Source: Anaerolineaceae bacterium (GTDB taxonomy: Bacteria > Chloroflexota > Anaerolineae > Promineifilales > Promineifilaceae). Taken from it: a stretch of 64,000 nucleotides of DNA. Position numbers and translations under genes: made by a program. Within the stretch, counting starts at the first letter, position 1, and every line of letters begins with the position of its first letter. Shown one piece after another: positions 1-64,000 of this stretch. The stretch is taken from positions 1-64,000 of the forward strand of contig PABI01000100.1 of assembly GCA_002699125.1 (NCBI GenBank), written 5' to 3'. The notes under the pieces are model-generated. The model searched no databases, was not told the origin of the DNA, and worked only from the letters and a program-made list of their open reading frames with translations.

Positions 1-2
1 CA

Positions 3-54
3 CAGATTACACAGATTTCGCAGATAAAATAATCTGTGTAATCTGCGAAATCTG
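3..54. repeat. Intergenic inverted repeat of CAGATT-type 9-nt units
   Basis: Short units of the form CAGATTNCN run in tandem (from 3 to 25) and are followed by their reverse complement (32 to 54). Positions 3-16 pair exactly with 32-45, and 12-25 pair exactly with 41-54. A related arrangement built on CACAGAT units occurs at 37513-37584, so this is a dispersed intergenic family rather than a gene-specific operator. Positions 55-239 hold no gene I can support. Confidence 0.7.
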
Positions 55-239
55 CGGATTTTCATTCATGGTGTTGAGCTTGCGCTCATGTTGTCTCCTT
101 AAAGAATCGGGCGAGTTGATTAAGTTGACTTCAGTATGCCAGCCGACCATCACCAAACCGTGAACAACACCCACTGGCTGCATAACCAAACCATAACCAA
201 GTCATAACCATTGCTTATTGTGATAGAATGTGCTTCACC

Positions 240-3200
240 ATGAACAACTTGTCCCTGTCCTTGCTTGGCTCCTTTCAAGCCACTTTAGATGAAAACCCAA
301 TCACGCAATTCCGTACCAAAAGTGTGCAGGCATTGTTGATCTATCTGGTGTGCGAAGCGGAACGGCCGCATCACCGTGAAGCCTTAATGGAACTGCTCTG
401 GCCGGGAATGCCCCAAGCCTCTGCCCAGGCCAACATGCGCCAGACGCTGTACCGGCTGCGGAAGTTGATTCCGGAGGTGAAGGGGAAAGGTGGAGAAACG
501 CCTGTGCTGAGCGGGGTCGATGCAACCGTTCCCTTCCTCCTCAGCGACCGCCAAACCATCCAGATCAATCCTGAAGCCGACTACTATCTGGATGTAGCCA
601 CCTTTGCCACCAGCGAACCAGCACAAGCCATAACACTTTATCGCGGCGATTTTTTGGCCGATTTCTACTTGCCGGACAGCGAAGCGTTTGAAGCATGGGT
701 ATCAGGGCGGCGGGCCGACTATCGGCGGCGGGTTTTGGCGATGATGGAGGGGGAAACGGCCGTTCACCTGCAAAACGCCAACTACGACGAAGCTATCCAA
801 CTGGCAAGGCAGCAGTTAGACATCGACAACCTGCATGAGAGCACCCATCGGCAGTTGATGGAAGCGTTGGCGCGGAACGGCCGTCGCCAGGAAGCACTCA
901 GTCACTACAACAGCCTGCGTCAACTCCTGCAAGATGAATTAGCCATCGAACCAGAGCAGGAAACCATTGCCCTGGTTCAAGCAATTCAGGAAGGTGAGTT
1001 GAGTAACGCAGGCACCCCTCCCGCACCACAATCCATCCCACCCTTAGCAGATGAACCAGAACGCCCCAGGCATAACTTACCGCAGCGGCTTACCTCCTTT
1101 GTGGGCCGCGAAAAAGAAATAGCAACGATCACGGAGCTAATCAGCCAAAATCGTTTGGTGATGCTGACCGGCGTGGGCGGCATCGGCAAAACCAACTTGT
1201 GCCTGCAAGTGGGGCGTAAGATGCTGGATGAGTTTCCCGACGGCGTCTGGCTGGTAGAACTGGCCCCCATTGCCGATCCAGCGCTGGTGGCCAAAACAGC
1301 CGCCAATACCCTGGGACTGCGCGAATCGCCCGATCGCACGCTGGTCTCTTATGCCCGGGAAACCCAGGAGTCCGAACAGCGCTCGATTTTGCAGATTTTG
1401 CTTGATTATTTGCAGGAGAAACAATGCCTGCTCATTCTCGATAACTGCGAACACGTTATCGAGGCCGCTGCCCAATTTGTTGACACTTTGTTGCAAGCCA
1501 CGACCGGTGTCAAAATTCTGGCCAGCAGTCGGGAAGCGTTGGGCGTCCTGGGGGAAATACCTTTTCGCGTGCCCTCGCTCGCCGTTCCTGGCGTTCATCA
1601 ATTACCGGCGGTGAATGAGTGGCAGCAATTTGATGCGTTAACCCTTTTTGCGGAACGGGCAACGGCCGTTTCGCCAGAATTTCAGGTGACGGAAGACAAC
1701 TTTCCCTCGCTGGTGCAAATTTGCCAACGGCTGGATGGTATCCCCCTGGCGCTGGAATTAGCCGCCGCCCGCGTCAGCGTCCTCAACACAGCCCAAATTG
1801 CCACCCGTCTGGATGACCGTTTTCGTTTGTTAACCGGTGGCAGCCGCACCGCCTTGCCACGCCAGCAAACGCTGCGTGCCCTCATCGACTGGAGTTGGGA
1901 GCTGCTAACTGAAACAGAACAGATGTTGCTGCAGCGATTATCTGTCTTTGCCGGCGGAATGAATCTGGAAGCGGTGGAAGCCGTTTGTGCCGGTAACGGC
2001 CTTGATTCCTATGATTTGCTCGACTTGCTGAGCGAACTGGTCAGAAAATCGCTCGTCCTTTCCCGGCGCGAACCAGGGCAACCGATCCGTTACCATCTGC
2101 TAGAAACGATCCGCCAATATGCCCAGGAACGGTTGGTGACCACCAGACAAGGTGCCACCTTCCGCCAGCGTCATCTGGATTATTTCATGACGTGGGCCAA
2201 ACGTGCTAAACCGGAGCTAACCGGTCCTGATCAGGCAATGTGGCTCAATCGTCTGGAGAAAGAATTGGACAATCTGCGGGCGGCCCTCAACTGGGCGCTC
2301 GAAACAGATTGTGAAGCAGGTTTGCAGCTAGTGACGGCTAGTTGGCGATTTTGGGACCTCGGCTATGTCGCCGAGGGCGAAATGTGGCTGGCGCAGCTCA
2401 TGGCCAAGGCAGACTTAGTGGCTCCCGCGATCAAGGCCAAAGCTTTACAAGTGTGGGCCACATTCAATTTTAGTTTGTTCAAACGTGAAGAAGCTCGCCA
2501 GTTGTTTGAGCAAAGTCTCACCATGCACCAGGCGTTACAAGATGAGGCAGAAGTGGTCAATTCACTGCGTTTCTTGACCATCTTTCACGGTTTGATAGAG
2601 GGCCAAAGGGCATTGCTTGATCTTCTGTCCCGATTGCGCAAACCAGGCTATGAATTGCAGCTGGCGGAGACATTATTGTGGTTGGGTTATTATGAGGCCC
2701 AACAAAACAATTATGAAAAGGCCGAGGCTTTTGTGCGTGAGAGCGAATCTCTTTTTCGTAAAATGAATCACCTGGCCGGGCTGGCTGATGCACTGCAATG
2801 GTTTGGTCAATTTGCCACCTGGCAAGGAACATTCGAAGCCGCCCGGCTTCCCCTGGAAGAAAGTTTAGCCATACAAAAACAACTGGGTGAAAGAAGGGTT
2901 TTCAGCAGTCTGCAAATGCTTGGTGTTCTAAATCTCAAGTTGGGTAATTACCCGCAAGCCATACAGTTTCTCAATGAAAGCCTGGCGCTGACACAACATT
3001 CTGGGGCCATTGCCTTTGGCTATTGGACATTCATCCATCTTGGGTATGCCCAGTTGCGGCTGGGCGCACATGAGGAAGCACATCAGGTCTTTACCAAAAG
3101 TTTGAAGCAGTTCAATGACGTGCAAGAGCAAATTGGCGTCGTCTTTACCTTGGAAGGATTTGCCAGTTTGGCCGTGACCCAAAAGCAAGCTGAGCGAGCG

Positions 3201-3401
3201 GTACGGCTTTTTGCTTTTGCGGACCAGATGCGCGTGGCATTACACGACCCCCGGCCATTTTCTGAGCAGGCAGACGTGGAGCGGGATTTGGCGGCTATTC
3301 GGGAGATGATCGACCAGAACACCTTTGACGCTGCCTATGCCGCGGGTCAAGCCCTGACGATAGACGAAGCACTGGCTTACGCACTTGAAGATACGGATTG
3401 A
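240..3401 (+). CDS. BTAD/SARP-type transcriptional regulator with NB-ARC ATPase and TPR repeats
   Basis: Large STAND-type regulator of the AfsR/SARP class. The start at 240 (MNNLSLSLLGSF) matches the family's usual N-terminus better than the ATG at 228. Residues 1 to about 100 resemble the winged-helix DNA-binding domain and about 100-255 the bacterial transcriptional activation (BTAD) domain. An NB-ARC ATPase follows, with Walker A GVGGIGKT near residue 310 and Walker B CLLILDNCEH near residue 396. The C-terminal third (about 680-1000) is TPR-like. In the known family, ATP-dependent oligomerisation and TPR ligand sensing control DNA binding; target genes cannot be read from the sequence. It contains several in-frame ACGGCCGT palindromes. 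Confidence 0.88.
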   Translation: MNNLSLSLLGSFQATLDENPITQFRTKSVQALLIYLVCEAERPHHREALMELLWPGMPQASAQANMRQTLYRLRKLIPEVKGKGGETPVLSGVDATVPFLLSDRQTIQINPEADYYLDVATFATSEPAQAITLYRGDFLADFYLPDSEAFEAWVSGRRADYRRRVLAMMEGETAVHLQNANYDEAIQLARQQLDIDNLHESTHRQLMEALARNGRRQEALSHYNSLRQLLQDELAIEPEQETIALVQAIQEGELSNAGTPPAPQSIPPLADEPERPRHNLPQRLTSFVGREKEIATITELISQNRLVMLTGVGGIGKTNLCLQVGRKMLDEFPDGVWLVELAPIADPALVAKTAANTLGLRESPDRTLVSYARETQESEQRSILQILLDYLQEKQCLLILDNCEHVIEAAAQFVDTLLQATTGVKILASSREALGVLGEIPFRVPSLAVPGVHQLPAVNEWQQFDALTLFAERATAVSPEFQVTEDNFPSLVQICQRLDGIPLALELAAARVSVLNTAQIATRLDDRFRLLTGGSRTALPRQQTLRALIDWSWELLTETEQMLLQRLSVFAGGMNLEAVEAVCAGNGLDSYDLLDLLSELVRKSLVLSRREPGQPIRYHLLETIRQYAQERLVTTRQGATFRQRHLDYFMTWAKRAKPELTGPDQAMWLNRLEKELDNLRAALNWALETDCEAGLQLVTASWRFWDLGYVAEGEMWLAQLMAKADLVAPAIKAKALQVWATFNFSLFKREEARQLFEQSLTMHQALQDEAEVVNSLRFLTIFHGLIEGQRALLDLLSRLRKPGYELQLAETLLWLGYYEAQQNNYEKAEAFVRESESLFRKMNHLAGLADALQWFGQFATWQGTFEAARLPLEESLAIQKQLGERRVFSSLQMLGVLNLKLGNYPQAIQFLNESLALTQHSGAIAFGYWTFIHLGYAQLRLGAHEEAHQVFTKSLKQFNDVQEQIGVVFTLEGFASLAVTQKQAERAVRLFAFADQMRVALHDPRPFSEQADVERDLAAIREMIDQNTFDAAYAAGQALTIDEALAYALEDTD

Positions 3402-3541
3402 ATAAGACCATAGCTGATTGTCTATTTTTTGCTGCGGCCATCTAACACCATACTTAGCGATGGGTCGTCAGCCCCCTTCAATACAAAAAGCATCCAAACC
3501 CTACTTTTTCTGCCAATAGCTCAACAATCATAATTTCAGGC

Positions 3542-3570
3542 TTGACAAAGTGTATTTTTTACACTATTAT
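3542..3570 (+). promoter_or_regulatory. Sigma-70-type promoter with operator in the spacer
   Basis: A perfect -35 TTGACA (3542-3547) is followed after exactly 17 bp by TATTAT (3565-3570). The spacer contains the palindrome AGTGTA-N5-TACACT (3549-3565), so a bound repressor would cover the promoter core. It points at the 35-codon ORF and the PP2C/kinase pair. Positions 3402-3541 contain no recognisable gene. Confidence 0.75.
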
Positions 3571-3591
3571 GACTTCGTGTAATTTTTACAC
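3549..3591. promoter_or_regulatory. Paired operator-like palindromes
   Basis: Two related palindromes lie 28 bp apart (start to start): AGTGTA-N5-TACACT (3549-3565) and GTGTAA-TTT-TTACAC (3577-3591). The first sits between the -35 and -10 boxes and the second at or just after the expected transcription start. This is the typical geometry of a dimeric repressor binding cooperatively. No candidate repressor is adjacent, so the regulator is unknown. Confidence 0.6.
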
Positions 3592-3634
3592 ATATCATTT
3601 TTCAGCGAGACGACACCAACTGTCGTTGACCACC

Positions 3635-3742
3635 ATGAATTCAAATAGAACGCTGATGGTTCGGCTGCGCTCACCACAAGCTTACCTGAGCACCCTGATC
3701 AGGCAGATCATCAGCGTCCTATTTTCAGAGGAACCTGAATGA
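3635..3742 (+). CDS. Possible 35-residue leader ORF coupled to the PP2C gene
   Basis: The ATG at 3635 opens a 35-codon frame ending in TGA at 3740-3742. This stop overlaps the PP2C start codon as ATGA, the usual sign of translational coupling. The product (MNSNRTLMVRLRSPQAYLST and 15 more residues ending SEEPE) is basic, then amphipathic. I recognise no family. The same frame is open back to 3542, but that start lies inside the promoter. It could be a leader peptide or only a fortuitous frame in the 5' leader; no clear Shine-Dalgarno precedes it. Confidence 0.35.
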   Translation: MNSNRTLMVRLRSPQAYLSTLIRQIISVLFSEEPE

Positions 3743-4482
3743 TCAGCCAAGCTACCACACTCGGCCGTGCTCACCGCCTAATGCAGCACAACTGCCAGGA
3801 TTTTGCCGCCACTGCCTCCCTCACCCCCAACATCGCCATCGGGCTGGTGTGTGATGGCTGCGGCAGTAAATTTGTAGGCAACGGCCGTTCCCACCCCTCC
3901 CAAAACGAAATCGGCGCTAATCTGTTGGGCCAGTTTGCCATCGACTTTCTCAGCGACAAATTAAGCCACTTATCCCAACCACCCTGCCCGGAAAAGGTAG
4001 AAACCATTCTGGCTGATTTACACCTGGCCAGCCTCACCTTTTTGCATCATCTGGTGGCTCATTTTCCTGAAGCCACGCGCCGCCAATTTGTGGCTACACG
4101 ATTATTGTCTACGCTGGTTGGTTTTGTGCATGTGAGGGAAACGGCCGTTTTCTTCTGGCAAGGCGATGGCTTTCTGGTCGTAGACGGCACCATATGCCAG
4201 CTGGAAAGCAGCAACCAGCCTGACTACCTGGCTTACCAGCTGCTCCAGCCCACCCCCTGCCAGACCAACTTCCAACTTGCTTTTGTGCCCCAGCCGGAAC
4301 AAATCCGCTGGCTGGCAGTGGCTACTGACGGCTGGTCAGCGAACTTACTCAGCCAGTTAGGCGAGCCCCGTACGACGCTGACCCTACAGCGCTGGCTCAA
4401 CGTTCAAACGCAACAGCGCGGCCAGTTTGATGATGATGGGGCAGTGGCCATCTGGCACAAACAGGAAAATTGTGAATTGTGA
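3739..4482 (+). CDS. PP2C-family serine/threonine phosphatase
   Basis: This 247-residue protein has PP2C-type metal-binding motifs: NCQDF near residues 18-22 (Asp21), VCDGCGS at 37-43 (Asp39-Gly40), a GDG segment mid-protein, and VATDGW near residue 197. PP2C enzymes remove phosphate from Ser/Thr using two metal ions. The kinase that follows 67 bp downstream on the same strand is the obvious partner or substrate. Similar phosphatase/kinase pairs occur with a TerY-like vWA protein in bacterial stress systems, but no vWA gene is present here. Its start overlaps a 35-codon ORF, and a promoter with palindromic operators lies 170-200 bp upstream. Confidence 0.8.
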   Translation: MISQATTLGRAHRLMQHNCQDFAATASLTPNIAIGLVCDGCGSKFVGNGRSHPSQNEIGANLLGQFAIDFLSDKLSHLSQPPCPEKVETILADLHLASLTFLHHLVAHFPEATRRQFVATRLLSTLVGFVHVRETAVFFWQGDGFLVVDGTICQLESSNQPDYLAYQLLQPTPCQTNFQLAFVPQPEQIRWLAVATDGWSANLLSQLGEPRTTLTLQRWLNVQTQQRGQFDDDGAVAIWHKQENCEL

Positions 4483-4506
4483 ACCGGTCAGTTCATTCAC
4501 AATTCA
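4473..4506. repeat. AATTGTGAA hairpin overlapping the PP2C stop codon
   Basis: TGAATTGTGAA (4473-4483) pairs perfectly with TTCACAATTCA (4496-4506) across a 12-nt loop. The PP2C stop codon lies in the left arm. There is no U-tract, so it is not an ordinary terminator. The same word family recurs at 58385-58449. Confidence 0.6.
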
Positions 4507-4549
4507 AAAGCGACCAAAGTCACCCACAATCTCACCATTCAAAATTACC

Positions 4550-6355
4550 ATGGCACACACGATCTACATTCAAAACCAACGTTACCAGCTAGATGCCGCC
4601 GATTTGATTCAGTCGGGTGGTGAGGGGATGGTGTTTGGGCTGGGGAATACGGCCGTCAAGCTCTACCATCACCCCACGCCAGCCCATCAAGACAAAATAC
4701 GCCACTGGTTCGCCCAACCCCGACAACTACCCGGTGAAATTCTAGCCCCCTGTGCACCCGCCTTCAACAAGCAGGGCCAAATCATCGGCGTGCAAATGCC
4801 TCGACTGCCGGCCATGTCCGTGCCCTTAAAACAACTCAGCCTACCCAACTTTTGGCAGCAGCACGCGCTCACGACACAGCAAATCGTGCCGCTTTTCCAA
4901 AGGCTGCATCAGGCGCTAAGCCGACTGCACCAGCTGCAAATTGTGGTAGGTGACCTGAACGAAACCAACCTTTTTTTCACCCCGCCCGGCCAGAGTGCAA
5001 GCCAATCATTCTGGATTGATGTGGACAGCTACCAGTTTGGCCAGTTTCCTTGTCCGGTGGCTATGCCTGCTTTTTTGGATCCTACTCTGTACCACGTGAC
5101 AAATTTTGCTGAACGGCCGTATTTCACCCCCCTCACCGACTGGTATGCTTTTACCGTGCTGTTGGTAAAAAGTTTGCTCCAGATACATCCCTACGGTGGC
5201 GTACACCGCCAGCACAAATCGCTCCAGGCGCGGGCCACGGCCGGCGTCAGCATCCTGGCCAATGACGTCACCCTACCGCCTCGCGCACGTCCGCCAGAAA
5301 CATTGTCTGACGACCTGCTGCATCATCTGCACACCACGTTCGACAAAGGGGAAAGACGGCCGTTTCCGCCAAATCTTCTTCAAGAATACGCCCAAAACCT
5401 GCAAAGCTGCCCTCAATGCCAGCTGGCTTATCCCGGCAACCGGCGCGGCTGCCCGGCGTGCAGCCATCCCACGCCGGTGCCCGTGCAGCCCAGCGCCGCC
5501 GTCTCCAAAACGTTGCTCCAGGTAGACGGATTCATTGAGGCGGTTTTTGTGCAGCCAAACGGCCGTCTCCTCATCATTTACCGGCAAGGGGAGCAGTATC
5601 GTTTGGTTCGGGCCGGCATCGGCGGCTTGCTAAGCGAGATGGTCCTGTTTAACGGCAGCGTGGGCTACCGCTTCGGCACCTTCACCCGACCCGATGGCCA
5701 CGACTTTCTGGTGGTCAATCCGCCCCACCGACCGCAGCTGCTGGTGCTGGACATTTACAGCAGCCAGCCGCAGCAGGTGACGCTGCTGGAGACGGCCATG
5801 TTTCGGAATACGGCCGTTTTTACCACCACGCCCAATCATCTTTACCGCATCAGCGGCGGCTGGATCATACGCGGCAGCGTCCAGTATGGCAGCTATTTGG
5901 AAGATCCGGTTGGCACGGCCCACCGCGCCCAGACGCAGCTGTTTGGCTCCCCATTCAGCAACACCGTCGCCGGTTTTCATCGCATTTTTGCCGAGCACCG
6001 ATTTTTCACCATCACCCCCAATGGCACCGAACGCCAGCTGGCGACAGCGCTGCCGCCCGGTTCCTACATTGCTGAAGCGGCCGTTGTCTTTGCTCCGAAT
6101 TTGATTGGCGTGGTGCAGCAGTTGGCCGAAAACGGCCGTTTTCACACCCACGTTCAGGCATTTAACCAGCAAGGGCAGTGGCAGCAAAGCTGGGATTTGG
6201 GTGAGGATGGATGGGAAACGGCCGTGCACCAATTTGCCAGCCTCAAACAGCCCTTACCCCAACCGCTGCCGCCCAGCGACAAACTACATTACCATCCTGC
6301 CGGCTGGCTCATCCAACAGCCACAGCAGCTAAACTTCTTGGCTGCGAGCAAATAA
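4550..6355 (+). CDS. Atypical Ser/Thr protein kinase with zinc ribbon and C-terminal propeller-like region
   Basis: This 601-residue protein starts at ATG 4550 (MAHTIYIQNQRY). The kinase core shows a glycine loop GGEGMV (residues 23-28), a likely ATP lysine Lys37, a catalytic-loop GDLNETN with Asp135 and Asn140, and IDVDS (Asp157) in the DFG position, so catalysis looks intact. A four-Cys zinc ribbon follows (Cys287, 290, 301, 304). From about 310 to the end, repeated beta-rich blades with aromatic and Gly pairs suggest a propeller-like sensor region (inference). It is the third ORF behind the operator-bearing promoter and pairs with the PP2C phosphatase. At least seven ACGGCCGT octamers are used within it, in all frames. 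Confidence 0.8.
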   Translation: MAHTIYIQNQRYQLDAADLIQSGGEGMVFGLGNTAVKLYHHPTPAHQDKIRHWFAQPRQLPGEILAPCAPAFNKQGQIIGVQMPRLPAMSVPLKQLSLPNFWQQHALTTQQIVPLFQRLHQALSRLHQLQIVVGDLNETNLFFTPPGQSASQSFWIDVDSYQFGQFPCPVAMPAFLDPTLYHVTNFAERPYFTPLTDWYAFTVLLVKSLLQIHPYGGVHRQHKSLQARATAGVSILANDVTLPPRARPPETLSDDLLHHLHTTFDKGERRPFPPNLLQEYAQNLQSCPQCQLAYPGNRRGCPACSHPTPVPVQPSAAVSKTLLQVDGFIEAVFVQPNGRLLIIYRQGEQYRLVRAGIGGLLSEMVLFNGSVGYRFGTFTRPDGHDFLVVNPPHRPQLLVLDIYSSQPQQVTLLETAMFRNTAVFTTTPNHLYRISGGWIIRGSVQYGSYLEDPVGTAHRAQTQLFGSPFSNTVAGFHRIFAEHRFFTITPNGTERQLATALPPGSYIAEAAVVFAPNLIGVVQQLAENGRFHTHVQAFNQQGQWQQSWDLGEDGWETAVHQFASLKQPLPQPLPPSDKLHYHPAGWLIQQPQQLNFLAASK

Positions 6356-6365
6356 TTCACCTCGC

Positions 6366-6680
6366 TTACTTGCGAAATCGGCCAACGATGAGGCGATAGG
6401 GACAGTTGCGGCACTGATAATATTGCGTGTGCCACTGCCAAAAAACCGCCGAGCGCCGTCTTTCAGTAAAAATTTCTTTGCGTCTAAAAGCAAATGTGAT
6501 GTGGCAATGTGGGCATCTTGACTGCCGCCGAATCCAGAATGCACGGATGAACAAAACCGGTATGAAGAATCCCATGATTTTAGCTTCAACGGGAAACCCA
6601 CTCGCAGACAACATGCAGGCAAGACCAACATTCACAACGATAAGGAACCAATGAATAAGCCATTGAGAAAAATGTTCCAC
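6366..6680 (-). CDS. Small membrane protein with zinc ribbon
   Basis: About 104 residues. I place the start at GTG 6680 because GAGGG lies 5 nt upstream; the frame is open further (to 6737) but without a ribosome site. Two hydrophobic segments (IHWFLIVVNVGLACML and IMGFFIPVLFI) are followed by CPHC and, 30 residues later, CRNC, which would form one zinc ribbon on the cytosolic side. It is convergent with the kinase gene, only 10 bp from its stop. I do not recognise the family. Confidence 0.6.
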   Translation of the reverse strand: MEHFSQWLIHWFLIVVNVGLACMLSASGFPVEAKIMGFFIPVLFIRAFWIRRQSRCPHCHITFAFRRKEIFTERRRSAVFWQWHTQYYQCRNCPYRLIVGRFRK

Positions 6681-6875
6681 AGCAACCCTCTGGCATTTAT
6701 CAACGGGACAAAAAGATAAAACGAGGAAATGTCCCAAGAGAACTTTCGACTGATTTCATTATGCCACGCATCATATGATCGGCAAAAAAGTTATCATCTC
6801 CTCACATTCACGCCGATTTTTCTTTATTTTTCGTCTAATGCTTAGGGTAAAGCCGCTGCCTGGCCTGTTTGATGT

Positions 6876-6881
6876 TATAAT
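6876..6881 (+). promoter_or_regulatory. Likely -10 box for the cyclophilin gene
   Basis: A perfect TATAAT lies about 70 bp upstream of the cyclophilin ATG. No convincing -35 box is seen at the right spacing, so the assignment is tentative. The rest of 6681-6948 shows no gene. Confidence 0.4.
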
Positions 6882-6948
6882 TCAGGTTGTTATTCATTGC
6901 GGCTGGGAATGACGGCCGTATTATTTTTGAACCTTCAGGAGAGTTTGA

Positions 6949-7431
6949 ATGAGTAAACAATGGCAATCCCCCCCGGAAATGCAAATCGACCCCAAAAAGA
7001 ATTACTCAGCCACGATGGAAACCAACAAAGGCACCATCGAGTTAGAGCTGTTTGCCGAGCACGCCCCCGTTACCGTCAACAATTTTGTTTTCCTTTCGCG
7101 CGAAGGCTACTACGATGATGTGGCATTCCACCGCGTCATTAGCAACTTCGTCATTCAGGGCGGCGACCCCACCGGTACCGGTGGTGGCGGTCCGGGCTAT
7201 ACTTTCAAAGACGAGTTTGCCGGCAATCCCCACAAACACGGCACCGGCTACCTGTCGATGGCCAATCGCGGCCCCGGCACCAATGGCTCCCAATTTTTCA
7301 TCACCCACGCGCCGCAGCCGCATCTGGATGGCAAGCACACCGTATTTGGCAAAGTCACCAGCGGCATGGATGTGGTCAACAGCATTCGCCAGGGCGACAA
7401 AATGACCAGCGTCACCATTACTGAATCCTAG
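6949..7431 (+). CDS. Cyclophilin-type peptidyl-prolyl cis-trans isomerase
   Basis: A 160-residue single-domain cyclophilin that catalyses cis-trans isomerisation of Xaa-Pro bonds during protein folding. The active-site signature is intact: FHR (60-62), IQGGDP (Gln70), GSQFFI (113-118) and the His130/VFG motif. There is no signal peptide, so it acts in the cytoplasm. The start has AGGAGA about 8 nt upstream. It is one of the few genes here with no ACGGCCGT. It ends before a strong bidirectional terminator shared with the convergent jag gene. Confidence 0.95.
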
Positions 7432-7457
7432 ACACCACCACTCACAAAGACAAAAAA

Positions 7458-7485
7458 GGCCAGAGAAAACCCTCTGGCCTTTTTT
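7458..7485. terminator. Bidirectional Rho-independent terminator
   Basis: GGCCAGAG (7458-7465) pairs with CTCTGGCC (7472-7479) across loop AAAACC and is followed by T6. An A6 run precedes it, so it works in both directions for the convergent cyclophilin and jag genes. Confidence 0.9.
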
Positions 7486-7539
7486 ATTTCACGGGCAACC
7501 AACACAGACTGCTCAAAAAATCTCAAAAGTCTCTATGGC

Positions 7540-8334
7540 TTATTTAGGCAAGATGCGCACCTTACGTCGCTTTCCTTCGCCGGAGCTTTGTGTATACACT
7601 TCTTCGTTATCGCGCAGCGTCATATGGATGATGCGCCGCTCGTGCGGCGGCATGGGTTCCAGGCTCACGGCGCGGCGACGGCTGATCACTTTCTTCGCCA
7701 TGCGCTCCGCCAAACGGGCCAGCGCCTGCTGCCGTCGTTTGCGGTAGCCTTCCACATCCACCACAAACGTAGCTCGCCGTTGCAGCTGGTTGCCCACCAT
7801 GAGCCGGGCCAAATATTGCACCGCATTGAGCGTTTCCCCTCGTGGGCCAATGAGCACGCCCAGATCATCACCCTCAATATCAAACACATTCACCTGGCGG
7901 CCTGTTAAATCGTCTGGCTCCGAGATGGAAGCGGTGAGTTCAGCATCCACCTGCATTTTGTCCAACAGGGTGGACATCACTGCCATAGCGGCGTCTTTCT
8001 CTTCAGGGTCGGCCTCTATTACTTCAACGTCACGGCCGTTAGATTTGGCGGCAACGGCCGTATCCTTCTGTTTAGGAGCTGGCTTGGGCTGTTGTTTTGG
8101 GGTGGGAACGGCCGTTTTTGCTGCCGGTTTTGGTTTAGGTGCCGGCTCCGGTGAAGCAAGTGACACCAACCGCACCACCGCCTCACGGCTGCCAATGCCC
8201 AATAACCCGCGGCTCCCTTCATCAATCACATCAATAATCACTTCAGAGCGACCAACGCCCAGCTTTTGCAAGCCAGACTCAATCGCCTTTTCAACATCCG
8301 CCCCCCGAACTTCGATTTCACGTTTTGTTGTCAT
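7540..8334 (-). CDS. jag: Jag/KhpB (SpoIIIJ-associated) RNA-binding protein
   Basis: The start is ATG 8334, with AGAGG 7-8 nt upstream; the frame runs on to 8361. The 264-residue protein has the three Jag parts: an N-terminal Jag-N domain (MTTKREIEVRGADVEKAIES), a Pro/Lys/Ala-rich linker, a KH domain with GVLIGPRGETL, and an R3H domain ending RRIIHMTL. Jag/KhpB/EloR is an RNA-binding partner of KhpA linked to cell elongation and to YidC. It directly follows yidC, as in many bacteria. The linker and KH region carry ACGGCCGT copies. Confidence 0.93.
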   Translation of the reverse strand: MTTKREIEVRGADVEKAIESGLQKLGVGRSEVIIDVIDEGSRGLLGIGSREAVVRLVSLASPEPAPKPKPAAKTAVPTPKQQPKPAPKQKDTAVAAKSNGRDVEVIEADPEEKDAAMAVMSTLLDKMQVDAELTASISEPDDLTGRQVNVFDIEGDDLGVLIGPRGETLNAVQYLARLMVGNQLQRRATFVVDVEGYRKRRQQALARLAERMAKKVISRRRAVSLEPMPPHERRIIHMTLRDNEEVYTQSSGEGKRRKVRILPK

Positions 8335-8431
8335 ACTAACCTCTTTATTCTCGCTAAACACTCCCTATGGCCAGAGTCAGCGGACCATAGGGCGGGCCAG
8401 TTTATATTCGCCGTAAACCAAATGCTGCGGT

Positions 8432-9385
8432 TTACCGCTTTGCCGAACGGCGCTTTCGTTTCGATTGGCCGCGGTTCTTTTTACTGCCCTGTGTAGCCTT
8501 ATCTGTATTCTCTTTCTCTTTTTTTGCACCTGATGCCGGCTCATTCGCAGGCATTTCCGCTTCCGGAATCCCTGAGCCACCATTCATACCCATCGCCTTT
8601 AATTCTTTTTCCCGCGCCAGGGCCTCTTTTTCGGCGTCCATGATCCGCCGCGTGTAAAGTCCCTGCGCAATGCCAATCAAATTCGATAACACAAAATAGA
8701 TAGACAAGCCGGCCTGGAAGGAAAGCGAGAAGAAGCCAAACATGATGGGCATGGTGTACTGCATGGATTGGGTCATTGCGGCCGTGGGATCATCCTGCTG
8801 ATCTTTGCCACCCTTCTTGTTGCTTTTGCTCTTATCGTCATCCTTTTTCTTGGCGGTCGATGGCGAGGTAAACTTGGTCTGCACAAACATGGTTACAAAA
8901 ACCAGAATCGGCAAAATGTAGTACGGATCCGGCTGGCCCAAATTCATCCACAAAAAGTTACTTTCAATGGGCAATAAATTGGTCAGGTTGATACCGGCGT
9001 AAACACGCTGCGTTAACTCAAACAACGTTTGCGGCGTCGAGCCCAAAATCAGGCGCAAAACCTGAAACAGACCAAACAAGATCGGCATTGTTGCCAATAA
9101 AGGTAAGCAGCCGCTCAAGCTCTCGGCTGGATTGTACCCAATCCGCTGAAACTCTTCTTGCATCTTTTGCGGATTATCTTTGTACTTTTGCTGAATGGCT
9201 TTAATTTGTGGCTGCATTTCCTGCGTCTTTACCATGCTGCGCTGCTGCCGCAGATTCAGGGGCAGCATGAGGATGCGCGTAAACACGGTAAACACCGTCA
9301 AAGAGAGGATAAAATTGTTGCCCAAAATATCATACAGCCACAGCAGGGCATTGGTGATCGGGTTGATGATTAATAAATCCCACAT
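8432..9385 (-). CDS. yidC: YidC/Oxa1 membrane protein insertase
   Basis: A 317-residue insertase of the short Gram-positive-like type without the large periplasmic domain. It shows NPITNALLWLYDILGNNFIL at the N-terminus, then the 60KD_IMP core with LNLRQQRSM, KYKDNPQKMQEE and SGCLPLLATMPILFGLF. A charged Lys/Asp linker (about 195-220) and further membrane segments follow, and a basic tail (KKNRGQSKRKRRSAKR) can contact ribosomes. It inserts membrane proteins with or without Sec. Its place between yidD and jag is the standard one, except for the propeller lipoprotein gene that intervenes upstream. Confidence 0.95.
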   Translation of the reverse strand: MWDLLIINPITNALLWLYDILGNNFILSLTVFTVFTRILMLPLNLRQQRSMVKTQEMQPQIKAIQQKYKDNPQKMQEEFQRIGYNPAESLSGCLPLLATMPILFGLFQVLRLILGSTPQTLFELTQRVYAGINLTNLLPIESNFLWMNLGQPDPYYILPILVFVTMFVQTKFTSPSTAKKKDDDKSKSNKKGGKDQQDDPTAAMTQSMQYTMPIMFGFFSLSFQAGLSIYFVLSNLIGIAQGLYTRRIMDAEKEALAREKELKAMGMNGGSGIPEAEMPANEPASGAKKEKENTDKATQGSKKNRGQSKRKRRSAKR

Positions 9386-9469
9386 AAGGTGATAAAGTCC
9401 TGTTTAATACTGTGAATCAAATTGAATCGTTCACAGTCAATTCTAATTATCTCGTCAAATGCCAATCGC

Positions 9470-10717
9470 CTACTGTGCTTCTGGCGGTTGAAAGCTCCAT
9501 TCAGGCTGGCCAGATTCCAGGTTATAGCCTTGTAAAACGCCGGCCTCACTTTGCATGGCCACAATAACCACATCACCCACAATCACAGGATCAGAAAACA
9601 GCGGCGCAGGCGTCGTTGTTTGCCATAGTTCGTCGCCTGTGGCTGCATCCATGGCTACCAGCAAGCCTTCTTCACTTTCGCTGTTTCCCAGGGAAGCAAA
9701 ATAAACCACACCATCCTGAACAACCGGACTGGCCTGAATGGCCCCTTTAATTTCCAGCGGCGGATTTTGCACAACGCCACCAACAATGTTCATGGTATGA
9801 ACGTCACTTTCCCAGAGAATATCGCCATCGGCAGCATCAACAGCAAAAACGTTGCCGCTGCTGTCACCGAAATAAAGTGTGCCATCTGCTAAAGCCGGGG
9901 CGCTCCACACCCAATCTGTAGCCGGAACAGACCACGCTTCTGTACCTGTGTCCATGTCCAAAGCGTGCACTTCGCGGTCATAACTGGCAGCATACACCAA
10001 ATTTTCGTCGGGATTAACCACAGGCTGGGCCGACATGGCACCGCTTAATTCAACTGCCCACAGCTCACTGCCATCGGCAGCATCAATGGCATATAAATGC
10101 CGATCCAACGAAGCGATATACAGTTTGCCATCATGGTACGTTGGCTGCGCCCAAATAGAAAAGTCAGCCGCAAAACGCCACAGCTCGTCGCCCGATTCGG
10201 CATCCAGGGCCAGTAATAAATTATCAGAGGTAGCCACGTAGGCCACACCGTCTACTTGCACGGGACCGGCCACAATGCGATCTTTGGCCAGGTCGTTTCT
10301 GGACCAAAGGGTTTGTACGGCATTGCCACTAACATCTAAACCGTAAATGGAAACGATTGTTTGGGGAGAGAAAAGCCCTTGTGCGGCACCAAAGTCACCG
10401 ACAATGGCACGGCCGTTTTCCACTGAAGGCGGCGCGTAAAAGAAGAGAGATGCATTTTCTGGCTGGTAATTCCAGAGTAAATCTTGAGATTCCGCCTCAA
10501 TGCCAAATATCCCAGGACCATAAGCAACGTATAAATTTCGGCCATCTGTAGACATTCCGGGCCAGTTTTCGGCGATAGGTGCACCGACACATGACGTCAG
10601 AGCGAACGTCGCCAAAATCAGTAACAGTATTATGAGCCGTGAAGACGGCCGTTTTGCAATGAACAAAGAGTGCCTCCGCAAATAGTTTGGTTTGTTATTC
10701 TTATGGAACCGGATCAT
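9470..10717 (-). CDS. PQQ-like beta-propeller lipoprotein
   Basis: About 415 residues starting at ATG 10717 (or GTG 10723), overlapping the yidD stop by about 17 nt. A basic N-terminus precedes the hydrophobic stretch [16 protein letters not shown], a lipobox with Cys, so it is probably an exported lipoprotein. The mature part repeats PQQ-type blades (GxVYxxxxDGxLYALDAxxGxxLW), as in BamB. Family members scaffold outer-membrane or envelope assemblies or bind ligands. Sitting inside the rpmH-rnpA-yidD-yidC-jag block and overlapping yidD, it may help the insertase (inference only). Confidence 0.85.
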
Positions 10718-10910
10718 ACCCACCCGGGTTCAATGGATGACAGCGGCCAATCCGCTTGAGCGCCATCCAGCCACCTTTCCGAAAACCATATTTTTCTATA
10801 GCTTCATAACCGTAATGGGAACAGGTAGGGTAAAAGCGACAGCTAGGTGGCGTTATACGAGAAATTGTGCGCTGGTAAAGCCGTATCAGGAATAAAGCGA
10901 TTGATTTCAT
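10701..10910 (-). CDS. yidD: Membrane protein insertion efficiency factor YidD
   Basis: This 69-residue protein shows the family signature [24 protein letters not shown], then [13 protein letters not shown] and [12 protein letters not shown] at the C-terminus. YidD is a small amphipathic inner-membrane-associated protein that assists YidC-mediated insertion. It lies 95 bp after rnpA in the conserved order and overlaps the next gene. Confidence 0.93.
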
Positions 10911-11005
10911 GCTTACATCTTACAACATCAGAAGAAAATTCAGGGGGAAATTGTGCAAACTTTCATCAGCTTCAATCTTCTGCTAATCTGGTAATTTTAC
11001 CTGCC

Positions 11006-11380
11006 TTATCTCTCAGGCAAATTACCCATCTGTACGGTCGGTTCCGTCAATAGTTTCGCCTTGGCCAATAAGTGCAAAACGGCCGTTTCCACCTCAGCAA
11101 AAGATGCCTGAGACAGTCGCGGCCGTGCTATCCATACACAATCCCAACCCGGTTGAATGTCGTCTAAGTGCAGACGAACCGCTTCACGCAATAATCGCTT
11201 GACCCGGTTTCGCACCACAGCCTTACCCACCCGCTTGCTGGCAATAAAGGCAAATCGGCTCGCCTCGGCATCTCCCGGTTTGCTCAACAAAAGGCACAAT
11301 GGGTGACGCCAGCTGCGCCCTTGCTTCTGCACCAGGGTAACATCAGCAGAGCGTTTTAGGCGATGCGGTTGTGGCAGCAT
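11006..11380 (-). CDS. rnpA: Ribonuclease P protein component
   Basis: A 124-residue protein beginning MLPQPHRLKRSADVTLVQKQGRS, with RFAFIASKRVGKAVVRNRVKRLLREAVR carrying the RNR RNA-binding motif (quoted in part). It is the protein subunit that helps the catalytic RNA trim tRNA 5' ends. It lies 21 bp after rpmH in the same direction, the usual operon. Confidence 0.95.
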   Translation of the reverse strand: MLPQPHRLKRSADVTLVQKQGRSWRHPLCLLLSKPGDAEASRFAFIASKRVGKAVVRNRVKRLLREAVRLHLDDIQPGWDCVWIARPRLSQASFAEVETAVLHLLAKAKLLTEPTVQMGNLPER

Positions 11381-11401
11381 ACATCAGACAACCGAGGTTT
11401 A

Positions 11402-11623
11402 TTAACCCCCGCCGAAGCGCTTCTTGGCCCGGTAAGCGGTAGCAGAAGAACCGTTCCAGTTGATACGCTTGACATGCTCATTCATTTTAACCGCAAGATT
11501 CTTACGTCCCTTGGCGCGACGATTCTTTAAAACCTTGCGGCCACCTTTGGTCTGCATACGCTTACGAAAACCGTGTACACGTTTCCGACGACGGATTTTT
11601 GGTTGATAAGTACGCTTTGGCAT
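11402..11623 (-). CDS. rpmH: 50S ribosomal protein L34 with C-terminal extension
   Basis: The start is ATG 11623 ([19 protein letters not shown]), after AGGAGAAC; an upstream in-frame extension to 11653 lacks support. Residues 1 to about 45 are standard L34. The protein then continues for about 28 residues ([20 protein letters not shown] and on to a GGG end), giving 73 residues instead of the usual 44-47. It is the first gene of the rpmH-rnpA-yidD-yidC-jag block. Confidence 0.93.
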
Positions 11624-11782
11624 AGTAGTTCTCCTAAAAAAACCAGGGCTCAAAGCCCTGAACTTAATATCAAATAAGTTTTATGTAATCGGCAATCCAT
11701 TTTTAAAGAAATTAAGACGATCTAACCGATTACCATGCCGTTTCCGCCAATCTTTCTCATCCAGAGTACAAAAAACAGCATC

Positions 11783-11796
11783 TTGACATCTGTCAA
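11783..11796. promoter_or_regulatory. TTGACA-containing palindrome upstream of rpmH
   Basis: TTGACA-TC-TGTCAA is a perfect palindrome 160 bp upstream of rpmH and gives a consensus -35 box in both directions. No equally good -10 is seen at 17 bp on the minus strand, so promoter function is plausible rather than shown. The rest of 11624-11864 has no gene and no DnaA boxes that I can see. Confidence 0.35.
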
Positions 11797-11864
11797 ACGA
11801 CGGAAAATTATACCTAAGCCACAAAGGACGGTCAAATAAATGGCGCGGGCAATCTCGGTAAAAG

Positions 11865-13157
11865 TTAGCCAACGCGTCGAATATTTGCCCCCAACGCTTG
11901 CAGCTTGTGCTCAATTTTCTCATACCCGCGATCAATCTGCTGAATATTGTGAATTGTACTGGTGCCGCGAGCACATAAAGCCGCCAAAATCATGGCCATA
12001 CCGGCCCGAATATCCGGGCTGGGCACACCGTGCGGGCTGGCATTCAGCTGATTACTGCCCAAGATCATCACCCGGTGCGGATCACACAACACAATGCGTG
12101 CCCCCATGAAAGTAAGATTGTCCACAAAAAAGAAGCGGCTTTCATACATCCAATCATGCAGCAAAACAGAACCTTCTGATTGGGTGGCAATGACTACGGC
12201 AATGCTCATCAAATCTGGTGGAAAGCCGGGCCAGGGCATGGGTTTAATTTCCGGGATGCGACCGCCAAGTGCTGGCTTGATTTGCAGCGATTGATCGGCG
12301 GGCACGACAATATCGTTGCCGTCATCCAGCCAGTGAACGCCTAATTTTTCATACACAATGCGAATCATGCCCAGATTTTCCGGCTGGGCATCCTCAATGC
12401 GAATCTCGCCGCCGGTAACGGCCGCTGCCCCAATAAAGCTGCCCACTTCCATAAAATCAGAACCAATACGAAACTCGCCACCGCGCAGCCGGTCCACACC
12501 CTGAATGGTAAGCCGGTTGCTGCCCACGCCTTCAATTTGGGCACCGAGACCGTTCAGAAACTGGCACAGATCGCGCACGTGGGGTTCGCAGGCGGCATTG
12601 TCGATAACGGTTTCCCCTTTGGCCAGGACGGCGGCCATCACCGTATTTTCCGTGGCGGTAACGCTGGCTTCCGGCAGCAACAGGTAACCTGCGCCCTTGA
12701 GTCCATCGGCATTCATGTGGAATTGGCCGCGTTCTTTCATTTCTACGGCCGTTCCCAAAGCTTCCAGGGCACGAATATGGGTGTCTAACGGCCGTCCGCC
12801 AATCACATCCCCGCCCGGCAGCGGCAGCGTTACCTGCCCCATACGAGCCAGCATCGGCCCCGAGAATACAAATGAAGCCCGGATTTTGCCGGCCAGCGTG
12901 CTGTCCAGCTCCGTCTTTTGCACATTGGCCGCATGAATGCGCCAGCTACCATTTTCCAAATCAGTCACCTCTGCGCCCAGATCGGCCAGCAAATCCAGCG
13001 TGAAGCTCACATCTTGAATACGGGGAATATTGTGCAGCACAATCGGTTCATCGCTCAGCAGGCAAGCCGGCAGCAGTTTGATGGCCGCATTTTTGTTGCC
13101 GCTTACCCTTACCGTACCGTTTAAGGTCTGTCCACCTTCAATGATAAATCGTTCCAT
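11865..13157 (-). CDS. murA: UDP-N-acetylglucosamine 1-carboxyvinyltransferase, Asp-type active site
   Basis: First committed step of peptidoglycan synthesis: transfers enolpyruvate from PEP to UDP-GlcNAc in the cytoplasm. I choose ATG 13157 (MERFIIEGGQTLNG), with AAGGA about 7 nt upstream, rather than the long extension to 13301. Lys22-Asn23 of the family is present (SGNKNAA). The catalytic loop reads PGGDVIGGRPLD, so Asp117 (codon 12807-12809) replaces the usual Cys115 of E. coli. Asp variants, known from mycobacteria and chlamydiae, are active but insensitive to fosfomycin. The length (430) is normal. Confidence 0.95.
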   Translation of the reverse strand: MERFIIEGGQTLNGTVRVSGNKNAAIKLLPACLLSDEPIVLHNIPRIQDVSFTLDLLADLGAEVTDLENGSWRIHAANVQKTELDSTLAGKIRASFVFSGPMLARMGQVTLPLPGGDVIGGRPLDTHIRALEALGTAVEMKERGQFHMNADGLKGAGYLLLPEASVTATENTVMAAVLAKGETVIDNAACEPHVRDLCQFLNGLGAQIEGVGSNRLTIQGVDRLRGGEFRIGSDFMEVGSFIGAAAVTGGEIRIEDAQPENLGMIRIVYEKLGVHWLDDGNDIVVPADQSLQIKPALGGRIPEIKPMPWPGFPPDLMSIAVVIATQSEGSVLLHDWMYESRFFFVDNLTFMGARIVLCDPHRVMILGSNQLNASPHGVPSPDIRAGMAMILAALCARGTSTIHNIQQIDRGYEKIEHKLQALGANIRRVG

Positions 13158-13220
13158 GGTCATTTCCTTTTCTGGCAAACCAGAGACAGTAGTTTGAAAA
13201 ACGAGACGAAATGTCTCTTT

Positions 13221-13283
13221 GGTTTGCTTAAGTAAGAGCCAAATTTGAGCTTGTCTCATATCAAAGAAATTTTTGGCTTTTAC
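13221..13283. repeat. 63-bp dispersed repeat, copy 1
   Basis: This begins GGTTTGCTTAAGTAA and ends GGCTTTTAC. Another element of exactly the same length, with near-identical ends but a divergent centre, lies at 47835-47897. In this copy the inner ends AAGAGCC and GGCTTTT are roughly complementary. It sits upstream of murA, in the region that would otherwise be called an N-terminal extension. Confidence 0.65.
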
Positions 13284-13418
13284 AACCCTCTTCCACGTCA
13301 AGGATAGCCAAATTCTAACGGGCTGGTTTCAGGTGTACAAATAAGGATTGTGAATGCTCACCCGCAGCTTAAACATCCCTGGCTTGTCCTAACCTGAGTC
13401 AGTCAGTACACTCTGGCC

Positions 13419-14189
13419 ATGCCAATGATTCAGTTACCCCATGCCCATCTTTTTTATGCCCGGCATCAACCCAAGGATGCCCACCAATCCCTACTGCTTA
13501 TTCATGGTGCGGGCGGATCGCACCTTTCCTGGCCGGCGGAGCTGCGTCGTTTGCCAGACACGGCCGTTTACGCCCTGGATTTAGCGGGGCACGGCCGTTC
13601 GCAGCCACCAGACCGCAGCAGCATTGCGGCGTATACTCAGGACGTGCTCAATTTTATCGACGCGCTCAAGCTGGAAAACGTGGTGGTGCTGGGGCATTCC
13701 ATGGGAGGCGCTGTTGCCCAAATGGTGGGGCTGGCTCAACCTCCCGGTGTTGTTGGGTTGGTTTTGATCGGAACCGGGGCCAAACTGCGCGTCTCCCCGG
13801 CCATTTTGTCGACAATTCAAGAAGATTTTCCGGCAGCGGTCGAAATGCTTAATCAATTTTACTGGAGTGGCAGCCAAGAGCCTGACATTGAAGCGGCTAA
13901 CCGCCGCACCATGCTGGCTTGCCCACCAGAGGTCATGCTGAACGATTTTCTGGCCTGCAACCAGTTTGACATGCGCGACCAGTTAGCCGAAATCATCCTG
14001 CCCACGCTGGTCATCAGCGCCAGCGCCGACCAGATGACGCCGCCCAAATTTGGCCAGTTTCTGGCAGACCAGCTACCCCGGGCCGAGTTTGCTCTTATTG
14101 AGCAAGCAGGACACATGATGACGCTGGAAGCACCAAAGCAAGTGGCTCAACTGGTGGGCAACTTCATGAGAAAACTTGATGAGGCATAA
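13419..14189 (+). CDS. Alpha/beta-hydrolase
   Basis: A 256-residue alpha/beta-hydrolase with no signal peptide. It shows the oxyanion segment LLLIHGAGGSHLSW, the nucleophile elbow GHSMGG (Ser near residue 94), an acid in SASADQMTP and a catalytic His in QAGHMMTLEAP near the C-terminus. The fold covers esterases, lactonases and ring-cleavage hydrolases; the substrate cannot be told. It is monocistronic, divergent from murA, and followed by a hairpin made of two ACGGCCG octamers. Confidence 0.88.
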   Translation: MPMIQLPHAHLFYARHQPKDAHQSLLLIHGAGGSHLSWPAELRRLPDTAVYALDLAGHGRSQPPDRSSIAAYTQDVLNFIDALKLENVVVLGHSMGGAVAQMVGLAQPPGVVGLVLIGTGAKLRVSPAILSTIQEDFPAAVEMLNQFYWSGSQEPDIEAANRRTMLACPPEVMLNDFLACNQFDMRDQLAEIILPTLVISASADQMTPPKFGQFLADQLPRAEFALIEQAGHMMTLEAPKQVAQLVGNFMRKLDEA

Positions 14190-14193
14190 AAAA

Positions 14194-14221
14194 ACGGCCG
14201 CTTCTCTGGAGAAACGGCCGT
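14194..14221. terminator. Hairpin built from two ACGGCCG palindromes
   Basis: ACGGCCGCTTCTC (14194-14206) pairs with GAGAAACGGCCGT (14209-14221) with one mismatch. It follows the hydrolase stop codon by 4 bp. The downstream T-richness is weak, so it may be a poor terminator or an mRNA end stabiliser. Confidence 0.5.
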
Positions 14222-14244
14222 CTGTATCCTATTTATTATTTTGC

Positions 14245-14299
14245 TGTCATGCCTGCGAAGGCAGGCATCCATCTTCTGGATTCCCGCCTTCGCGGGAGC
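14245..14299. repeat. REP-like double hairpin
   Basis: Two small GC hairpins lie in a row: GCCTGCGAAGGCAGGC (14251-14266) and CCCGCCTTCGCGGG (14283-14296). Together they resemble REP elements of the form GTCATNCC-GCGAA-GG. A shorter relative lies at 22505-22530. Confidence 0.65.
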
Positions 14300-14329
14300 A
14301 ACTGTGAAAAAAATTTGTGCAGCGAGACA

Positions 14330-14719
14330 TTAACTCAAAACAACGTGTCGTTTGGACATAACACCTGCCATTGTTTGGAACAGTTCATCGGCTGTAAACG
14401 GTTTGGGCAGTGAACCATCGGCCAGGCTGCGCAGTCCGCTGACCAGTTCATTGTTGCTGGCCCCACTGGAAATGGCAATGATGGGAATTGATTTGGTCGC
14501 GTCAGATTGACGCAGTTGCTGGGCTGCAGAAAATCCATCCAAAACCGGCATTTCGGCATCCATCAGCACCACATCGGGATGCTCCGCCTGGGCCAATGCC
14601 AAGCCATCTGCGCCATTTTCTGCCTGCAATACGCGGGCGGTGGGGTAAGCCATCGTCAAAAAATCGGTGAGTACCATGCGTACGGCCGTATTATCATCTA
14701 CCACTAAAACCGCTTTCAT
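14330..14719 (-). CDS. Single-domain response regulator (CheY-like)
   Basis: The start is ATG 14719 (MKAVLVVDDN), with GAAGGAG 8 nt upstream. The 129-residue protein is a lone receiver domain: acidic pocket VVDD, phospho-acceptor in VVLMDAEMP, conserved Ser/Thr region AISSGAS and the Lys of PKPF. There is no output domain, so it would signal by protein contact. No histidine kinase is adjacent; the closest are the hybrid kinase at 18674 and the orphan at 61536. Confidence 0.92.
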   Translation of the reverse strand: MKAVLVVDDNTAVRMVLTDFLTMAYPTARVLQAENGADGLALAQAEHPDVVLMDAEMPVLDGFSAAQQLRQSDATKSIPIIAISSGASNNELVSGLRSLADGSLPKPFTADELFQTMAGVMSKRHVVLS

Positions 14720-14931
14720 CTTTGTCACTCCTTCTATCACTAAAGACACCAATCAAAACATATAAATCGTTGGCTAACTTAACTATCCTTAGTATGTCGG
14801 AAGAAACGGCCGTTCGCTGTGAAGCATCCCGCAGCCGATTCGATCAGGTTACTACAGACAAACTGTTGAGTAATCACACGATCTTAAGTAACCTAATTTA
14901 CAGGCAATTTCTGGCAACTGCTCTAACTAGC

Positions 14932-15534
14932 TCACGCTTTTAGCAGTTCGCGCAGCCGGGGCACAATTGCCTGCACCGCCCGTCCGCGATGGCTAATCTG
15001 ATGTTTTTGGGCCGCGGGCAGTTGCGCCATTGTTTTATTGAATTGGGGCAGGTAAAAAACGGGATCGTAACCGAAGCCATTGTCACCAACTGGCGCCCGG
15101 GCAATGCGTCCTTCGCACACCCCTTCAGACTCACCCAAAATTGTGCCGTCCGGTGCGGCCAGCACAATGACGCAGCGAAAGCGAGCTGTGCGCTTTGGCT
15201 CCGGCACGATTTTGATGTCGTTGAGTAATTTTTGGTAGCGTTGAACGGCCGTTAACCCCACACCCCCATACCGCGCCGTGTACACACCCGGCGCACCGTT
15301 TAAAGCATCCACCTCCAACCCAGAATCATCGGCCAGCGTCAGTAGGCCCGTTTCCGCCGCATACGCCCGCGCCTTCAGCACGCTGTTTTCTCGAAATGTA
15401 TGGCCTGTCTCTTCGATGTCCTGTGACACCCCTACATCATCCAGGCTGAGCCACTCAATAGCCAGATCTTGCAGCATCTCGGCAAACTCCACCACTTTGC
15501 CTTGATTATGGGTAGCAACCAAAAGTTTCGTCAT
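14932..15534 (-). CDS. rdgB: XTP/dITP pyrophosphatase (RdgB/HAM1 family)
   Basis: A 200-residue enzyme that hydrolyses non-canonical purine triphosphates (XTP, dITP, ITP) to monophosphates and keeps them out of nucleic acids. Motifs: the N-terminal ATHNQGKVVEFAEML, the metal and substrate loop ADDSGLEVDALNGAPGVYTARY (in part) and the C-terminal FGYDPVFYLP and SHRGRA. The length is normal. It is a monocistronic minus-strand gene, divergent from yceD. Confidence 0.95.
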   Translation of the reverse strand: MTKLLVATHNQGKVVEFAEMLQDLAIEWLSLDDVGVSQDIEETGHTFRENSVLKARAYAAETGLLTLADDSGLEVDALNGAPGVYTARYGGVGLTAVQRYQKLLNDIKIVPEPKRTARFRCVIVLAAPDGTILGESEGVCEGRIARAPVGDNGFGYDPVFYLPQFNKTMAQLPAAQKHQISHRGRAVQAIVPRLRELLKA

Positions 15535-15637
15535 TACCTTCCTCCTGTTTTCCGTTAAAAGATAAATGAGCCTTTTTCTTGTTTCGTTCAGGCTATGTTA
15601 TACTCCATCCTTAAATTTATCCGAAGGGAGGGATCTC

Positions 15638-16159
15638 ATGACAAATAAACGCCCTTCCCGACTGCGCTTTAACTTTGGCTTCTTTTTAGAATCCCAGTTA
15701 GGCACCAGTCGGACCATTGAATTGAACTATCCCACCATTCAGGTGGAAGATTTAACATTAAGCCCACTGGCCGGTACCTTTACCGCCACGCGCACCTCCG
15801 AAGGGGTTTATCTGAGCGGCACGCTCAATACCACTTTAATTGACGAGTGCGTGCGTTGTTTGGCAGCAGCCACTATCCCCCTTGAGCTAAAGTTGGATGA
15901 CTTGTTCTACTATCCACCGCATACGGCACCGGAAGGCGAATATGCGATTGGGGATGACGGTTTTATGGATCTGGCTCCTTTGGTGCGAGAGCTTACCGTG
16001 CTAGAGACGCCAATCCAGCCCATTTGTCGCCCAAACTGCCAGGGCTTGTGCATGGAGTGCGGGCAAAATTTAAATGAAGGTGAATGCGGCTGCGAGCCAG
16101 ATCCAATTGATCCCCGTATGAGTGCTTTGCAACAGCTGCTAGACTCATCAAATAATTAA
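15638..16159 (+). CDS. yceD: YceD/DUF177 family protein
   Basis: The start is ATG 15638, preceded by GGGAGGG; the longer frame from 15566 is not needed. The 173-residue protein has the DUF177 pattern: CVRCLAA mid-protein, an acidic patch, then a Cys cluster CRPNCQGLCMECGQNLN and CGC with DPRMSALQQLL at the end. YceD proteins affect 23S rRNA accumulation and normally precede rpmF (L32). Here rpmF is absent and obgE, another 50S assembly factor, follows 105 bp later. Confidence 0.88.
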   Translation: MTNKRPSRLRFNFGFFLESQLGTSRTIELNYPTIQVEDLTLSPLAGTFTATRTSEGVYLSGTLNTTLIDECVRCLAAATIPLELKLDDLFYYPPHTAPEGEYAIGDDGFMDLAPLVRELTVLETPIQPICRPNCQGLCMECGQNLNEGECGCEPDPIDPRMSALQQLLDSSNN

Positions 16160-16186
16160 AGTCATTTCGGAAGAAGATTGATAAGC

Positions 16187-16223
16187 ACGTGATGCGTGAT
16201 CAGAACTGGTTCACGCATCACGT
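16187..16223. repeat. GTGATGCGTGA inverted repeat before obgE
   Basis: A perfect 13-bp stem, ACGTGATGCGTGA (16187-16199) with TCACGCATCACGT (16211-16223), encloses an 11-nt loop in the yceD-obgE gap. There is no U-tract. It could modulate the downstream message or be a dispersed repeat of the kind seen near other stop codons here. Confidence 0.65.
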
Positions 16224-16264
16224 TTCACGCCAGGCTTTATCCGAAAGACCCACAGTGAATATCT

Positions 16265-17527
16265 ATGTTTTTCGATCAAGCCAAAATTTATATCCGCAGC
16301 GGCAACGGCGGCGACGGTATGTTGAGCTTCCGCCGGGAAAAGCATGTCCCCTATGGCGGTCCCGATGGCGGTGATGGTGGCGACGGCGGCGACATTGTCT
16401 TTACCGGCAGCCGTCATCTAAACAGCCTGATGCGCTTTAACCGCCAGGCCCACTTCAAGGCTGAGCACGGCACGCATGGCGGCACACAAAAGCGCAATGG
16501 TAAGCGTGGCGAAACGCTGCACATCGAGGTGCCCGAAGGCACCGTCATTCGCGATGCCGAAACAGGTGCGGTTCTGGCTGACATCACCTCCGAAGAGCAG
16601 GAGGTCACGCTATTGAAGGGAGGTAAGGGCGGCCGGGGCAACACCCATTTTACCAGCAGCGTCAACCAGGCCCCACGCATTGCCGAACGAGGCGAACCGG
16701 GCGAAGAGCTTTGGGTAACGCTGGAGCTCAAGCTCATTGCCGACGTGGGCATCGTGGGTGTGCCCAATGCAGGTAAATCAACGCTGCTTTCCGTAATCAG
16801 TGGCGCCAGGCCCAAAGTGGCCAACTATCCATTTACCACGCTGCAACCCAATTTGGGCGTGGTGGAGCTGGACGATTTCGAGTCGTTTGTGGTGGCCGAC
16901 ATCCCCGGTTTGATTGAAGGAGCCGCCAGCGGCGTCGGGCTGGGCCACGACTTTTTGCGTCATGTAGAGCGTACGCGGGTGCTCATTCATCTGTTAGATG
17001 GAGCGGCCAAGGAGCCGTTGGAAGATTGGGCGATGATCAACCAGGAGCTGGCTTTATATGACATCGCCCTGGAAAAACGGCCGCAGCTCGTCGTCCTCAA
17101 CAAGATGGATTTACCCGATGCCATCGCCTGGGAACCGCTCATCGCAGAAGAAATTAAAAAGGCCGGCTATCCATTCATGTCTATTTCGGCAGTGACGCAG
17201 GAAAACGTGCGGGACATGCTGTACCGCGTGTACCAAATGTTGCAAGAAGCGCCCGCAGGCAAAACGCGCCATGACGATGAAATAGCCGTGATTCGCGCCG
17301 AAAACGAAGAAGGGTTCACCGTGGAGCGGGAAGGTGAAGGCTGGCGCGTGCGCGGCAAGCAAATTGAGCGCGTGGCAGCCATGACCTATTTTGAGTTTGA
17401 TTCAACGCTGCTGCGCTTCCAGAAAATTTTGGAATCGATGGGTATCTCACAGGCTTTGGCTGAAGCTGGCGTAACTGTGGGTGATCCGGTTTACATTGGC
17501 GAAGAAGAGCTGGAGTGGGGTGAGTAG
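16265..17527 (+). CDS. obgE: Obg/CgtA GTPase
   Basis: A 420-residue GTPase that takes part in late 50S ribosome assembly and stress signalling. Domains: glycine-rich Obg fold (1 to about 158, with GGDGGDGGDGGDI), G domain with GVPNAGKST (G1), DIPGLIEGAA (G3) and NKMD (G4), and a C-terminal OCT domain ending near YIGEEELEWGE. It overlaps nadD by 8 nt, so the two are translationally coupled. Confidence 0.97.
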   Translation: MFFDQAKIYIRSGNGGDGMLSFRREKHVPYGGPDGGDGGDGGDIVFTGSRHLNSLMRFNRQAHFKAEHGTHGGTQKRNGKRGETLHIEVPEGTVIRDAETGAVLADITSEEQEVTLLKGGKGGRGNTHFTSSVNQAPRIAERGEPGEELWVTLELKLIADVGIVGVPNAGKSTLLSVISGARPKVANYPFTTLQPNLGVVELDDFESFVVADIPGLIEGAASGVGLGHDFLRHVERTRVLIHLLDGAAKEPLEDWAMINQELALYDIALEKRPQLVVLNKMDLPDAIAWEPLIAEEIKKAGYPFMSISAVTQENVRDMLYRVYQMLQEAPAGKTRHDDEIAVIRAENEEGFTVEREGEGWRVRGKQIERVAAMTYFEFDSTLLRFQKILESMGISQALAEAGVTVGDPVYIGEEELEWGE

Positions 17528-18143
17528 TCGGCCCAGAATCGGCTTGCTAGGAGGCACGTTTGATCCGCCACATTGGGGGCATTTGTGGCTGGCGGAGCTG
17601 GCGCGGGGGCAGCTGAAGCTGGACAACGTGCTGTTTTTGCCAGTGGGGGAACCAGTTCATAAAACGGACCGGCAGATTACGGCCGTGCCCCACCGCCTGC
17701 AAATGGTCTCCCTGGCTATCCAAAATAATCCCCACTTTGTATTAGACACAACCGACTGTGACCGCTCTGGCCCGCACACGACGGTAACTCTGCTGCCGCT
17801 GCTAAGGCAAGCATATCCAAATGCTAATTTCTGGCTGATCGTTGGTGGGGATTCTTTACGCGATTTACCCACATGGAGCCACCCGGAGCAGCTTATCAAG
17901 CTGTGCCGGCTGGCTGTGCTGCCCCGCCCCGGAACCGAGATTGATTGGGCGTTGTTGGAAACGGCCGTTCCCGGCAGCAAAACGGCCGTTGACATGTTGT
18001 CTGGGCCTACCCTTTCCATCTCGGCCACAGCAATTCGCCATTGGGTACGGCAAGGGCATGAACCTAGCTATTTGTTGCCAACGGCCGTTTCAGATTACAT
18101 TCAACAGCATCACCTGTACCATCAGGAACAGGCTGCTCTCTAA
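17520..18143 (+). CDS. nadD: Nicotinate-nucleotide adenylyltransferase
   Basis: NadD converts nicotinate mononucleotide and ATP to deamido-NAD. The frame extends to 17481, but a GTG at 17520 with GGAG just upstream places the start inside the last codons of obgE. Motifs: GLLGGTFDPPHWGHLWLAE (nucleotidyltransferase GTFDPxHxGH), the phosphate and base residues in WLIVGGDSLRDL, and ISATAIR near the C-terminus (ISxTxIR). 207 residues, normal. The obgE-nadD pairing is common in bacteria. It has three ACGGCCGT copies. Confidence 0.95.
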   Translation: MSSRPRIGLLGGTFDPPHWGHLWLAELARGQLKLDNVLFLPVGEPVHKTDRQITAVPHRLQMVSLAIQNNPHFVLDTTDCDRSGPHTTVTLLPLLRQAYPNANFWLIVGGDSLRDLPTWSHPEQLIKLCRLAVLPRPGTEIDWALLETAVPGSKTAVDMLSGPTLSISATAIRHWVRQGHEPSYLLPTAVSDYIQQHHLYHQEQAAL

Positions 18144-18337
18144 CCCTCATCCTCCGCAGGAGCTTCAGGCGCGTACCGTTTCATTTGCACCACCGGCACC
18201 TTGATTGCTTTGCGGCAGTTGATGCACTCAACTGTATGATATTTCTGTTTTTTCTCCGTAGCTTCCGCAACAGCATCTACCAAATAATCACGGCTTAAGT
18301 TGAATGATTGGCGACAATAGTTGCAACGAACGTTCAT
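18140..18337 (-). CDS. Small two-CxxC zinc-ribbon protein
   Basis: 65 residues from ATG 18337 (MNVRCNYCRQSFNLSRDY), with GGGAGAG 7 nt upstream. CNYC and, about 30 residues later, CINC would bind one zinc ion; the tail is acidic (APEAPAEDEG). It is convergent with nadD, with a 4-nt overlap of the coding ends. I know of no function; such proteins are common in Chloroflexota. The 336 bp between it and the hybrid kinase hold no gene. Confidence 0.75.
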   Translation of the reverse strand: MNVRCNYCRQSFNLSRDYLVDAVAEATEKKQKYHTVECINCRKAIKVPVVQMKRYAPEAPAEDEG

Positions 18338-18673
18338 ATTTATTCTCTCCCATATGCCCTTATGATTAAGGATCTCATTGTAGCCTTTTTCATTGGCCAC
18401 AACCAATTTCCTTGAAAGGCAACAACCGTTTCACTATCCATTTGTCCCTAAACAAAGGCCAATATCTCCCATACTTTAGGTGTTATAAGGAATGCAAGGT
18501 ATAGTCATTATATTCATTAGGTCAACTACTGCCGAAGCAAATTGACAGTTAGCTCGTGGAAAAATTTGCTTCAGCTTAACTGTTTCGCTACAGCATCACT
18601 ATCCAATAAAACTTGTTTGACGAAACACTACTTTGATTTGATTCCATAGATAGTTGGCAGGCTAACTGAATTT

Positions 18674-21634
18674 ATGCAAACGTTTCGTAACTTTTGGCGC
18701 CTTCGACTCAACGCAGCACGCAACCGGATTCTGATATTTGTGATCCTCATTGGCATCTTGCCCATGGCTTTGGTTGGTTCCTGGCTCATCGTTTTGGAAA
18801 GACGTTCGTTGCAGGCGCAAACAAACCATGAGTTGACCATTGTTGCCCAAAATTGTGCCGATCGCATGGATAGTTTTGTGGCGAACTTACTCAACAATGC
18901 TCGGGCCAGCGCAGCACTGCCGGGCCTCATTAATGAGGCACCCGAAGGCCGGGAAACGCTGTTGCAGCTGCTAAATACCCATTTTCCTGACTATGGGCAG
19001 CTGGCTCTGGTTAACCCAAGCGGGCAGCTTGAGATTGTAGCCAAACCGCAGGAAATGATTTCTGTTGATCACGTTCCCTCTTTCCAACAAGCAATTCGTA
19101 CCCAGCGACAAGCCTGGGTAATTGCGCCGGCCCCCTCCGGTAATCATCTAATAATGCACGTGCATACCCCTATTTTTGATGAGGCAGGCAACCTGGTATC
19201 GGTGTTGGGCAGCCCAATCCCGCTGGATAATTTAACCGCCGCTCTCGACAAGATCGACAGCGGCACCGCCTTTGTGCTGGATGAGACCGGGCACGTATTG
19301 CTGCATCCAGACCCGGCCCAGCTTGAAGCGCGGACTGATTTTAGCCAATTGGTTTTTGCGGAAAACGGCCGTCCCCCGCAGCAAGCCATCACCACAAACT
19401 ACAGTCGGGACGGCAATCGCTATGTGGCCAGCTATGCGCCAATCACCAGCCTGGGCTGGACGGTTGTGGTAGAGCGGTCCGAAAGCGAACTGCTCATGCC
19501 GATCACGCAGGCAACCAATCGCCTGATTTTGGGACTCGTGGCGACCGTGTTTGCCGGCCTGGCCATTACCATCCTGGTTTCGGGCCGCATGACCCGGCCC
19601 ATGCGCGACCTGGTGTTGGCAGCACAAGCCTTTGGCGAAGGCAAACCAGACCTCCCCCTGCCTCAATCCCCCTGGATCATTAGCGAGATCAGAATTCTCA
19701 TCAATACGTTTGGGCGGATGCGTACGGCCGTTACCGAACGAGAAACACATCTCCAGCGCAGCGAGTCCCGCATCCGCGCCCTGATCGACGCCATGCCAGA
19801 CACGTTACTGCGCGTTGATGCCAATCTGAACATTCTGGATGCTAAATTCCCTACCAACTCGCCGTTTAAACAGCTGCCGGGGAATCCTGTTGGCACTGAT
19901 TTGCTGGCGTATTTACGGCCGTTAGGCGACGACACCTTTATCAACCAGATTGAACAAGCGCTACAAGAAACCCAAAGCACGGGTGAAGCCCAGCTGGTAG
20001 AAAGCACACTCAGCCAGGCCGCCCAAAAATTTGACATCGAAATTCGCATTGTGCCCAACAGTGAGCAGAAAGAAGCCGTGCTCATCCTGCGCGATATTAC
20101 AGAACAGAAAGAAGCCGAAGCGTCAATTCATAAGCTGCTTTCCGCGCTGGAAGCATCAAGCGAAGGTTTGGCCATCCTGGATCAATCACAAACCTTTGTC
20201 TACGCCAATAATGCCTATGCCCAAATTAATGGGTACCCAAACCCGCAGGAACTCATCGGGCGGGGCTGGACAATTATCTACAACGCAGAACAGCAACGCA
20301 CTTTGCGCCACAACATCATTCCCAATGCCCAAGAAAACGGCGTCTGGCGCGGCGAATTTCTGGTGTCTCGGCCCGACAGCAGCAGTTACCTGCAAGAATT
20401 GGCGCTTAGCCCATTGGCCAGCGGGGAATTTGTCTGTGTCATTCGTGACATTACCGAACGGAAAAAATCAGAAGAAGCCATTCTGGAAGCGCAAAAGCTT
20501 GATAACTTAGGCCTGCTGGCCGGCGGCGTAGCCCATGATTTCAACAATCTGCTGACCGGTATATTGGGCCATTCCACATTGGCACTGGAAAATGCCAATG
20601 CCAACAGTCTGGTAAGAGAACAGTTGCAAAAAGTCGTTTCTTCCGCCAGCAAAGCAGCCGATCTTACCCGCCAGCTTTTGGCCTATGCCGGAAAGGGCGT
20701 ATTTGAAGTCCAATCCATTGATATCAACCAGCTCATCCGCGAAAATATCAGCCTTTTGGAAACGGCACTACCCAACAAAGCCGAAATTTTGCTGGATTTA
20801 GAGCCAGAGGTGCTGGCGGTTGAAGCAGACAGCGGGCAAATTCAGCAGGTTTTGATGAATCTGGTGATCAATGCGGCCGAATCCTTCGGCAAGTTCGGCG
20901 GTCAAATTCAAATTCAAACGCGTCAGTGTCCTCTCACTCAGCAATCTCTCCAGAAAGACAATCTAAATCTGCTTGGCGGTACGATATTGGAACCAGGCAA
21001 TTATGTTTGCCTCATCGTTGCCGATAACGGCTGCGGCATTGAACCCAAGCAGCTGGCCCATATTTTTGATCCGTTCTTTTCCACAAAAGATACGGGGACA
21101 GGGTTGGGCCTTTCGGCAACGTTGGGCATTATTCGGGCGCATCATGGCGGTATTCAGGTGCAAAGTGAGGTGGGCAAAGGGACACAGTTTACGGTTTACT
21201 TCAAAACATCAGACCGGCCCGCCTTGCAGCACGCACAAAAACGGCCGCGCAAAAGAACGCTATCTGGCACAGCCCTCATCATTGATGATCAAGAAACAAT
21301 TCTGGCTGTGGCTGAAGATATGCTCACCACTCGCGGGATGCGGGTAATGCTGGCAGCAAGTGGGCCACAAGCGATTGCACTTTTCCAGGAACATCATCAT
21401 GAAATTGACGTGATACTGCTCGATTTAAAAATGCCGGGCATGGGGGGCGATGAAGTGTATCCTCAGCTAAAGCAAATTGACCCCAACGCCCGCATTATCA
21501 TCGCCTCCGGCTACAGCGAACAGGAAACGTTGAACTATTTCGCCAACCACAATGAAGTTGCCTTTATTCAAAAACCATACCGATTCCAGGCTTTAGTAGA
21601 AATGGTGGCTTCTGTTTTAGAACAAACCCAATGA
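18674..21634 (+). CDS. Membrane-bound hybrid histidine kinase
   Basis: 986 residues. Transmembrane helices at about 15-37 and 277-299 bracket an extracytoplasmic Cache-like sensor. Then come HAMP (about 298-350), two PAS domains (about 368-480 and 485-605), a HisKA with VAHDFNNLLTGILGH, and a HATPase with N-box NLVINAAES, DNGCGIEP and GTGLGLSATLGI. A C-terminal receiver has phospho-Asp in ILLDLKMPGMGG and the Lys of IQKPYR. All catalytic residues are present. Phosphoryl transfer could be internal, or to an unlinked regulator such as the receiver protein at 14330. It has no adjacent response-regulator gene. Confidence 0.93.
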   Translation: MQTFRNFWRLRLNAARNRILIFVILIGILPMALVGSWLIVLERRSLQAQTNHELTIVAQNCADRMDSFVANLLNNARASAALPGLINEAPEGRETLLQLLNTHFPDYGQLALVNPSGQLEIVAKPQEMISVDHVPSFQQAIRTQRQAWVIAPAPSGNHLIMHVHTPIFDEAGNLVSVLGSPIPLDNLTAALDKIDSGTAFVLDETGHVLLHPDPAQLEARTDFSQLVFAENGRPPQQAITTNYSRDGNRYVASYAPITSLGWTVVVERSESELLMPITQATNRLILGLVATVFAGLAITILVSGRMTRPMRDLVLAAQAFGEGKPDLPLPQSPWIISEIRILINTFGRMRTAVTERETHLQRSESRIRALIDAMPDTLLRVDANLNILDAKFPTNSPFKQLPGNPVGTDLLAYLRPLGDDTFINQIEQALQETQSTGEAQLVESTLSQAAQKFDIEIRIVPNSEQKEAVLILRDITEQKEAEASIHKLLSALEASSEGLAILDQSQTFVYANNAYAQINGYPNPQELIGRGWTIIYNAEQQRTLRHNIIPNAQENGVWRGEFLVSRPDSSSYLQELALSPLASGEFVCVIRDITERKKSEEAILEAQKLDNLGLLAGGVAHDFNNLLTGILGHSTLALENANANSLVREQLQKVVSSASKAADLTRQLLAYAGKGVFEVQSIDINQLIRENISLLETALPNKAEILLDLEPEVLAVEADSGQIQQVLMNLVINAAESFGKFGGQIQIQTRQCPLTQQSLQKDNLNLLGGTILEPGNYVCLIVADNGCGIEPKQLAHIFDPFFSTKDTGTGLGLSATLGIIRAHHGGIQVQSEVGKGTQFTVYFKTSDRPALQHAQKRPRKRTLSGTALIIDDQETILAVAEDMLTTRGMRVMLAASGPQAIALFQEHHHEIDVILLDLKMPGMGGDEVYPQLKQIDPNARIIIASGYSEQETLNYFANHNEVAFIQKPYRFQALVEMVASVLEQTQ

Positions 21635-21636
21635 AT

Positions 21637-22485
21637 TCATTCGCGGGGATGATACTGCCAGCTTGCTTCACCGTAATCTAACCGGGCATTGCCCCCCAAC
21701 CCCATTAGCCAGCGCACAAACCGCGGTGCCAAAGAAAAAAGCGCAAACAGCACACCCAAATACCCCGGCACATTCACAATCGCCTTACGGCGGCGCAGCC
21801 CGCGAATGACCGCTTTGGCCACGTAAGGTGGCGTGATGTAGGGGATGATGTCGCCCAGACGCGGCATTCTGGTCGAGGATACCTGCTCGCGGAAAAAGTT
21901 TGTGCCGGCTACCGCCGCTGGGCGCACCAGCATCACGTGAATGGGCGATTTGGCCAGCTCCATTTGCAAAATTTGCACGTACCCATCCACGGCCGCTTTC
22001 ATGGCACAGTAGCCAGCCATCGTGGGCGTGATGTACAGTCGCCCGGCAGAAGAGCCCATATTAACCAAATGACCCCGTCCCGCCTGCTGCATGAGGGGCA
22101 GCACCGCCTGAATGGCGTGAACCATGCCCAGGTAGCCGACCTGCATCATTTTTTCCACATCGTCTAGAGACAGATCCTGGGCCAGCTCCCAGCGTACGTA
22201 AACCGCATTGTTGACCAGAATGTCGATACGGCCGTTCCCCGCATACACCTCTTGCACCCACGCTTCCACTGCCTCTTTATCCGCCACATCACACACTACA
22301 AAGTGAAGCTGAGCAGCCCAGGGAGAAACGGCCGCTTCGGCCTGGGCCTTTGCCAGCTGCGCTTCAGAAATGTCACAAACATGCACCTGCGCCCCATGAT
22401 CGGCCAGCGCCAGAGCAATGGCCCAGCCAATCCCCTGCGCGCCACCGGTTACCAGGGCTATCTGGCCTTCTAAAAACCCACCCAT
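21637..22485 (-). CDS. Short-chain dehydrogenase/reductase
   Basis: 282 residues from ATG 22485; the upstream alternative (GTG 22509) lies in a REP-like repeat. Classical SDR motifs: TGGAQGIGWAIA for NAD(P) binding, NNAV, catalytic Ser in GSSAG and YCAMK. The C-terminus adds about 50 residues with a hydrophobic segment, as in membrane-associated SDRs. The substrate is unknown. It is convergent with the hybrid kinase, two bases apart. Confidence 0.88.
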   Translation of the reverse strand: MGGFLEGQIALVTGGAQGIGWAIALALADHGAQVHVCDISEAQLAKAQAEAAVSPWAAQLHFVVCDVADKEAVEAWVQEVYAGNGRIDILVNNAVYVRWELAQDLSLDDVEKMMQVGYLGMVHAIQAVLPLMQQAGRGHLVNMGSSAGRLYITPTMAGYCAMKAAVDGYVQILQMELAKSPIHVMLVRPAAVAGTNFFREQVSSTRMPRLGDIIPYITPPYVAKAVIRGLRRRKAIVNVPGYLGVLFALFSLAPRFVRWLMGLGGNARLDYGEASWQYHPRE

Positions 22486-22504
22486 ACTTTTTCCAACCTT
22501 ATTT

Positions 22505-22530
22505 GTCACTCCCGCGAAGGCAGGAATGAC
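22505..22530. repeat. Short REP-like hairpin
   Basis: GTCACTCC (22505-22512) and GGAATGAC (22523-22530) pair with one mismatch around CGCGAAGGCA. It is a shortened relative of the element at 14245-14299. Confidence 0.55.
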
Positions 22531-22586
22531 AGATTAGACAATTCTATGCGTAATGATTACTCAGAAATGTGAAAGTGGCAACCGAA

Positions 22587-23120
22587 TTACCAGGAGAATT
22601 TGTAGCGAACGCCTTCTGGGGTTTTCTGTTCCTGCCAGCCAAACTGCTTGAGGTTTATATCCGCCCGGCGACCAAATGAGGTCAGCTTGCCAGCCAGCTC
22701 CGGTTGAGCATAACGGGCGGATTCAGAAAATAGTTCGTCAGGGGAAGCGTTTATTTTGTGGGCGCAATGATGATAGACGGCCAGACTCACATCGACATTG
22801 CGCTTGGGGGGAATGATGTAGTTAGAAATAACAGCCCCAACCAGACCACTCAACAGCCAGTCGCGGCTGTCTTGCCGCACGGCCAGAGTCGCCGCGCGAT
22901 GGCCATAAATGCCAAAATGGGAGCGGTGTTCCTGGGTCAGGGTTTGCTGGAACTGTTCTCGGTCAACGGCCGTTCCTCGCATAAAGCGCTCCACAATCAG
23001 CCGCATCTTTTCATCCGTCGCCGAAGGAATAGGCTCTGCGTAATAGACAACCACCTTCAGGCCAGACAAATATTGGATCGTCTCATCCACAAATGTGCGA
23101 AATGCATTGCCATTCTTCAT
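22587..23120 (-). CDS. Conserved-looking hypothetical protein
   Basis: 177 residues; I do not recognise the family. It has no signal peptide. Notable parts: a mixed N-terminal half with KVVVYYAEPIPSATDEK, then a YGHRAATLAVRQDSRDWLL segment and a short hydrophobic stretch LVGAVISNYIIPP. It starts 13 bp after the PD40 gene and is the last gene of a three-gene operon (DUF2270/DUF2179, PD40 propeller, this). Confidence 0.7.
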   Translation of the reverse strand: MKNGNAFRTFVDETIQYLSGLKVVVYYAEPIPSATDEKMRLIVERFMRGTAVDREQFQQTLTQEHRSHFGIYGHRAATLAVRQDSRDWLLSGLVGAVISNYIIPPKRNVDVSLAVYHHCAHKINASPDELFSESARYAQPELAGKLTSFGRRADINLKQFGWQEQKTPEGVRYKFSW

Positions 23121-23133
23121 TTTTCCTCCAAAT

Positions 23134-24627
23134 TCAGCGCGGACTCCAAAAGGGCATCAAGCCTTCTGCCAAGAATTGCTTCTGACCGCTCACCACGTTG
23201 ATGATGAAGATTTGGTTACGGCCGTTTTCCACCATCGGCAGCACCAGCGCACTGCTATCCGGTGACCACAGACGATGGCTCAAGGCATATTGATCGAAGA
23301 AGGGCAAAAATTGGGTGGCAAAGGTAAACGTCGGCACAAAACTAAACAACAGCCGCCCTTCATCGGTGGTCACATCATAAACCAGCAGGCGCACCCTGGG
23401 CAAATTTTGCTGACGGGCCAGCTTACCAATAACGTCTTTGTCTGTTTGCGCATTGATATCCCCCTCCCCGCTGCGAGAAATACTCAGGGCGGCTAAATAA
23501 CGGCCGTCCGGCGACCAGAAGAAGGCGACAATTGGTTCATTGCTCAGCAGGCTTACCTCGCCGGTAGCGGCATCCATCAACCGCAGTGGCCCCACAAAGC
23601 TGCTGCTGTCTGGCTCGGTGCCGTTGGTAAAGGCCAGTTGGTTAGCTGTCGGGCTCCAGGCCATGGCCACCAATCCGGCATGGCGCTGCTGCTCCATCGC
23701 CTCAGATTGGGTATCAACAATGGCCAGGCGACTGCTGCCCCCGGGAATCTCTTCGGCATAGGCCAGGTAACGGCCGTCGGCCGAAATGCCTGGTACTTGG
23801 AAGAACCCTGGCGCGGCAATGGCATCACCCGTGCCATCCCCATCCGCCGTGATCAGCTCCAGGCGAGATGCTTCCCCGGAAAAGCCGCTGTGAATCAACA
23901 TTTGCCGGCTGTCGGCAGTCCACTGCCAATAAAGCGGCCCGCCAATGGTCAACAAGCGGCTGTCGGCCGAGCCATCGGCCTGCACCAGATGCAGCCCCAT
24001 GCCATCGGGATGGCTGGCCAAAAAGCTCACCTGTTTACTGTCCGGCGACCAGTAAAGGTAAAATGGGCCTTCGCTCTGGTCAGCGTAAAGAGGTTCGGGG
24101 GCCACCTCTGTGGCGCCATCGGCCAGCACAAACAGTCCAGCCCCGGCCCGATCCACCCCGATGGCCGCAATGGAACGGCCGTCTGGCGACCAGGCGGGAA
24201 ATTGAAAACGCTGCTGGGCATTGGTCAACTGCCGTTCATCGCTGCCGTCTGGCCCCAAAGCCATGATCTGCCCTTCGTCATTGATATAAACGATGCGATT
24301 AATCGCTGTGCCATCTTGCGCAGTGGGAAGCGCCAGGGGGGTGGCGGCTGGTTCATTTTCCGTGTCGGCTTCTTCGCCGGTTAAATCAGATTCAGTGGGA
24401 ACGGCCTCCTCTGAGGCTGTCGAAGAGGCTGTGGCCTGAACAATGGGATCGGGCTCGACCGGCTCCGGCTGCTCTCGGAAGAAAAAAAACCAAATCGCCC
24501 CACTGGCAGACATGCCAATCAGGGCCAGCACAACAACCAGTGTTAAAATAATGCGACAACCACTGGGGCGATTTTGGGTCTCGGGCATCGCCACAAACGG
24601 ATCATAGCCAGGTTCAAATTCAGACAT
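23134..24627 (-). CDS. TolB-like PD40 beta-propeller protein with N-terminal membrane anchor
   Basis: 497 residues. A proline-rich cytoplasmic start is followed by one membrane helix (IILTLVVVLALIGMSASGAIWFF, in part) and an acidic low-complexity linker to about residue 100. At least six PD40 blades follow, with the hallmark W-S-P-D-G/S repeats (FPAWSPDGRSIAAIG, YWSPDSKQVSFLAS). It is probably an anchored extracytoplasmic propeller for protein or ligand binding. It lies 9 bp downstream of the DUF2270 gene. Confidence 0.85.
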   Translation of the reverse strand: MSEFEPGYDPFVAMPETQNRPSGCRIILTLVVVLALIGMSASGAIWFFFFREQPEPVEPDPIVQATASSTASEEAVPTESDLTGEEADTENEPAATPLALPTAQDGTAINRIVYINDEGQIMALGPDGSDERQLTNAQQRFQFPAWSPDGRSIAAIGVDRAGAGLFVLADGATEVAPEPLYADQSEGPFYLYWSPDSKQVSFLASHPDGMGLHLVQADGSADSRLLTIGGPLYWQWTADSRQMLIHSGFSGEASRLELITADGDGTGDAIAAPGFFQVPGISADGRYLAYAEEIPGGSSRLAIVDTQSEAMEQQRHAGLVAMAWSPTANQLAFTNGTEPDSSSFVGPLRLMDAATGEVSLLSNEPIVAFFWSPDGRYLAALSISRSGEGDINAQTDKDVIGKLARQQNLPRVRLLVYDVTTDEGRLLFSFVPTFTFATQFLPFFDQYALSHRLWSPDSSALVLPMVENGRNQIFIINVVSGQKQFLAEGLMPFWSPR

Positions 24628-24636
24628 AGCTTTCTC

Positions 24637-25722
24637 TCATGTTTCCAACGGCCGAAATCCACCGCCGCGCACATCTTCTGCCGGGGTTAAAATGACAAAC
24701 GCCTGCGGATCCGCTTGATAAACCAAGCGCTTGAGCTGCGCTTTTTGCCGTGCTTCCAGAGCACACATCAACACGCCATGTTCTTTGCCGGTGTACATCC
24801 CTTTGGCATTTATGAGCGTTACGCCACGGCCCAATTCTTTGAGGAGCAGTTGACTTACCGTCTCAATCTGATCCGAAATAACATAGGCCAACTGTTTGCG
24901 CGTATCAAAGCGCACAAATCGGGGAATATCAGTTTCAAATGTCTCCCAGGTAATGCGCCGCAGCCGCTGCAGTAAATTGTTCCAGCGTGAACCGGTGCCG
25001 GACAACACTTCGCCCTGCGTTTCACGCAAGCCGGTGGTAAATATCCCTAGGGCAATCAGGACACCATTAAAGACAAACCCGGCAGCGATGACCAGCCAGC
25101 CAGGCAGCGGCCCCATCGCCGCCCGTTCTATAAACTCGGCCATGCTGTTTACCTCTACCGGGTGCATGAACACTTTGCCAATCCAGCTGCCGGCCAAGAT
25201 CAGGAAGATGGGCGCGTAATTGCGCCGGTAACGGCGGCCCAAAGCTTCCATCAGCCCAATGGGAAAGCGCGGATTATTAAGGCTGTCAGTAATCTTGTCG
25301 GCCCAGTCAGCGTGGGGCATAAAAGGGGGTGAGAGCAAGCCAACAAAAAAGTTCTTCTCCATCACCCGCACCCGGTAAGTCCACAATTCATAATAACGGT
25401 ACCGTCGTGCTTCAATGAACAAAAAGAGCAGTACCAAAAACGAATCGATTAACAAAATCGAGGCCGTGTTCGCCGGCTCGCTAAAAACAAAGGTCAACGC
25501 TGCGCCGGTGGTAATCACCGCCCAGTTGGTCGTGGCATCCAGGCGCTGCCGCCAGGAATTGGAGCGCGACATCTCGCCACGGTAAAAATGGATCATGGCG
25601 TTGGTAAAGTTGCCGCTGTCTAGATGCTGGCCGGCAAACTCCCAAACATGCTCCAAGTCAGTATCGCCCGGTGGTGGCGGGTAGGCAAAATCAGATGTTT
25701 GCTTGTCAGGTTTTTGATCCAT
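24637..25722 (-). CDS. DUF2270 membrane protein fused to a DUF2179 domain
   Basis: 361 residues. The first 200 match what I know of DUF2270: MIHFYRGEMSRSNSWRQRLD, TTNWAVITTGAALTF, then ARRYRYYELWTYRVRVME and NYAPIFLILAGSWIGK, with about four membrane helices. The last 90 residues (QIETVSQLLLKELGRGVTLI, MYTGKEHGVLMCALEARQ) look like the cytosolic DUF2179 domain found at the end of YitT-type membrane proteins, which is thought to bind a small ligand. The fusion suggests a membrane protein gated by a cytosolic sensor (inference). It is first in a three-gene operon. Confidence 0.75.
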   Translation of the reverse strand: MDQKPDKQTSDFAYPPPPGDTDLEHVWEFAGQHLDSGNFTNAMIHFYRGEMSRSNSWRQRLDATTNWAVITTGAALTFVFSEPANTASILLIDSFLVLLFLFIEARRYRYYELWTYRVRVMEKNFFVGLLSPPFMPHADWADKITDSLNNPRFPIGLMEALGRRYRRNYAPIFLILAGSWIGKVFMHPVEVNSMAEFIERAAMGPLPGWLVIAAGFVFNGVLIALGIFTTGLRETQGEVLSGTGSRWNNLLQRLRRITWETFETDIPRFVRFDTRKQLAYVISDQIETVSQLLLKELGRGVTLINAKGMYTGKEHGVLMCALEARQKAQLKRLVYQADPQAFVILTPAEDVRGGGFRPLET

Positions 25723-25818
25723 AGCGTCCTCTTTTAATCATATCGTACCGTGTTTCCCGGGGGTCTTTATTTTAATCCAATGCCAACGTTACGGCCGTTC
25801 GTGTTAAAATTGGGCCTT

Positions 25819-26322
25819 ATGAAACAACAATCCATTGATCCCAAAAATTCACCAACAGTGCCTGAAGATGTGCGCTCGCCCTTCATTCGGCGGGCAGGCA
25901 CTGTTTTGGCCATCTCTTATCCTGTTCTAGCCCTTTCCACCGGATTTCGTTCAGTATACCAACTCTTTCTCAAGGAAGGGGTGGTCAGCAATACCGGACC
26001 CATTCTCAGCGGTATCGCCGCGCTGTGTTATCTCACAGCCACCATCGGCTTTGCCTACCGCCGGCGCTGGGCGTGGTGGCTTTCTGTATTGGTGTTGGGC
26101 TTCGAGACGTTGATGACGCTTGTTGTAGGCACGCTCAGCATCATCAACCCAGAGCTGATTGGCAGCACCGTGTGGCGGTTGTTTGGCATTGATTATGGCT
26201 TTTTCCCGCTGGTGCAGCCGCTGTTGGGGCTGGCCTGGCTGTTCCATCCAGAAACGCTACAGTCGTATGGGATACGGCCGTCTGCAACTCCTACAGATGC
26301 GTCCCATGTTCCGCCTGAATAA
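25819..26322 (+). CDS. Hypothetical multi-pass membrane protein
   Basis: 167 residues from ATG 25819; the frame opens at 25750 but the extension carries an ACGGCCGT and no ribosome site. About four hydrophobic helices ([70 protein letters not shown]) and a short polar tail. The closing [19 protein letters not shown] pattern recurs in uncharacterised actinobacterial and chloroflexal membrane proteins as far as I recall. It overlaps the 3' end of glpX by 32 nt on the opposite strand. Confidence 0.65.
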
Positions 26323-27274
26323 AGCGGCGGGTACCCGTTTCTGAGCGTATGAGCAAGGAATGGGTCGAGGCGTAGCTACCCCAAAACTGCATGGCGCGCA
26401 GCAGGGCACTATCGGTAATGCTGGTAGCAGCAAAAAAGATTTGGTTGCTGTTCACCAATTCAGAGCAGGTCAAAATCCGGTTTTCGTCCAGGCCGGCCCG
26501 CTGAATATTTTCCCGCTCAACGGCGTTTTGCGGCCGTAAACGCGCCAGCATGGCCCCGGCAGAAGCCTTCACGGCACAAGCCGCCAAGACCCCCTGCGAC
26601 ACGCCACCAATGCCCATCAGCACATCCACGTCCGTGTCGGAGGTGGTGGCGATGAGTGCTCCTTCGGCGTCTCCTTCATCGCGCAGCAAAACGCGGGCAC
26701 CACATTCCCGAATCTCCTCAATTAAATCCTGGTTGCGCGGCCGTTCCAACACAATCACCGATAAATCACGCACGGACTTCTTCTTATGGCGCGCGATCAG
26801 CGCCAGGGTCCAGGCAGCGGGGGCGTCCAGGCATTGCGGCACCAGCGCCGCAGCGGCTTTGCGGTCCACCACAATTTTATCCATATATTTCGCCGGAACC
26901 GGGGACCACACCGTGCCGCGCGGCGCAATACCCACCACAGAAATAGCCCCGGGCCGTCCCTGAATAAGCAGGTTGGTCCCGTCGATGGGATCGACCAAAA
27001 CGTCAACTTCGGGACCGTCGCCTGTGCCGACAGCCTGCCCGCTGCACAAAGGGGAATCATCCCCCAACCGCCCTTCTTCACCAATGACGATACGGCCGTC
27101 CATAGGCAGCGTGTTCAAAGCATCGGCCATGGCCCGGGTGGCTGCCCGGTGTGCCTCGGCAAAATTGCCAGACCCAACCCAATGACCCGCAGCCAGAGCC
27201 GTTGTTTCCGTCACGCGGATCAGGTCCAAACCAATATTTCGCGACAGTTGTTCATCAAATTTATTTGTCATCAT
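26291..27274 (-). CDS. glpX: Class II fructose-1,6-bisphosphatase (GlpX)
   Basis: 327 residues. It hydrolyses fructose-1,6-bisphosphate to fructose-6-phosphate in gluconeogenesis, using Mg or Mn. Family motifs: [32 protein letters not shown] and the later [18 protein letters not shown]. The ATG at 27274 has AGGA upstream (an adjacent ATG at 27271 is possible). Together with gap and yvcK further on it gives this region a central-carbon flavour, although the genes are not in one operon. Confidence 0.95.
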
Positions 27275-27291
27275 TCAAGTCCTGACTTCAA

Positions 27292-27387
27292 AACCTGACA
27301 GGTTGCCCAAGAATGTAGTCTTAAATGGTTCTTTGCAGCGCGAAATTAACTTAATTTCATGCTCGTTTTGCAAACCTGTCAGGTTTG
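27292..27387. repeat. Two AACCTG-N-CAGGTT palindromes between glpX and the SulP gene
   Basis: AACCTG-A-CAGGTT (27292-27304) and CAAACCTG-T-CAGGTTTG (27371-27387) are perfect palindromes of one family flanking a 66-bp gap. The second touches the stop codon of the SulP gene (27388). They may be operator pairs for glpX or a dispersed repeat. Confidence 0.6.
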
Positions 27388-29547
27388 TTAATACTCCACC
27401 GCTTCCAGAAGCCCCGCCGAACCCCAGGCCAGCATGCCACCCCGCAAAATCTGCACATTCATACAGCCAATGTGCTGCAAGGCAGAAGCAGCCCGACGGC
27501 TGCGGCGGCCACTGCGGCAGACCAGCACTATCTGCTTGTCAGGGGGCAACTTCACTTCTGCTGCCAAAATTTTGGGCAGGGGCACCAGTCGGGCTTCGGC
27601 AATGTGCCCCTGGTTGTATTCACGCGGTTCACGTACATCAACGACATATGGTTTGTCGCCATTCTCCACCGGCCCAGGATGCAGCCATTGCCACAGTTCC
27701 CTGGCATCCACCGAAATAATGTGATCTGCTTCGGTTTCACTGGTCAAAGGAATGTCGGCCAAATCGATGCGTTTAGGCAAATTTTGGCATTCCCGGAAAG
27801 CACGAATGGGACATTCATAAATGCATACGGCCGGATCAAGCTGCTGATGAAAAATCATGCCAATCGCTTCATCCTCATGCAAAATATGATCGGCACCCAA
27901 AAAGGAATCGAATTGTGATGAGAGCATCATCTGCTCTACACGATGATTGGTGCCCACCATAAATACATCACCACCCTGTTCACGGAAAGAACGCACGACA
28001 CTTTCCAGCATGTGAATACCGCTAAAATCGCAAGTATTTACATGATCCAGCCGCAGCAGCAAATACCGCTGATCGGGGTGGGCATCGGCGTAATTGGTGA
28101 TGAATTCTTCAACATAGTTCACTGCACCAAAATATAAATCACCGTACACTTCGATAATGGACAGCTGCGGGCATGGCTCCTTGTCTGGGCGGTAAACAAA
28201 ATGGCTGAAGTTGTCGTCCGGCAAAACGGCTTGAATACGCGGCGTGCTGGTGCGCCAGATGAATAATCCGAGCGAAAAGATGATGCCCAACAGAACGGCA
28301 AATTCAATTTCTAAAAAGAGTGTTCCCACCAGCGTGGTAACCATGATGGCAGCATCACCGAGGTGGCTGCGCCAGATGCGCGAGATTTCGGCCCGATCGA
28401 TCATGCCGTAAGCGGTGATAATCAACACGCCAGAGAGGGCAGAGATGGGCAGGTACGCTGCCAGCGGGGCCAGGGCAAACATGGCAATGAGCATAAAGAT
28501 ACCGGAGAAAACAGCAGCCATCGGGGTTTGGGCACCGGCTTTGAAATTTACGGCCGTTCGCGAAAATGACCCCGCACCAGCGTAACCAGAAAAAAGCCCC
28601 ATGAAAATGTTGGACATCCCCTGGCCCACAAATTCCTGGTTGCTATCTAAACGCTGCCCCGTTTGCGCCGCGATGGAGCGGGTGATGGCGGCTGACTCCA
28701 CCAGCCCAATTGCCCCCACAGCCAGCGCACCGGCCGACAGCTGGCTGATCAACTCCAAATTAAACAGTGGCAAATCTGCCAGCGGTGGCAGCGTGGCGGG
28801 CAGCTGCCCAATCACGGCCACATTTTGCTCATCCAAACGCAGTATAAAGACAACCAGCGAAGCCAAAACCATCACCAGCAAAGGAATGGGCAGCCGGGAA
28901 TTGATCCGCCGCAAAATAACAATGAGCAGCATGGTGCCTACGCCAACAACGGCCGTTGGCGTGTGCAGGTCCGCAAACTGACTCATCACGTGGGTGAGTG
29001 TGGCAATGGTACTAGAGCCGGCTGCTGGCAGTCCCAGCAAGGGTTGCAGCTGTTTGAGGGCAATCAAAACGCCTGCGCCACTGGCAAAACCAACAATAAC
29101 GGAATGGGACACAAAGTTCACCAACATGCCCAGCCGCACCAGACCCATGCCCAGCTGAAATACACCAACCATCACCGCCATAACGCCAGCAGCAACAACA
29201 TATTGCTGGGTTCCCGGGGCAACAACGGTCGTTAACGAGCTGGCAATAAGCAGGGAAATGGCGTTGGCTGGCCCGGTGTGCATTTGGTCCGATGAGCCCC
29301 ACAGCGCCCCCACAACCGCACCAATAATTGCTGCATACAGTCCCATCTGCGGCGGCAGTTCGGCAACCAGCGTAAAAGCAATCGATTGGGGCAACAAAAT
29401 GACGGCAACAGTTAAACCAGCAATGAGGTCGGGGCGCAAACTAGCGCGATCATAGGTGCGAAAAAGTTGGACAGGTTTTTGCAGGTAGTGGATCGCCGGA
29501 GCAATGGACTGCTGGACATTGACTCTGGCCCCCAGCTTGGCGAACAT
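27388..29547 (-). CDS. SulP anion transporter with STAS and rhodanese domains
   Basis: 719 residues. The SulP membrane core (about 30-420, 10-12 helices) starts with LRPDLIAGLTVAVILLPQSIAFTLVAELPPQMGLYAA (in part). A STAS domain follows (about 440-560, LLLRLDHVNTCDFSGIHML). Then a Cys-rich linker CIYECPIRAFRECQ near residue 575 and a C-terminal rhodanese domain with active-site loop VCRSGRRS (catalytic Cys intact). It likely takes up sulfate or another inorganic anion, possibly coupled to sulfur transfer (inference). Its 171-bp upstream gap contains a hairpin at 29652-29703. Confidence 0.92.
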   Translation of the reverse strand: MFAKLGARVNVQQSIAPAIHYLQKPVQLFRTYDRASLRPDLIAGLTVAVILLPQSIAFTLVAELPPQMGLYAAIIGAVVGALWGSSDQMHTGPANAISLLIASSLTTVVAPGTQQYVVAAGVMAVMVGVFQLGMGLVRLGMLVNFVSHSVIVGFASGAGVLIALKQLQPLLGLPAAGSSTIATLTHVMSQFADLHTPTAVVGVGTMLLIVILRRINSRLPIPLLVMVLASLVVFILRLDEQNVAVIGQLPATLPPLADLPLFNLELISQLSAGALAVGAIGLVESAAITRSIAAQTGQRLDSNQEFVGQGMSNIFMGLFSGYAGAGSFSRTAVNFKAGAQTPMAAVFSGIFMLIAMFALAPLAAYLPISALSGVLIITAYGMIDRAEISRIWRSHLGDAAIMVTTLVGTLFLEIEFAVLLGIIFSLGLFIWRTSTPRIQAVLPDDNFSHFVYRPDKEPCPQLSIIEVYGDLYFGAVNYVEEFITNYADAHPDQRYLLLRLDHVNTCDFSGIHMLESVVRSFREQGGDVFMVGTNHRVEQMMLSSQFDSFLGADHILHEDEAIGMIFHQQLDPAVCIYECPIRAFRECQNLPKRIDLADIPLTSETEADHIISVDARELWQWLHPGPVENGDKPYVVDVREPREYNQGHIAEARLVPLPKILAAEVKLPPDKQIVLVCRSGRRSRRAASALQHIGCMNVQILRGGMLAWGSAGLLEAVEY

Positions 29548-29651
29548 GAACGCAGCTCCTTCTAAGTTTTATCAAGCGAGTTCCTGACTTAGCTGGAGTG
29601 TACGTCGGCAGGAAACGGCCGTCAAGATGAATACGCCAAAGCAGCAAAGAC

Positions 29652-29703
29652 CCCAAGGATTTGCTCAAGGTCAAAACAATTTTATTGCGGGCAAACCCTT
29701 GGG
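29652..29703. terminator. Long hairpin downstream of the TPR gene
   Basis: CCCAAGGATTTGCTC (29652-29666) pairs with GGGCAAACCCTTGGG (29689-29703) with two mismatches. It stands after the TPR gene on the minus strand and could end that operon, though only a broken U-tract follows. Confidence 0.45.
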
Positions 29704-29718
29704 AGCCAGATCATTCGC

Positions 29719-32706
29719 CTAGGGTAAAAATTGAATAGAGGCCATGATTTGTTCAATCAAGGGCAGAATTGGTTCAAAATCAGGTCCGGACGCTTCGGCC
29801 GTAAAAAACCAGACGTTGCCGTTTCTCACAATAATGTATTGACGCCCCAAATAAACTTCATCATTGCCCAGGCCATCTTGCAGAATCAGTTCATAATCTT
29901 GAATGAAAGCCCGAGCCCCGCCAATCTCGCCATATTGGGTCTGGAGAATTGTTAAGCCTTCAGTCTGGCTAACATTCTCGGAAATTATCGGCACAACGTC
30001 ATTCAACGTCAGGCCAAACACGCCGGGTATGGTGATGAGGTTAACCACAATAATGCCATCTGGCAGTTCCTGGAAAGCGAGAAATTCGTAATCATCTTCT
30101 GGCGACAGCAACGGCCGTTGCCATTCAGCTGGGTATGAAATCTGGAAGCCCAAACTTTCATCGGTATAAGTCGCCAATCCATCAACCGCCACCAACAGCC
30201 CCTTGTCGGCCGCCAGCCAATATTCTGCGTCACTAATCAAATCAATGATTGTGGCCGTACCCAACAGCTGTTCAAAATCGGCCCGGTACTTGGCCTCATC
30301 TTCCAGGCTCAAATAGGCATAGGCCCGACTATACAACAACCATTCTGCCAATTCAGCCGTTTCATCATCGGCCAAGCCCGCGGAAAAGGTCGCGGCCGCA
30401 TCCTCATATCTGCCCAGCGTCAATTCCATGTCACCCTGGGTCTGATATTCATCGATGAAATCCGGTTTCAGGTCCAGCCACAGTTCATACTGCCTTTCAG
30501 CCTCCGTCAGGTCATCCAAACCATAAGCAGCATAAAACATCAGGCGATGAGCATCGTGCGCTTCTGGCTCGAATTCTAAAACAATTTCGGCCGCTTCAAT
30601 TGCTTCTTCATATTCCTCATTGGCCAGCAAGACGTCGGCACGGACAAAATAAGCAAAAACAAATTGAGGATTCAGGTCTAGCGCCTTATCCACATCTGCC
30701 AGCGCGCGCCGGTTATTACCCTCAATTTGGTGCACGATAGCTCGAATTGCATACGCATTGGCCGAAGCCGGATCTTCGGCCAACATTTCATTAGCAATCT
30801 CCCAGGCGCGGTCAAACTCATTGGCCCGCAACAGATACAGGGCCATGTCAAACCGTTCGCCCAGCCCATTGTTACTGGCCGCCAACGCCTGTTCCAAATA
30901 ATCTCTCTGTGTCGCCAGATCATCGTTCGCCGAAGCAATGGAAGCCAAGCCATAATAGGCCGAGCCGGTTTGGTCGTTCAACTGCAAGCTGGTTTCAAAA
31001 TCGGCCTGGGCTTTTTCATAATCACCCAAATCTAAATAGAGAAAAGCACGAGGCAAATAGTTGCTGGCGTGTTCAGGCAATAGTTCAATAACCTGGTCAT
31101 AAGCAGCCAGTGCCTGCTCCTTATCCCGAACAACAAATTCATAATACAGACCAGAAAGCAGCTGCGAACCGTACCAATCCGGCCATTGTTCTAAAGCGTG
31201 CTGACTGATTTCCTCCAAATCTGTGAAATCGTATCTATCCGCCCGAAAAAGCGCCTGGCTCATTATCCCCAGCGCAAAATCAGGGTTAAGCGCCAGGCTT
31301 GTCTCTAGATCGGCTGCCATTTTGTCACGGTCACCAACAGATGGGTAATGCAACGAGCGGAATTGATAGAATTCGGGACGGCCGTCATCCAACGCAATCG
31401 CCTGGTTTATCATCGCAAACGCCAAAGGTTGATCTTGATTATCGGCTGCCACCATCGCCTGTGCCCACAGCACGGCCGGCGCTTCCGGCTGCAGCGCAAC
31501 GGCCGTTTCGGCCAGGGAGGCGGCCTCAGCCTCAGCACTTATCTGTCGCAAATTGAATACCCGCAGCGCCATCGCTTCCACATCGGCAGGATCGTGTGTC
31601 AGGGCCAGTTCCAGTTCGGCCAAGGCCTCGTGCACTTTGCCCTGCCAGGTCAATACGCCACCCTTCACGGTGTAAGCCAGCGCAATGGTTTCGTCCTGGG
31701 CCAGGGCGGTTTCCGCTTCGGCCAGCGCCGTTTCATAATCAAACGTGCGGTACGCTTGCCAGGCCAGCACGGCGTGGGGCCAGGCAAGTGTATCGTCCAA
31801 TTCCAGGGCAGCTTCGGCTTCGGTTACGGCCGAATCCAAATCGCCCTGCGCAAAATAAATGCGGGAGCGCAGCTGGTGCAGCGCTGCCAATTCACCGTCT
31901 GTCAGCTCGTCTGTCAGCGCCAGGGCTTCTTCACTGACGGCCAGGGCGGTGGGCCAGTGCCCTCCCACGGCCAGCAGCGCCGCCTTCTCCGGCAGCAAGC
32001 GGGCCTGCTGCGTGGGCGTCAATTCGGCCGCAACGGTTAGGGCACGGTCAATCGCGGCCAACGCTTCTTCCGGTTCCGGGTCGGCCAGGGCAAACTCGGC
32101 GCTAAGCGTGTGCAGTTCGGCGACCGTTTCTTCCGGCAAATAGTTTGCCAGGGCCAGGGCAGCAGCCACGGCCGTTTCGCGCTCATCATCGGCCAATAAC
32201 TCAGCCGACAGCAGCGCCAGGTTGGCGTTTAGCTGAGCCTGCAAATGTTCGGGCAGCATGCCCGCCTGGGTCAGCGCAGTCTCAGCGCCCGCTTTGGACG
32301 CTTCGTAGTCCGCCTGCTGGAAAAAAGCGTCGGCCTGATAGGCCACAATGTCTACCTGATTGGGGTCGGCCAGCAGCGTCGCCGCAAAATCGGCCAGAGC
32401 CGCTGCCAAATCGTCGTTATGGTAATAAGCCACACCGCGCAAGGCGGTGGCTTCAACCGTGTGTTGGCGAATAAATGGGGGCCACAGTTGCAGTAAGTTG
32501 GTGAATTCAGTGACGGCCGTATCCCATTCTCCTTCTCCAATCGCCGCCTGCCCGGCTTCCCAATGCCGGGTCTCCAGCTGGCGCACCACCACACCACCAG
32601 CGACAATTGCCAGCAACAACACGGCCACAACCACCAGCCACCAGCGGCGGCGCTTCGTCACGGGCGGGTTTAAGTCCCTCTCCTGTTCCGGTAACGTTTC
32701 CATCAC
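29719..32706 (-). CDS. Membrane-anchored TPR protein with C-terminal PsbP-like domain
   Basis: 995 residues. A single membrane helix (WWLVVVAVLLLAIVAGGVVV) follows a short cytoplasmic start. About 800 residues of Ala/Glu/Leu-rich TPR helices follow (e.g. ALADFAATLLADPNQVDIVA, YYGLASIA). The last 140 residues carry the pattern YTDESLGFQISYPAEWQ with VYLGRQYIIVRNGNVWFF, typical of PsbP-like/DUF1795 lipid- or protein-binding domains. It overlaps the preceding solute-binding-protein gene by 4 nt, so it is co-translated with it. Two further PsbP-like proteins occur at 50531 and 54912. Confidence 0.85.
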   Translation of the reverse strand: MMETLPEQERDLNPPVTKRRRWWLVVVAVLLLAIVAGGVVVRQLETRHWEAGQAAIGEGEWDTAVTEFTNLLQLWPPFIRQHTVEATALRGVAYYHNDDLAAALADFAATLLADPNQVDIVAYQADAFFQQADYEASKAGAETALTQAGMLPEHLQAQLNANLALLSAELLADDERETAVAAALALANYLPEETVAELHTLSAEFALADPEPEEALAAIDRALTVAAELTPTQQARLLPEKAALLAVGGHWPTALAVSEEALALTDELTDGELAALHQLRSRIYFAQGDLDSAVTEAEAALELDDTLAWPHAVLAWQAYRTFDYETALAEAETALAQDETIALAYTVKGGVLTWQGKVHEALAELELALTHDPADVEAMALRVFNLRQISAEAEAASLAETAVALQPEAPAVLWAQAMVAADNQDQPLAFAMINQAIALDDGRPEFYQFRSLHYPSVGDRDKMAADLETSLALNPDFALGIMSQALFRADRYDFTDLEEISQHALEQWPDWYGSQLLSGLYYEFVVRDKEQALAAYDQVIELLPEHASNYLPRAFLYLDLGDYEKAQADFETSLQLNDQTGSAYYGLASIASANDDLATQRDYLEQALAASNNGLGERFDMALYLLRANEFDRAWEIANEMLAEDPASANAYAIRAIVHQIEGNNRRALADVDKALDLNPQFVFAYFVRADVLLANEEYEEAIEAAEIVLEFEPEAHDAHRLMFYAAYGLDDLTEAERQYELWLDLKPDFIDEYQTQGDMELTLGRYEDAAATFSAGLADDETAELAEWLLYSRAYAYLSLEDEAKYRADFEQLLGTATIIDLISDAEYWLAADKGLLVAVDGLATYTDESLGFQISYPAEWQRPLLSPEDDYEFLAFQELPDGIIVVNLITIPGVFGLTLNDVVPIISENVSQTEGLTILQTQYGEIGGARAFIQDYELILQDGLGNDEVYLGRQYIIVRNGNVWFFTAEASGPDFEPILPLIEQIMASIQFLP

Positions 32707-34931
32707 TCTCCCTCCCCCGCTTCTGGATGAATGGCCAAATGGGGCACAATCGGTGCGCCAATGGGCGAAACCACATACCCTTCCAGACGATCACTCACCA
32801 GCACGTCGGTCACGCCGTGCAGCAGCGGAATCGCTACCGCATCGCGCAGCAGCTGGCCCTCGATAAATTGATACAACAGCAGGCGCGCCGACACATCCAG
32901 CTCCACCCGGGCTTGCTCCAGCAAATCATCAATCACCGGATCGTTGAACCCGGCCACGTTAAAGTCGCTTTCGCTGTGATACAAAATGTCTAAAAAGTTT
33001 TGCGGATCGGGATAATCGGCACACCAGCCATAGGAAAACATGTGGCCGCTGTTTTGCCGCAGGCTGTCTGTGGAATTGGAGGGCGAAACAAACTCCACCG
33101 ACACATCCGCCCCCAAAACCTCGCGCCAATTCTGGATCATCGCATTCAAATCGTCCCGTTCAGTATTGCCCAGTCCGGTAGCGCTAATGATGATCGGCGG
33201 CAGGCCATCAGCGTAACCAGAGGCGGCCAGCGCCTCCTGGGCCAGCGCGACATTGTTTTGATTGGCCGCCTGCTCCTGCGCCAGTTCGAGCGAATAACCC
33301 GGCATCGCCGGCGGCAAGATGGTATCGGCGCGCACGTTCAAATCGTTAGAAAGCAGCGTGTTTAAGGCATCTTTATCGACGGCCAGGGCAAAGGCGCGCC
33401 GCACCTGCACGTCGTCAAAAGGCGGCAGGGTATTGTTCATCTGCACCAGGGTGGTGCAAAGCGAGGTGCCAGATTGCAGTTGGGCGTTCAGGGGGTCAGA
33501 CGGCCGTCTAATCTGTTCCGCTTCCGTGTTGCCTAAAAAGAGCAGGTCCACCCCACCAGATTTAAACATTGTGAGGGGATCCGCCACATTCGACAACAGA
33601 TAAACGACATTTTTTACCGCTGGCGGCGCATGATACGCTTCATTCCGCTCAAAAATTACCGCCTCAAATTCACGGTGCTCCTTCAACGTGTAGGGGCCAC
33701 TGGCATTCGGCGCATAGGCCCACGTTTCCAGGGCACGGTCATCCACCGTTTCCTCATCCACCACGTAAGAAGTGGGATAGGTTAGCTTGGCCAGAAAATA
33801 CGGTTTGGGTCCATCTAGAGTAACAACCAGCGTCCGCTCATCCACCACTTCAATGCCCGAAATAGTGTTGCTCCGTCCCGCCAGCTTGTCCGTTACGCCT
33901 TCAATGTCGTTGAGGTAAGTGGCGGCCGTGCGGGAACCGGTATCGGGGTCGGCGGCTCGTTCCCAACTGTACTGCACATCTTCGGCGGTCAACGGCCGTC
34001 CATCAGCAAACGTCAACCCTTCACGCAGCGTAAAGGTGTAAACCGTGCCATCTTCACTGACATCCCAGCGCTCCGCCAGCTCCGGCACAATTTGCAGCTC
34101 TGGCGTCAGCCGCACCAGGCCGCTATACAGCAGCCCCACATACCCGGCAGCCGAACCAGTCGTGATGGCCGGGTCCAGGCTGAACAAGACCGGATCGCCG
34201 CCAAACAGGACCAATGTCTCGTCATGGTTGAGTCCGTACAGCGTTCTGGCACCCAGGGAAACCTGGTTCACCATGGCGTCCAGCGTGTGCCGCCGGGCAT
34301 CCACGTTATCTGGCCGGCCAAAGGCAAACAAGGTAAAGAAATGATCGCCGTGGAGGGCATACGCCAGGTAAATGCCAATGGGATCACCATTGCCGCTAGT
34401 GCCGTTTAGAATGGCCCGCTGGGCTGTACTATCAGCGGCAAAGGCAACTTCTGTCTCGCTGACGGTTTCCAAATCGGCCAGATTAAGCGACTCGCCATAC
34501 TCGCCCAAAATGTCATCGCGCAGGCGTTCGTAAGAAAAATCCGGCTCGGCATAGTCGTAATTCACGGTGACAACCAAATCCAGGCTGGGATCGCGAAAGG
34601 CAACCACGTTGCCAGACTCCCCTTCCAAAATCCACTGCGACGGGTAGATAAAGCCGAAGCCATCAAAATCGCGTGTGAAAATGCCCTCAGGAACGGCCGT
34701 TGCCGCCCGGGTTGGAATCGCAAAGTCGGTAACGGCCGTTGGTGTTGGCTCTAGCGTGGGAATGGGTTCAGATGAGGGCGTGGGGATGGGCGTGGGCGTG
34801 TCGGCAAACGTGTAGTCGTGCAGCGCTTCGGGTGCCCAATTGGCTACCTGCCGCGGTTCGCCCGGTTCGCTCTGGCACGCCACCAGCAGCAAAAATAAGA
34901 CAATCAACCCGCCAAACTTTTTGACCCGCAT
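32703..34931 (-). CDS. ABC transporter substrate-binding lipoprotein (family 5) with N-terminal PsbP-like domain
   Basis: The start is ATG 34931 (MRVKKFGGLIVLFLLLVAC), with GGGGAGG 6 nt upstream; the lipobox LLVAC is clear. 742 residues: after a Pro/Thr linker, residues 85-230 look PsbP-like (GFGFIYPSQWILEGE). The rest is an SBP_bac_5 peptide or oligosaccharide-binding fold (LVRLTPELQIVPELAERWDV, YTFTLREGLTFADGRPLTA). No permease or ATPase gene is nearby, so it may be a lone sensor or use an unlinked transporter. It overlaps the upstream peptidase gene by one base (TGATG). Confidence 0.88.
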   Translation of the reverse strand: MRVKKFGGLIVLFLLLVACQSEPGEPRQVANWAPEALHDYTFADTPTPIPTPSSEPIPTLEPTPTAVTDFAIPTRAATAVPEGIFTRDFDGFGFIYPSQWILEGESGNVVAFRDPSLDLVVTVNYDYAEPDFSYERLRDDILGEYGESLNLADLETVSETEVAFAADSTAQRAILNGTSGNGDPIGIYLAYALHGDHFFTLFAFGRPDNVDARRHTLDAMVNQVSLGARTLYGLNHDETLVLFGGDPVLFSLDPAITTGSAAGYVGLLYSGLVRLTPELQIVPELAERWDVSEDGTVYTFTLREGLTFADGRPLTAEDVQYSWERAADPDTGSRTAATYLNDIEGVTDKLAGRSNTISGIEVVDERTLVVTLDGPKPYFLAKLTYPTSYVVDEETVDDRALETWAYAPNASGPYTLKEHREFEAVIFERNEAYHAPPAVKNVVYLLSNVADPLTMFKSGGVDLLFLGNTEAEQIRRPSDPLNAQLQSGTSLCTTLVQMNNTLPPFDDVQVRRAFALAVDKDALNTLLSNDLNVRADTILPPAMPGYSLELAQEQAANQNNVALAQEALAASGYADGLPPIIISATGLGNTERDDLNAMIQNWREVLGADVSVEFVSPSNSTDSLRQNSGHMFSYGWCADYPDPQNFLDILYHSESDFNVAGFNDPVIDDLLEQARVELDVSARLLLYQFIEGQLLRDAVAIPLLHGVTDVLVSDRLEGYVVSPIGAPIVPHLAIHPEAGEGE

Positions 34932-36388
34932 CAGACACCTCCCCTTTGGCGTACGCGGAAAAACAAGATGAGTGCGATGAGTAAAACGGCCGTACCGCCG
35001 CCCCACCAAACCCACATCGGCATTGTCTCCTCGGGCACGACATCTGCCTCCAGTTCGCTTTCTGCGGCAGAGGGTGTGCTGAGTTGAGCTACTTCGGCGG
35101 GAACGGCCGTATTCGCCATTGTCGGGGTAGCGGTGGGCGTAGCTGAAGGGGGTGGCGTTTCGGTTGGCAGAGGTGTTTCGCTGGGCGGCACTGTGGGGGT
35201 ATCCAGCAGCGGCACGCCGCCCAAGGCAATTGTAGCCACCTGCGTTGGGGTGGATTGCAGCGCAACGGCGTCTGCCTCAGAAGTGGGCGTGGCGGCGTAG
35301 CCAACGGCCGTACGCCAGGCGGCATCCAGGCTGTTGGTATCCAGCTCATAAACTGACATCAACGCGGCATCAATCGTCTGGCCTGACTGGATGGTTTGCA
35401 GCAGCGTGTTCATTTGCGCCGCACCATGGGTGTCGATGAGATATTGCACCACCTGCCCACTTTGCGTGTAGGCCAATGACGCGCTGTCGGTAAAGGCAGA
35501 AAAGCCATCGGCCAAAGAACGCAATGTGGGGAGACGGCCGTTTTGCAAAGCCAGCTCCACCAAAGCCAGCTCCGCCTCATCGGCTTCTCCTTCGGCATAG
35601 CGCGCCAGCCCTTCACTCAGCCAAGTAGGCAAGCGAATCCCGCGGCAATTAAAGGTCAACATCCCCTCAACCAGATGCGTCAGCTCATGGGGCACAATCT
35701 GAGACGCCCACTCTAGCTCGCCCGGTGCTACACCTAAAACGGTGACGTTATATTCAGGGAACGCCACCCCGCCCGTCCATTCGGGCACGTTAAAAATTAC
35801 CTGGCGCACATCAGAAGCTGTAGGATAAAACCACAAAGCCACCGGCTCCACAGCAGGCAGGCCCAGCTCGTTTTCCAGCCGGTTGAGGCTGCTGGTGGCC
35901 TCGCGCAGCAGCGCCTGGCCAAAGCTGTTATTCCCCACATACCAATGGACGGTCACATCGCCGGAACGGGCCGACTGCCACTCGTGGTTTTCATCCTCCA
36001 CCAGCATCTCCTGGCGCTCAGTGGTGAACACGTTGCCCAGCGAATCGACCATTTCCCACTGCCACCACACCGTAACGCCCGGCGGCAGGGCCCCGCTGCG
36101 CGACAAGTCCCATTCCCAGATGGCAAAAACGGAACTGCTGGCAAAAGTATCAACGGCCTGGCGAGCGCTGCCTTGTTGGCAGGAACGGCCGTTCAATCCA
36201 TACACCAACGTCACAGATTCAATCTGCCGCTGGTGCGTGGCAAACATCTCAAAACGAATTAAGAATGGATATTCAACACGAACTTCGTTTCGCGAAATTT
36301 CTGGTGGATTTTGCGCAGCTACTGGTTGAGCGGCTCCCAAAATGATGAAACTGACTACAAAGAAAAAAAGGCTCCGAAATGTTTTCAT
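34931..36388 (-). CDS. Secreted gluzincin-type metallopeptidase with C-terminal membrane anchor
   Basis: I take ATG 36388 (MKTFRSLFFFVVSFIILG), which gives a clean signal peptide; an upstream TTG at 36433 is possible. 485 residues: the zinc motif HELTH at 234-238, a likely third ligand Glu259 in WLSEGLARYAEGE, then a Pro/Thr/Ser stalk with tPTPS-type repeats and a C-terminal helix (WVWWGGGTAVLLIALILFF) ending RVRQRGGV. It resembles peptidase MA-family proteins. It is first of a three-gene operon with the binding protein and the TPR protein, so it may supply peptides to them (inference). Confidence 0.8.
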   Translation of the reverse strand: MKTFRSLFFFVVSFIILGAAQPVAAQNPPEISRNEVRVEYPFLIRFEMFATHQRQIESVTLVYGLNGRSCQQGSARQAVDTFASSSVFAIWEWDLSRSGALPPGVTVWWQWEMVDSLGNVFTTERQEMLVEDENHEWQSARSGDVTVHWYVGNNSFGQALLREATSSLNRLENELGLPAVEPVALWFYPTASDVRQVIFNVPEWTGGVAFPEYNVTVLGVAPGELEWASQIVPHELTHLVEGMLTFNCRGIRLPTWLSEGLARYAEGEADEAELALVELALQNGRLPTLRSLADGFSAFTDSASLAYTQSGQVVQYLIDTHGAAQMNTLLQTIQSGQTIDAALMSVYELDTNSLDAAWRTAVGYAATPTSEADAVALQSTPTQVATIALGGVPLLDTPTVPPSETPLPTETPPPSATPTATPTMANTAVPAEVAQLSTPSAAESELEADVVPEETMPMWVWWGGGTAVLLIALILFFRVRQRGGV

Positions 36389-36513
36389 CAGCACATAGTT
36401 TTGTTTCTCTACTGTGATTGTAGCTTTCTTCAACTGGCAACGATCACGATGTAACGCTTATATCAACGAGCTTAATTATTCACTATTTTTAGCCAACTTC
36501 CAAGTCCTAATTT

Positions 36514-37182
36514 TTAAATCAAGCCGGGAGAGGTAGTGTGTGCCGCTGGGGGATTATCGTAGTCGATCAGGCGATAGGGGTAGACGTTGACAATGGTGGT
36601 TTCTTCAAATTTGGTGACGGTCGGGGTGTCGCGACGGTAGATGTGGATATGACCATGCAGCATAAAGCGTGGCTTCACCCATTGCAGCAAATTGCGCATG
36701 ATTTTGAAGCCGGTATGGGGAATATCCGATTTGTCGTGGATGCCGTAAGGTGGGGAATGGGTAACGAGAATGTCCAGGAAACGGCCGTAACGCAATTTAT
36801 TGCGCAGCAGCAGCGGCAGCAGTTGGGCCACCTGGTAGCGCATTTCCGATTCGCTGTACATGTACGGCGCGTTGGGTCGGTAACGCATCGACCCTTCTAA
36901 TCCGGCCAGCAGCAAGCCTTCACGGTTAACCACCCGACCATGAATATCATCGCCGCCCGGCACCTGCTCCAAAATACGTCCCTCAACCGTATATTGTGGA
37001 CCTTTGTCGTGGTTGCCGCGCACATATACCAGCCGCCGGTCCAGCGCCGAGATCAAAAAGTCGAGATAATAAAAAGGTAAATCCCCACAACCAATGATCA
37101 GATCAATATCCGGGTACTTCTGGCGTACATCACTGCAATACAGCTGATCCATTACCCGGTCACTGACCGCTAAAATTTTCAT
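36514..37182 (-). CDS. Metallophosphoesterase (calcineurin-like)
   Basis: 222 residues with the calcineurin-like set: SDRVMDQ at the N-terminus, GCGDLPFYYL, VRGNHDKGPQ, THSPPYGIHD and MLHGHIHIYR, giving the Asp/His/Asn ligands of a two-metal site. There is no signal peptide. Substrates of this group include nucleotides and phosphodiesters and cannot be fixed here. It overlaps the MazG-like gene by 4 nt, implying one operon, perhaps for nucleotide clean-up. Confidence 0.9.
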   Translation of the reverse strand: MKILAVSDRVMDQLYCSDVRQKYPDIDLIIGCGDLPFYYLDFLISALDRRLVYVRGNHDKGPQYTVEGRILEQVPGGDDIHGRVVNREGLLLAGLEGSMRYRPNAPYMYSESEMRYQVAQLLPLLLRNKLRYGRFLDILVTHSPPYGIHDKSDIPHTGFKIMRNLLQWVKPRFMLHGHIHIYRRDTPTVTKFEETTIVNVYPYRLIDYDNPPAAHTTSPGLI

Positions 37183-37484
37183 GGATCAGGCCATTCACGG
37201 TGTTGATTCACAGCTAATTTCTGCAAAATTGCTTCTTCCAAATCAATGTTGGTAATGCTGGCCAGCTGCAACAAATAGAGTGCCACATCTGCCAGCTCAC
37301 CGGCTAGTTCTTCCGGCTGGGCCACATCACTGCGCCACTGGAAATGCTCCAGCACTTCCGCAGCTTCAATGGCCAGCGAGGCGGCTAAATTTCGCGGCGT
37401 TTGGGGTTTGGGGGAATCGGGGTCATACCAGCCCTTACTATGCACAAATTCATGCATCCGGGCTTCCAGCTCTTTCAGTTCCAT
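37179..37484 (-). CDS. MazG-like nucleotide pyrophosphohydrolase
   Basis: 101 residues of the all-alpha NTP-PPase (MazG/RS21-C6/dCTPase) fold. The acidic metal motif is spread over LAIEAAEVLEHFQW and GELADVALYLLQLA (EExxE ... ExxD pattern). These enzymes hydrolyse dNTPs such as dCTP or modified forms to monophosphates. It is co-transcribed with the phosphoesterase downstream (ATGA overlap). Confidence 0.9.
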   Translation of the reverse strand: MELKELEARMHEFVHSKGWYDPDSPKPQTPRNLAASLAIEAAEVLEHFQWRSDVAQPEELAGELADVALYLLQLASITNIDLEEAILQKLAVNQHREWPDP

Positions 37485-37512
37485 GAAGTGAGATTAAGGG
37501 TCAACAATTTTT

Positions 37513-37584
37513 TGGACACAGATGGACACAGATTTTCACAGAAATTTGGTTCATAATCTGTGTTCATCTGCGAAAATCTGTGTC
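37513..37584. repeat. CACAGAT-unit inverted repeat
   Basis: Tandem CACAGAT-type units (from 37513) are followed by their reverse complement (ATCTGTG, ATCTGCG, to 37584). It is a relative of the element at 3-54 and occupies most of the gap between gap and the MazG-like gene. Confidence 0.65.
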
Positions 37585-37657
37585 CTATTATTTTCCGAAC
37601 CGGGATTAATTATAGGAGGCTGGAAGAGTAAATCTCTACTCCCCAATCTCCCAATAA

Positions 37658-38698
<1,041 letters not shown>

Positions 38699-38778
38699 TC
38701 AAACGGAAATATTGTTGTGAAAGCACCAGACAACTGTAAACAAAAGCCACTTTCTCGTACCTTCACGATTCGTAAATG

Positions 38779-38784
38779 ATTATA
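38779..38784 (-). promoter_or_regulatory. Probable -10 box for gap
   Basis: Perfect TATAAT on the minus strand, 105 bp upstream of the gap ATG, in the 205-bp gap to yvcK. No clear -35 is seen, so this is tentative. Confidence 0.4.
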
Positions 38785-38879
38785 ATGAACATCTGTTGTG
38801 CTCGTTTTACAACCGTTTATTGTAACCCAGACACCAAACACCATTCATAGTCAAATGTCATGCCTCAGGGCGTAAGGTA

Positions 38880-40187
38880 TCACGATAGCAGACGCATGAC
38901 CAGTTGTGCCAGTTTTGCGCCATCATGCCGCCAGGGTCTGGCCTCATCGACCAAATCGGCCGTGACCATTGGCAGCGCTTTGGGTGGGGTAAGCTGAACG
39001 TAAATTGTATTGCCGCCGCCCCGATTCGGGGGAACAGACAGGTTGTCATTGGCGACAACCAAATCCAGGCAGCCAGTGGGAATATGTTGGAAAAGTGTTG
39101 CCACATGATCAGCAACAGTGTAATTATCCGTCTCTCCGGGCTGTGTGGCAAGATTACATATATAAATCTTAGGTGCCCGAGCGTGCAGCAGCGCTTCGGC
39201 CAGGTCTGGCACTAACAAATTAGGCAAAATGCTGGTGTACAAACTGCCCGGCCCCATCACAATCAGGTCTGCCTGGAAGATGGCTTGCAGGGCGGCCGGA
39301 TAGGCTTTTACAGCATCGGGTTGCAAGTAAACGTGCTGGATACGGCCGTTCACTTCCGGAATCTTACTTTCACCCACCACCCGCTGCAGGGTGCCATCTG
39401 GCAGCACAATGTCTGCCGCCAGCACTACATCCGCCAGGGTAGAGGGCAGCACCCGCCCGCGCAGGGCCAACACCCGCTCCGCCGCCAGCAGCGCCTCGTC
39501 AAAGCTGCCGGTGATCCCTGTCAGCGCCGCCAGCAATAAATTGCCAAACGCGTGACCCTGGAGTTCGGAACGGCCATTTTCCCCCACCGCCGCGCCAAAA
39601 CGATATTGCAGCACCTGGGTCATCAACGCCTCGTCCCGAGACAGCGCCGCGATGTTGTTACGAAAATCCCCCGGTGGCAGCAACCCAAACTCGCGCCGCA
39701 AACGGCCGCTGCTGCCGCCATCATCGGCCACGGTGACAATGGCGGTGATGTTGCGCGTGTAATCCGTCAGGCCGCGCAGCAGGCCGGGCATGCCCGTACC
39801 GCCGCCAATGGCCACAATGTATGGCCCGCGCCGCTGGCGGCTGTGTTCATAAATGCGCTCGGCCACGCTGCCACCCGTGGTCTGGAAGGGAGCCGTAAGG
39901 GCACGACCGATTTGCAAAAGGCTGCCAAGTATCAACAGAATGCCCAACAACAGCGGTAAAATAATATGCCACGGTGAAGGCAGAAATTGAAGCGTCAGCC
40001 AATAAGAGATGGACCCGATCAGCCACGCTTGCTGCTCCAGCAAAAATAGCAAATTGACGATGGCCACACTGGAAACGGCCGTACCCAACCCCAACAGCAC
40101 CAACCAGCGTTTTAGACCGATGCCCGGCGAAAACCAGCGGCTGCTGGAAAAAAAGATAAATCGTTTAAACGGTGATGTTTTACGCAC
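38880..40187 (-). CDS. yvcK: YvcK/CofD-family gluconeogenesis factor
   Basis: 435 residues. It has the YvcK signature IVAIGGGTGMPGLLRGL and TVADDGGSSGRLRREFG, and later IVMGPGSLYTSILPNLLV. In Bacillus, YvcK binds UDP-sugars and is needed for growth on gluconeogenic substrates and for normal cell wall growth. Two N-terminal membrane helices (about 25-105) are an addition seen in Chloroflexota and some actinobacteria. The 340 bp before it (40188-40528) hold no gene, only an AACCATT-type repetitive stretch. Confidence 0.9.
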   Translation of the reverse strand: MRKTSPFKRFIFFSSSRWFSPGIGLKRWLVLLGLGTAVSSVAIVNLLFLLEQQAWLIGSISYWLTLQFLPSPWHIILPLLLGILLILGSLLQIGRALTAPFQTTGGSVAERIYEHSRQRRGPYIVAIGGGTGMPGLLRGLTDYTRNITAIVTVADDGGSSGRLRREFGLLPPGDFRNNIAALSRDEALMTQVLQYRFGAAVGENGRSELQGHAFGNLLLAALTGITGSFDEALLAAERVLALRGRVLPSTLADVVLAADIVLPDGTLQRVVGESKIPEVNGRIQHVYLQPDAVKAYPAALQAIFQADLIVMGPGSLYTSILPNLLVPDLAEALLHARAPKIYICNLATQPGETDNYTVADHVATLFQHIPTGCLDLVVANDNLSVPPNRGGGNTIYVQLTPPKALPMVTADLVDEARPWRHDGAKLAQLVMRLLS

Positions 40188-40261
40188 GGGGCGATTCTAG
40201 CAAGGCGCTGGTGAGCGGACAAGGTGACAAGGTGATGGGGTAACAGGGTGACCGCTAACCA

Positions 40262-40295
40262 TTTACCATTAAAAATTAACCATTAACCATTTTCT
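40262..40295. repeat. AACCATTA tandem stretch
   Basis: Five near-copies of AACCATTA or its variants run in a row, with TTACCATTAAAAATTAACC between them. It lies in the divergent gap between yvcK and the DUF6351 gene. Confidence 0.5.
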
Positions 40296-40528
40296 CCCCT
40301 CTTTGTGCAAATCATAACAATGTTGACCCCCTTTTAGGCAGCCGCTAAACTTTTTGCACGCTCAATTTGCAGTGCAATCAAACCATTCTTGATTCTTGAT
40401 TACATCTGGGTCCTTGCAACAACCTAATGACCTTTCTTCCCACTGTTTTTAATTTGGTGACGTCTGTTTGGTGTCATCGATAAACTTTCACCCGGCCAAT
40501 AACGGCCGTATTCCCCACGGAGGTCTCT

Positions 40529-42898
40529 ATGAACCCATTTCCCACGAATCCCAAACTGCCCCAAGGCAAAGCCCGCTGGCGCGGCCTGGTCTGGCTGCTG
40601 CTGCTGGTCTTTTTGCTGGCGGTCCCGGCCAGCGTGCTCGCCGTGCGCGATCCGGGTGCGTTTATGGTCACGGCCGTTTCCAGCGCCCCCGATCAAGTCA
40701 CCGGCGGCGACGCCCGCCTGCACATCGAACTCCCCGACAGCTTCCCCCTGCATCGGATCAGCGTCACCGTCAACCGGGTCGAAATGCGCGATCATTTCAA
40801 CCTGATTCCCGGCACCAACACCCTCAGCGGCGTTATCGATGGTTTGCAGCTGGGCGACAATCAGGTTCGGGTGCGGGCGCTGGGATTTGGTCGGCAACGG
40901 CCGTATCCCGCTGACCTCACCCTGACCAACTATCCCATCACCGGCCCGGTCTTCTCCGGACCGCACCAGCACCCGTTTGTCTGCACCGTGCAGGATCACG
41001 GGCTGGGGCAGCCGTTGGTGGACAACGACAACACCGGCATCCCCGTCTACGCCACTGATGCGGCTGGCAATCTGACCGATGAAATTGTCGGTTACAGCAA
41101 AAATTGCTCTGCCGAGCGGCTGGTGGTGTACGTCTATCGCAGCACGAGTGGCAGTTGGTTGCCTTATGAGTTGGGACAGGAACGGCCGTCTGACATGGCC
41201 CAAACCACCACGATGGACGGCAAAACGGTAGATTACATCGTCCGCTGGGAGCGCGGCACCATCAACCGCTTCATCTACAGCCTCGCCATGCTCGCCCCCG
41301 ATGACACCAGCCCCGACGACCACGACACTTCCGCCTGGAACGGCAAGCTCATCTACCACTTCCAAGGCGGCGTGGGCATCGGCCACACCCAGGGCAGTCC
41401 CAGTGGCTCCCGCATGTTATACGAATACGGCCTCAGCCAAGGGTACGGCATCGCCTATTCCACCGGCACCAAAGCGGGCGAACATTACAATCTCGTTGTT
41501 GGTGGCGAAACGGCACTGATGGTTAAAGAGCGCTTTATTGAGCTGTATGACACCCCCATCTACACCGTTGGTGTTGGCGCCTCAGGTGGCGCGATTCAGC
41601 AATATGTCTACGGTCAAAACCACAAAGGTCTCATCGACGCCGCCATTCCCGTCTACTCCTACCCAGACATGATCACCCAGGCGATTCACGTCGGCGACTG
41701 CGAACTGCTGGAGTTCTTCATGGACGTGACCGACGGGGCAAACCCGCGCTGGCAAACGTGGTCCAACCGCACCCTCATCCAGGGGATGAACGCCAGTGAC
41801 GTGGTGCCCAATCCGTATACACAAGCGCTGGGCAACACCGAATGCATCAATGGCTGGCGCGGCCTCTCCCCGCTGGCGCTAAACCCGCACTACGGTGCGG
41901 CCGACAACATGGAGCAGTACGTGCCCCTATCGGACATTGCCGCCATTGAGTGGACCCACTTTGGCGATCTGGTCAACATTTATGGCGTGGGCGACGATGG
42001 CTTTGCCCGCAGCCCGTGGGACAACGTGGGCGTGCAGTATGGTCTGGAAGCAGTGGCCAACGGCAGCATCACTCCCGAAGAGTTCCTGAAGCTGAATGCC
42101 AACATCGGCGGCTGGAAAAATGAGCCAGAAATGGTGCAAGAAGGCTCGCCCTTCTTCCCGCCTGGTGAGATCGATTTCACTAATTGGGATCCGTGGAGCG
42201 TGCGCAACCAGGTGCTTAGCCCGGACGGTGGTCTGACGCCCGCCCAGCGCACTGAAGGCGATATGCTCGCGGCGCAGGCAGCGTATGAAGCCGGTCTCGT
42301 CTTCATGGGCGACATGCAAATCCCGATTATTGATTGGCGACATTACCTGGAGCCGGTGCTGGACATGCACAATTCACACCAATCGTTTGCCGCCCGCCTG
42401 CGCCTGCTGGATTACGATGGCGACGCCAGCAACCAGGTGATCTGGTTCACCGGCATCACCGAAGATGGCGACGCGATCTTTGACCAGACGCCCGAAGCGT
42501 TCCAGGTGATTGATGAATGGATGAGTAACATCCAGGCCAACCCGGAACTCGGTGTGGCGGGCAACAAGCCCAGCCGGGCCACCGACCGCTGCTTCGACGC
42601 CTTCGGCAATGAAATCGCCAGCGGCGACGACGTGTGGGATGGCATCATCAATGATGCACCGATGGGTGCCTGCGCTGAGCTGTATCCTCCCTACGCCACC
42701 TCGCGCATTGTAGCTGGTGGGCCGTTCAAGGGCAGCATCTTCAAATGCGCCCTCCAGCCCGTGTCCCAAGCGATTGCCAACGGCGACTACGGCGTCTGGC
42801 AGCCCACGGCTGATGAGCAAGCCCGTCTGGAACAAATCTTCCCCGACGGCGTCTGCGACTTCAACATGCCGGACAGGGGTCTTCCTCCCGGCTGGTAA
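40529..42898 (+). CDS. Secreted DUF6351 alpha/beta-hydrolase-like protein
   Basis: 789 residues with a signal peptide (VWLLLLVFLLAVPASVLA) and no lipobox. An N-terminal beta domain (about 40-140) is followed by the DUF6351 region beginning VFSGPHQHPFVCTVQDHG. It has an elbow GVGASGGAIQQYVYGQ, resembling a Ser hydrolase nucleophile (GxSGG), and conserved Cys/Trp patches. It is probably an exported polyester- or ester-acting enzyme; the substrate is unknown. AGGTCTCT precedes the ATG. Its 3' end overlaps the antisense small ORF at 42861 by 38 nt. Confidence 0.8.
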   Translation: MNPFPTNPKLPQGKARWRGLVWLLLLVFLLAVPASVLAVRDPGAFMVTAVSSAPDQVTGGDARLHIELPDSFPLHRISVTVNRVEMRDHFNLIPGTNTLSGVIDGLQLGDNQVRVRALGFGRQRPYPADLTLTNYPITGPVFSGPHQHPFVCTVQDHGLGQPLVDNDNTGIPVYATDAAGNLTDEIVGYSKNCSAERLVVYVYRSTSGSWLPYELGQERPSDMAQTTTMDGKTVDYIVRWERGTINRFIYSLAMLAPDDTSPDDHDTSAWNGKLIYHFQGGVGIGHTQGSPSGSRMLYEYGLSQGYGIAYSTGTKAGEHYNLVVGGETALMVKERFIELYDTPIYTVGVGASGGAIQQYVYGQNHKGLIDAAIPVYSYPDMITQAIHVGDCELLEFFMDVTDGANPRWQTWSNRTLIQGMNASDVVPNPYTQALGNTECINGWRGLSPLALNPHYGAADNMEQYVPLSDIAAIEWTHFGDLVNIYGVGDDGFARSPWDNVGVQYGLEAVANGSITPEEFLKLNANIGGWKNEPEMVQEGSPFFPPGEIDFTNWDPWSVRNQVLSPDGGLTPAQRTEGDMLAAQAAYEAGLVFMGDMQIPIIDWRHYLEPVLDMHNSHQSFAARLRLLDYDGDASNQVIWFTGITEDGDAIFDQTPEAFQVIDEWMSNIQANPELGVAGNKPSRATDRCFDAFGNEIASGDDVWDGIINDAPMGACAELYPPYATSRIVAGGPFKGSIFKCALQPVSQAIANGDYGVWQPTADEQARLEQIFPDGVCDFNMPDRGLPPGW

Positions 42899-43091
42899 TC
42901 TTAACCGGCTGTAGCTGGGCAGACTTGCGAGTTTGTCCGGCTACGGCCGTTCTGAGCCAAGCCTGCAAACGCAACAGCCAGGAGTCCGCCTGTTGTTGCA
43001 GTTGACGCTGCTGTTCCCGCTGCTGCCGAATTGGTTCTACCCGCTCCTTCGCACTTTCCAGAACTAACTTAGCATCCAATTGGTGATTCAT
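42861..43091 (-). CDS. Small Gln/Arg-rich protein behind paired operators
   Basis: 76 residues from ATG 43091, with AAGGAG 6 nt upstream, so the start is well supported. The centre is a charged helix (RQQREQQRQLQQQADSWLLR) that could form an amphipathic coil; the end has CPAC. I recognise no family. Two ATCGTA-N4-TACGAT palindromes lie upstream, one 14 bp before the start, which argues that this small gene is expressed and regulated. Confidence 0.65.
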   Translation of the reverse strand: MNHQLDAKLVLESAKERVEPIRQQREQQRQLQQQADSWLLRLQAWLRTAVAGQTRKSAQLQPVKITSREEDPCPAC

Positions 43092-43104
43092 AACAATCTC
43101 CTTC

Positions 43105-43120
43105 ATCGTAATAATACGAT
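43105..43120. promoter_or_regulatory. Operator-like palindrome ATCGTA-N4-TACGAT, copy 1
   Basis: A perfect palindrome (half-sites 43105-43110 and 43115-43120) directly upstream of the Shine-Dalgarno of the 76-residue gene. A repressor bound here would block the start region. Confidence 0.65.
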
Positions 43121-43166
43121 ATAATTAGCCAAAAAAATTTCAGCTAAAATCTTTCTCTGTATGTTT

Positions 43167-43184
43167 TATCGTAAATATACGATA
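43167..43184. promoter_or_regulatory. Operator-like palindrome TATCGTA-N4-TACGATA, copy 2
   Basis: A perfect 18-bp palindrome, 63 bp (six helical turns) from copy 1. It lies about 130 bp before mtnA on the other side. It could serve the small gene, mtnA, or both. Confidence 0.65.
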
Positions 43185-43311
43185 TAGCTTAACAGGTACT
43201 TTCAATTTTGTCAACCCTTTTCATTTCAAACGGCCGTCCTCCCGCTGGCAGTCCCCACTCGGCTGTGTTATGATCTCGCCCGTTAAATTAGAACCACTTT
43301 CGAGGCTAACC

Positions 43312-44382
43312 ATGAGAACCGTTTTTTGGGATTATGATTCCGACAGCACCAAGATGATCGACCAGCGGCAGCTGCCCTGGGAATTTGAGATCGCCGAGTT
43401 TACCGATTACAAAGAAGTGGCCCGGGCCATCAAAGAGATGTACGTGCGCGGCGCGCCGGCCATCGGAGCGGCAGCGGCCTTTGGCATGGCGTTGGCGGCG
43501 CGACAATCCAGCGCTACGGACCGGCTGACCTTGCTGCGCGATTTGGAAACGGCCGCAGCCCATCTCAACGCCGCCCGACCAACGGCCGTTAACCTGGCCT
43601 GGGCCGTACGCCGTATGCTGCGCGTTGCTGCCAACGAAGAACTGGAAGGCGTGGACGACGTGCGTGACGCCATCCTGGCCGAAGCGCAAATGCTGGCCGA
43701 TGAAGACGTGGCGCTCAACAAGCGCATGGCCTACAACGGCGCCGAACTGATCAGCGACGGCGATACGATTTTGCACCATTGCAACACCGGCGCGCTGGCC
43801 ACCGTCGATTGGGGCACGGCGCTGGGCGTCGTTTTTGCCGCCCACGAGCAGGGCAAAAAGATTCACGTTTTGGTCGATGAAACGCGCCCACGGCTGCAAG
43901 GCTCCCGCCTCACCGCCTGGGAACTGCACCAGCGCGGCATCCCCTTCGACCTCATCGCCGACAACGCCGCCGGGCACTTTATGCGCACCGGGCAGGTGGA
44001 TATTGTGCTGGTTGGCTCTGACCGAACGGCCGCAAACGGCGACGTCGCCAATAAAATCGGTACCTACAAGCTGGCCGTCGTGGCCAAGGAAAACGGCGTG
44101 CCGTTTTACCCGGTGGTGCCCACCAGCACGGTCGATTTGGAACTGGAACATGGCGATCTCATTCCTATCGAGGAGCGTGGCAACGAGGAAGTGCTGTTTA
44201 TAGGCGAACAATCCATCGCTCCAGCCGGGATTACCGCCCGCAATCCCGCCTTCGACGTCACGCCCCACCGCTACGTCACCGGCATCGTCACTGAAGCGGG
44301 CATTGTCTATCCGCCGTTTGTGAAGAATTTGCGGCAGGCGGTGGAAGCGGAGCAGAATAAGGAGAAGGCAAGTGAAAAGTAA
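43312..44382 (+). CDS. mtnA: S-methyl-5-thioribose-1-phosphate isomerase
   Basis: 356 residues from ATG 43312 ([15 protein letters not shown]), with GAGG 6 nt upstream. The enzyme converts methylthioribose-1-phosphate to methylthioribulose-1-phosphate in methionine salvage. Motifs: [38 protein letters not shown] with catalytic Cys, and [21 protein letters not shown] (in part) with catalytic Asp. No other salvage gene is adjacent. The stop codon lies in the left arm of the hairpin at 44371. Confidence 0.96.
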
Positions 44383-44423
44383 GAAGTAAAAAGTGAGCCT
44401 CCTTTCACTTTTCACTTTTCACT
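44371..44423. repeat. GTGAAAA hairpin at the mtnA stop codon
   Basis: AGTGAAAAGT units (44371-44396) face TTTCACTTTTCACTTTTCACT (44403-44423; about three mismatches). It contains the mtnA stop and separates mtnA from the CDP-sugar cassette. There is no U-tract. Confidence 0.55.
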
Positions 44424-44433
44424 GATTACTAAA

Positions 44434-45234
44434 ATGTCAGGCATCCCAGTCGTGATCATGTGCGGCGGACAGGGCACGCGCATGGGCAGCACGCTCACCA
44501 AGAAGGAATTGATCGACATTGGCGGACGGCCGTTGCTGTGGCATGTCATGCGCATTTTTTCGGCGTACGGGCACAACCGCTTCATTTTGGCATTGGGGCA
44601 CCAGGCAGACCAGGTGCGACGCTACTTTTTGGAATACGAAGCAATGACGCGAGACGTCACCATCCAACTGGCCGATCCCAACAGCGGCAACGGACATCCC
44701 CTCGTTACCTTTAGTGGCGATTATGAGCATCCCCCCTGGGAAGTGACCATGGTTGATACCGGGCTAGAAACCGAGCGGGCGGCGCGATTGGCCAAGGTGG
44801 CGGATTATTTGGAAAACGGCCGTTTCTTCGTCGCTTATGGAGAGGCAGTGGCCAACATTGATCTGGCTGAACTGGTACAGTTTCATGAGCAGCACGGGCA
44901 GATGGCCACCATCACCGGCATTCGGTTCCGCTCGCAGTACGGTCAGGTAGAGGCAGATGAATCTGGGCAAATTATGCAGTTTATTGAGAAGCCCGTCTTG
45001 CCTTACTGGGTTAATGGCGGATTTATGCTGTTTGAAACGGCCGTGCTTGATCTTATCCACGCTGAAAACCGGGGAAATCTGGACCTGGAACGCGACATTT
45101 TGCCCCAACTGGCACAACGACAGCAGCTCATGCTTTACCAACACACCGGTTACTGGCAGTCGATGAAAACCCTCAAAGATGCCCTTACTTTGAAAGAGGT
45201 GTGGCAAGAGAAACGGCCGTGGCAGGTCTGGTGA
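44434..45234 (+). CDS. rfbF: Glucose-1-phosphate cytidylyltransferase (RfbF-like)
   Basis: 266 residues. The nucleotidyltransferase signature is [14 protein letters not shown], followed by [19 protein letters not shown], then the acceptor segment [19 protein letters not shown] and [10 protein letters not shown]. These match the RfbF group, which makes CDP-glucose from CTP and glucose-1-phosphate. It is followed 23 bp later by a 4,6-dehydratase-like gene, so a CDP-sugar pathway is likely. Confidence 0.85.
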
Positions 45235-45257
45235 TTTTTAGAGATTGGAGAAAGCTA

Positions 45258-46238
45258 TTGAAAAGTTACAACTGGCAAGGAAAACGTGTCTTTATCACCG
45301 GCTGTACCGGTTTGCTAGGCTCCTGGCTCACCGATGCGCTTATCGGTTTGGGTGCTGATGTCGTTGGGCTGATCCGGGATCATGTACCGCAATCACATTT
45401 GGTTCGTTCCGGCACCATCAGCAAAATAACTGTCGTTCGCGGCGATTTGTGCAACTACGATTTGCTGGAACGCACGCTGGCTGAATACGAAATCGAGGTC
45501 GTTTTTCATTTGGCAGCACAAACCATCGTTACCATCGCCAACCGCGTCCCGCTGTCAACATTTGAGACAAACATTCGCGGCACCTACCTGCTGCTGGAAG
45601 CCGCGCGGCGCAATCCCACCGTCAGCGGCATCATCATTGCCAGCAGCGACAAAGCCTACGGCGACCAGCCCGAACTCCCCTATCATGAAGCCGCCCCACT
45701 GCAAGGCCGCCATCCTTACGACGTTTCCAAAAGCTGTGCCGACTTGATTGCCCAGAGCTACGCCCACAGCTATGGGCTGCCCGTCATCGTTACCCGCTGC
45801 GCCAACCTGTATGGCGGCGGCGATTTAAACTGGAACCGCATCCTGCCGGGCACCATCCGCAGCGTGTTGTTGGGCGAACGGCCGATTATCCGCTCAGACG
45901 GCACCTTTAAGCGGGATTTTGTCTACGTAAAGGACGCCGTGCGCGGCTACCTGATGGCTGCCGAGCAAATTGGCAAGCCGGAGCTGTGCGGCCAGGCGTT
46001 TAACTTTGGCATGGGCCACCCGGAAACGGCGCTGGACGTGGTGCAAACCATCATTCGCGTCTCCGACCATCCCGACCTGAAGCCAATCATCCTGGATGAG
46101 GTAGAAAACGAAATCCAGGACCAATACCTCAACTCCGACAAAGCAGGCAAAATGCTGGGCTGGGAACCGCAGTACACGCTAGAAAGCGGCCTGGCCGAGA
46201 CGATGGCCTGGTACCGAGAATTTTTGCACCTCTCGTAG
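45258..46238 (+). CDS. rfbG: CDP-glucose 4,6-dehydratase-like NAD-dependent epimerase/dehydratase
   Basis: The long frame from 45201 overlaps rfbF; I take TTG 45258 ([22 protein letters not shown]) because GGAG lies 7 nt upstream. 326 residues: the [11 protein letters not shown] motif, SSDKAYGD and YDVSK (Tyr-X3-Lys), and a closing substrate domain. Its order after rfbF supports CDP-glucose 4,6-dehydratase, which makes CDP-4-dehydro-6-deoxyglucose, but related epimerases are not excluded. The product would go into a surface glycan. The stop lies in the 28-nt palindrome at 46235. Confidence 0.75.
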
Positions 46239-46262
46239 GGTCAAGGCGCGCCTTGACCCTAC
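46235..46262. repeat. 28-nt perfect palindrome overlapping the rfbG stop
   Basis: GTAGGGTCAAGGCG (46235-46248) and its exact complement (46249-46262) abut without a loop. The rfbG TAG stop lies inside it. No U-tract follows, and the next gene starts 12 bp later. Confidence 0.75.
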
Positions 46263-46274
46263 ATTTAGATTGTT

Positions 46275-47177
46275 GTGAAGATTTTAGTAACGGGGGCAAC
46301 AGGTTTTGTAGGGCGGGCGCTGGTCCCCTTTTTAGTGACGCAGCCAAATGTTGAAGTTTCCATTTTGGTACGGGAAGTGTACAGCCATGTGGATTTACGG
46401 CCGTTCCCCCCATCCCTCCAAACCATCCGCCCACAGCTCAACGTCGTCTACGCTGACTTGCGCAACTTTCAGCTCACCAGCCGCGCCGTTGCCGAGGCCG
46501 ATCCAACGCACGCCATTCACCTGGCCGCAGTGGGCGTAACCGATCCGTTTTTGGGCTTGGAGACTGCCCTGCGCCACAACCTCAACGGCACGCTCAACCT
46601 TATTCGGTCCTGCTTTGAGAAGCGCCAGGGTATGCAGCAGCTTATCGTGGCCCGCACCCCCGGCGAGCGCAGCAGCATGAACGTATACGCTGCCAGCAAA
46701 GCCGCTGCCTGGAACTTTTCTGAGATGTACGGCCGTACCCACCATTGGCCCATCCACGGCGCGATGATCTTCCAGGCATACGGTCCCGGCCAATCACCAC
46801 ACAATCTCATTCCGGCGGCCATTGCTGCCGCCCAAGCCGGGCAAGATTTCCCTATGACCAGCGGCTCGCAGCAGCGAGATTGGCTTTACATTGAAGATTT
46901 AGTGGCAGGGATTTGGGCCATGCTGGCTGCCGATTTGTCTCCAGCGGAAACAGTGGCGTTGGGCAGCGGCGTGGGTACCAGCGTAGCCGAAGTGGTGCAG
47001 CAGGTTTATGAAATTGTTGGTGGGGCGGGACGGCCGTTGCCCGGTGCCCTACCAACGCGCCCTGGCGAAGAATCAATCCAGATTGCCAATGCCAACCGCA
47101 CCCGGCAACAAATCAATTGGCAAACCACCACCCCACTGGCAACCGGCCTCAGCCAAACCATCCAAACAGAATATTGA
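46275..47177 (+). CDS. NAD-dependent epimerase/dehydratase of the CDP-sugar cassette
   Basis: 300 residues from GTG 46275 (KILVTGATGFVGRALVPFL). Extended SDR with the TGATGFVG motif and YAASKAAAW (Tyr-X3-Lys). It is the third gene of the rfbF-rfbG cassette, so a reductase or epimerase acting on CDP-4-dehydro-6-deoxyglucose (as in abequose, paratose or tyvelose pathways) is the best guess. No glycosyltransferase follows. Confidence 0.75.
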   Translation: MKILVTGATGFVGRALVPFLVTQPNVEVSILVREVYSHVDLRPFPPSLQTIRPQLNVVYADLRNFQLTSRAVAEADPTHAIHLAAVGVTDPFLGLETALRHNLNGTLNLIRSCFEKRQGMQQLIVARTPGERSSMNVYAASKAAAWNFSEMYGRTHHWPIHGAMIFQAYGPGQSPHNLIPAAIAAAQAGQDFPMTSGSQQRDWLYIEDLVAGIWAMLAADLSPAETVALGSGVGTSVAEVVQQVYEIVGGAGRPLPGALPTRPGEESIQIANANRTRQQINWQTTTPLATGLSQTIQTEY

Positions 47178-47263
47178 TCGACTGATTGCAGGCAACCGTC
47201 CATGACCCAGGAACTACCCCTCTTGGCCCATTGAATTTGTGAAATCCAGCACGTAAACTATGT

Positions 47264-47326
47264 GTAGGGTGGTCGAATCGAGAGACAGCAAGATGAGCTT
47301 GCTCTCGGTGGGGAGCTACAACCTAC
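47264..47326. repeat. Imperfect inverted repeat GTAGG...CCTAC
   Basis: A fairly long imperfect hairpin (GTAGGGTGGTCGAATCGAGAG facing CTCTCGGTGGGGAGCTACAA, in part) ends in GTAGG and CCTAC. It may be a miniature element. The rest of 47178-47478 shows no gene. Confidence 0.4.
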
Positions 47327-47478
47327 CGTATTCTTACAATACACACACACCGTTGCGAGCACGGCAGCATCTTCATAGGAGCTGGTTAACCACGTCATTG
47401 TAGACAGCATTGTTGTCACTATGGTTAGCAATTTTGCTGCTCATTCGGCCACCTGCCCAATAGACCCTTCATCGCAGA

Positions 47479-47522
47479 AACACCCGCCCTTTTTACTTCA
47501 TGGCAAAAAGGGCGGGTGTTTT
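47479..47522 (+). terminator. Strong Rho-independent terminator
   Basis: AACACCCGCCCTTTTT (47479-47494) pairs perfectly with AAAAAGGGCGGGTGTT (47505-47520), followed by TT. It closes the rightward CDP-sugar transcript 300 bp after its last gene, so there may be a small RNA before it. Confidence 0.8.
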
Positions 47523-47539
47523 GTGTCTATGAGAAAGCA

Positions 47540-47580
47540 AAACCAGCCTGAAGCTTTTTGCTTCAGGCTGGTTTAATTTT
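47540..47580. terminator. Terminator for rpmG
   Basis: AAACCAGCCTGAAGC (47540-47554) pairs with GCTTCAGGCTGGTTT (47560-47574) across a T5 loop. T-rich sequence flanks both sides, so it can act on the leftward rpmG transcript. Confidence 0.8.
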
Positions 47581-47600
47581 GTCAAAAATAAGGATAATTT

Positions 47601-47765
47601 TTAGCGCGTTTCGCGGTAAATCACATGCCGACGCAGCGTTGGATCATACTTTTTCAGCTCAAGCCGATTGGGATCATTGCGCCGATTTTTGGTAGTGTAA
47701 TACATGTGATGGCTTTCTGTGCTGCGCAATTTAATAACGCCGCGAACACCTTTTTTCTTTGCCAT
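47601..47765 (-). CDS. rpmG: 50S ribosomal protein L33
   Basis: 54 residues, read directly from the minus strand: [20 protein letters not shown], then [20 protein letters not shown], then [14 protein letters not shown]. This is a standard L33 without the CxxC pairs of the zinc form. AAGGAG lies 8 nt before the ATG. A terminator follows. It lies after rpmB with a 128-bp gap containing a 63-bp repeat. Confidence 0.95.
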
Positions 47766-47834
47766 GAGTGCTGCTCCTTATAATGCTGGCAAACCACGTG
47801 AAACAATTATAGATTGCAAAGAGTTCACTTGCGT

Positions 47835-47897
47835 GGTTTGCTTAAGTAAAAGCCGATTTCAAGACCTGTTTAATTCAAAAATCTGTTCGGCTTTTAC
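47835..47897. repeat. 63-bp dispersed repeat, copy 2
   Basis: Same length and ends (GGTTTGCTTAAGTAA ... GGCTTTTAC) as 13221-13283. Here the arms GTAAAAGCCGA and TCGGCTTTTAC are exactly complementary, so a hairpin can form just after the rpmB stop (47894). Confidence 0.65.
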
Positions 47898-48133
47898 ACA
47901 ACGTCTTTTAACGTCAATCCTTGCTTCTTGAGATAGGTCATCAAACCAAGTTTATCTACGGTGCGCATGGCGCGAACAGACATTTTAATGCGCACATGCC
48001 GATCCAGTTCGGGAACGAAAATCCGCTTGGTCTGGATATTAGGCAAGAAGCGACGCTTTGTTTTCTTCTGCGAGAAGGAAACGTTGTTACCGACCAATGG
48101 ACCTTTGCCACTGAGTTTACATTTACGAGCCAT
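47894..48133 (-). CDS. rpmB: 50S ribosomal protein L28
   Basis: 79 residues of the L28 family: MARKCKLSGKGPLVGNNVSF, then RRFLPNIQTKRIFVPE, RIKMSVRAMRTVDKLGLMTYL (in part) and KKQGLTLKDVV. It is in the same direction as rpmG downstream. It carries no ACGGCCGT, like other small ribosomal genes here. The gap 48134-48362 has no gene. Confidence 0.96.
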   Translation of the reverse strand: MARKCKLSGKGPLVGNNVSFSQKKTKRRFLPNIQTKRIFVPELDRHVRIKMSVRAMRTVDKLGLMTYLKKQGLTLKDVV

Positions 48134-48362
48134 AATTAATCCTCTGCTTCAAAATATTCAACCTGTTTTTAAGCACTGATGACAGGCTACCCCACAGGCA
48201 AAAAAACAAGAACCCGCATTTTACTGGATTCTTGCGCTGATTCAAAATATTAACCACATTTAGTGTGAGCGGCTAATAGAATACCTAATTTTGCTGATTT
48301 GTCAATGGCGGACGCGATGCTCAAACAGGTCGGTTTATTTAACATAATGTCTAAGATTCTGT

Positions 48363-48533
48363 TTACTCTTTAGGCGATGGCATTTTTTCTGCCACTTGTT
48401 GCCATTTGTGAATAAGCAATGGCATACACTCACTGCACACCCACAGCATTTGGCCTTGATAGTGCCAGGCAATTACTGGTATTTCCACTTCACTACGCTG
48501 GCAGTTAAAACAAATATGATCCATTTCGCTCAT
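48363..48533 (-). CDS. Small zinc-binding protein after trpC
   Basis: 56 residues from ATG 48533 (MSEMDHICFNCQRSEVEIPV). CFNC and CSEC, 25 residues apart, form one zinc site; the rest is aromatic-rich. It lies 29 bp after trpC in the same direction and probably ends that transcript. I do not recognise it. Confidence 0.7.
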   Translation of the reverse strand: MSEMDHICFNCQRSEVEIPVIAWHYQGQMLWVCSECMPLLIHKWQQVAEKMPSPKE

Positions 48534-48562
48534 GATATTTTCCTTTGTCATTATTCGGCACC

Positions 48563-49393
48563 TTAAGGCGACGGCCGTCCCGCCTTCACAAATTCCGTCA
48601 CTTTTTTATATACATCTTTACTCTTGACCAACGTCTCTCCCACGAGGATGGCATCCACGCCGATTTGAGCCATTTTGCGCACGTCTGAAGCGTTTTTCAA
48701 GCCACTCTCGCCCACCGTCACCACCTCCGCCGGAATTTGCTGGCGCAGCCGGGCGGTGTTACCAAAATCTACCTCGAATGTTTGCAGATTGCGATTGTTG
48801 ACGCCGACGATGCGCGGCTTCAGCGGCAGCACACGGGCCAGCTCTTCTTCCGTATGTACTTCGATCAACGCATTCATCCCCAGGCGGTGAGTAAGCGCCA
48901 ACAGTTCTTTGAGATCGCTGTCACTGAGCACGGAGGCGATGAGCAGCAGGGCATCGGCCCCCGCCACCCGCGATTCATAGACCTGATACGGGTCAAAGAT
49001 GAAATCCTTGCGCAGTACCGGCACCTTTTTCTTGCCCACGGCTTCTTTTACGTTACGCAAATCGGCTAAAGAGCCCTGGAAGTGACGGCCGTCTGTCAGC
49101 ACAGAAATGGCGCTGGCCCCGGCTTTGACATACGTTTTGGCCAGCTCCACGGCGTTGTAATGGGGCACCATCAACCCTTTGCTGGGCGACGCTTTTTTAC
49201 ATTCAGCAATGAGAGACACGCCCGGCTTTTTCAGGGCCGCATAAAAGTCCAGCGGCAGTGGAGCCACGCTGGCCAGGGCACGCAAATCAGCCAGCGGCAC
49301 CTCGCGCATGATTTTGGGCAAATTCTCCCGGTGAAAGGTCATAATTTCGTCGAGGATTGTGCCGCGACGTTTGGCTAAATTGGATACGCTCAT
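48563..49393 (-). CDS. trpC: Indole-3-glycerol-phosphate synthase
   Basis: 276 residues from ATG 49393 (MSVSNLAKRRGTILDEI); the longer frame to 49519 overlaps trpD. It closes the indole ring in tryptophan synthesis. Motifs: LIAECKKASPSKGLM, VLRKDFIFDPYQVYES, LIEVHTEEEL and VGVNNRNLQTFEVD, with catalytic Lys and Glu. It lies 20 bp after trpD. It has two ACGGCCGT copies. Confidence 0.96.
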   Translation of the reverse strand: MSVSNLAKRRGTILDEIMTFHRENLPKIMREVPLADLRALASVAPLPLDFYAALKKPGVSLIAECKKASPSKGLMVPHYNAVELAKTYVKAGASAISVLTDGRHFQGSLADLRNVKEAVGKKKVPVLRKDFIFDPYQVYESRVAGADALLLIASVLSDSDLKELLALTHRLGMNALIEVHTEEELARVLPLKPRIVGVNNRNLQTFEVDFGNTARLRQQIPAEVVTVGESGLKNASDVRKMAQIGVDAILVGETLVKSKDVYKKVTEFVKAGRPSP

Positions 49394-49413
49394 ATTTACT
49401 CGCTTAGTGAATC

Positions 49414-50439
49414 TCAGACATGGTTCGTTTTGTGTATCCACCGCTCCAGGGTGTCTAGTGCTGCGCCGCTGTCGATGGATTCGCGGGCTTCTGCCAGGCC
49501 GGCGGCCCAATCGTTGCATTCCACGCTGAGAGCCGCCGCTGCGTTTAGCAGCACGATGTCGCGGCGGGGTCCCTTGTCCTTGCCGCTCAAAATATCGTGG
49601 GTGATTTGGGCATTTTCTTCGGGCGTGCCGCCCACAAAATCATCAAGCGTGGCGCGGGGCAAGTCCAGTTCCGACGGGTCCAATTCGCGGGTGGCGACGC
49701 GGCCCTCGTGCCAATGGCTGAGGCGGTTCATGCCGGTGGTGGACAGTTCATCCAGCCCGTCGGCCCCGTGGACGACAAAGGCGGCTTTGCTGCCCAATTC
49801 GCCCAACACCTGGGCCAGCGGCTCCGTCAACGCCGCATCGTAGACGCCGATGAGCTGGTGGGTGGCTCCGGCCGGATTGGTGAGCGGGCCCAGCACGTTG
49901 AAGATGGTGCGCTGCCCCATCTCGCGGCGCGGCCCGATGGCAAAACGCATGGCGGGATGGTGATTGACGGCATACAAAAAGCCAATGCCCACTTCGTCAA
50001 TGCATTCGGCTACCTGCTCCGCATTGAGATCAAGATTACCACCCAAGGCCAGGAGCACATCGGCCGAACCAGACTTGCTGCTGGCGGCACGGTTGCCGTG
50101 TTTGGCGACCTTCACCCCGTGACCAGCCACCACAAAAGCGGCCGTTGTGGAAATATTAAACGTGTGCTTGCCGTCACCACCAGTGCCGCACGTATCGACA
50201 ATCATTTCGTCGGCGTTGGTGATGGGAATATGGACCGGCACCACATGGCTGCGCATTGATTTAGCGCTGCCGGCAATTTCGGCCACGGTTTCGCCTTTCA
50301 TGCGCAAAGCGGTGAGGTAGCTACCAATTTGGGCTGGCGTCGCCTCACCACCCATGATGCCGTCCATGACGGCTTCGGCTTGTTGCAGGGTAAGGTTACG
50401 GCCGTTGATCACCGCCCCAATCGCTTCTTTAATCTCCAT
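49414..50439 (-). CDS. trpD: Anthranilate phosphoribosyltransferase
   Basis: 341 residues. It transfers phosphoribose from PRPP to anthranilate. Motifs: VDTCGTGGDGKHTFNIST for PRPP and GNRAASSKSGSADVLLALGG, with HPAMRFAIGPRREMGQRTIFN mid-protein (in part). No fused TrpG domain; trpG is a separate gene. Its start follows the 56-nt hairpin at 50461. Confidence 0.97.
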   Translation of the reverse strand: MEIKEAIGAVINGRNLTLQQAEAVMDGIMGGEATPAQIGSYLTALRMKGETVAEIAGSAKSMRSHVVPVHIPITNADEMIVDTCGTGGDGKHTFNISTTAAFVVAGHGVKVAKHGNRAASSKSGSADVLLALGGNLDLNAEQVAECIDEVGIGFLYAVNHHPAMRFAIGPRREMGQRTIFNVLGPLTNPAGATHQLIGVYDAALTEPLAQVLGELGSKAAFVVHGADGLDELSTTGMNRLSHWHEGRVATRELDPSELDLPRATLDDFVGGTPEENAQITHDILSGKDKGPRRDIVLLNAAAALSVECNDWAAGLAEARESIDSGAALDTLERWIHKTNHV

Positions 50440-50460
50440 CCTTTACCTCCTCCGTAGAGA

Positions 50461-50516
50461 AGCCTCCCGCAGGTTCCGCCCAAGGCGGTGCTTTAATGTG
50501 AAACCTGCGGGAGGCT
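50461..50516. repeat. Nested hairpin upstream of trpD
   Basis: AGCCTCCCGCAGGTT (50461-50475) pairs perfectly with AACCTGCGGGAGGCT (50502-50516), and an inner CCGCC/GGCGG hairpin lies at 50476-50488. It lacks a U-tract. Its place between the lipoprotein gene and trpD could affect the relative yield of trpDC. Confidence 0.7.
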
Positions 50517-50530
50517 GACAGCTTGTGACT

Positions 50531-51253
50531 TTATCCGCCTGAATTAAGCTGGAATGTTTCAACGGCCGTTTCCCCAACAACCAAATAATCATCAACCAAA
50601 TCCTGACCCATCTCCAGCGTGATGATGTACAAATCGCTGCCGTTGATCAGGTAATACTGCGTGTTGTGGACTTCGGCTTTGGTGCCAACGGCCGTTTGCG
50701 TTTGCATGGCGTAACGAAGCTGTATCGCTTCATCCCCGCCCAGCATCACGGTGGACTGCTCAATCGGCATGGTCAGTTCCAGAATAGATTCAAACTGTGT
50801 GGCGGTGCTGGTTACATACTCGTCCAGGCTCATGCTGGTAGGCGCGTCGCGGCGGATTATCTTAAGGGAAACGGGCAGCTCGCTGGTGAGTGAAGCCGTT
50901 TCTTCATGCAAGGCATAAAGCTGCAAGCCACTCTCTAGCAGCGCCTGCACATATTCGTCGGTCAAAAAAGTGAATGATTCGTCTTCCCCGACGGCGCGGC
51001 GCATTTCGGTGAAAGCTTCCGTGGAGGCTTCAACCGTTGTCCAGCTTGCGGGCAAAGCAATTGAAAAGCCGGCTTCATCGTCTGTATAGGTGACTGTGTC
51101 GCTGTCTGCGGTGGGAACGGCCTGCACTGAGCTTGCCGAAGTAGCCGTTTCTTCAACACCGCCACTCTCCGCCGCTGGCTCCACTGCTGCCGGACCAGCA
51201 CACGCGGCCAGCAACAAAATCAAAATTACACTCAACCAATACAGGCGTTTCAT
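50531..51253 (-). CDS. PsbP-like lipoprotein
   Basis: 240 residues with a lipobox (WLSVILILLLAACAGP), a low-complexity Ala/Glu/Val linker and a PsbP-like domain beginning YTDDEAGFSIALPASWTTVE. It contains KIIRRDAPTSMSLDEYV, which fits the DUF1795/PsbP pattern. Such domains bind proteins or lipids in the envelope; the function here is unknown. It lies between the M16C peptidase and trpD genes, all in one direction. Confidence 0.8.
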   Translation of the reverse strand: MKRLYWLSVILILLLAACAGPAAVEPAAESGGVEETATSASSVQAVPTADSDTVTYTDDEAGFSIALPASWTTVEASTEAFTEMRRAVGEDESFTFLTDEYVQALLESGLQLYALHEETASLTSELPVSLKIIRRDAPTSMSLDEYVTSTATQFESILELTMPIEQSTVMLGGDEAIQLRYAMQTQTAVGTKAEVHNTQYYLINGSDLYIITLEMGQDLVDDYLVVGETAVETFQLNSGG

Positions 51254-51269
51254 ACTTATTGCTCCCAGT

Positions 51270-54197
51270 CTATAAAACCTTGGTGATAGTTAACCAATCA
51301 CCCTGCTTCACTTCATTGGCCCTGGCAATCGCTTCGCCCGAGCCAAGCACGGTGACAATCGCTTTTTCCGAATTGGCCAGCCCGGCGACCGCTTCGCCAA
51401 AGCTGACAAAATCGGCCGAGGTTGCACCTAAAATCTCATCGCGCTTCTGCTGGCGATATTCGTCGCTGCTGTTGATGAGGATGCGGTTCATCGCCGTGTA
51501 CCCCTTGGCGTCGGGCAGTTGGTAACTGTCGATGGCGCTAATCGCCCCAATGATGCTTTTGGTGAGATCATCATCGGACACGCCGCGCTGCAAGAAGTTG
51601 GCCACATTGTCGTACACGTCAATCGTTTGCAGCAGGTTGGGATCGCGATACGAAAAGTAGCTCAGCACGCCGGTGTAATTGCTGAAGCTGATCATGCCGC
51701 CATAGGCACCGCCCTGCACCCGCACTTTTTCCCACAGGTAGGTGGTGCGCAAATAGTTAACAATGGCAGACACAGACCCATGCTCCTGATAGCCCAAATC
51801 GTACAGATTGCCACCTTTGGCCACGTAGTTGACCTGGGTGGGGATGGTGAGGCCTTCATTTTGGAATGGCCGTTGCCAATCCCACGCCTTTTTCTCCACC
51901 GGCACATCCGGCAGCTGCCCCAGCAAGTTGGCCAACTGCGGTTGGAAAGCCCGCCAATTTTCGTCGTCTAGCGTCACGTTGGCCAGCATGTTTTGGCGGC
52001 TGATAAGAATGCCGCGCACCGTCTCCAGCCTGGCCAGCACCGACGGCCAATCATTCTCTACCTGCTCCGCCAACCGGCGCAGGAAAAACAGGTAGTCGAT
52101 ACCGTTCATCTGCTCAGACACCCAGGAGGATTCCGTAAAATAGCTGCGCAGGCGGCGGTTGACCACCGAATGCCCGCTGGGAATAAGCTGTGATTCCAGG
52201 CTGGCTTTGGCCCGCAGCACCATCTGGCGGAACCGTTCCTGGTTATCCAGCGACACCGTCAGCAGCACGTCCCGCATGATGTTTAACATCTCTTGCGCCT
52301 GGTCCATGGTAGACTTGCCGCGCAAAAAGAGCCAGGCCGCTGCGTCTGCTTCACCCCGCCTGGCAGAAAGGAAGGTGGTGGGATAAATGCCACCGGTTTT
52401 GCGCCCGATACGCTGCTGGAGCTGCACAAAATCTTCACTCTCGGTACCGATTTCCACCAGCGCCCGGCCAAACAATTTCACATACGGCAGCAAATCGGCC
52501 GGCAGCGTGTGCAGATTCATCCCCAGGTCCAGGTAAACGATACCGTTGGTGAACAGATCATGATACAGCAGATCTACTCCGGCAGCTTCAGCCCGCTCGG
52601 TGGGGATCGGTTTATTTTCTTTATCCAAATCCTCCAGCGTCAGACGGGGCAGCCTGGCAATTACCTCCGGGGAATCGGGTTTTTCTTGCAGCGCTTTCAG
52701 CTCCCGCGTCTGGCGAATAATGTCTTGCAGCTGCGCCTCGTTGAGTTTGGCCTTGATGTCCGCCAGCTTTTCTTTTTCGGCCGTTTCTTGCCGATGCTGT
52801 AAAGTGGGGTCTGGCTCCAAAATGACGGTGCCACGGTGGTTGTTCTCCAGTAGATACTCGCGGATGAGGCCGGGCAAGTACATGGGATCTTTGGTGATGG
52901 TTTCTTTTACGGCCGTTAACGGACCTTCAAACTTCAACGGGGCCAACGGATCCAAATCGTAAAGCCAGTTGAACATGGCGCTAAACGTCAGGCCCAGGCC
53001 ACGTGGGAAAGAGCCGGTGTTATTTTCGCGCAGGCTGAATTCAATGCTGTTAACGGCCGCTTCCACCGCTTCTGGATCAAAGCCTTCGTCAGCCAGCCTG
53101 GCCAGCGTGCCCAAAATCAGCCGCTCCACCGCCTCAACGCTTTCGGCTTTCACCCCTTTCATGCCCACAGAAAATGTTCCCTGGCGCATCCGGCTGGAAA
53201 AACCGCCACCAATCACGTCGTCACCCAGGCCGGAATCAACCAGGGTTTTGCGCAGGGGGGAACCAGCCGTGCCTAACAAGGTCATCGACAAGATATTCAA
53301 CGCACGTTGCAGTTCCATATCATCATCAGCGGGCGGCAGCACCCAGTTGACGGTAACGTAACACTTCTGGCTGTTGTCGCTGTCGGCTTCTACGCTGTAG
53401 GGGAAGGTGAAGCGCTGCGGTTTTTCGAAGGGGGCGTGGGGGGAAACGGCCGTATCCACCGCCGCCTCATCAAATTCCCGCAAATAACTATCCGCCAACT
53501 TCAGCCGCTGCTCCGGATCGTCATCCCCGTAAAACACAATGCGCGAATTCGAGGGATGATAATATGTCTCGTGGAAGCTGCGGAACTGCTCATAGGTCAG
53601 ATTAGGCATCACCTCCGGATCGCCACCGGAATCATGCCGGTAGGCGTTGTCGGGGAACATCGCCTGCTTAATTTGCCGATACAAAACCCCTTCCGGGGAT
53701 GAATACGCACCCTTCATCTCGTTAAAGACCACACCTTTATAAATCAGCGGATCGTCTACGTTTTCCAGCTCCAGATGCCACCCTTCCTGCGCCAGATGGT
53801 TGGGCGTAATCAGCGGATTCAGCACCGCGTCCAGATAGACGTCCACCAGATTGTAAAAATCCTGCGTGTTCGTGCTGGCCACCGGATACGCTGTCATGTC
53901 CGCCGACGTAAACGCATTCAAAAACGTCTTCATCGACCCTTTCACCAGCTCCACAAACGGCTCCTTCAACGGGTACTTCTTTGAACCGCCCAGCACTGAA
54001 TGTTCCATAATGTGCGGCAGGCCAGTAGAATCCTCCGGCGGCGTGCGAAAAGCGATGCCGAACGATTTATTTTCGTCATCATTTTCTAAGGAAAGCAGCT
54101 CCGCACCACTCTTCACATGGCGATACAGGCGGACGGTAACGTTCCGCTCTTCAATTTCTTCTTCGCGTAACAGCTCAAAGCCGTGTGTAATGGTCAT
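51270..54197 (-). CDS. M16C metallopeptidase (presequence-protease/PreP-like)
   Basis: About 975 residues from ATG 54197, with AAGGAT upstream. The inverted zinc motif HIMEH of M16 peptidases (HxxEH) occurs near residue 66 in TGLPHIMEHSVLGGSKKYPL. The downstream Glu is in AQEGWHLEL or VVFNEMKG, and the two-lobed clamshell continues to the end. M16C enzymes degrade medium-length peptides. There is no signal peptide, so it is probably cytosolic. Inserted in the tryptophan cluster between trpG and a lipoprotein gene. Confidence 0.93.
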   Translation of the reverse strand: MTITHGFELLREEEIEERNVTVRLYRHVKSGAELLSLENDDENKSFGIAFRTPPEDSTGLPHIMEHSVLGGSKKYPLKEPFVELVKGSMKTFLNAFTSADMTAYPVASTNTQDFYNLVDVYLDAVLNPLITPNHLAQEGWHLELENVDDPLIYKGVVFNEMKGAYSSPEGVLYRQIKQAMFPDNAYRHDSGGDPEVMPNLTYEQFRSFHETYYHPSNSRIVFYGDDDPEQRLKLADSYLREFDEAAVDTAVSPHAPFEKPQRFTFPYSVEADSDNSQKCYVTVNWVLPPADDDMELQRALNILSMTLLGTAGSPLRKTLVDSGLGDDVIGGGFSSRMRQGTFSVGMKGVKAESVEAVERLILGTLARLADEGFDPEAVEAAVNSIEFSLRENNTGSFPRGLGLTFSAMFNWLYDLDPLAPLKFEGPLTAVKETITKDPMYLPGLIREYLLENNHRGTVILEPDPTLQHRQETAEKEKLADIKAKLNEAQLQDIIRQTRELKALQEKPDSPEVIARLPRLTLEDLDKENKPIPTERAEAAGVDLLYHDLFTNGIVYLDLGMNLHTLPADLLPYVKLFGRALVEIGTESEDFVQLQQRIGRKTGGIYPTTFLSARRGEADAAAWLFLRGKSTMDQAQEMLNIMRDVLLTVSLDNQERFRQMVLRAKASLESQLIPSGHSVVNRRLRSYFTESSWVSEQMNGIDYLFFLRRLAEQVENDWPSVLARLETVRGILISRQNMLANVTLDDENWRAFQPQLANLLGQLPDVPVEKKAWDWQRPFQNEGLTIPTQVNYVAKGGNLYDLGYQEHGSVSAIVNYLRTTYLWEKVRVQGGAYGGMISFSNYTGVLSYFSYRDPNLLQTIDVYDNVANFLQRGVSDDDLTKSIIGAISAIDSYQLPDAKGYTAMNRILINSSDEYRQQKRDEILGATSADFVSFGEAVAGLANSEKAIVTVLGSGEAIARANEVKQGDWLTITKVL

Positions 54198-54333
54198 CAA
54201 TTATCCTTCCAATTATCGGTTTACAGGCCGCAAAGGAGTAAAATGCGGCATGTCTGCGTTGTAAATCATTAAAGGATCAATCGTAAAGCGGTATGGGTAA
54301 AACGTCAATTTTGTGCGGGAAACGGCCGTTGCC

Positions 54334-54897
54334 TTATCGCCCATCCAAAAAGTTCTGCAAAATCCGCTTACCGTGCTCGGTGAGAATGCTCTCCGGATGA
54401 AACTGCACGCCAACCGTCGGATATTCTTTGTGCCGCACGCCCATTACCTCACCCTGGCTGGTAAACGCCGTCACTTCCAAATCATCGGGAATGGGTTCCT
54501 CCACGATGAGCGAATGGTAGCGCGTGGCGTTAAACGGGCTGGGCACGCCGGAAAAAATGCCGTTACTGTTGTGATAAACTCTTGAAACCTTGCCATGCAT
54601 CAATCGCGGCGCGCGCGTCACCTTGCCGCCGTACGCCTGACCAATGCACTGGTGTCCCAAACAGACCCCAAAAATTGGCGTCGCCGGCCCAAACTCACGC
54701 AAAACGTCCAGCGAAATCCCGCCGTTATTCGGATCACCCGGGCCAGGGCTGATGACGATGTGGTCCGGGTTCAGCGCCCGAATCTCCTCCAGCGTCACCT
54801 GGTCATTGCGGAACACTTGAATCTCCTGTCCCAGCTCGCCCAGGTACTGCACCAGGTTATACGTAAACGAATCGTAATTATCAATGACAACTAACAT
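54334..54897 (-). CDS. trpG: Anthranilate synthase component II (glutamine amidotransferase)
   Basis: 187 residues: [19 protein letters not shown], the nucleophile elbow [15 protein letters not shown] with catalytic Cys, and [15 protein letters not shown] with the His/Glu of the triad. It supplies ammonia to TrpE. It is separated from trpE by trpS and a lipoprotein gene but lies in the same direction. Confidence 0.96.
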
Positions 54898-54911
54898 AGT
54901 GTTTCCTCAAC

Positions 54912-55589
54912 TCACTCACTCTCGTGAACTTCCAAACTGCAAATTATCGCCTCAAAAATTTCTTCAAATTGGTCTTCATCGGCTCGATCTGCCAGGACAC
55001 CAATCTGAATGACCTGGTCATCAATGACTGTGACACCCGACCATCTCTTCCTATAAGGAGCAAACTGCACAAACGTACTGTAGTCTTGTACTTTCATGAC
55101 AATAACTTCCTTGTCACAAATTTGAACAGTTGTGGGTCCTTCATAAACATCAGGTACTAACACAGGAGGCTGTTCAGTTAGGCTTATCATGCCAGTTTGC
55201 TCATTAAACTCTTCCTGATCGCCACTTTGATAGGCTTGCCACATAGCAACAGATTCCTGGTACTTCAAGTCCATTATCTCTGCTGGTGTATTCTCAATTG
55301 TGCCATATTCTTCAATGAGCATTTCAGGCGTTAAAATTCCCACACCCACGCCGACAGTGCCAAGAAAGAAACCCCGCAAGGTACCATCCTTGATCTCAAT
55401 ATCTTCAGCATTTTGAAAAGCCCAAGTTGATTCGTTGTCGTATAAAACTTCCCAGCCAGGTGGATACTCAAATGAAAATGGAGATGCTTCAGAAGCATCC
55501 GCATTGAACGTTCTTGGCCCTAATGCGCCACATGCAGACAAGGCAAAAACGGATAGAAAAACCTGAAGAACCTTGTACCATTTGCCCAT
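54912..55589 (-). CDS. PsbP-like lipoprotein, AT-richer than its neighbours
   Basis: 225 residues from ATG 55589 (MGKWYKVLQVFLSVFALSAC), with lipobox Cys. The mature part starts with the same F-F-Y-P-P-W pattern (FSFEYPPGWEVLY) as the other PsbP-like proteins in this window, though overall similarity is low. It has no ACGGCCGT and visibly lower G+C than its neighbours, so it may be a recent insertion into the trp cluster. Confidence 0.7.
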   Translation of the reverse strand: MGKWYKVLQVFLSVFALSACGALGPRTFNADASEASPFSFEYPPGWEVLYDNESTWAFQNAEDIEIKDGTLRGFFLGTVGVGVGILTPEMLIEEYGTIENTPAEIMDLKYQESVAMWQAYQSGDQEEFNEQTGMISLTEQPPVLVPDVYEGPTTVQICDKEVIVMKVQDYSTFVQFAPYRKRWSGVTVIDDQVIQIGVLADRADEDQFEEIFEAIICSLEVHESE

Positions 55590-55689
55590 GTTTTTCAAGG
55601 CACCCTCAGATACGCAATGGCCAAAACCGTTCGCATCTGAGGATGCTCACTCCTCACTGATTACCGAACACTGCTTACTGACCTACCGA

Positions 55690-56709
55690 TTACTGATTAC
55701 CGGTTACGGGAAGAACCAGCCCCATAATCTTCTTCATCTCGCGCAGTTTAGGCATGGAAACGGCCGCAGCCTGTTCCGCCCCCTGCGCCAGAATACGATC
55801 CAGTTCAGCCGGATCATCCATCAGCGCCTTGTAGCGGGCCTGCATAGGAGCCAAAAAGTCAATAACTACTTCGGCCACGCCAACTTTCAGGTCGCCGTAG
55901 CCACGCGCATCGGCAAAATCGGCTTCAACTTCGTCGTTGGACTTGCCGGTGACTGCTTTGTAGATGCCCAACAGATTGTTCACCCCGGCCTTTTCCGGCG
56001 CATCGGAGAAGCGAATCTCGTTGCCCGAATCGGTTACCGCCTTCTTGAACGAGCGCAGGATCTCTTTCGGCTCGTCCAGCAGGCGTACGGCATGGCCACG
56101 CGTATGCGCCAGACTCTTGGACATCTTCACCGTCGGGTCATCCAAACCCATCAGCCGCGCCCCGACAGGCGGGATTTTGGGCTCCGGAATGACAAAAAAC
56201 TCTTCTTCGTAGATGTAATTAAACCGCTGGCCGATATCGCGGCTCAGCTCCACGTGCTGCTTTTGGTCGTCACCCACCGGCACTTCATGGGCGTCGTACA
56301 GCAGAATGTCGGCCGCTTGCAGCACTGGATAATCCAGCAAGCCCATGCCCACGCTTTCCTGCTTGGCTGATTTGTCCTTGAACTGGGTCATGCGCTGCAA
56401 CCAACCAAGCGGCGTGACACAGTTCAACATCCAGCAGCCCTCAGCATGGGCACTGACGTGGCTCTGCACAAACAGCGTCGTTTTGTCCGGATCGATGCCC
56501 GAAGCCAGCAAAACGGCCGCTAAAGCACGGGTCTGAAAGTGCAGTTCCACAGGGTCCTGGGGCACGGTAATGCTGTGCAAATCCACCACACAAATGAAGT
56601 TTTCCTTCTCATCCTGCCCCTCGACCCAATGCTTCACCGCGCCCAAATAGTTGCCCAGGTGAATATTGCCCGATGGCTGAATGCCGCTAAATACTCGTTT
56701 TTTCATCAT
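55690..56709 (-). CDS. trpS: Tryptophanyl-tRNA synthetase
   Basis: 340 residues from ATG 56709, with GAGGTG about 5 nt upstream. It charges tRNA-Trp. The class I motifs are visible: GNIHLGNYLGAVKHW (HIGH-type) and VKMSKSLAHTRG (KMSKS). It belongs to the same leftward block as the trp biosynthetic genes; a T-box sensing tRNA-Trp charging would regulate synthesis and charging together. Confidence 0.96.
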   Translation of the reverse strand: MMKKRVFSGIQPSGNIHLGNYLGAVKHWVEGQDEKENFICVVDLHSITVPQDPVELHFQTRALAAVLLASGIDPDKTTLFVQSHVSAHAEGCWMLNCVTPLGWLQRMTQFKDKSAKQESVGMGLLDYPVLQAADILLYDAHEVPVGDDQKQHVELSRDIGQRFNYIYEEEFFVIPEPKIPPVGARLMGLDDPTVKMSKSLAHTRGHAVRLLDEPKEILRSFKKAVTDSGNEIRFSDAPEKAGVNNLLGIYKAVTGKSNDEVEADFADARGYGDLKVGVAEVVIDFLAPMQARYKALMDDPAELDRILAQGAEQAAAVSMPKLREMKKIMGLVLPVTGNQ

Positions 56710-56730
56710 AAAACACCTCAATTATCTCAC

Positions 56731-56830
56731 TCGTTCCACGCTCTGCGTGGAATGAAGTTTGTGGCGCTCTGCGCCGTTCGGGACGCGGAGCGTCCCAGTG
56801 GGCATTCCAACGGAGACCGTTGGAACGAGT
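56731..56830. repeat. 100-nt compound palindromic repeat between trpE and trpS
   Basis: It starts CTCGTTCCACGC and ends CGTTGGAACGAG on the plus strand. Nested arms include TTCCACGC-TCT-GCGTGGAA (56734-56752 region), GGGACGC-GGA-GCGTCCC (56790-56806 region) and CCAACGG-AGA-CCGTTGG. Related compound repeats are widespread in Planctomycetes and Chloroflexota, to my knowledge. It does not terminate obviously and may lie within the operon transcript. Confidence 0.7.
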
Positions 56831-56841
56831 TGGGGGAAGAC

Positions 56842-58353
56842 TTACAGCAACCCATCCTCTGCGCGATCCACCGCGACAAAGAGGGCTTTGGCCTTGTTGA
56901 CCGATTCCTGATGCTCCGTGGCCGGGTCGCTGTCGGCGACAATGCCCGCGCCCGCCTGGACGTGAATCTGGTCATCCTGCATGAGCATGGTGCGAATGGC
57001 GATGCAGGTATCCATACTGCCATCGTAGCTCACGTAACCCACGGCCCCAGCGTACAGACCGCGCCGCTCGCCTTCCAGCTCTTCAATGATTTCCATCGCC
57101 CGTACCTTGGGCGCGCCGCTGACGGTGCCAGCGGGAAAAGTGGCGCGCATCAGGTCGTATGCATCCATCCCCTGGCGCAGTTGGCCCTCCACGTGACTGA
57201 CGATATGCATGACGTGACTGTATCGCTCCACCACCATTAAATCGCGCACGTTGACCGTGCCATAATGGCTGACGCGGCCGATGTCGTTGCGGCCCAAATC
57301 GACCAGCATGACGTGCTCGGCCCGCTCTTTGGGATCAGCCAGCAGCTCTTCGGCCAGTTCGTTATCCTGGGTAGGCGTCGCCCCGCGGGGGCGCGTCCCG
57401 GCAATGGGCCGCACGCTGGCCACACCATCTTCTAACCGTACATGCATCTCCGGCGAGGCGCCAATCACCTGCATCTCCGGCCCAAAGTCAAAGTAGAACA
57501 TGTAGGGCGACGGGTTCAACATGCGCAGGGCGCGGTAGATGGCGAAGGGATGGGCGCTGGTCTGGCGGCTAAAGCGTTGGCTCAGCACCACCTGGAAGAT
57601 GTCGCCGGCGGCAATGTATTCTTTAGCCTGGCGCACCATCTTCTCATAGCGGCTCTGCGGCATATTGCTGGTGAGCGTTTCGGCCAGATTTTTGTTGTCG
57701 CTGCGCCAACGACGGCGGGGAATGGCAGGCAACGGCCGTAACAACCGCTCGCTCACCCGTTCAATGCGCTGAATCGCTTCCACATACGCCGCTTCTACAT
57801 CCCCATTTACATGGGTGTTGGCCAGAATGAGCAGCCGGTGGCGGGCATGATCAAACACAACCAGCGTGTCGGCCAGCAAGAAGATGGCGTCGGGGAGGTT
57901 GAGGGTGGCTGCGGCCGTTTCCGGCAGTCGTTCAAAATAGCGCACCACGTCATAGCCCAGATAACCTACCGCGCCACCATTGAAGCGAGGCAGACCCGGC
58001 AAATCGGCATGGACAAACTGGCCCAGCTCGGCTTTGAGCACGTGCAGCACATCCTCGCCGTCTGTTAATTCCCGGCTGGTTGTTTGCTCGCCAAAGGTGG
58101 TGGTGATGAAACGGCCGTTTAAAGCAATCGAACCCCGCGGCGCAACGCCAACAAACGAATACCGCCCCACCTGCTCGCCACCTTCCACTGACTCCAGCAA
58201 AAACGACGGCCCTAGCTCATCCATCAGCTTGAGGTACACTGAAACTGGCGTCTCCAAATCGGCGGCAAACTCCCGGTAAACCGGGATTAAGTTGGCCGGA
58301 CCCGCCGCCAGTTCGCGAAACTGTTCCAATGGTGGTGTGTAAACTTGGTTCAT
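56842..58353 (-). CDS. trpE: Anthranilate synthase component I
   Basis: 503 residues. It makes anthranilate from chorismate with TrpG. The N-terminal tryptophan-binding motif SFLLESVEGGEQVGRYSF (LLES) for feedback inhibition is present. The C-terminal catalytic half shows MHIVSHVEGQLRQG, FPAGTVSGAPKVRAMEIIEE and AGAGIVADSDPATEHQES. It is the first biosynthetic gene after trpB2 in the leftward cluster. Confidence 0.97.
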   Translation of the reverse strand: MNQVYTPPLEQFRELAAGPANLIPVYREFAADLETPVSVYLKLMDELGPSFLLESVEGGEQVGRYSFVGVAPRGSIALNGRFITTTFGEQTTSRELTDGEDVLHVLKAELGQFVHADLPGLPRFNGGAVGYLGYDVVRYFERLPETAAATLNLPDAIFLLADTLVVFDHARHRLLILANTHVNGDVEAAYVEAIQRIERVSERLLRPLPAIPRRRWRSDNKNLAETLTSNMPQSRYEKMVRQAKEYIAAGDIFQVVLSQRFSRQTSAHPFAIYRALRMLNPSPYMFYFDFGPEMQVIGASPEMHVRLEDGVASVRPIAGTRPRGATPTQDNELAEELLADPKERAEHVMLVDLGRNDIGRVSHYGTVNVRDLMVVERYSHVMHIVSHVEGQLRQGMDAYDLMRATFPAGTVSGAPKVRAMEIIEELEGERRGLYAGAVGYVSYDGSMDTCIAIRTMLMQDDQIHVQAGAGIVADSDPATEHQESVNKAKALFVAVDRAEDGLL

Positions 58354-58384
58354 AACCCCTCACTAATTGTGAATGGTGAATAGC

Positions 58385-58449
58385 GAATTGTGAATTGTTA
58401 ATGAGGGTTCCGTTCGCAATTCACAATTCTTCGTTCACAATTCACAATT
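58385..58449. repeat. AATTGTGAA hairpin between trpB2 and trpE
   Basis: GAATTGTGAATTG (58385-58397) pairs exactly with CAATTCACAATTC (58417-58429); a further CACAATTCACAATT copy follows to 58449, touching the trpB2 stop. Same word family as 4473-4506. Confidence 0.65.
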
Positions 58450-59810
58450 TATAGTTGCGGCAGCTGCGTCATCGCCTCGGCAATCGCCTCGGCCGGATAT
58501 TCGTAATCTTCTAGCTGCCCTTTCAGGTAAGCATCGTAGGCGGACATGTCGAAGTGGCCGTGGCCGCTCAGGTTGAAGGCAATCACCTTCTTTTCGCCAC
58601 TCTCTTTGCATTTAACAGCCTCTTGCAAAGCCACAGCAATGGCGTGGGTCGATTCCGGCGCGGGGATAATTCCCTCGGCCCGGCTAAAAGTGATGGCCGC
58701 CTCGAATGTTTCAAGCTGCGGCACAGCGCGCGCCTGCACATCACCGTGATTTACCAGGGCGCTGACCTGAGGTGACATACCGTGATAGCGCAGGCCACCA
58801 GCGTGAATGGCGGGCGGCACAAAGGAGTGACCCAGCGTGTGCATCTTCACCACCGGGGCCATTTTGGCCGTGTCACCATAATCAAAAGCATAGGTACCCC
58901 GCGTGAGGCTGGGCGAAGCGGCTGGCTCGGCAGCAATGACGGTCGTGTTTTTGCCATTGCGCAGGTTCTCGCGCACAAATGGGAAGGCAAAACCACCAAA
59001 GTTGGAGCCACCGCCGGTGCAGGCCACGATGACGTCGGGATATTCACCGGCCATTTCCATTTGCAGCAATGATTCCTCACCGATGACGGTCTGGTGCAGC
59101 AGCACGTGATTGAGTACAGAGCCCAAGCTGTACTTCTTCTTTCCGCCGGAGGTTGCCGCTACTTCCACCGCCTCCGAAATAGCAATGCCCAGTGAGCCAG
59201 GGGAATCAGGATGCTCGGCCAGGACGGAACGGCCGTACTGCGTCCTATCTGTCGGGCTGGCATACACCTCTGCCCCGTAATTCTCTATCACCATGCGCCG
59301 GTACGGTTTTTGCTGGTAAGACACCTTGACCATGTAAACTTCCAAAGCCAGGTCAAAGAAGTTGCAGGCCATCGCCAGAGCAGAACCCCATTGCCCGGCC
59401 CCGGTTTCGGTGGTGAGTGCTTTGGTGCCGGCTTCTTTGTTGTAGAAGGCTTGAGCAACGGCCGTATTCGGCTTGTGCGATCCTACCGGACTAACACCTT
59501 CGTACTTGTAGTAAATGTGTGCCGGTGTGTCCAATGCTTGCTCCAGGCGACGCGCCCGGAACATGGGCGTGGGCCGCCACAGCTTGTACACCTCACGCAC
59601 CGGCTCGGGAACCTCAATCTGCGCTTCGGTACTTATTTCCTGCATGATCAGGTTCATGGGGAAGAGCACACTTAAGAAGTCTGGCGTTACCGGCTCCAGC
59701 GTTTGCGGATGCAGCACCGGTTCCGGCGGCACGGGCATATCGGCATTGATGTTGTACCATGCTTTGGGCAGCTTGCTCTCATCCAAAATGTATTTTGTTG
59801 TATCGTCCAT
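58449..59810 (-). CDS. trpB2: Tryptophan synthase beta chain, TrpB2 type
   Basis: 453 residues, longer than usual TrpB (about 400), with the extended N-terminus of the TrpB2 group. The PLP lysine lies in [11 protein letters not shown] and the phosphate-binding loop is TGGGSNFGG. TrpB2 enzymes convert indole and serine to tryptophan without depending on TrpA, and no trpA lies in the window. It is the first gene behind the T-box leader. The 3' end carries the hairpin at 58385. Confidence 0.95.
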
Positions 59811-59829
59811 TTTCCACTCCTTATCTTTG

Positions 59830-59875
59830 CCACAGAGCCTACAGAAAAATCTCTGAGTACTCTGTACCTCTGTGG
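59830..59875. repeat. CCACAGAG...CTCTGTGG inverted repeat in the trpB2 leader
   Basis: CCACAGAG (59830-59837) and CTCTGTGG (59868-59875) enclose two further CTCTG copies. It lies between the leader terminator and the trpB2 start. Confidence 0.55.
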
Positions 59876-59888
59876 CTAATCCAAAAAC

Positions 59889-60307
59889 AAAAAAGCGCTC
59901 TCGTCCCAGCGAAAATATTCGCTACTGGGACGAGAGCGCCTAAAAATTCACTCTCGCGGTGCCACCCGGTTTAAGCTGAAACAAAAAACGCGCCTGTGTT
60001 AGCGCGTTGTGTGTTAGCCAGCTCCACTTTCTTCAACCCTTTAACAATTAACCATTCACAATTAATTATTACTTAGGTCTATGCCCTGATAACGGTGGCA
60101 CTTCCGACCTGGACTACTTTTTTGCGCCGAATTTTGACTACAAATTTTGCCCAGGCAACTCCCCGATCCATTCGACAGCGGCGCTGTTGTGTGTCTTTCA
60201 GCTCAACTGTTCCGTTTATTTTCTATCCGGCGGAACAGTTGGACACGCTCTCTAGAACCCGCTATGCTGCGTACTCGTTCGGTTCAACGTCTTTGTTTTT
60301 TAAGTTG
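59889..60307 (-). ncRNA. Tryptophan T-box leader (tRNA-sensing riboswitch)
   Basis: The conserved T-box sequence GGGTGGCACCGCG lies at 59967-59955 on the minus strand. It is followed by a strong terminator (15-bp stem 59895-59909 with 59925-59939, then T-rich). Stem I motifs precede it: GAGTAC (60276-60271; AGTA bulge), AGAGAG (60253-60248), and GAA followed by the specifier TGG at 60170-60168, the Trp codon. When uncharged tRNA-Trp binds, the T-box pairs with its acceptor end and an antiterminator forms, letting trpB2 and the following genes be expressed. Stem III-like pairing (AACGCGC/GCGCGTT near 59990-60007) is also present. Unusually long at about 420 nt. Confidence 0.88.
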
Positions 60308-60313
60308 GTTGGG

Positions 60314-60342
60314 ATGGTAACACGGCCGTTTTGCCCTGTCAA
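60314..60342 (-). promoter_or_regulatory. Promoter of the trp leader
   Basis: On the minus strand TTGACA (60342-60337) is separated by exactly 17 bp from TACCAT (60319-60314). It gives a start near 60307, just upstream of the T-box stem I. An ACGGCCGT sits in its spacer. Confidence 0.75.
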
Positions 60343-60346
60343 GAAT

Positions 60347-60535
60347 CTATTTTTGTTGCTTTAGCCACAAACGGAAGAAGATTGGCATTAATAAAGCTAG
60401 CACCGTCAGCACAATACCAAGCCAGCCGGGCAGGTTAACCGACTCTACTTCTAGCAGCGGTGCGGCAGAGACAGTAAGCGGCAGAAGCAGCAGGCAAAAA
60501 GCAAAATAGAAAGCTAAACGAAGTTGTGTTTTCAT
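60347..60535 (-). CDS. Small membrane protein (62 residues)
   Basis: The ATG at 60535 has AAAGGA about 8 nt upstream. A signal-like helix (LAFYFAFCLLLLPLTVSA) is followed by a second helix (LGIVLTVLALLMPIFFRLW) and a basic tail. No family recognised. It ends 5 bp before the -35 box of the trp promoter, on the same strand. Confidence 0.6.
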   Translation of the reverse strand: MKTQLRLAFYFAFCLLLLPLTVSAAPLLEVESVNLPGWLGIVLTVLALLMPIFFRLWLKQQK

Positions 60536-60699
60536 GAATTTGTTCCTTTTAGTGCCAAATTTCTCGAACAGAACCTTATTATAGACGGCTTGCGTCTATC
60601 TGGCAGCAAAAACCTGGAATAGGATTGTAATTTATTTTGTAATGTTGCTTGGCTATAAAAGGGATCAAGGTTTGCAAAAACCTTGACTGGGTAGGGCTG

Positions 60700-60860
60700 A
60701 CAAGCATCGTTGCAACAATATGAACACAACGCAGCCACATCGCAGCTAACAACTTGCCCGCATCGGAGCCAACACCGCTAAAGCATTGTACCAACATTAT
60801 TGCCGCATTGCCGTCTACATTGCAGCCACATCACAGCATTGCACAGTACCTACCCAAACG
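60700..60860. other. Degenerate tandem stretch without a supported gene
   Basis: Within 60536-60913 no gene is supported. Positions about 60719-60845 consist of loosely repeated words such as GCAGCCACATC, GCATTG and CAACA (for example GCAGCCACATCGCAGC and GCAGCCACATCACAGC). A hairpin of GAGCTTAGGCC with GGTCTAGGCTC followed by T6 ends at 60930, overlapping the aroQ stop; it could terminate a rightward RNA or, less well, aroQ. Confidence 0.4.
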
Positions 60861-60913
60861 AGGAAAGAGCTTAGGCCATCTTGTTTTCGTTCCCAACGAT
60901 AATAAACTGCGGT

Positions 60914-61363
60914 CTAGGCTCTTTTTTCTTCTATATTTGCCAGAAGGGCCTGCAAACCCAAGCTGTAGCTGCGCCAACCAAACCCCGAAATCTGACCAAC
61001 ACAAACGGCCGCTAAAACGGATTTTTGCCGGAAGGCTTCCCGCGCATGGATGTTTGATAGATGAACTTCCACAGTCGGTAAGTTCACGGCGGCTATGGCA
61101 TCGCGCAGTGCATAGCTATAATGGGTGAAAGCACCTGGGTTAATGAGTATGCCATCTGCCCAATCTCGGGCGTCATGAATAGCGTCTATCAGAACTCCCT
61201 CGTGATTTGATTGTAAATATTGAACTGAGGCCTGCGCCGCTTCTGCCTGTTCAGACAGTCGATTATTGATGTCGGTGAGGGTTAAACGGCCGTATACTTC
61301 CGGCTCGCGACTACCCAGTAAGTTTAAATTGGGCCCATGTAGCACCAAAATCTCAATCGACAT
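60914..61363 (-). CDS. aroQ: 3-dehydroquinate dehydratase, type II
   Basis: 149 residues. It removes water from 3-dehydroquinate in the shikimate pathway, feeding chorismate to the trp genes nearby. Motifs: [20 protein letters not shown] with catalytic Tyr, [17 protein letters not shown] and [18 protein letters not shown] with catalytic His. It starts at ATG 61363 and ends inside a hairpin. The promoter is not clear; 61364-61535 has no gene. Confidence 0.97.
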
Positions 61364-61535
61364 TTCGTCTACCTATTCGTATCATAACGATCCCTTAAGG
61401 CGAGTCAACCGGCAAACAGAACTTCTTACGCCATTTTAACAGCACATAAATTTTTGAAACGAAGTGGGAAGAGAAGCAAATCACAGTAAAACTTCTCTAG
61501 AAAATGAACGGTAATTATAAACATTGCCAGGTAAA

Positions 61536-63002
61536 ATGTACATCATGAATTTTGCGCCAATCCAGGCAGCCTGGCAAGCTGTCAAAGATTATTTCTTACC
61601 CTCAAGAGTTGAATACAAAAGCCTGGACACAGATTTAAACATCCTCCTGGTGCAAGGGCGTGATCGTATTTTAACGATAATGCTCCGCTTGATTTCATTG
61701 ATAGGCAGTATCAGCATCCTCGCCATCATGGAAGATTTGCTACAACGAGGGCGTTGGGATTTGGTGTTCACTTACCTTGTTGGGATGCTCGCCATCGGCA
61801 TCGTTAGCTATCTACGCCAAATTAGCTACACTGGACGCGCCCTTACCTTTTTAAGCATTCTCTATGCCCTGGGCGTTATCGATTTATCATTTTTTGGTAT
61901 TGCCGAAGATTGGCGAATTTACTTTTCTGGCTTTTCAATTTTGGCAGCACTTTTCCTGGGCTGGCGTGCCGGGCTGTTCGCTTTACTGTTGAGTCTGCTC
62001 ACTTTTGTCACCCTCGCCTGGCAAATTTCTATTGGGCGCATTGTGATTACAGCGTCCGCTATGCAAAGCCCTATTCCCACTGTAGAAAATATTATCACCA
62101 TGAGCCTGGTTTTTGCCGTTGGCAATGCCATCATCATCGCTGCCATCATTACACTTTTGCAGGAATTTGAAAATGCAACAAAGAAAGAACGGCAGGCGGT
62201 GCTCCAATTGGGACAGAAAACGGCCGAATTAGAAAACTCGCTAAACCGTGAGCAGCAGCTAGCCAGTGAATTAGCCTATACCTTGCAGCGTGAAGAAGAA
62301 CTCAACAAATTGCGCTCCAAAATGATCACCACCATCTCCCACGAATTCCGCACCCCGCTCACGGTGATCAACAACTCAACCAGCTTGCTAGACAAATATT
62401 ATGATCGCCTCTCTGACAGCAAGCGCGAAGAGCAATATCATCGCATTCGCCAATCCATTTTTTACCTCACGGATTTGCTGCAAGGCGTTTCGCTTGTGGA
62501 AAGTACGCAAAGTAGAGCAGTGCGCCCACGTCAAGAGATGATTCAATTTGGGCAATTGTGTCAGAAGCTCACTACTGAACTCAAGCAAGAAACGGCCGAT
62601 CCCCCCAACCTAAAAATAGATGTCAATGGTGATGAAGCAACCCCGCTTATTCTAGATTATTATCTGCTAAAGCAAGTTATCGTAAATCTGCTCACCAACG
62701 CCCTTAAATACTCCCCCTCCCATTTACCCGTTCACTTACACATCGCTCTCGGCACAAAGCTTACTTTAACCATTACCGATCAAGGAATTGGCATTCCTGA
62801 ATCCGAGAAAGAGAAAGTTTGGGAACTCTTTTATCGGGGCAGCAACGTCGATGTCCACAGCGGTCTAGGGCTGGGGCTATACGTTGTGAAACAGCTGCTA
62901 GAACCTATGGCGGGCACAATCACGCTGTCAGATAATCCCGCAGGCGGCACTATTTTCACCGTTAAGCTGCCCATTAAGCAAATTGCCGAAAGTCTTGCCT
63001 AG
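61536..63002 (+). CDS. Orphan membrane sensor histidine kinase
   Basis: About 488 residues from ATG 61536 with AGG 5 nt upstream (ATG 61545 is possible). Five or six hydrophobic helices (about residues 45-215, e.g. LAIGIVSYL and LSLLTFVTLAW) are followed by a coiled segment, a HisKA with TISHEFRTPL, and a HATPase with NLLTNALKYSP, DQGIGIP and GLGLGLYVVKQL. No extracytoplasmic sensor loop of size is present, so it probably senses within the membrane. No response regulator is adjacent. It has no ACGGCCGT, only ACGGCCGA variants. Confidence 0.92.
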   Translation: MYIMNFAPIQAAWQAVKDYFLPSRVEYKSLDTDLNILLVQGRDRILTIMLRLISLIGSISILAIMEDLLQRGRWDLVFTYLVGMLAIGIVSYLRQISYTGRALTFLSILYALGVIDLSFFGIAEDWRIYFSGFSILAALFLGWRAGLFALLLSLLTFVTLAWQISIGRIVITASAMQSPIPTVENIITMSLVFAVGNAIIIAAIITLLQEFENATKKERQAVLQLGQKTAELENSLNREQQLASELAYTLQREEELNKLRSKMITTISHEFRTPLTVINNSTSLLDKYYDRLSDSKREEQYHRIRQSIFYLTDLLQGVSLVESTQSRAVRPRQEMIQFGQLCQKLTTELKQETADPPNLKIDVNGDEATPLILDYYLLKQVIVNLLTNALKYSPSHLPVHLHIALGTKLTLTITDQGIGIPESEKEKVWELFYRGSNVDVHSGLGLGLYVVKQLLEPMAGTITLSDNPAGGTIFTVKLPIKQIAESLA

Positions 63003-63136
63003 CAATTTGCCCATTGACGCATCAGACACTGTTTGTTACCATAACGCACCTCAACTTCCCCCCGCGACTCCCGTGAACTTCATCGTTGTTTTGCCGCTGT
63101 TCTGTTAGGCAACGGCCGTTTTCAGCCCATCGTAAA

Positions 63137-63170
63137 CACCTAAATCCGGCAGCCAGGTGCCCACCCTGGC
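63137..63170 (+). promoter_or_regulatory. Mutually exclusive stems before metA
   Basis: CACCT (63137-63141) can pair with AGGTG (63155-63159), or GCCAGG (63152-63157) with CCTGGC (63165-63170); the two stems share bases. They end 20 nt before the metA start. It is a possible translation or attenuation switch, not a recognised riboswitch. Confidence 0.3.
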
Positions 63171-63190
63171 CCAACAAAAGAAATCTACCT

Positions 63191-64000
63191 ATGCCATTAG
63201 TCGCTCATTCCGCACTACCTACCTTTGAGCAATTACGCCTGCAAGGCCAGGAAGTCCTGTCTCTGGATCATGCCCTGCACCAGGACATCCGTGAACTGCA
63301 CATTGGGCTGCTCAACATGATGCCCGATGCGGCACTTACCGTGACGGAGCAGCAATTTATGCGTCTGCTGGGCAGCTCAAACCAGATTGCCCAATTTTAC
63401 GTTTATCCCTTTTCTATCCCCGGCTTGCCCCGCAGCCGTGAGACTCAGGCCTACATTGATGAATATTACGCCAGCTTTGCGCAGCTTAAGGAAGAAGGGC
63501 TGGATGCGCTGGTGATCACCGGGGCCAATGTAGCCAATCCCACGCTGGAACAAGAACCCTTTTGGCAGCCACTGCAAGACGTCATCGCCTGGGCCACAGA
63601 AGGAGTCACCTCTGTGTTGTGCTCCTGCCTGGCTACCCATGCGCTGGTCAAGCAGCTTTACGGCATCAAGCGACAGCGCCTGCCCGCCAAAAAGTGGGGC
63701 GTGTATCCCCATCGCATCACCAGCAAGCAGCACCCGCTGCTGCGCCACATTAACACCCGGTTCGATGTGGTCCACTCCCGCTACAACGCAATCACCCGCG
63801 CCCAGCTGGAGGCGGCCGGATTGACAATTTTGGTAGAAAGTGAAACAGGTGGTGTCCACATGGCGGTTAGCCCCGATCAGTTTCGTCTGGTCTACTTTCA
63901 GGGGCACCCGGAGTATGATTACAACAGCTTGCTAAAAGAGTACAAGCGGGAGGTGCTGCGCTTTATTGCCGGGGAGATCAGCGACTATCCACCCCACCCG
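63191..64000 (+). CDS. metA: Homoserine O-acyltransferase MetA (3' end beyond window)
   Basis: Open from ATG 63191 to the window end, 270 residues read directly (MPLVAHSALPTFEQLRLQGQ and on). MetA acylates homoserine at the first step of methionine synthesis. The MetA core LNMMPDAALTVTEQQFMRLLG (in part) is present. The likely nucleophile is Cys144 in SVLCSCLATHA, and His239/Glu241 lie in QGHPEYD. The position that separates succinyl- from acetyl-transferases (TGAPxG or TGAPxE) is Ala115 (TGANVA), so the acyl donor is uncertain, more likely succinyl-CoA. The C-terminal end is missing. Confidence 0.93.
   Translation, partial: MPLVAHSALPTFEQLRLQGQEVLSLDHALHQDIRELHIGLLNMMPDAALTVTEQQFMRLLGSSNQIAQFYVYPFSIPGLPRSRETQAYIDEYYASFAQLKEEGLDALVITGANVANPTLEQEPFWQPLQDVIAWATEGVTSVLCSCLATHALVKQLYGIKRQRLPAKKWGVYPHRITSKQHPLLRHINTRFDVVHSRYNAITRAQLEAAGLTILVESETGGVHMAVSPDQFRLVYFQGHPEYDYNSLLKEYKREVLRFIAGEISDYPPHP

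Follow-up and report, generated by a model that had tools for sequence, protein, structure and literature searches.

We consider it quite likely that the PP2C-type phosphatase and divergent kinase genes of the window (the whole 64,000-nucleotide stretch that was analysed) belong to an NrtR-repressed, TerY-P-like phospho-signalling module that responds to NAD turnover. A TerY-P-like set of vWA, PP2C and kinase genes is present in the genome, on separate contigs and under one shared promoter type. The promoter is real, conserved and beyond chance, and it marks a small conserved gene set made up of kinase/PP2C, hydrolase/vWA and SPFH operons. A repressible phospho-switch had been the simplest reading in the initial annotation, and this reading is supported and extended here: the operators are conserved, a vWA gene lies under the same promoter, and NrtR can be named as the candidate repressor. 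The individual parts are all of known kinds.

The dual-operator promoter and its gene set

The promoter lies on the forward strand, like all the window features given below, and starts with the −35 hexamer TTGACA (3542–3547), which is separated by AA in the window from operator 1, GTGTATTTTTTACAC (3550–3564), at a spacing that is fixed in relatives. Operator 1 has the form GTGT-N7-ACAC, lies within the 17-bp promoter spacer and is conserved in the family. It is followed by the −10 hexamer TATTAT (3565–3570), where all of the 73 promoters compared read TAxxxT, and by operator 2, GTGTAATTTTTACAC (3577–3591), a second GTGT-N7-ACAC element that covers the predicted transcription start. Comparison of the promoters gave operator 2 an extended consensus of 21 bp, TTAGTGT-N7-ACACTAA, which relaxes in general to GTGT-N7-ACAC.

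A near-perfect promoter with one palindrome in its spacer and a second at the start region, as described initially, was confirmed by the sequence and is kept in relatives. Within the family, 12 further genomes have a PP2C homologue (the copy in G034 is split). In all 12, TTGAC-N3-GTGT-N7-ACAC-TA or a near match to it precedes a second GTGT-N7-ACAC; in one of them (G015), operator 1 reads GCGT instead of GTGT. The dual-operator promoter is absent from the PP2C homologue of a genome from another family (G074). The promoter also recurs elsewhere in the genome, where the initial annotation had proposed to look for the palindrome: TTGACNNNGTGTN7ACACTA has three matches in the genome, the window copy included, against none in the reversed control. 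Across 52 family genomes, a blind scan with the same pattern returned 69 matches in 36 genomes against one in the reversed control, and an operator-pair scan found matches in 36 family genomes with one control match.

Nearly all of the distinct promoters (69 of 73) head one of three modules within 1.5 kb, namely a hydrolase with or without vWA (27), a kinase with or without PP2C (22) or an SPFH protein (20; Band_7, E = 1.5e-15). Two of the other four (L095 and L116) stand before genes for a kinase of another kind, which has a J-domain stretch, and for a protein whose DVTGSM motif is MIDAS-like. All three modules are represented in the genome of the window, where one promoter heads the PP2C-kinase pair on the window contig (C102), another heads a nicotinamidase-like hydrolase-vWA operon (C164:56056), and the third heads an SPFH-RpiB operon (C158:19544).

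Between the promoter and the PP2C gene, a 35-codon ORF (3635–3742) overlaps the PP2C start by ATGA, and the initial annotation took it as translationally coupled to PP2C. The ORF and the overlap are literally there, and the leader folds strongly (z −4.0), as would suit a leader peptide that controls PP2C; the fold arises because positions 3640–3728, which form the hairpin, are two abutting dispersed repeats with 55 full or partial matches in the genome. The ORF consists of this repeat DNA and is absent in relatives, including two of the same genus that have PP2C behind a different leader. In several relatives PP2C begins directly after operator 2, and in the window it has its own ribosome site (AGAGGA). 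Control by such a peptide is thus extremely unlikely, and we judge the ORF to be a chance frame in dispersed repeats and no part of the system. Non-conservation of palindromes and small ORF had been named beforehand as evidence against the initial reading; the palindromes turned out to be conserved and the ORF not. A structured leader RNA was also rejected, as no credible Rfam match was obtained and the hairpin is built of dispersed repeats.

Proteins of the module

ORFs were called by a simple longest-ORF rule, and some starts are approximate. The PP2C gene (3739–4482) encodes 247 aa and was confirmed by Pfam (PP2C_2, E = 2e-14), with conserved D21, D39 (DGCG), D197 (TDG) and D232/D233; the metal-binding aspartates are invariant. 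The divergent Ser/Thr kinase (4550–6355, ATG at 4550; 601 aa) comprises a kinase domain (residues about 1–286) followed by a beta tail, and its motifs K37, GDLNxxN (D135) and DVDS-type (D157/D159) are invariant across homologues. An AlphaFold2 model (mean pLDDT 89.3) predicts a kinase fold, similar to PknB (Z 17.5, 243 residues aligned, rmsd 3.8), and an all-beta tail. Behind the kinase domain lies a CxxC-CxxC zinc ribbon, CPQC...CPAC (residues about 287–311; 5408–5482), which has a weak Pfam match and whose cysteines are missing in about 7 of 20 homologues. The C-terminal tail (residues about 320–601; 5507–6352) is beta-propeller-like in the structure model, with a paraoxonase propeller as its top Foldseek match. 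The early description of an atypical kinase with a zinc ribbon and a propeller-like tail agrees with both model and sequence.

The hydrolase on contig C164 is a putative nicotinamidase. Its catalytic residues D49, K193 and C243 and its metal-site residues D92, H94 and W156-P157-x-H159 are invariant in 15 sequences, and its top Foldseek matches are yeast Pnc1 and Acinetobacter PncA (model mean pLDDT 75); its sequence match to nicotinamidases is weak, and the viral gene order NAPRT-NadE-hydrolase provides further context. Directly behind it, under the same promoter type as in the window, lies the vWA gene. The MIDAS of its product (P0004) is intact, with D64xS66xS68, T134 and D170 invariant, while its Pfam VWA score is weak (21.6 against a cut-off of 23.8 bits) and its profile had no match in the PDB.

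The TerY-P triad consists of a TerY-like vWA protein, a PP2C phosphatase and a kinase with a C-terminal zinc ribbon (PMC11090510). The initial annotation recognized a resemblance to it and regarded the pair as half of a triad lacking its vWA partner. The resemblance stands, since vWA, PP2C and kinase are all in the genome; the missing half does not, as the partner, not encoded in the window, lies on contig C164 under the same promoter type. The three genes do not form a single cluster in the window genome, and such clusters were found in L244, L252, L253 and L255–L258. G074 and members of distant phyla have all four genes side by side, either in the order hydrolase-vWA-PP2C-kinase, as in L244, L245, L247 and L251, or in the order PP2C-kinase-hydrolase-vWA, as in L252 (Spirochaetales), L253 (Ktedonospora), L255 (Planctomycetota), L256, L257 (Myxococcales) and L258 (Kofleriaceae). 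The kinase, PP2C and vWA proteins may act on one another and on phosphorylation targets.

NrtR as probable repressor and the link to NAD

The operator pair also occurs at nadC-nadA in one genus of the family (g5), and GTGT-N7-ACAC lies around the nadC start at all 13 nadC loci in the family, which were followed via NadA. By comparison, other sequence, 731 kb in all, held 8 isolated sites, and the 60 kb surrounding nrtR held none. The presence of the operator at 13 of 13 nadC promoters therefore indicates an NAD regulon; the genus of the window is without nadA. The NrtR proteins that have been characterised act as repressors of NAD genes, and several of them respond to ADP-ribose (PMC4666351, PMC6800001).

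NrtR was found in 35 of the 52 family genomes. Its distribution follows that of the sites (35 genomes with both, 3 with sites only, none with NrtR only and 14 with neither; Fisher p = 3.8e-10), a co-occurrence inflated by shared descent within the family; the three site-only genomes (G008, G011 and G043) are drafts. With each genus counted once, the figures were 18/1/0/3 (p = 0.0026). Outside the family, 11 genomes of a class sample of 298 carry the operator pair, and all 11 have NrtR, against a base rate of 91 in 281 (p = 2.7e-6). Eight of these 11 pairs precede an SPFH gene (L167, L171), a hydrolase (L168), a nicotinamidase-like gene (L173–L175, by reading) or a MIDAS-like gene (L176, L177). 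Furthermore, PP2C, kinase, hydrolase, vWA and NrtR genes are collinear in L255 (Planctomycetota) and L256, with a Pfam-confirmed NrtR gene directly behind vWA; nothing convincing in the way of an operator-like inverted repeat was seen upstream of these two clusters.

The NrtR of the window genome (P0007, contig C113) has an N-terminal NUDIX domain (2e-18) and a C-terminal NrtR_WHD domain (1.2e-29), and scores 203.7 bits with NCBIfam NF050029, below the cut-off of 400. By inspection, its Nudix signature appears impaired, with PGSFVKINESLAEAAVRALADETGV differing from GX5EX7REUXEEXGU at three positions. It is predicted to bind the operators, and we hold it to be highly likely that NrtR is the repressor of these promoters. 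On the other side, another repressor could bind the sites and merely travel with NrtR in the class, NrtR regulating something else. This would agree with the finding that 80 of the 91 NrtR-bearing genomes outside the family are without the tandem motif, and with the lack of any site in the 20 nrtR loci examined for autoregulation, M. smegmatis NrtR being known to repress itself (PMC6800001). It is clearly improbable, since nadC promoters carry the site, genes of this kind are known targets of NrtR repression (PMC6800001, PMC4666351), and NrtR adjoins the module both in two distant bacteria and on two viral contigs. NrtR operator motifs are known to differ widely (PMC4666351), which might account for the 80 genomes but does not prove it. 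Two further candidates were rejected: the NAD repressor NiaR, whose 3H domain is found in none of the 52 family genomes, and two genes of ArsR type ahead of the C164 operon, which are missing beside the same operon in G003 and most relatives.

With NrtR as the candidate repressor, an NAD metabolite is the likely inducer by analogy with characterised relatives. The effector is assigned with this reserve because these relatives respond variously to ADP-ribose, to NAD (NdnR) and to arabinose (AraR) (PMC4666351, PMC6800001). In the PDB, P0007 in fact matches the arabinose-responsive AraR best (1.4e-48), by a small margin over Shewanella protein 3gz5 (4.8e-43), which responds to ADP-ribose, and several genomes have RpiB after the SPFH gene. 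Both observations would fit an AraR-like Nudix repressor with a pentose as effector, RpiB reflecting pentose use. We regard this as very unlikely: NrtR_WHD scores above AraR_C in P0007, and the regulon has nadC-nadA operons and a nicotinamidase-like enzyme, while no arabinose or xylose genes were seen in it.

For the NAD-responsive switch, we propose that the three operons of the window genome (PP2C-kinase, hydrolase-vWA and SPFH-RpiB), each under the dual-operator promoter, would share NrtR from contig C113 as repressor. With NrtR dimers on both operators, in the spacer and at the start site, RNA polymerase would be blocked until a signal of NAD turnover freed the DNA; by analogy with characterised NrtR proteins, this signal would most likely be ADP-ribose. 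On the one hand, derepression could supply the nicotinamidase-like enzyme, together with nadC-nadA where present, to refill NAD; on the other hand, it could supply the TerY-P-like kinase/PP2C/vWA set and the SPFH membrane protein, which would set a phosphorylation state.

Viral contigs and comparison with known systems

A scan of viral contigs, their viral status being as given by the source collections, with the first half of the promoter returned 59 matches, about chance level, and only two had both operators. One of these (L305) looks like chance. The other, on a 435-kb contig, immediately precedes NAPRT-like, NadE and hydrolase genes, which are followed by vWA and kinase genes. A search with the hydrolase of this contig yielded 52 viral loci, and the module occurs on dozens of IMG/VR contigs. 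Among the 55 viral loci examined (L349–L403), the hydrolase was present in 53, vWA in 50, the kinase in 37, NadE in 6, PP2C in 5 and NAPRT in 5, and two contigs (L358 and L359) carry NAPRT-NadE-hydrolase together with NrtR (Pfam). Hydrolase, vWA and kinase genes are also encoded by the phage records LR756500.1, LR745208.1 and LR756511.1 (462–595 kb), and in LR756500.1 PP2C lies between vWA and kinase.

Since a defence function is documented for TerY-P-like modules (PMC11090510, citing Gao 2020) and huge phages carry versions of the module, the genes could alternatively form a TerY-P-type anti-phage defence, the NAD link then being NAD depletion in defence. We find this unlikely, as no PADLOC TerY-P model matched at E 0.01 (one library), no nuclease or other effector was seen in the operons, and the module is spread over separate operons along with nadC-nadA. 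The PADLOC defence models gave no relevant match, and no Ter or restriction genes were seen beside the module.

That huge-phage genomes carry the same gene set, in one case behind a promoter resembling this one, suggests a role in phage-host conflict over NAD. More tentatively, and with rather less than even confidence, bacteria of several phyla and huge phages might share an NAD-breakdown alarm, in which NrtR would sense ADP-ribose and free a module that rebuilds NAD and resets the kinase-PP2C-vWA switch; the phage version would aid survival of host NAD depletion. Under the preferred NrtR-repressed reading, NAD turnover would become the candidate signal of the TerY-P-like kinase/phosphatase/vWA set, with a repressor that can be named and a promoter open to testing, and the NrtR regulon would reach beyond NAD enzymes to include protein phosphorylation and an SPFH membrane protein. 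In the literature searched, most subscription papers being outside its reach, no description was found of a TerY-P-like switch that is controlled by NrtR, includes a divergent nicotinamidase-like enzyme and is shared with huge phages. A RegPrecise collection exists for Chloroflexi (PMC3840689), and it may already list a related NrtR motif.

NAD-synthesis genes of jumbo phages have been described (PMC7824862), and NAPRT-like and NadE genes on L352, L358, L359, L389 and L403 are common to both cases. Here they stand together with the hydrolase, in most cases also with vWA and kinase and twice with NrtR, whereas the text of that paper makes no mention of isochorismatase or NrtR. Known NrtR regulons (PMC6800001, PMC4666351) share with the present one a repressor of Nudix and winged-helix domains, palindromic operators and targets of the nadABC type. 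They differ in that the main targets here are the kinase/PP2C/vWA set, a divergent nicotinamidase-like enzyme and an SPFH protein, and in that the operators are paired, one lying inside the promoter spacer, with no autoregulation seen in the 20 loci. The TerY-P triad has the same three protein types, and the window protein likewise bears a zinc ribbon behind its kinase domain. In contrast to that triad, the set of the window genome is split over two operons and accompanied by a nicotinamidase-like hydrolase, its kinase has a propeller-like tail and a ribbon that is not conserved, and the set is under a probable NAD repressor.

Surroundings of the PP2C-kinase operon

Upstream of the dual-operator promoter, and on the same strand, window positions 228-3401 encode a large regulator of 1057 aa with a BTAD domain, a STAND-type ATPase and TPR repeats. 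Many contigs of the source genome (G000) carry members of two families of short dispersed repeats, one around GGTTCGGCTGCGCTCACCACAAGCT and the other of about 42 bp, and both families occur at window 3640-3728. The gene convergent with the kinase gene (6366-6737, reverse strand) encodes a small cysteine-rich protein, for which zinc-finger matches only were obtained, all of them weak. In many relatives, a short histidine-phosphatase gene (SixA-like, MKTLLVLRHAKSSW), absent in the window, lies divergent from the PP2C-kinase promoter, beside PP2C (loci L065, L066, L068, L069, L072 and L073).

Further operons and NAD synthesis

The dual-operator promoter type also precedes a second pair, consisting of a kinase with a J-domain stretch and a protein whose DVTGSM motif is MIDAS-like, in genera g17 and g3 (L095, 6703-8806; L116). 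In another family, the operator pair precedes homologues of the MIDAS-like gene (L176, 1566-2543; L177, 511-1476, reverse strand).

Upstream of the hydrolase-vWA operon, two ArsR-type regulators are encoded in part of the source genus g1 (G000 contig C164; L075, 6220-7349), G003 not included. The SPFH gene is followed by RpiB (ribose-5-phosphate isomerase) in several genomes (C158; L076, 6640-8048); RpiB could take up ribose 5-phosphate released by ADP-ribose breakdown. NadA was not found in the g1 genomes G000-G003, and therefore the de novo route to NAD via quinolinate may be missing from this genus, which retains NrtR and the remaining regulon.

The module on viral contigs

The hydrolase, vWA and kinase genes, at times with PP2C, were found in huge-phage records (L404, LR745208.1; L405, LR756500.1; L406, LR756511.1) and on dozens of IMG/VR contigs (L349-L403), two of which (L358 and L359) additionally contained NAPRT, NadE and NrtR. 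A macro-domain gene was observed close to the NAPRT-like, NadE, hydrolase and vWA genes of another contig, IMGVR_UViG_3300028840_001395 (435,804 bp). These four genes (L352, 2380 onward) lie immediately 3' of a look-alike promoter, with the kinase gene farther downstream, and the promoter itself (L327, 3528-3552, reverse strand) reads TTGACA-AA-GTGTN7ACAC-TATAAA, followed by a second GTGTN7ACAC.
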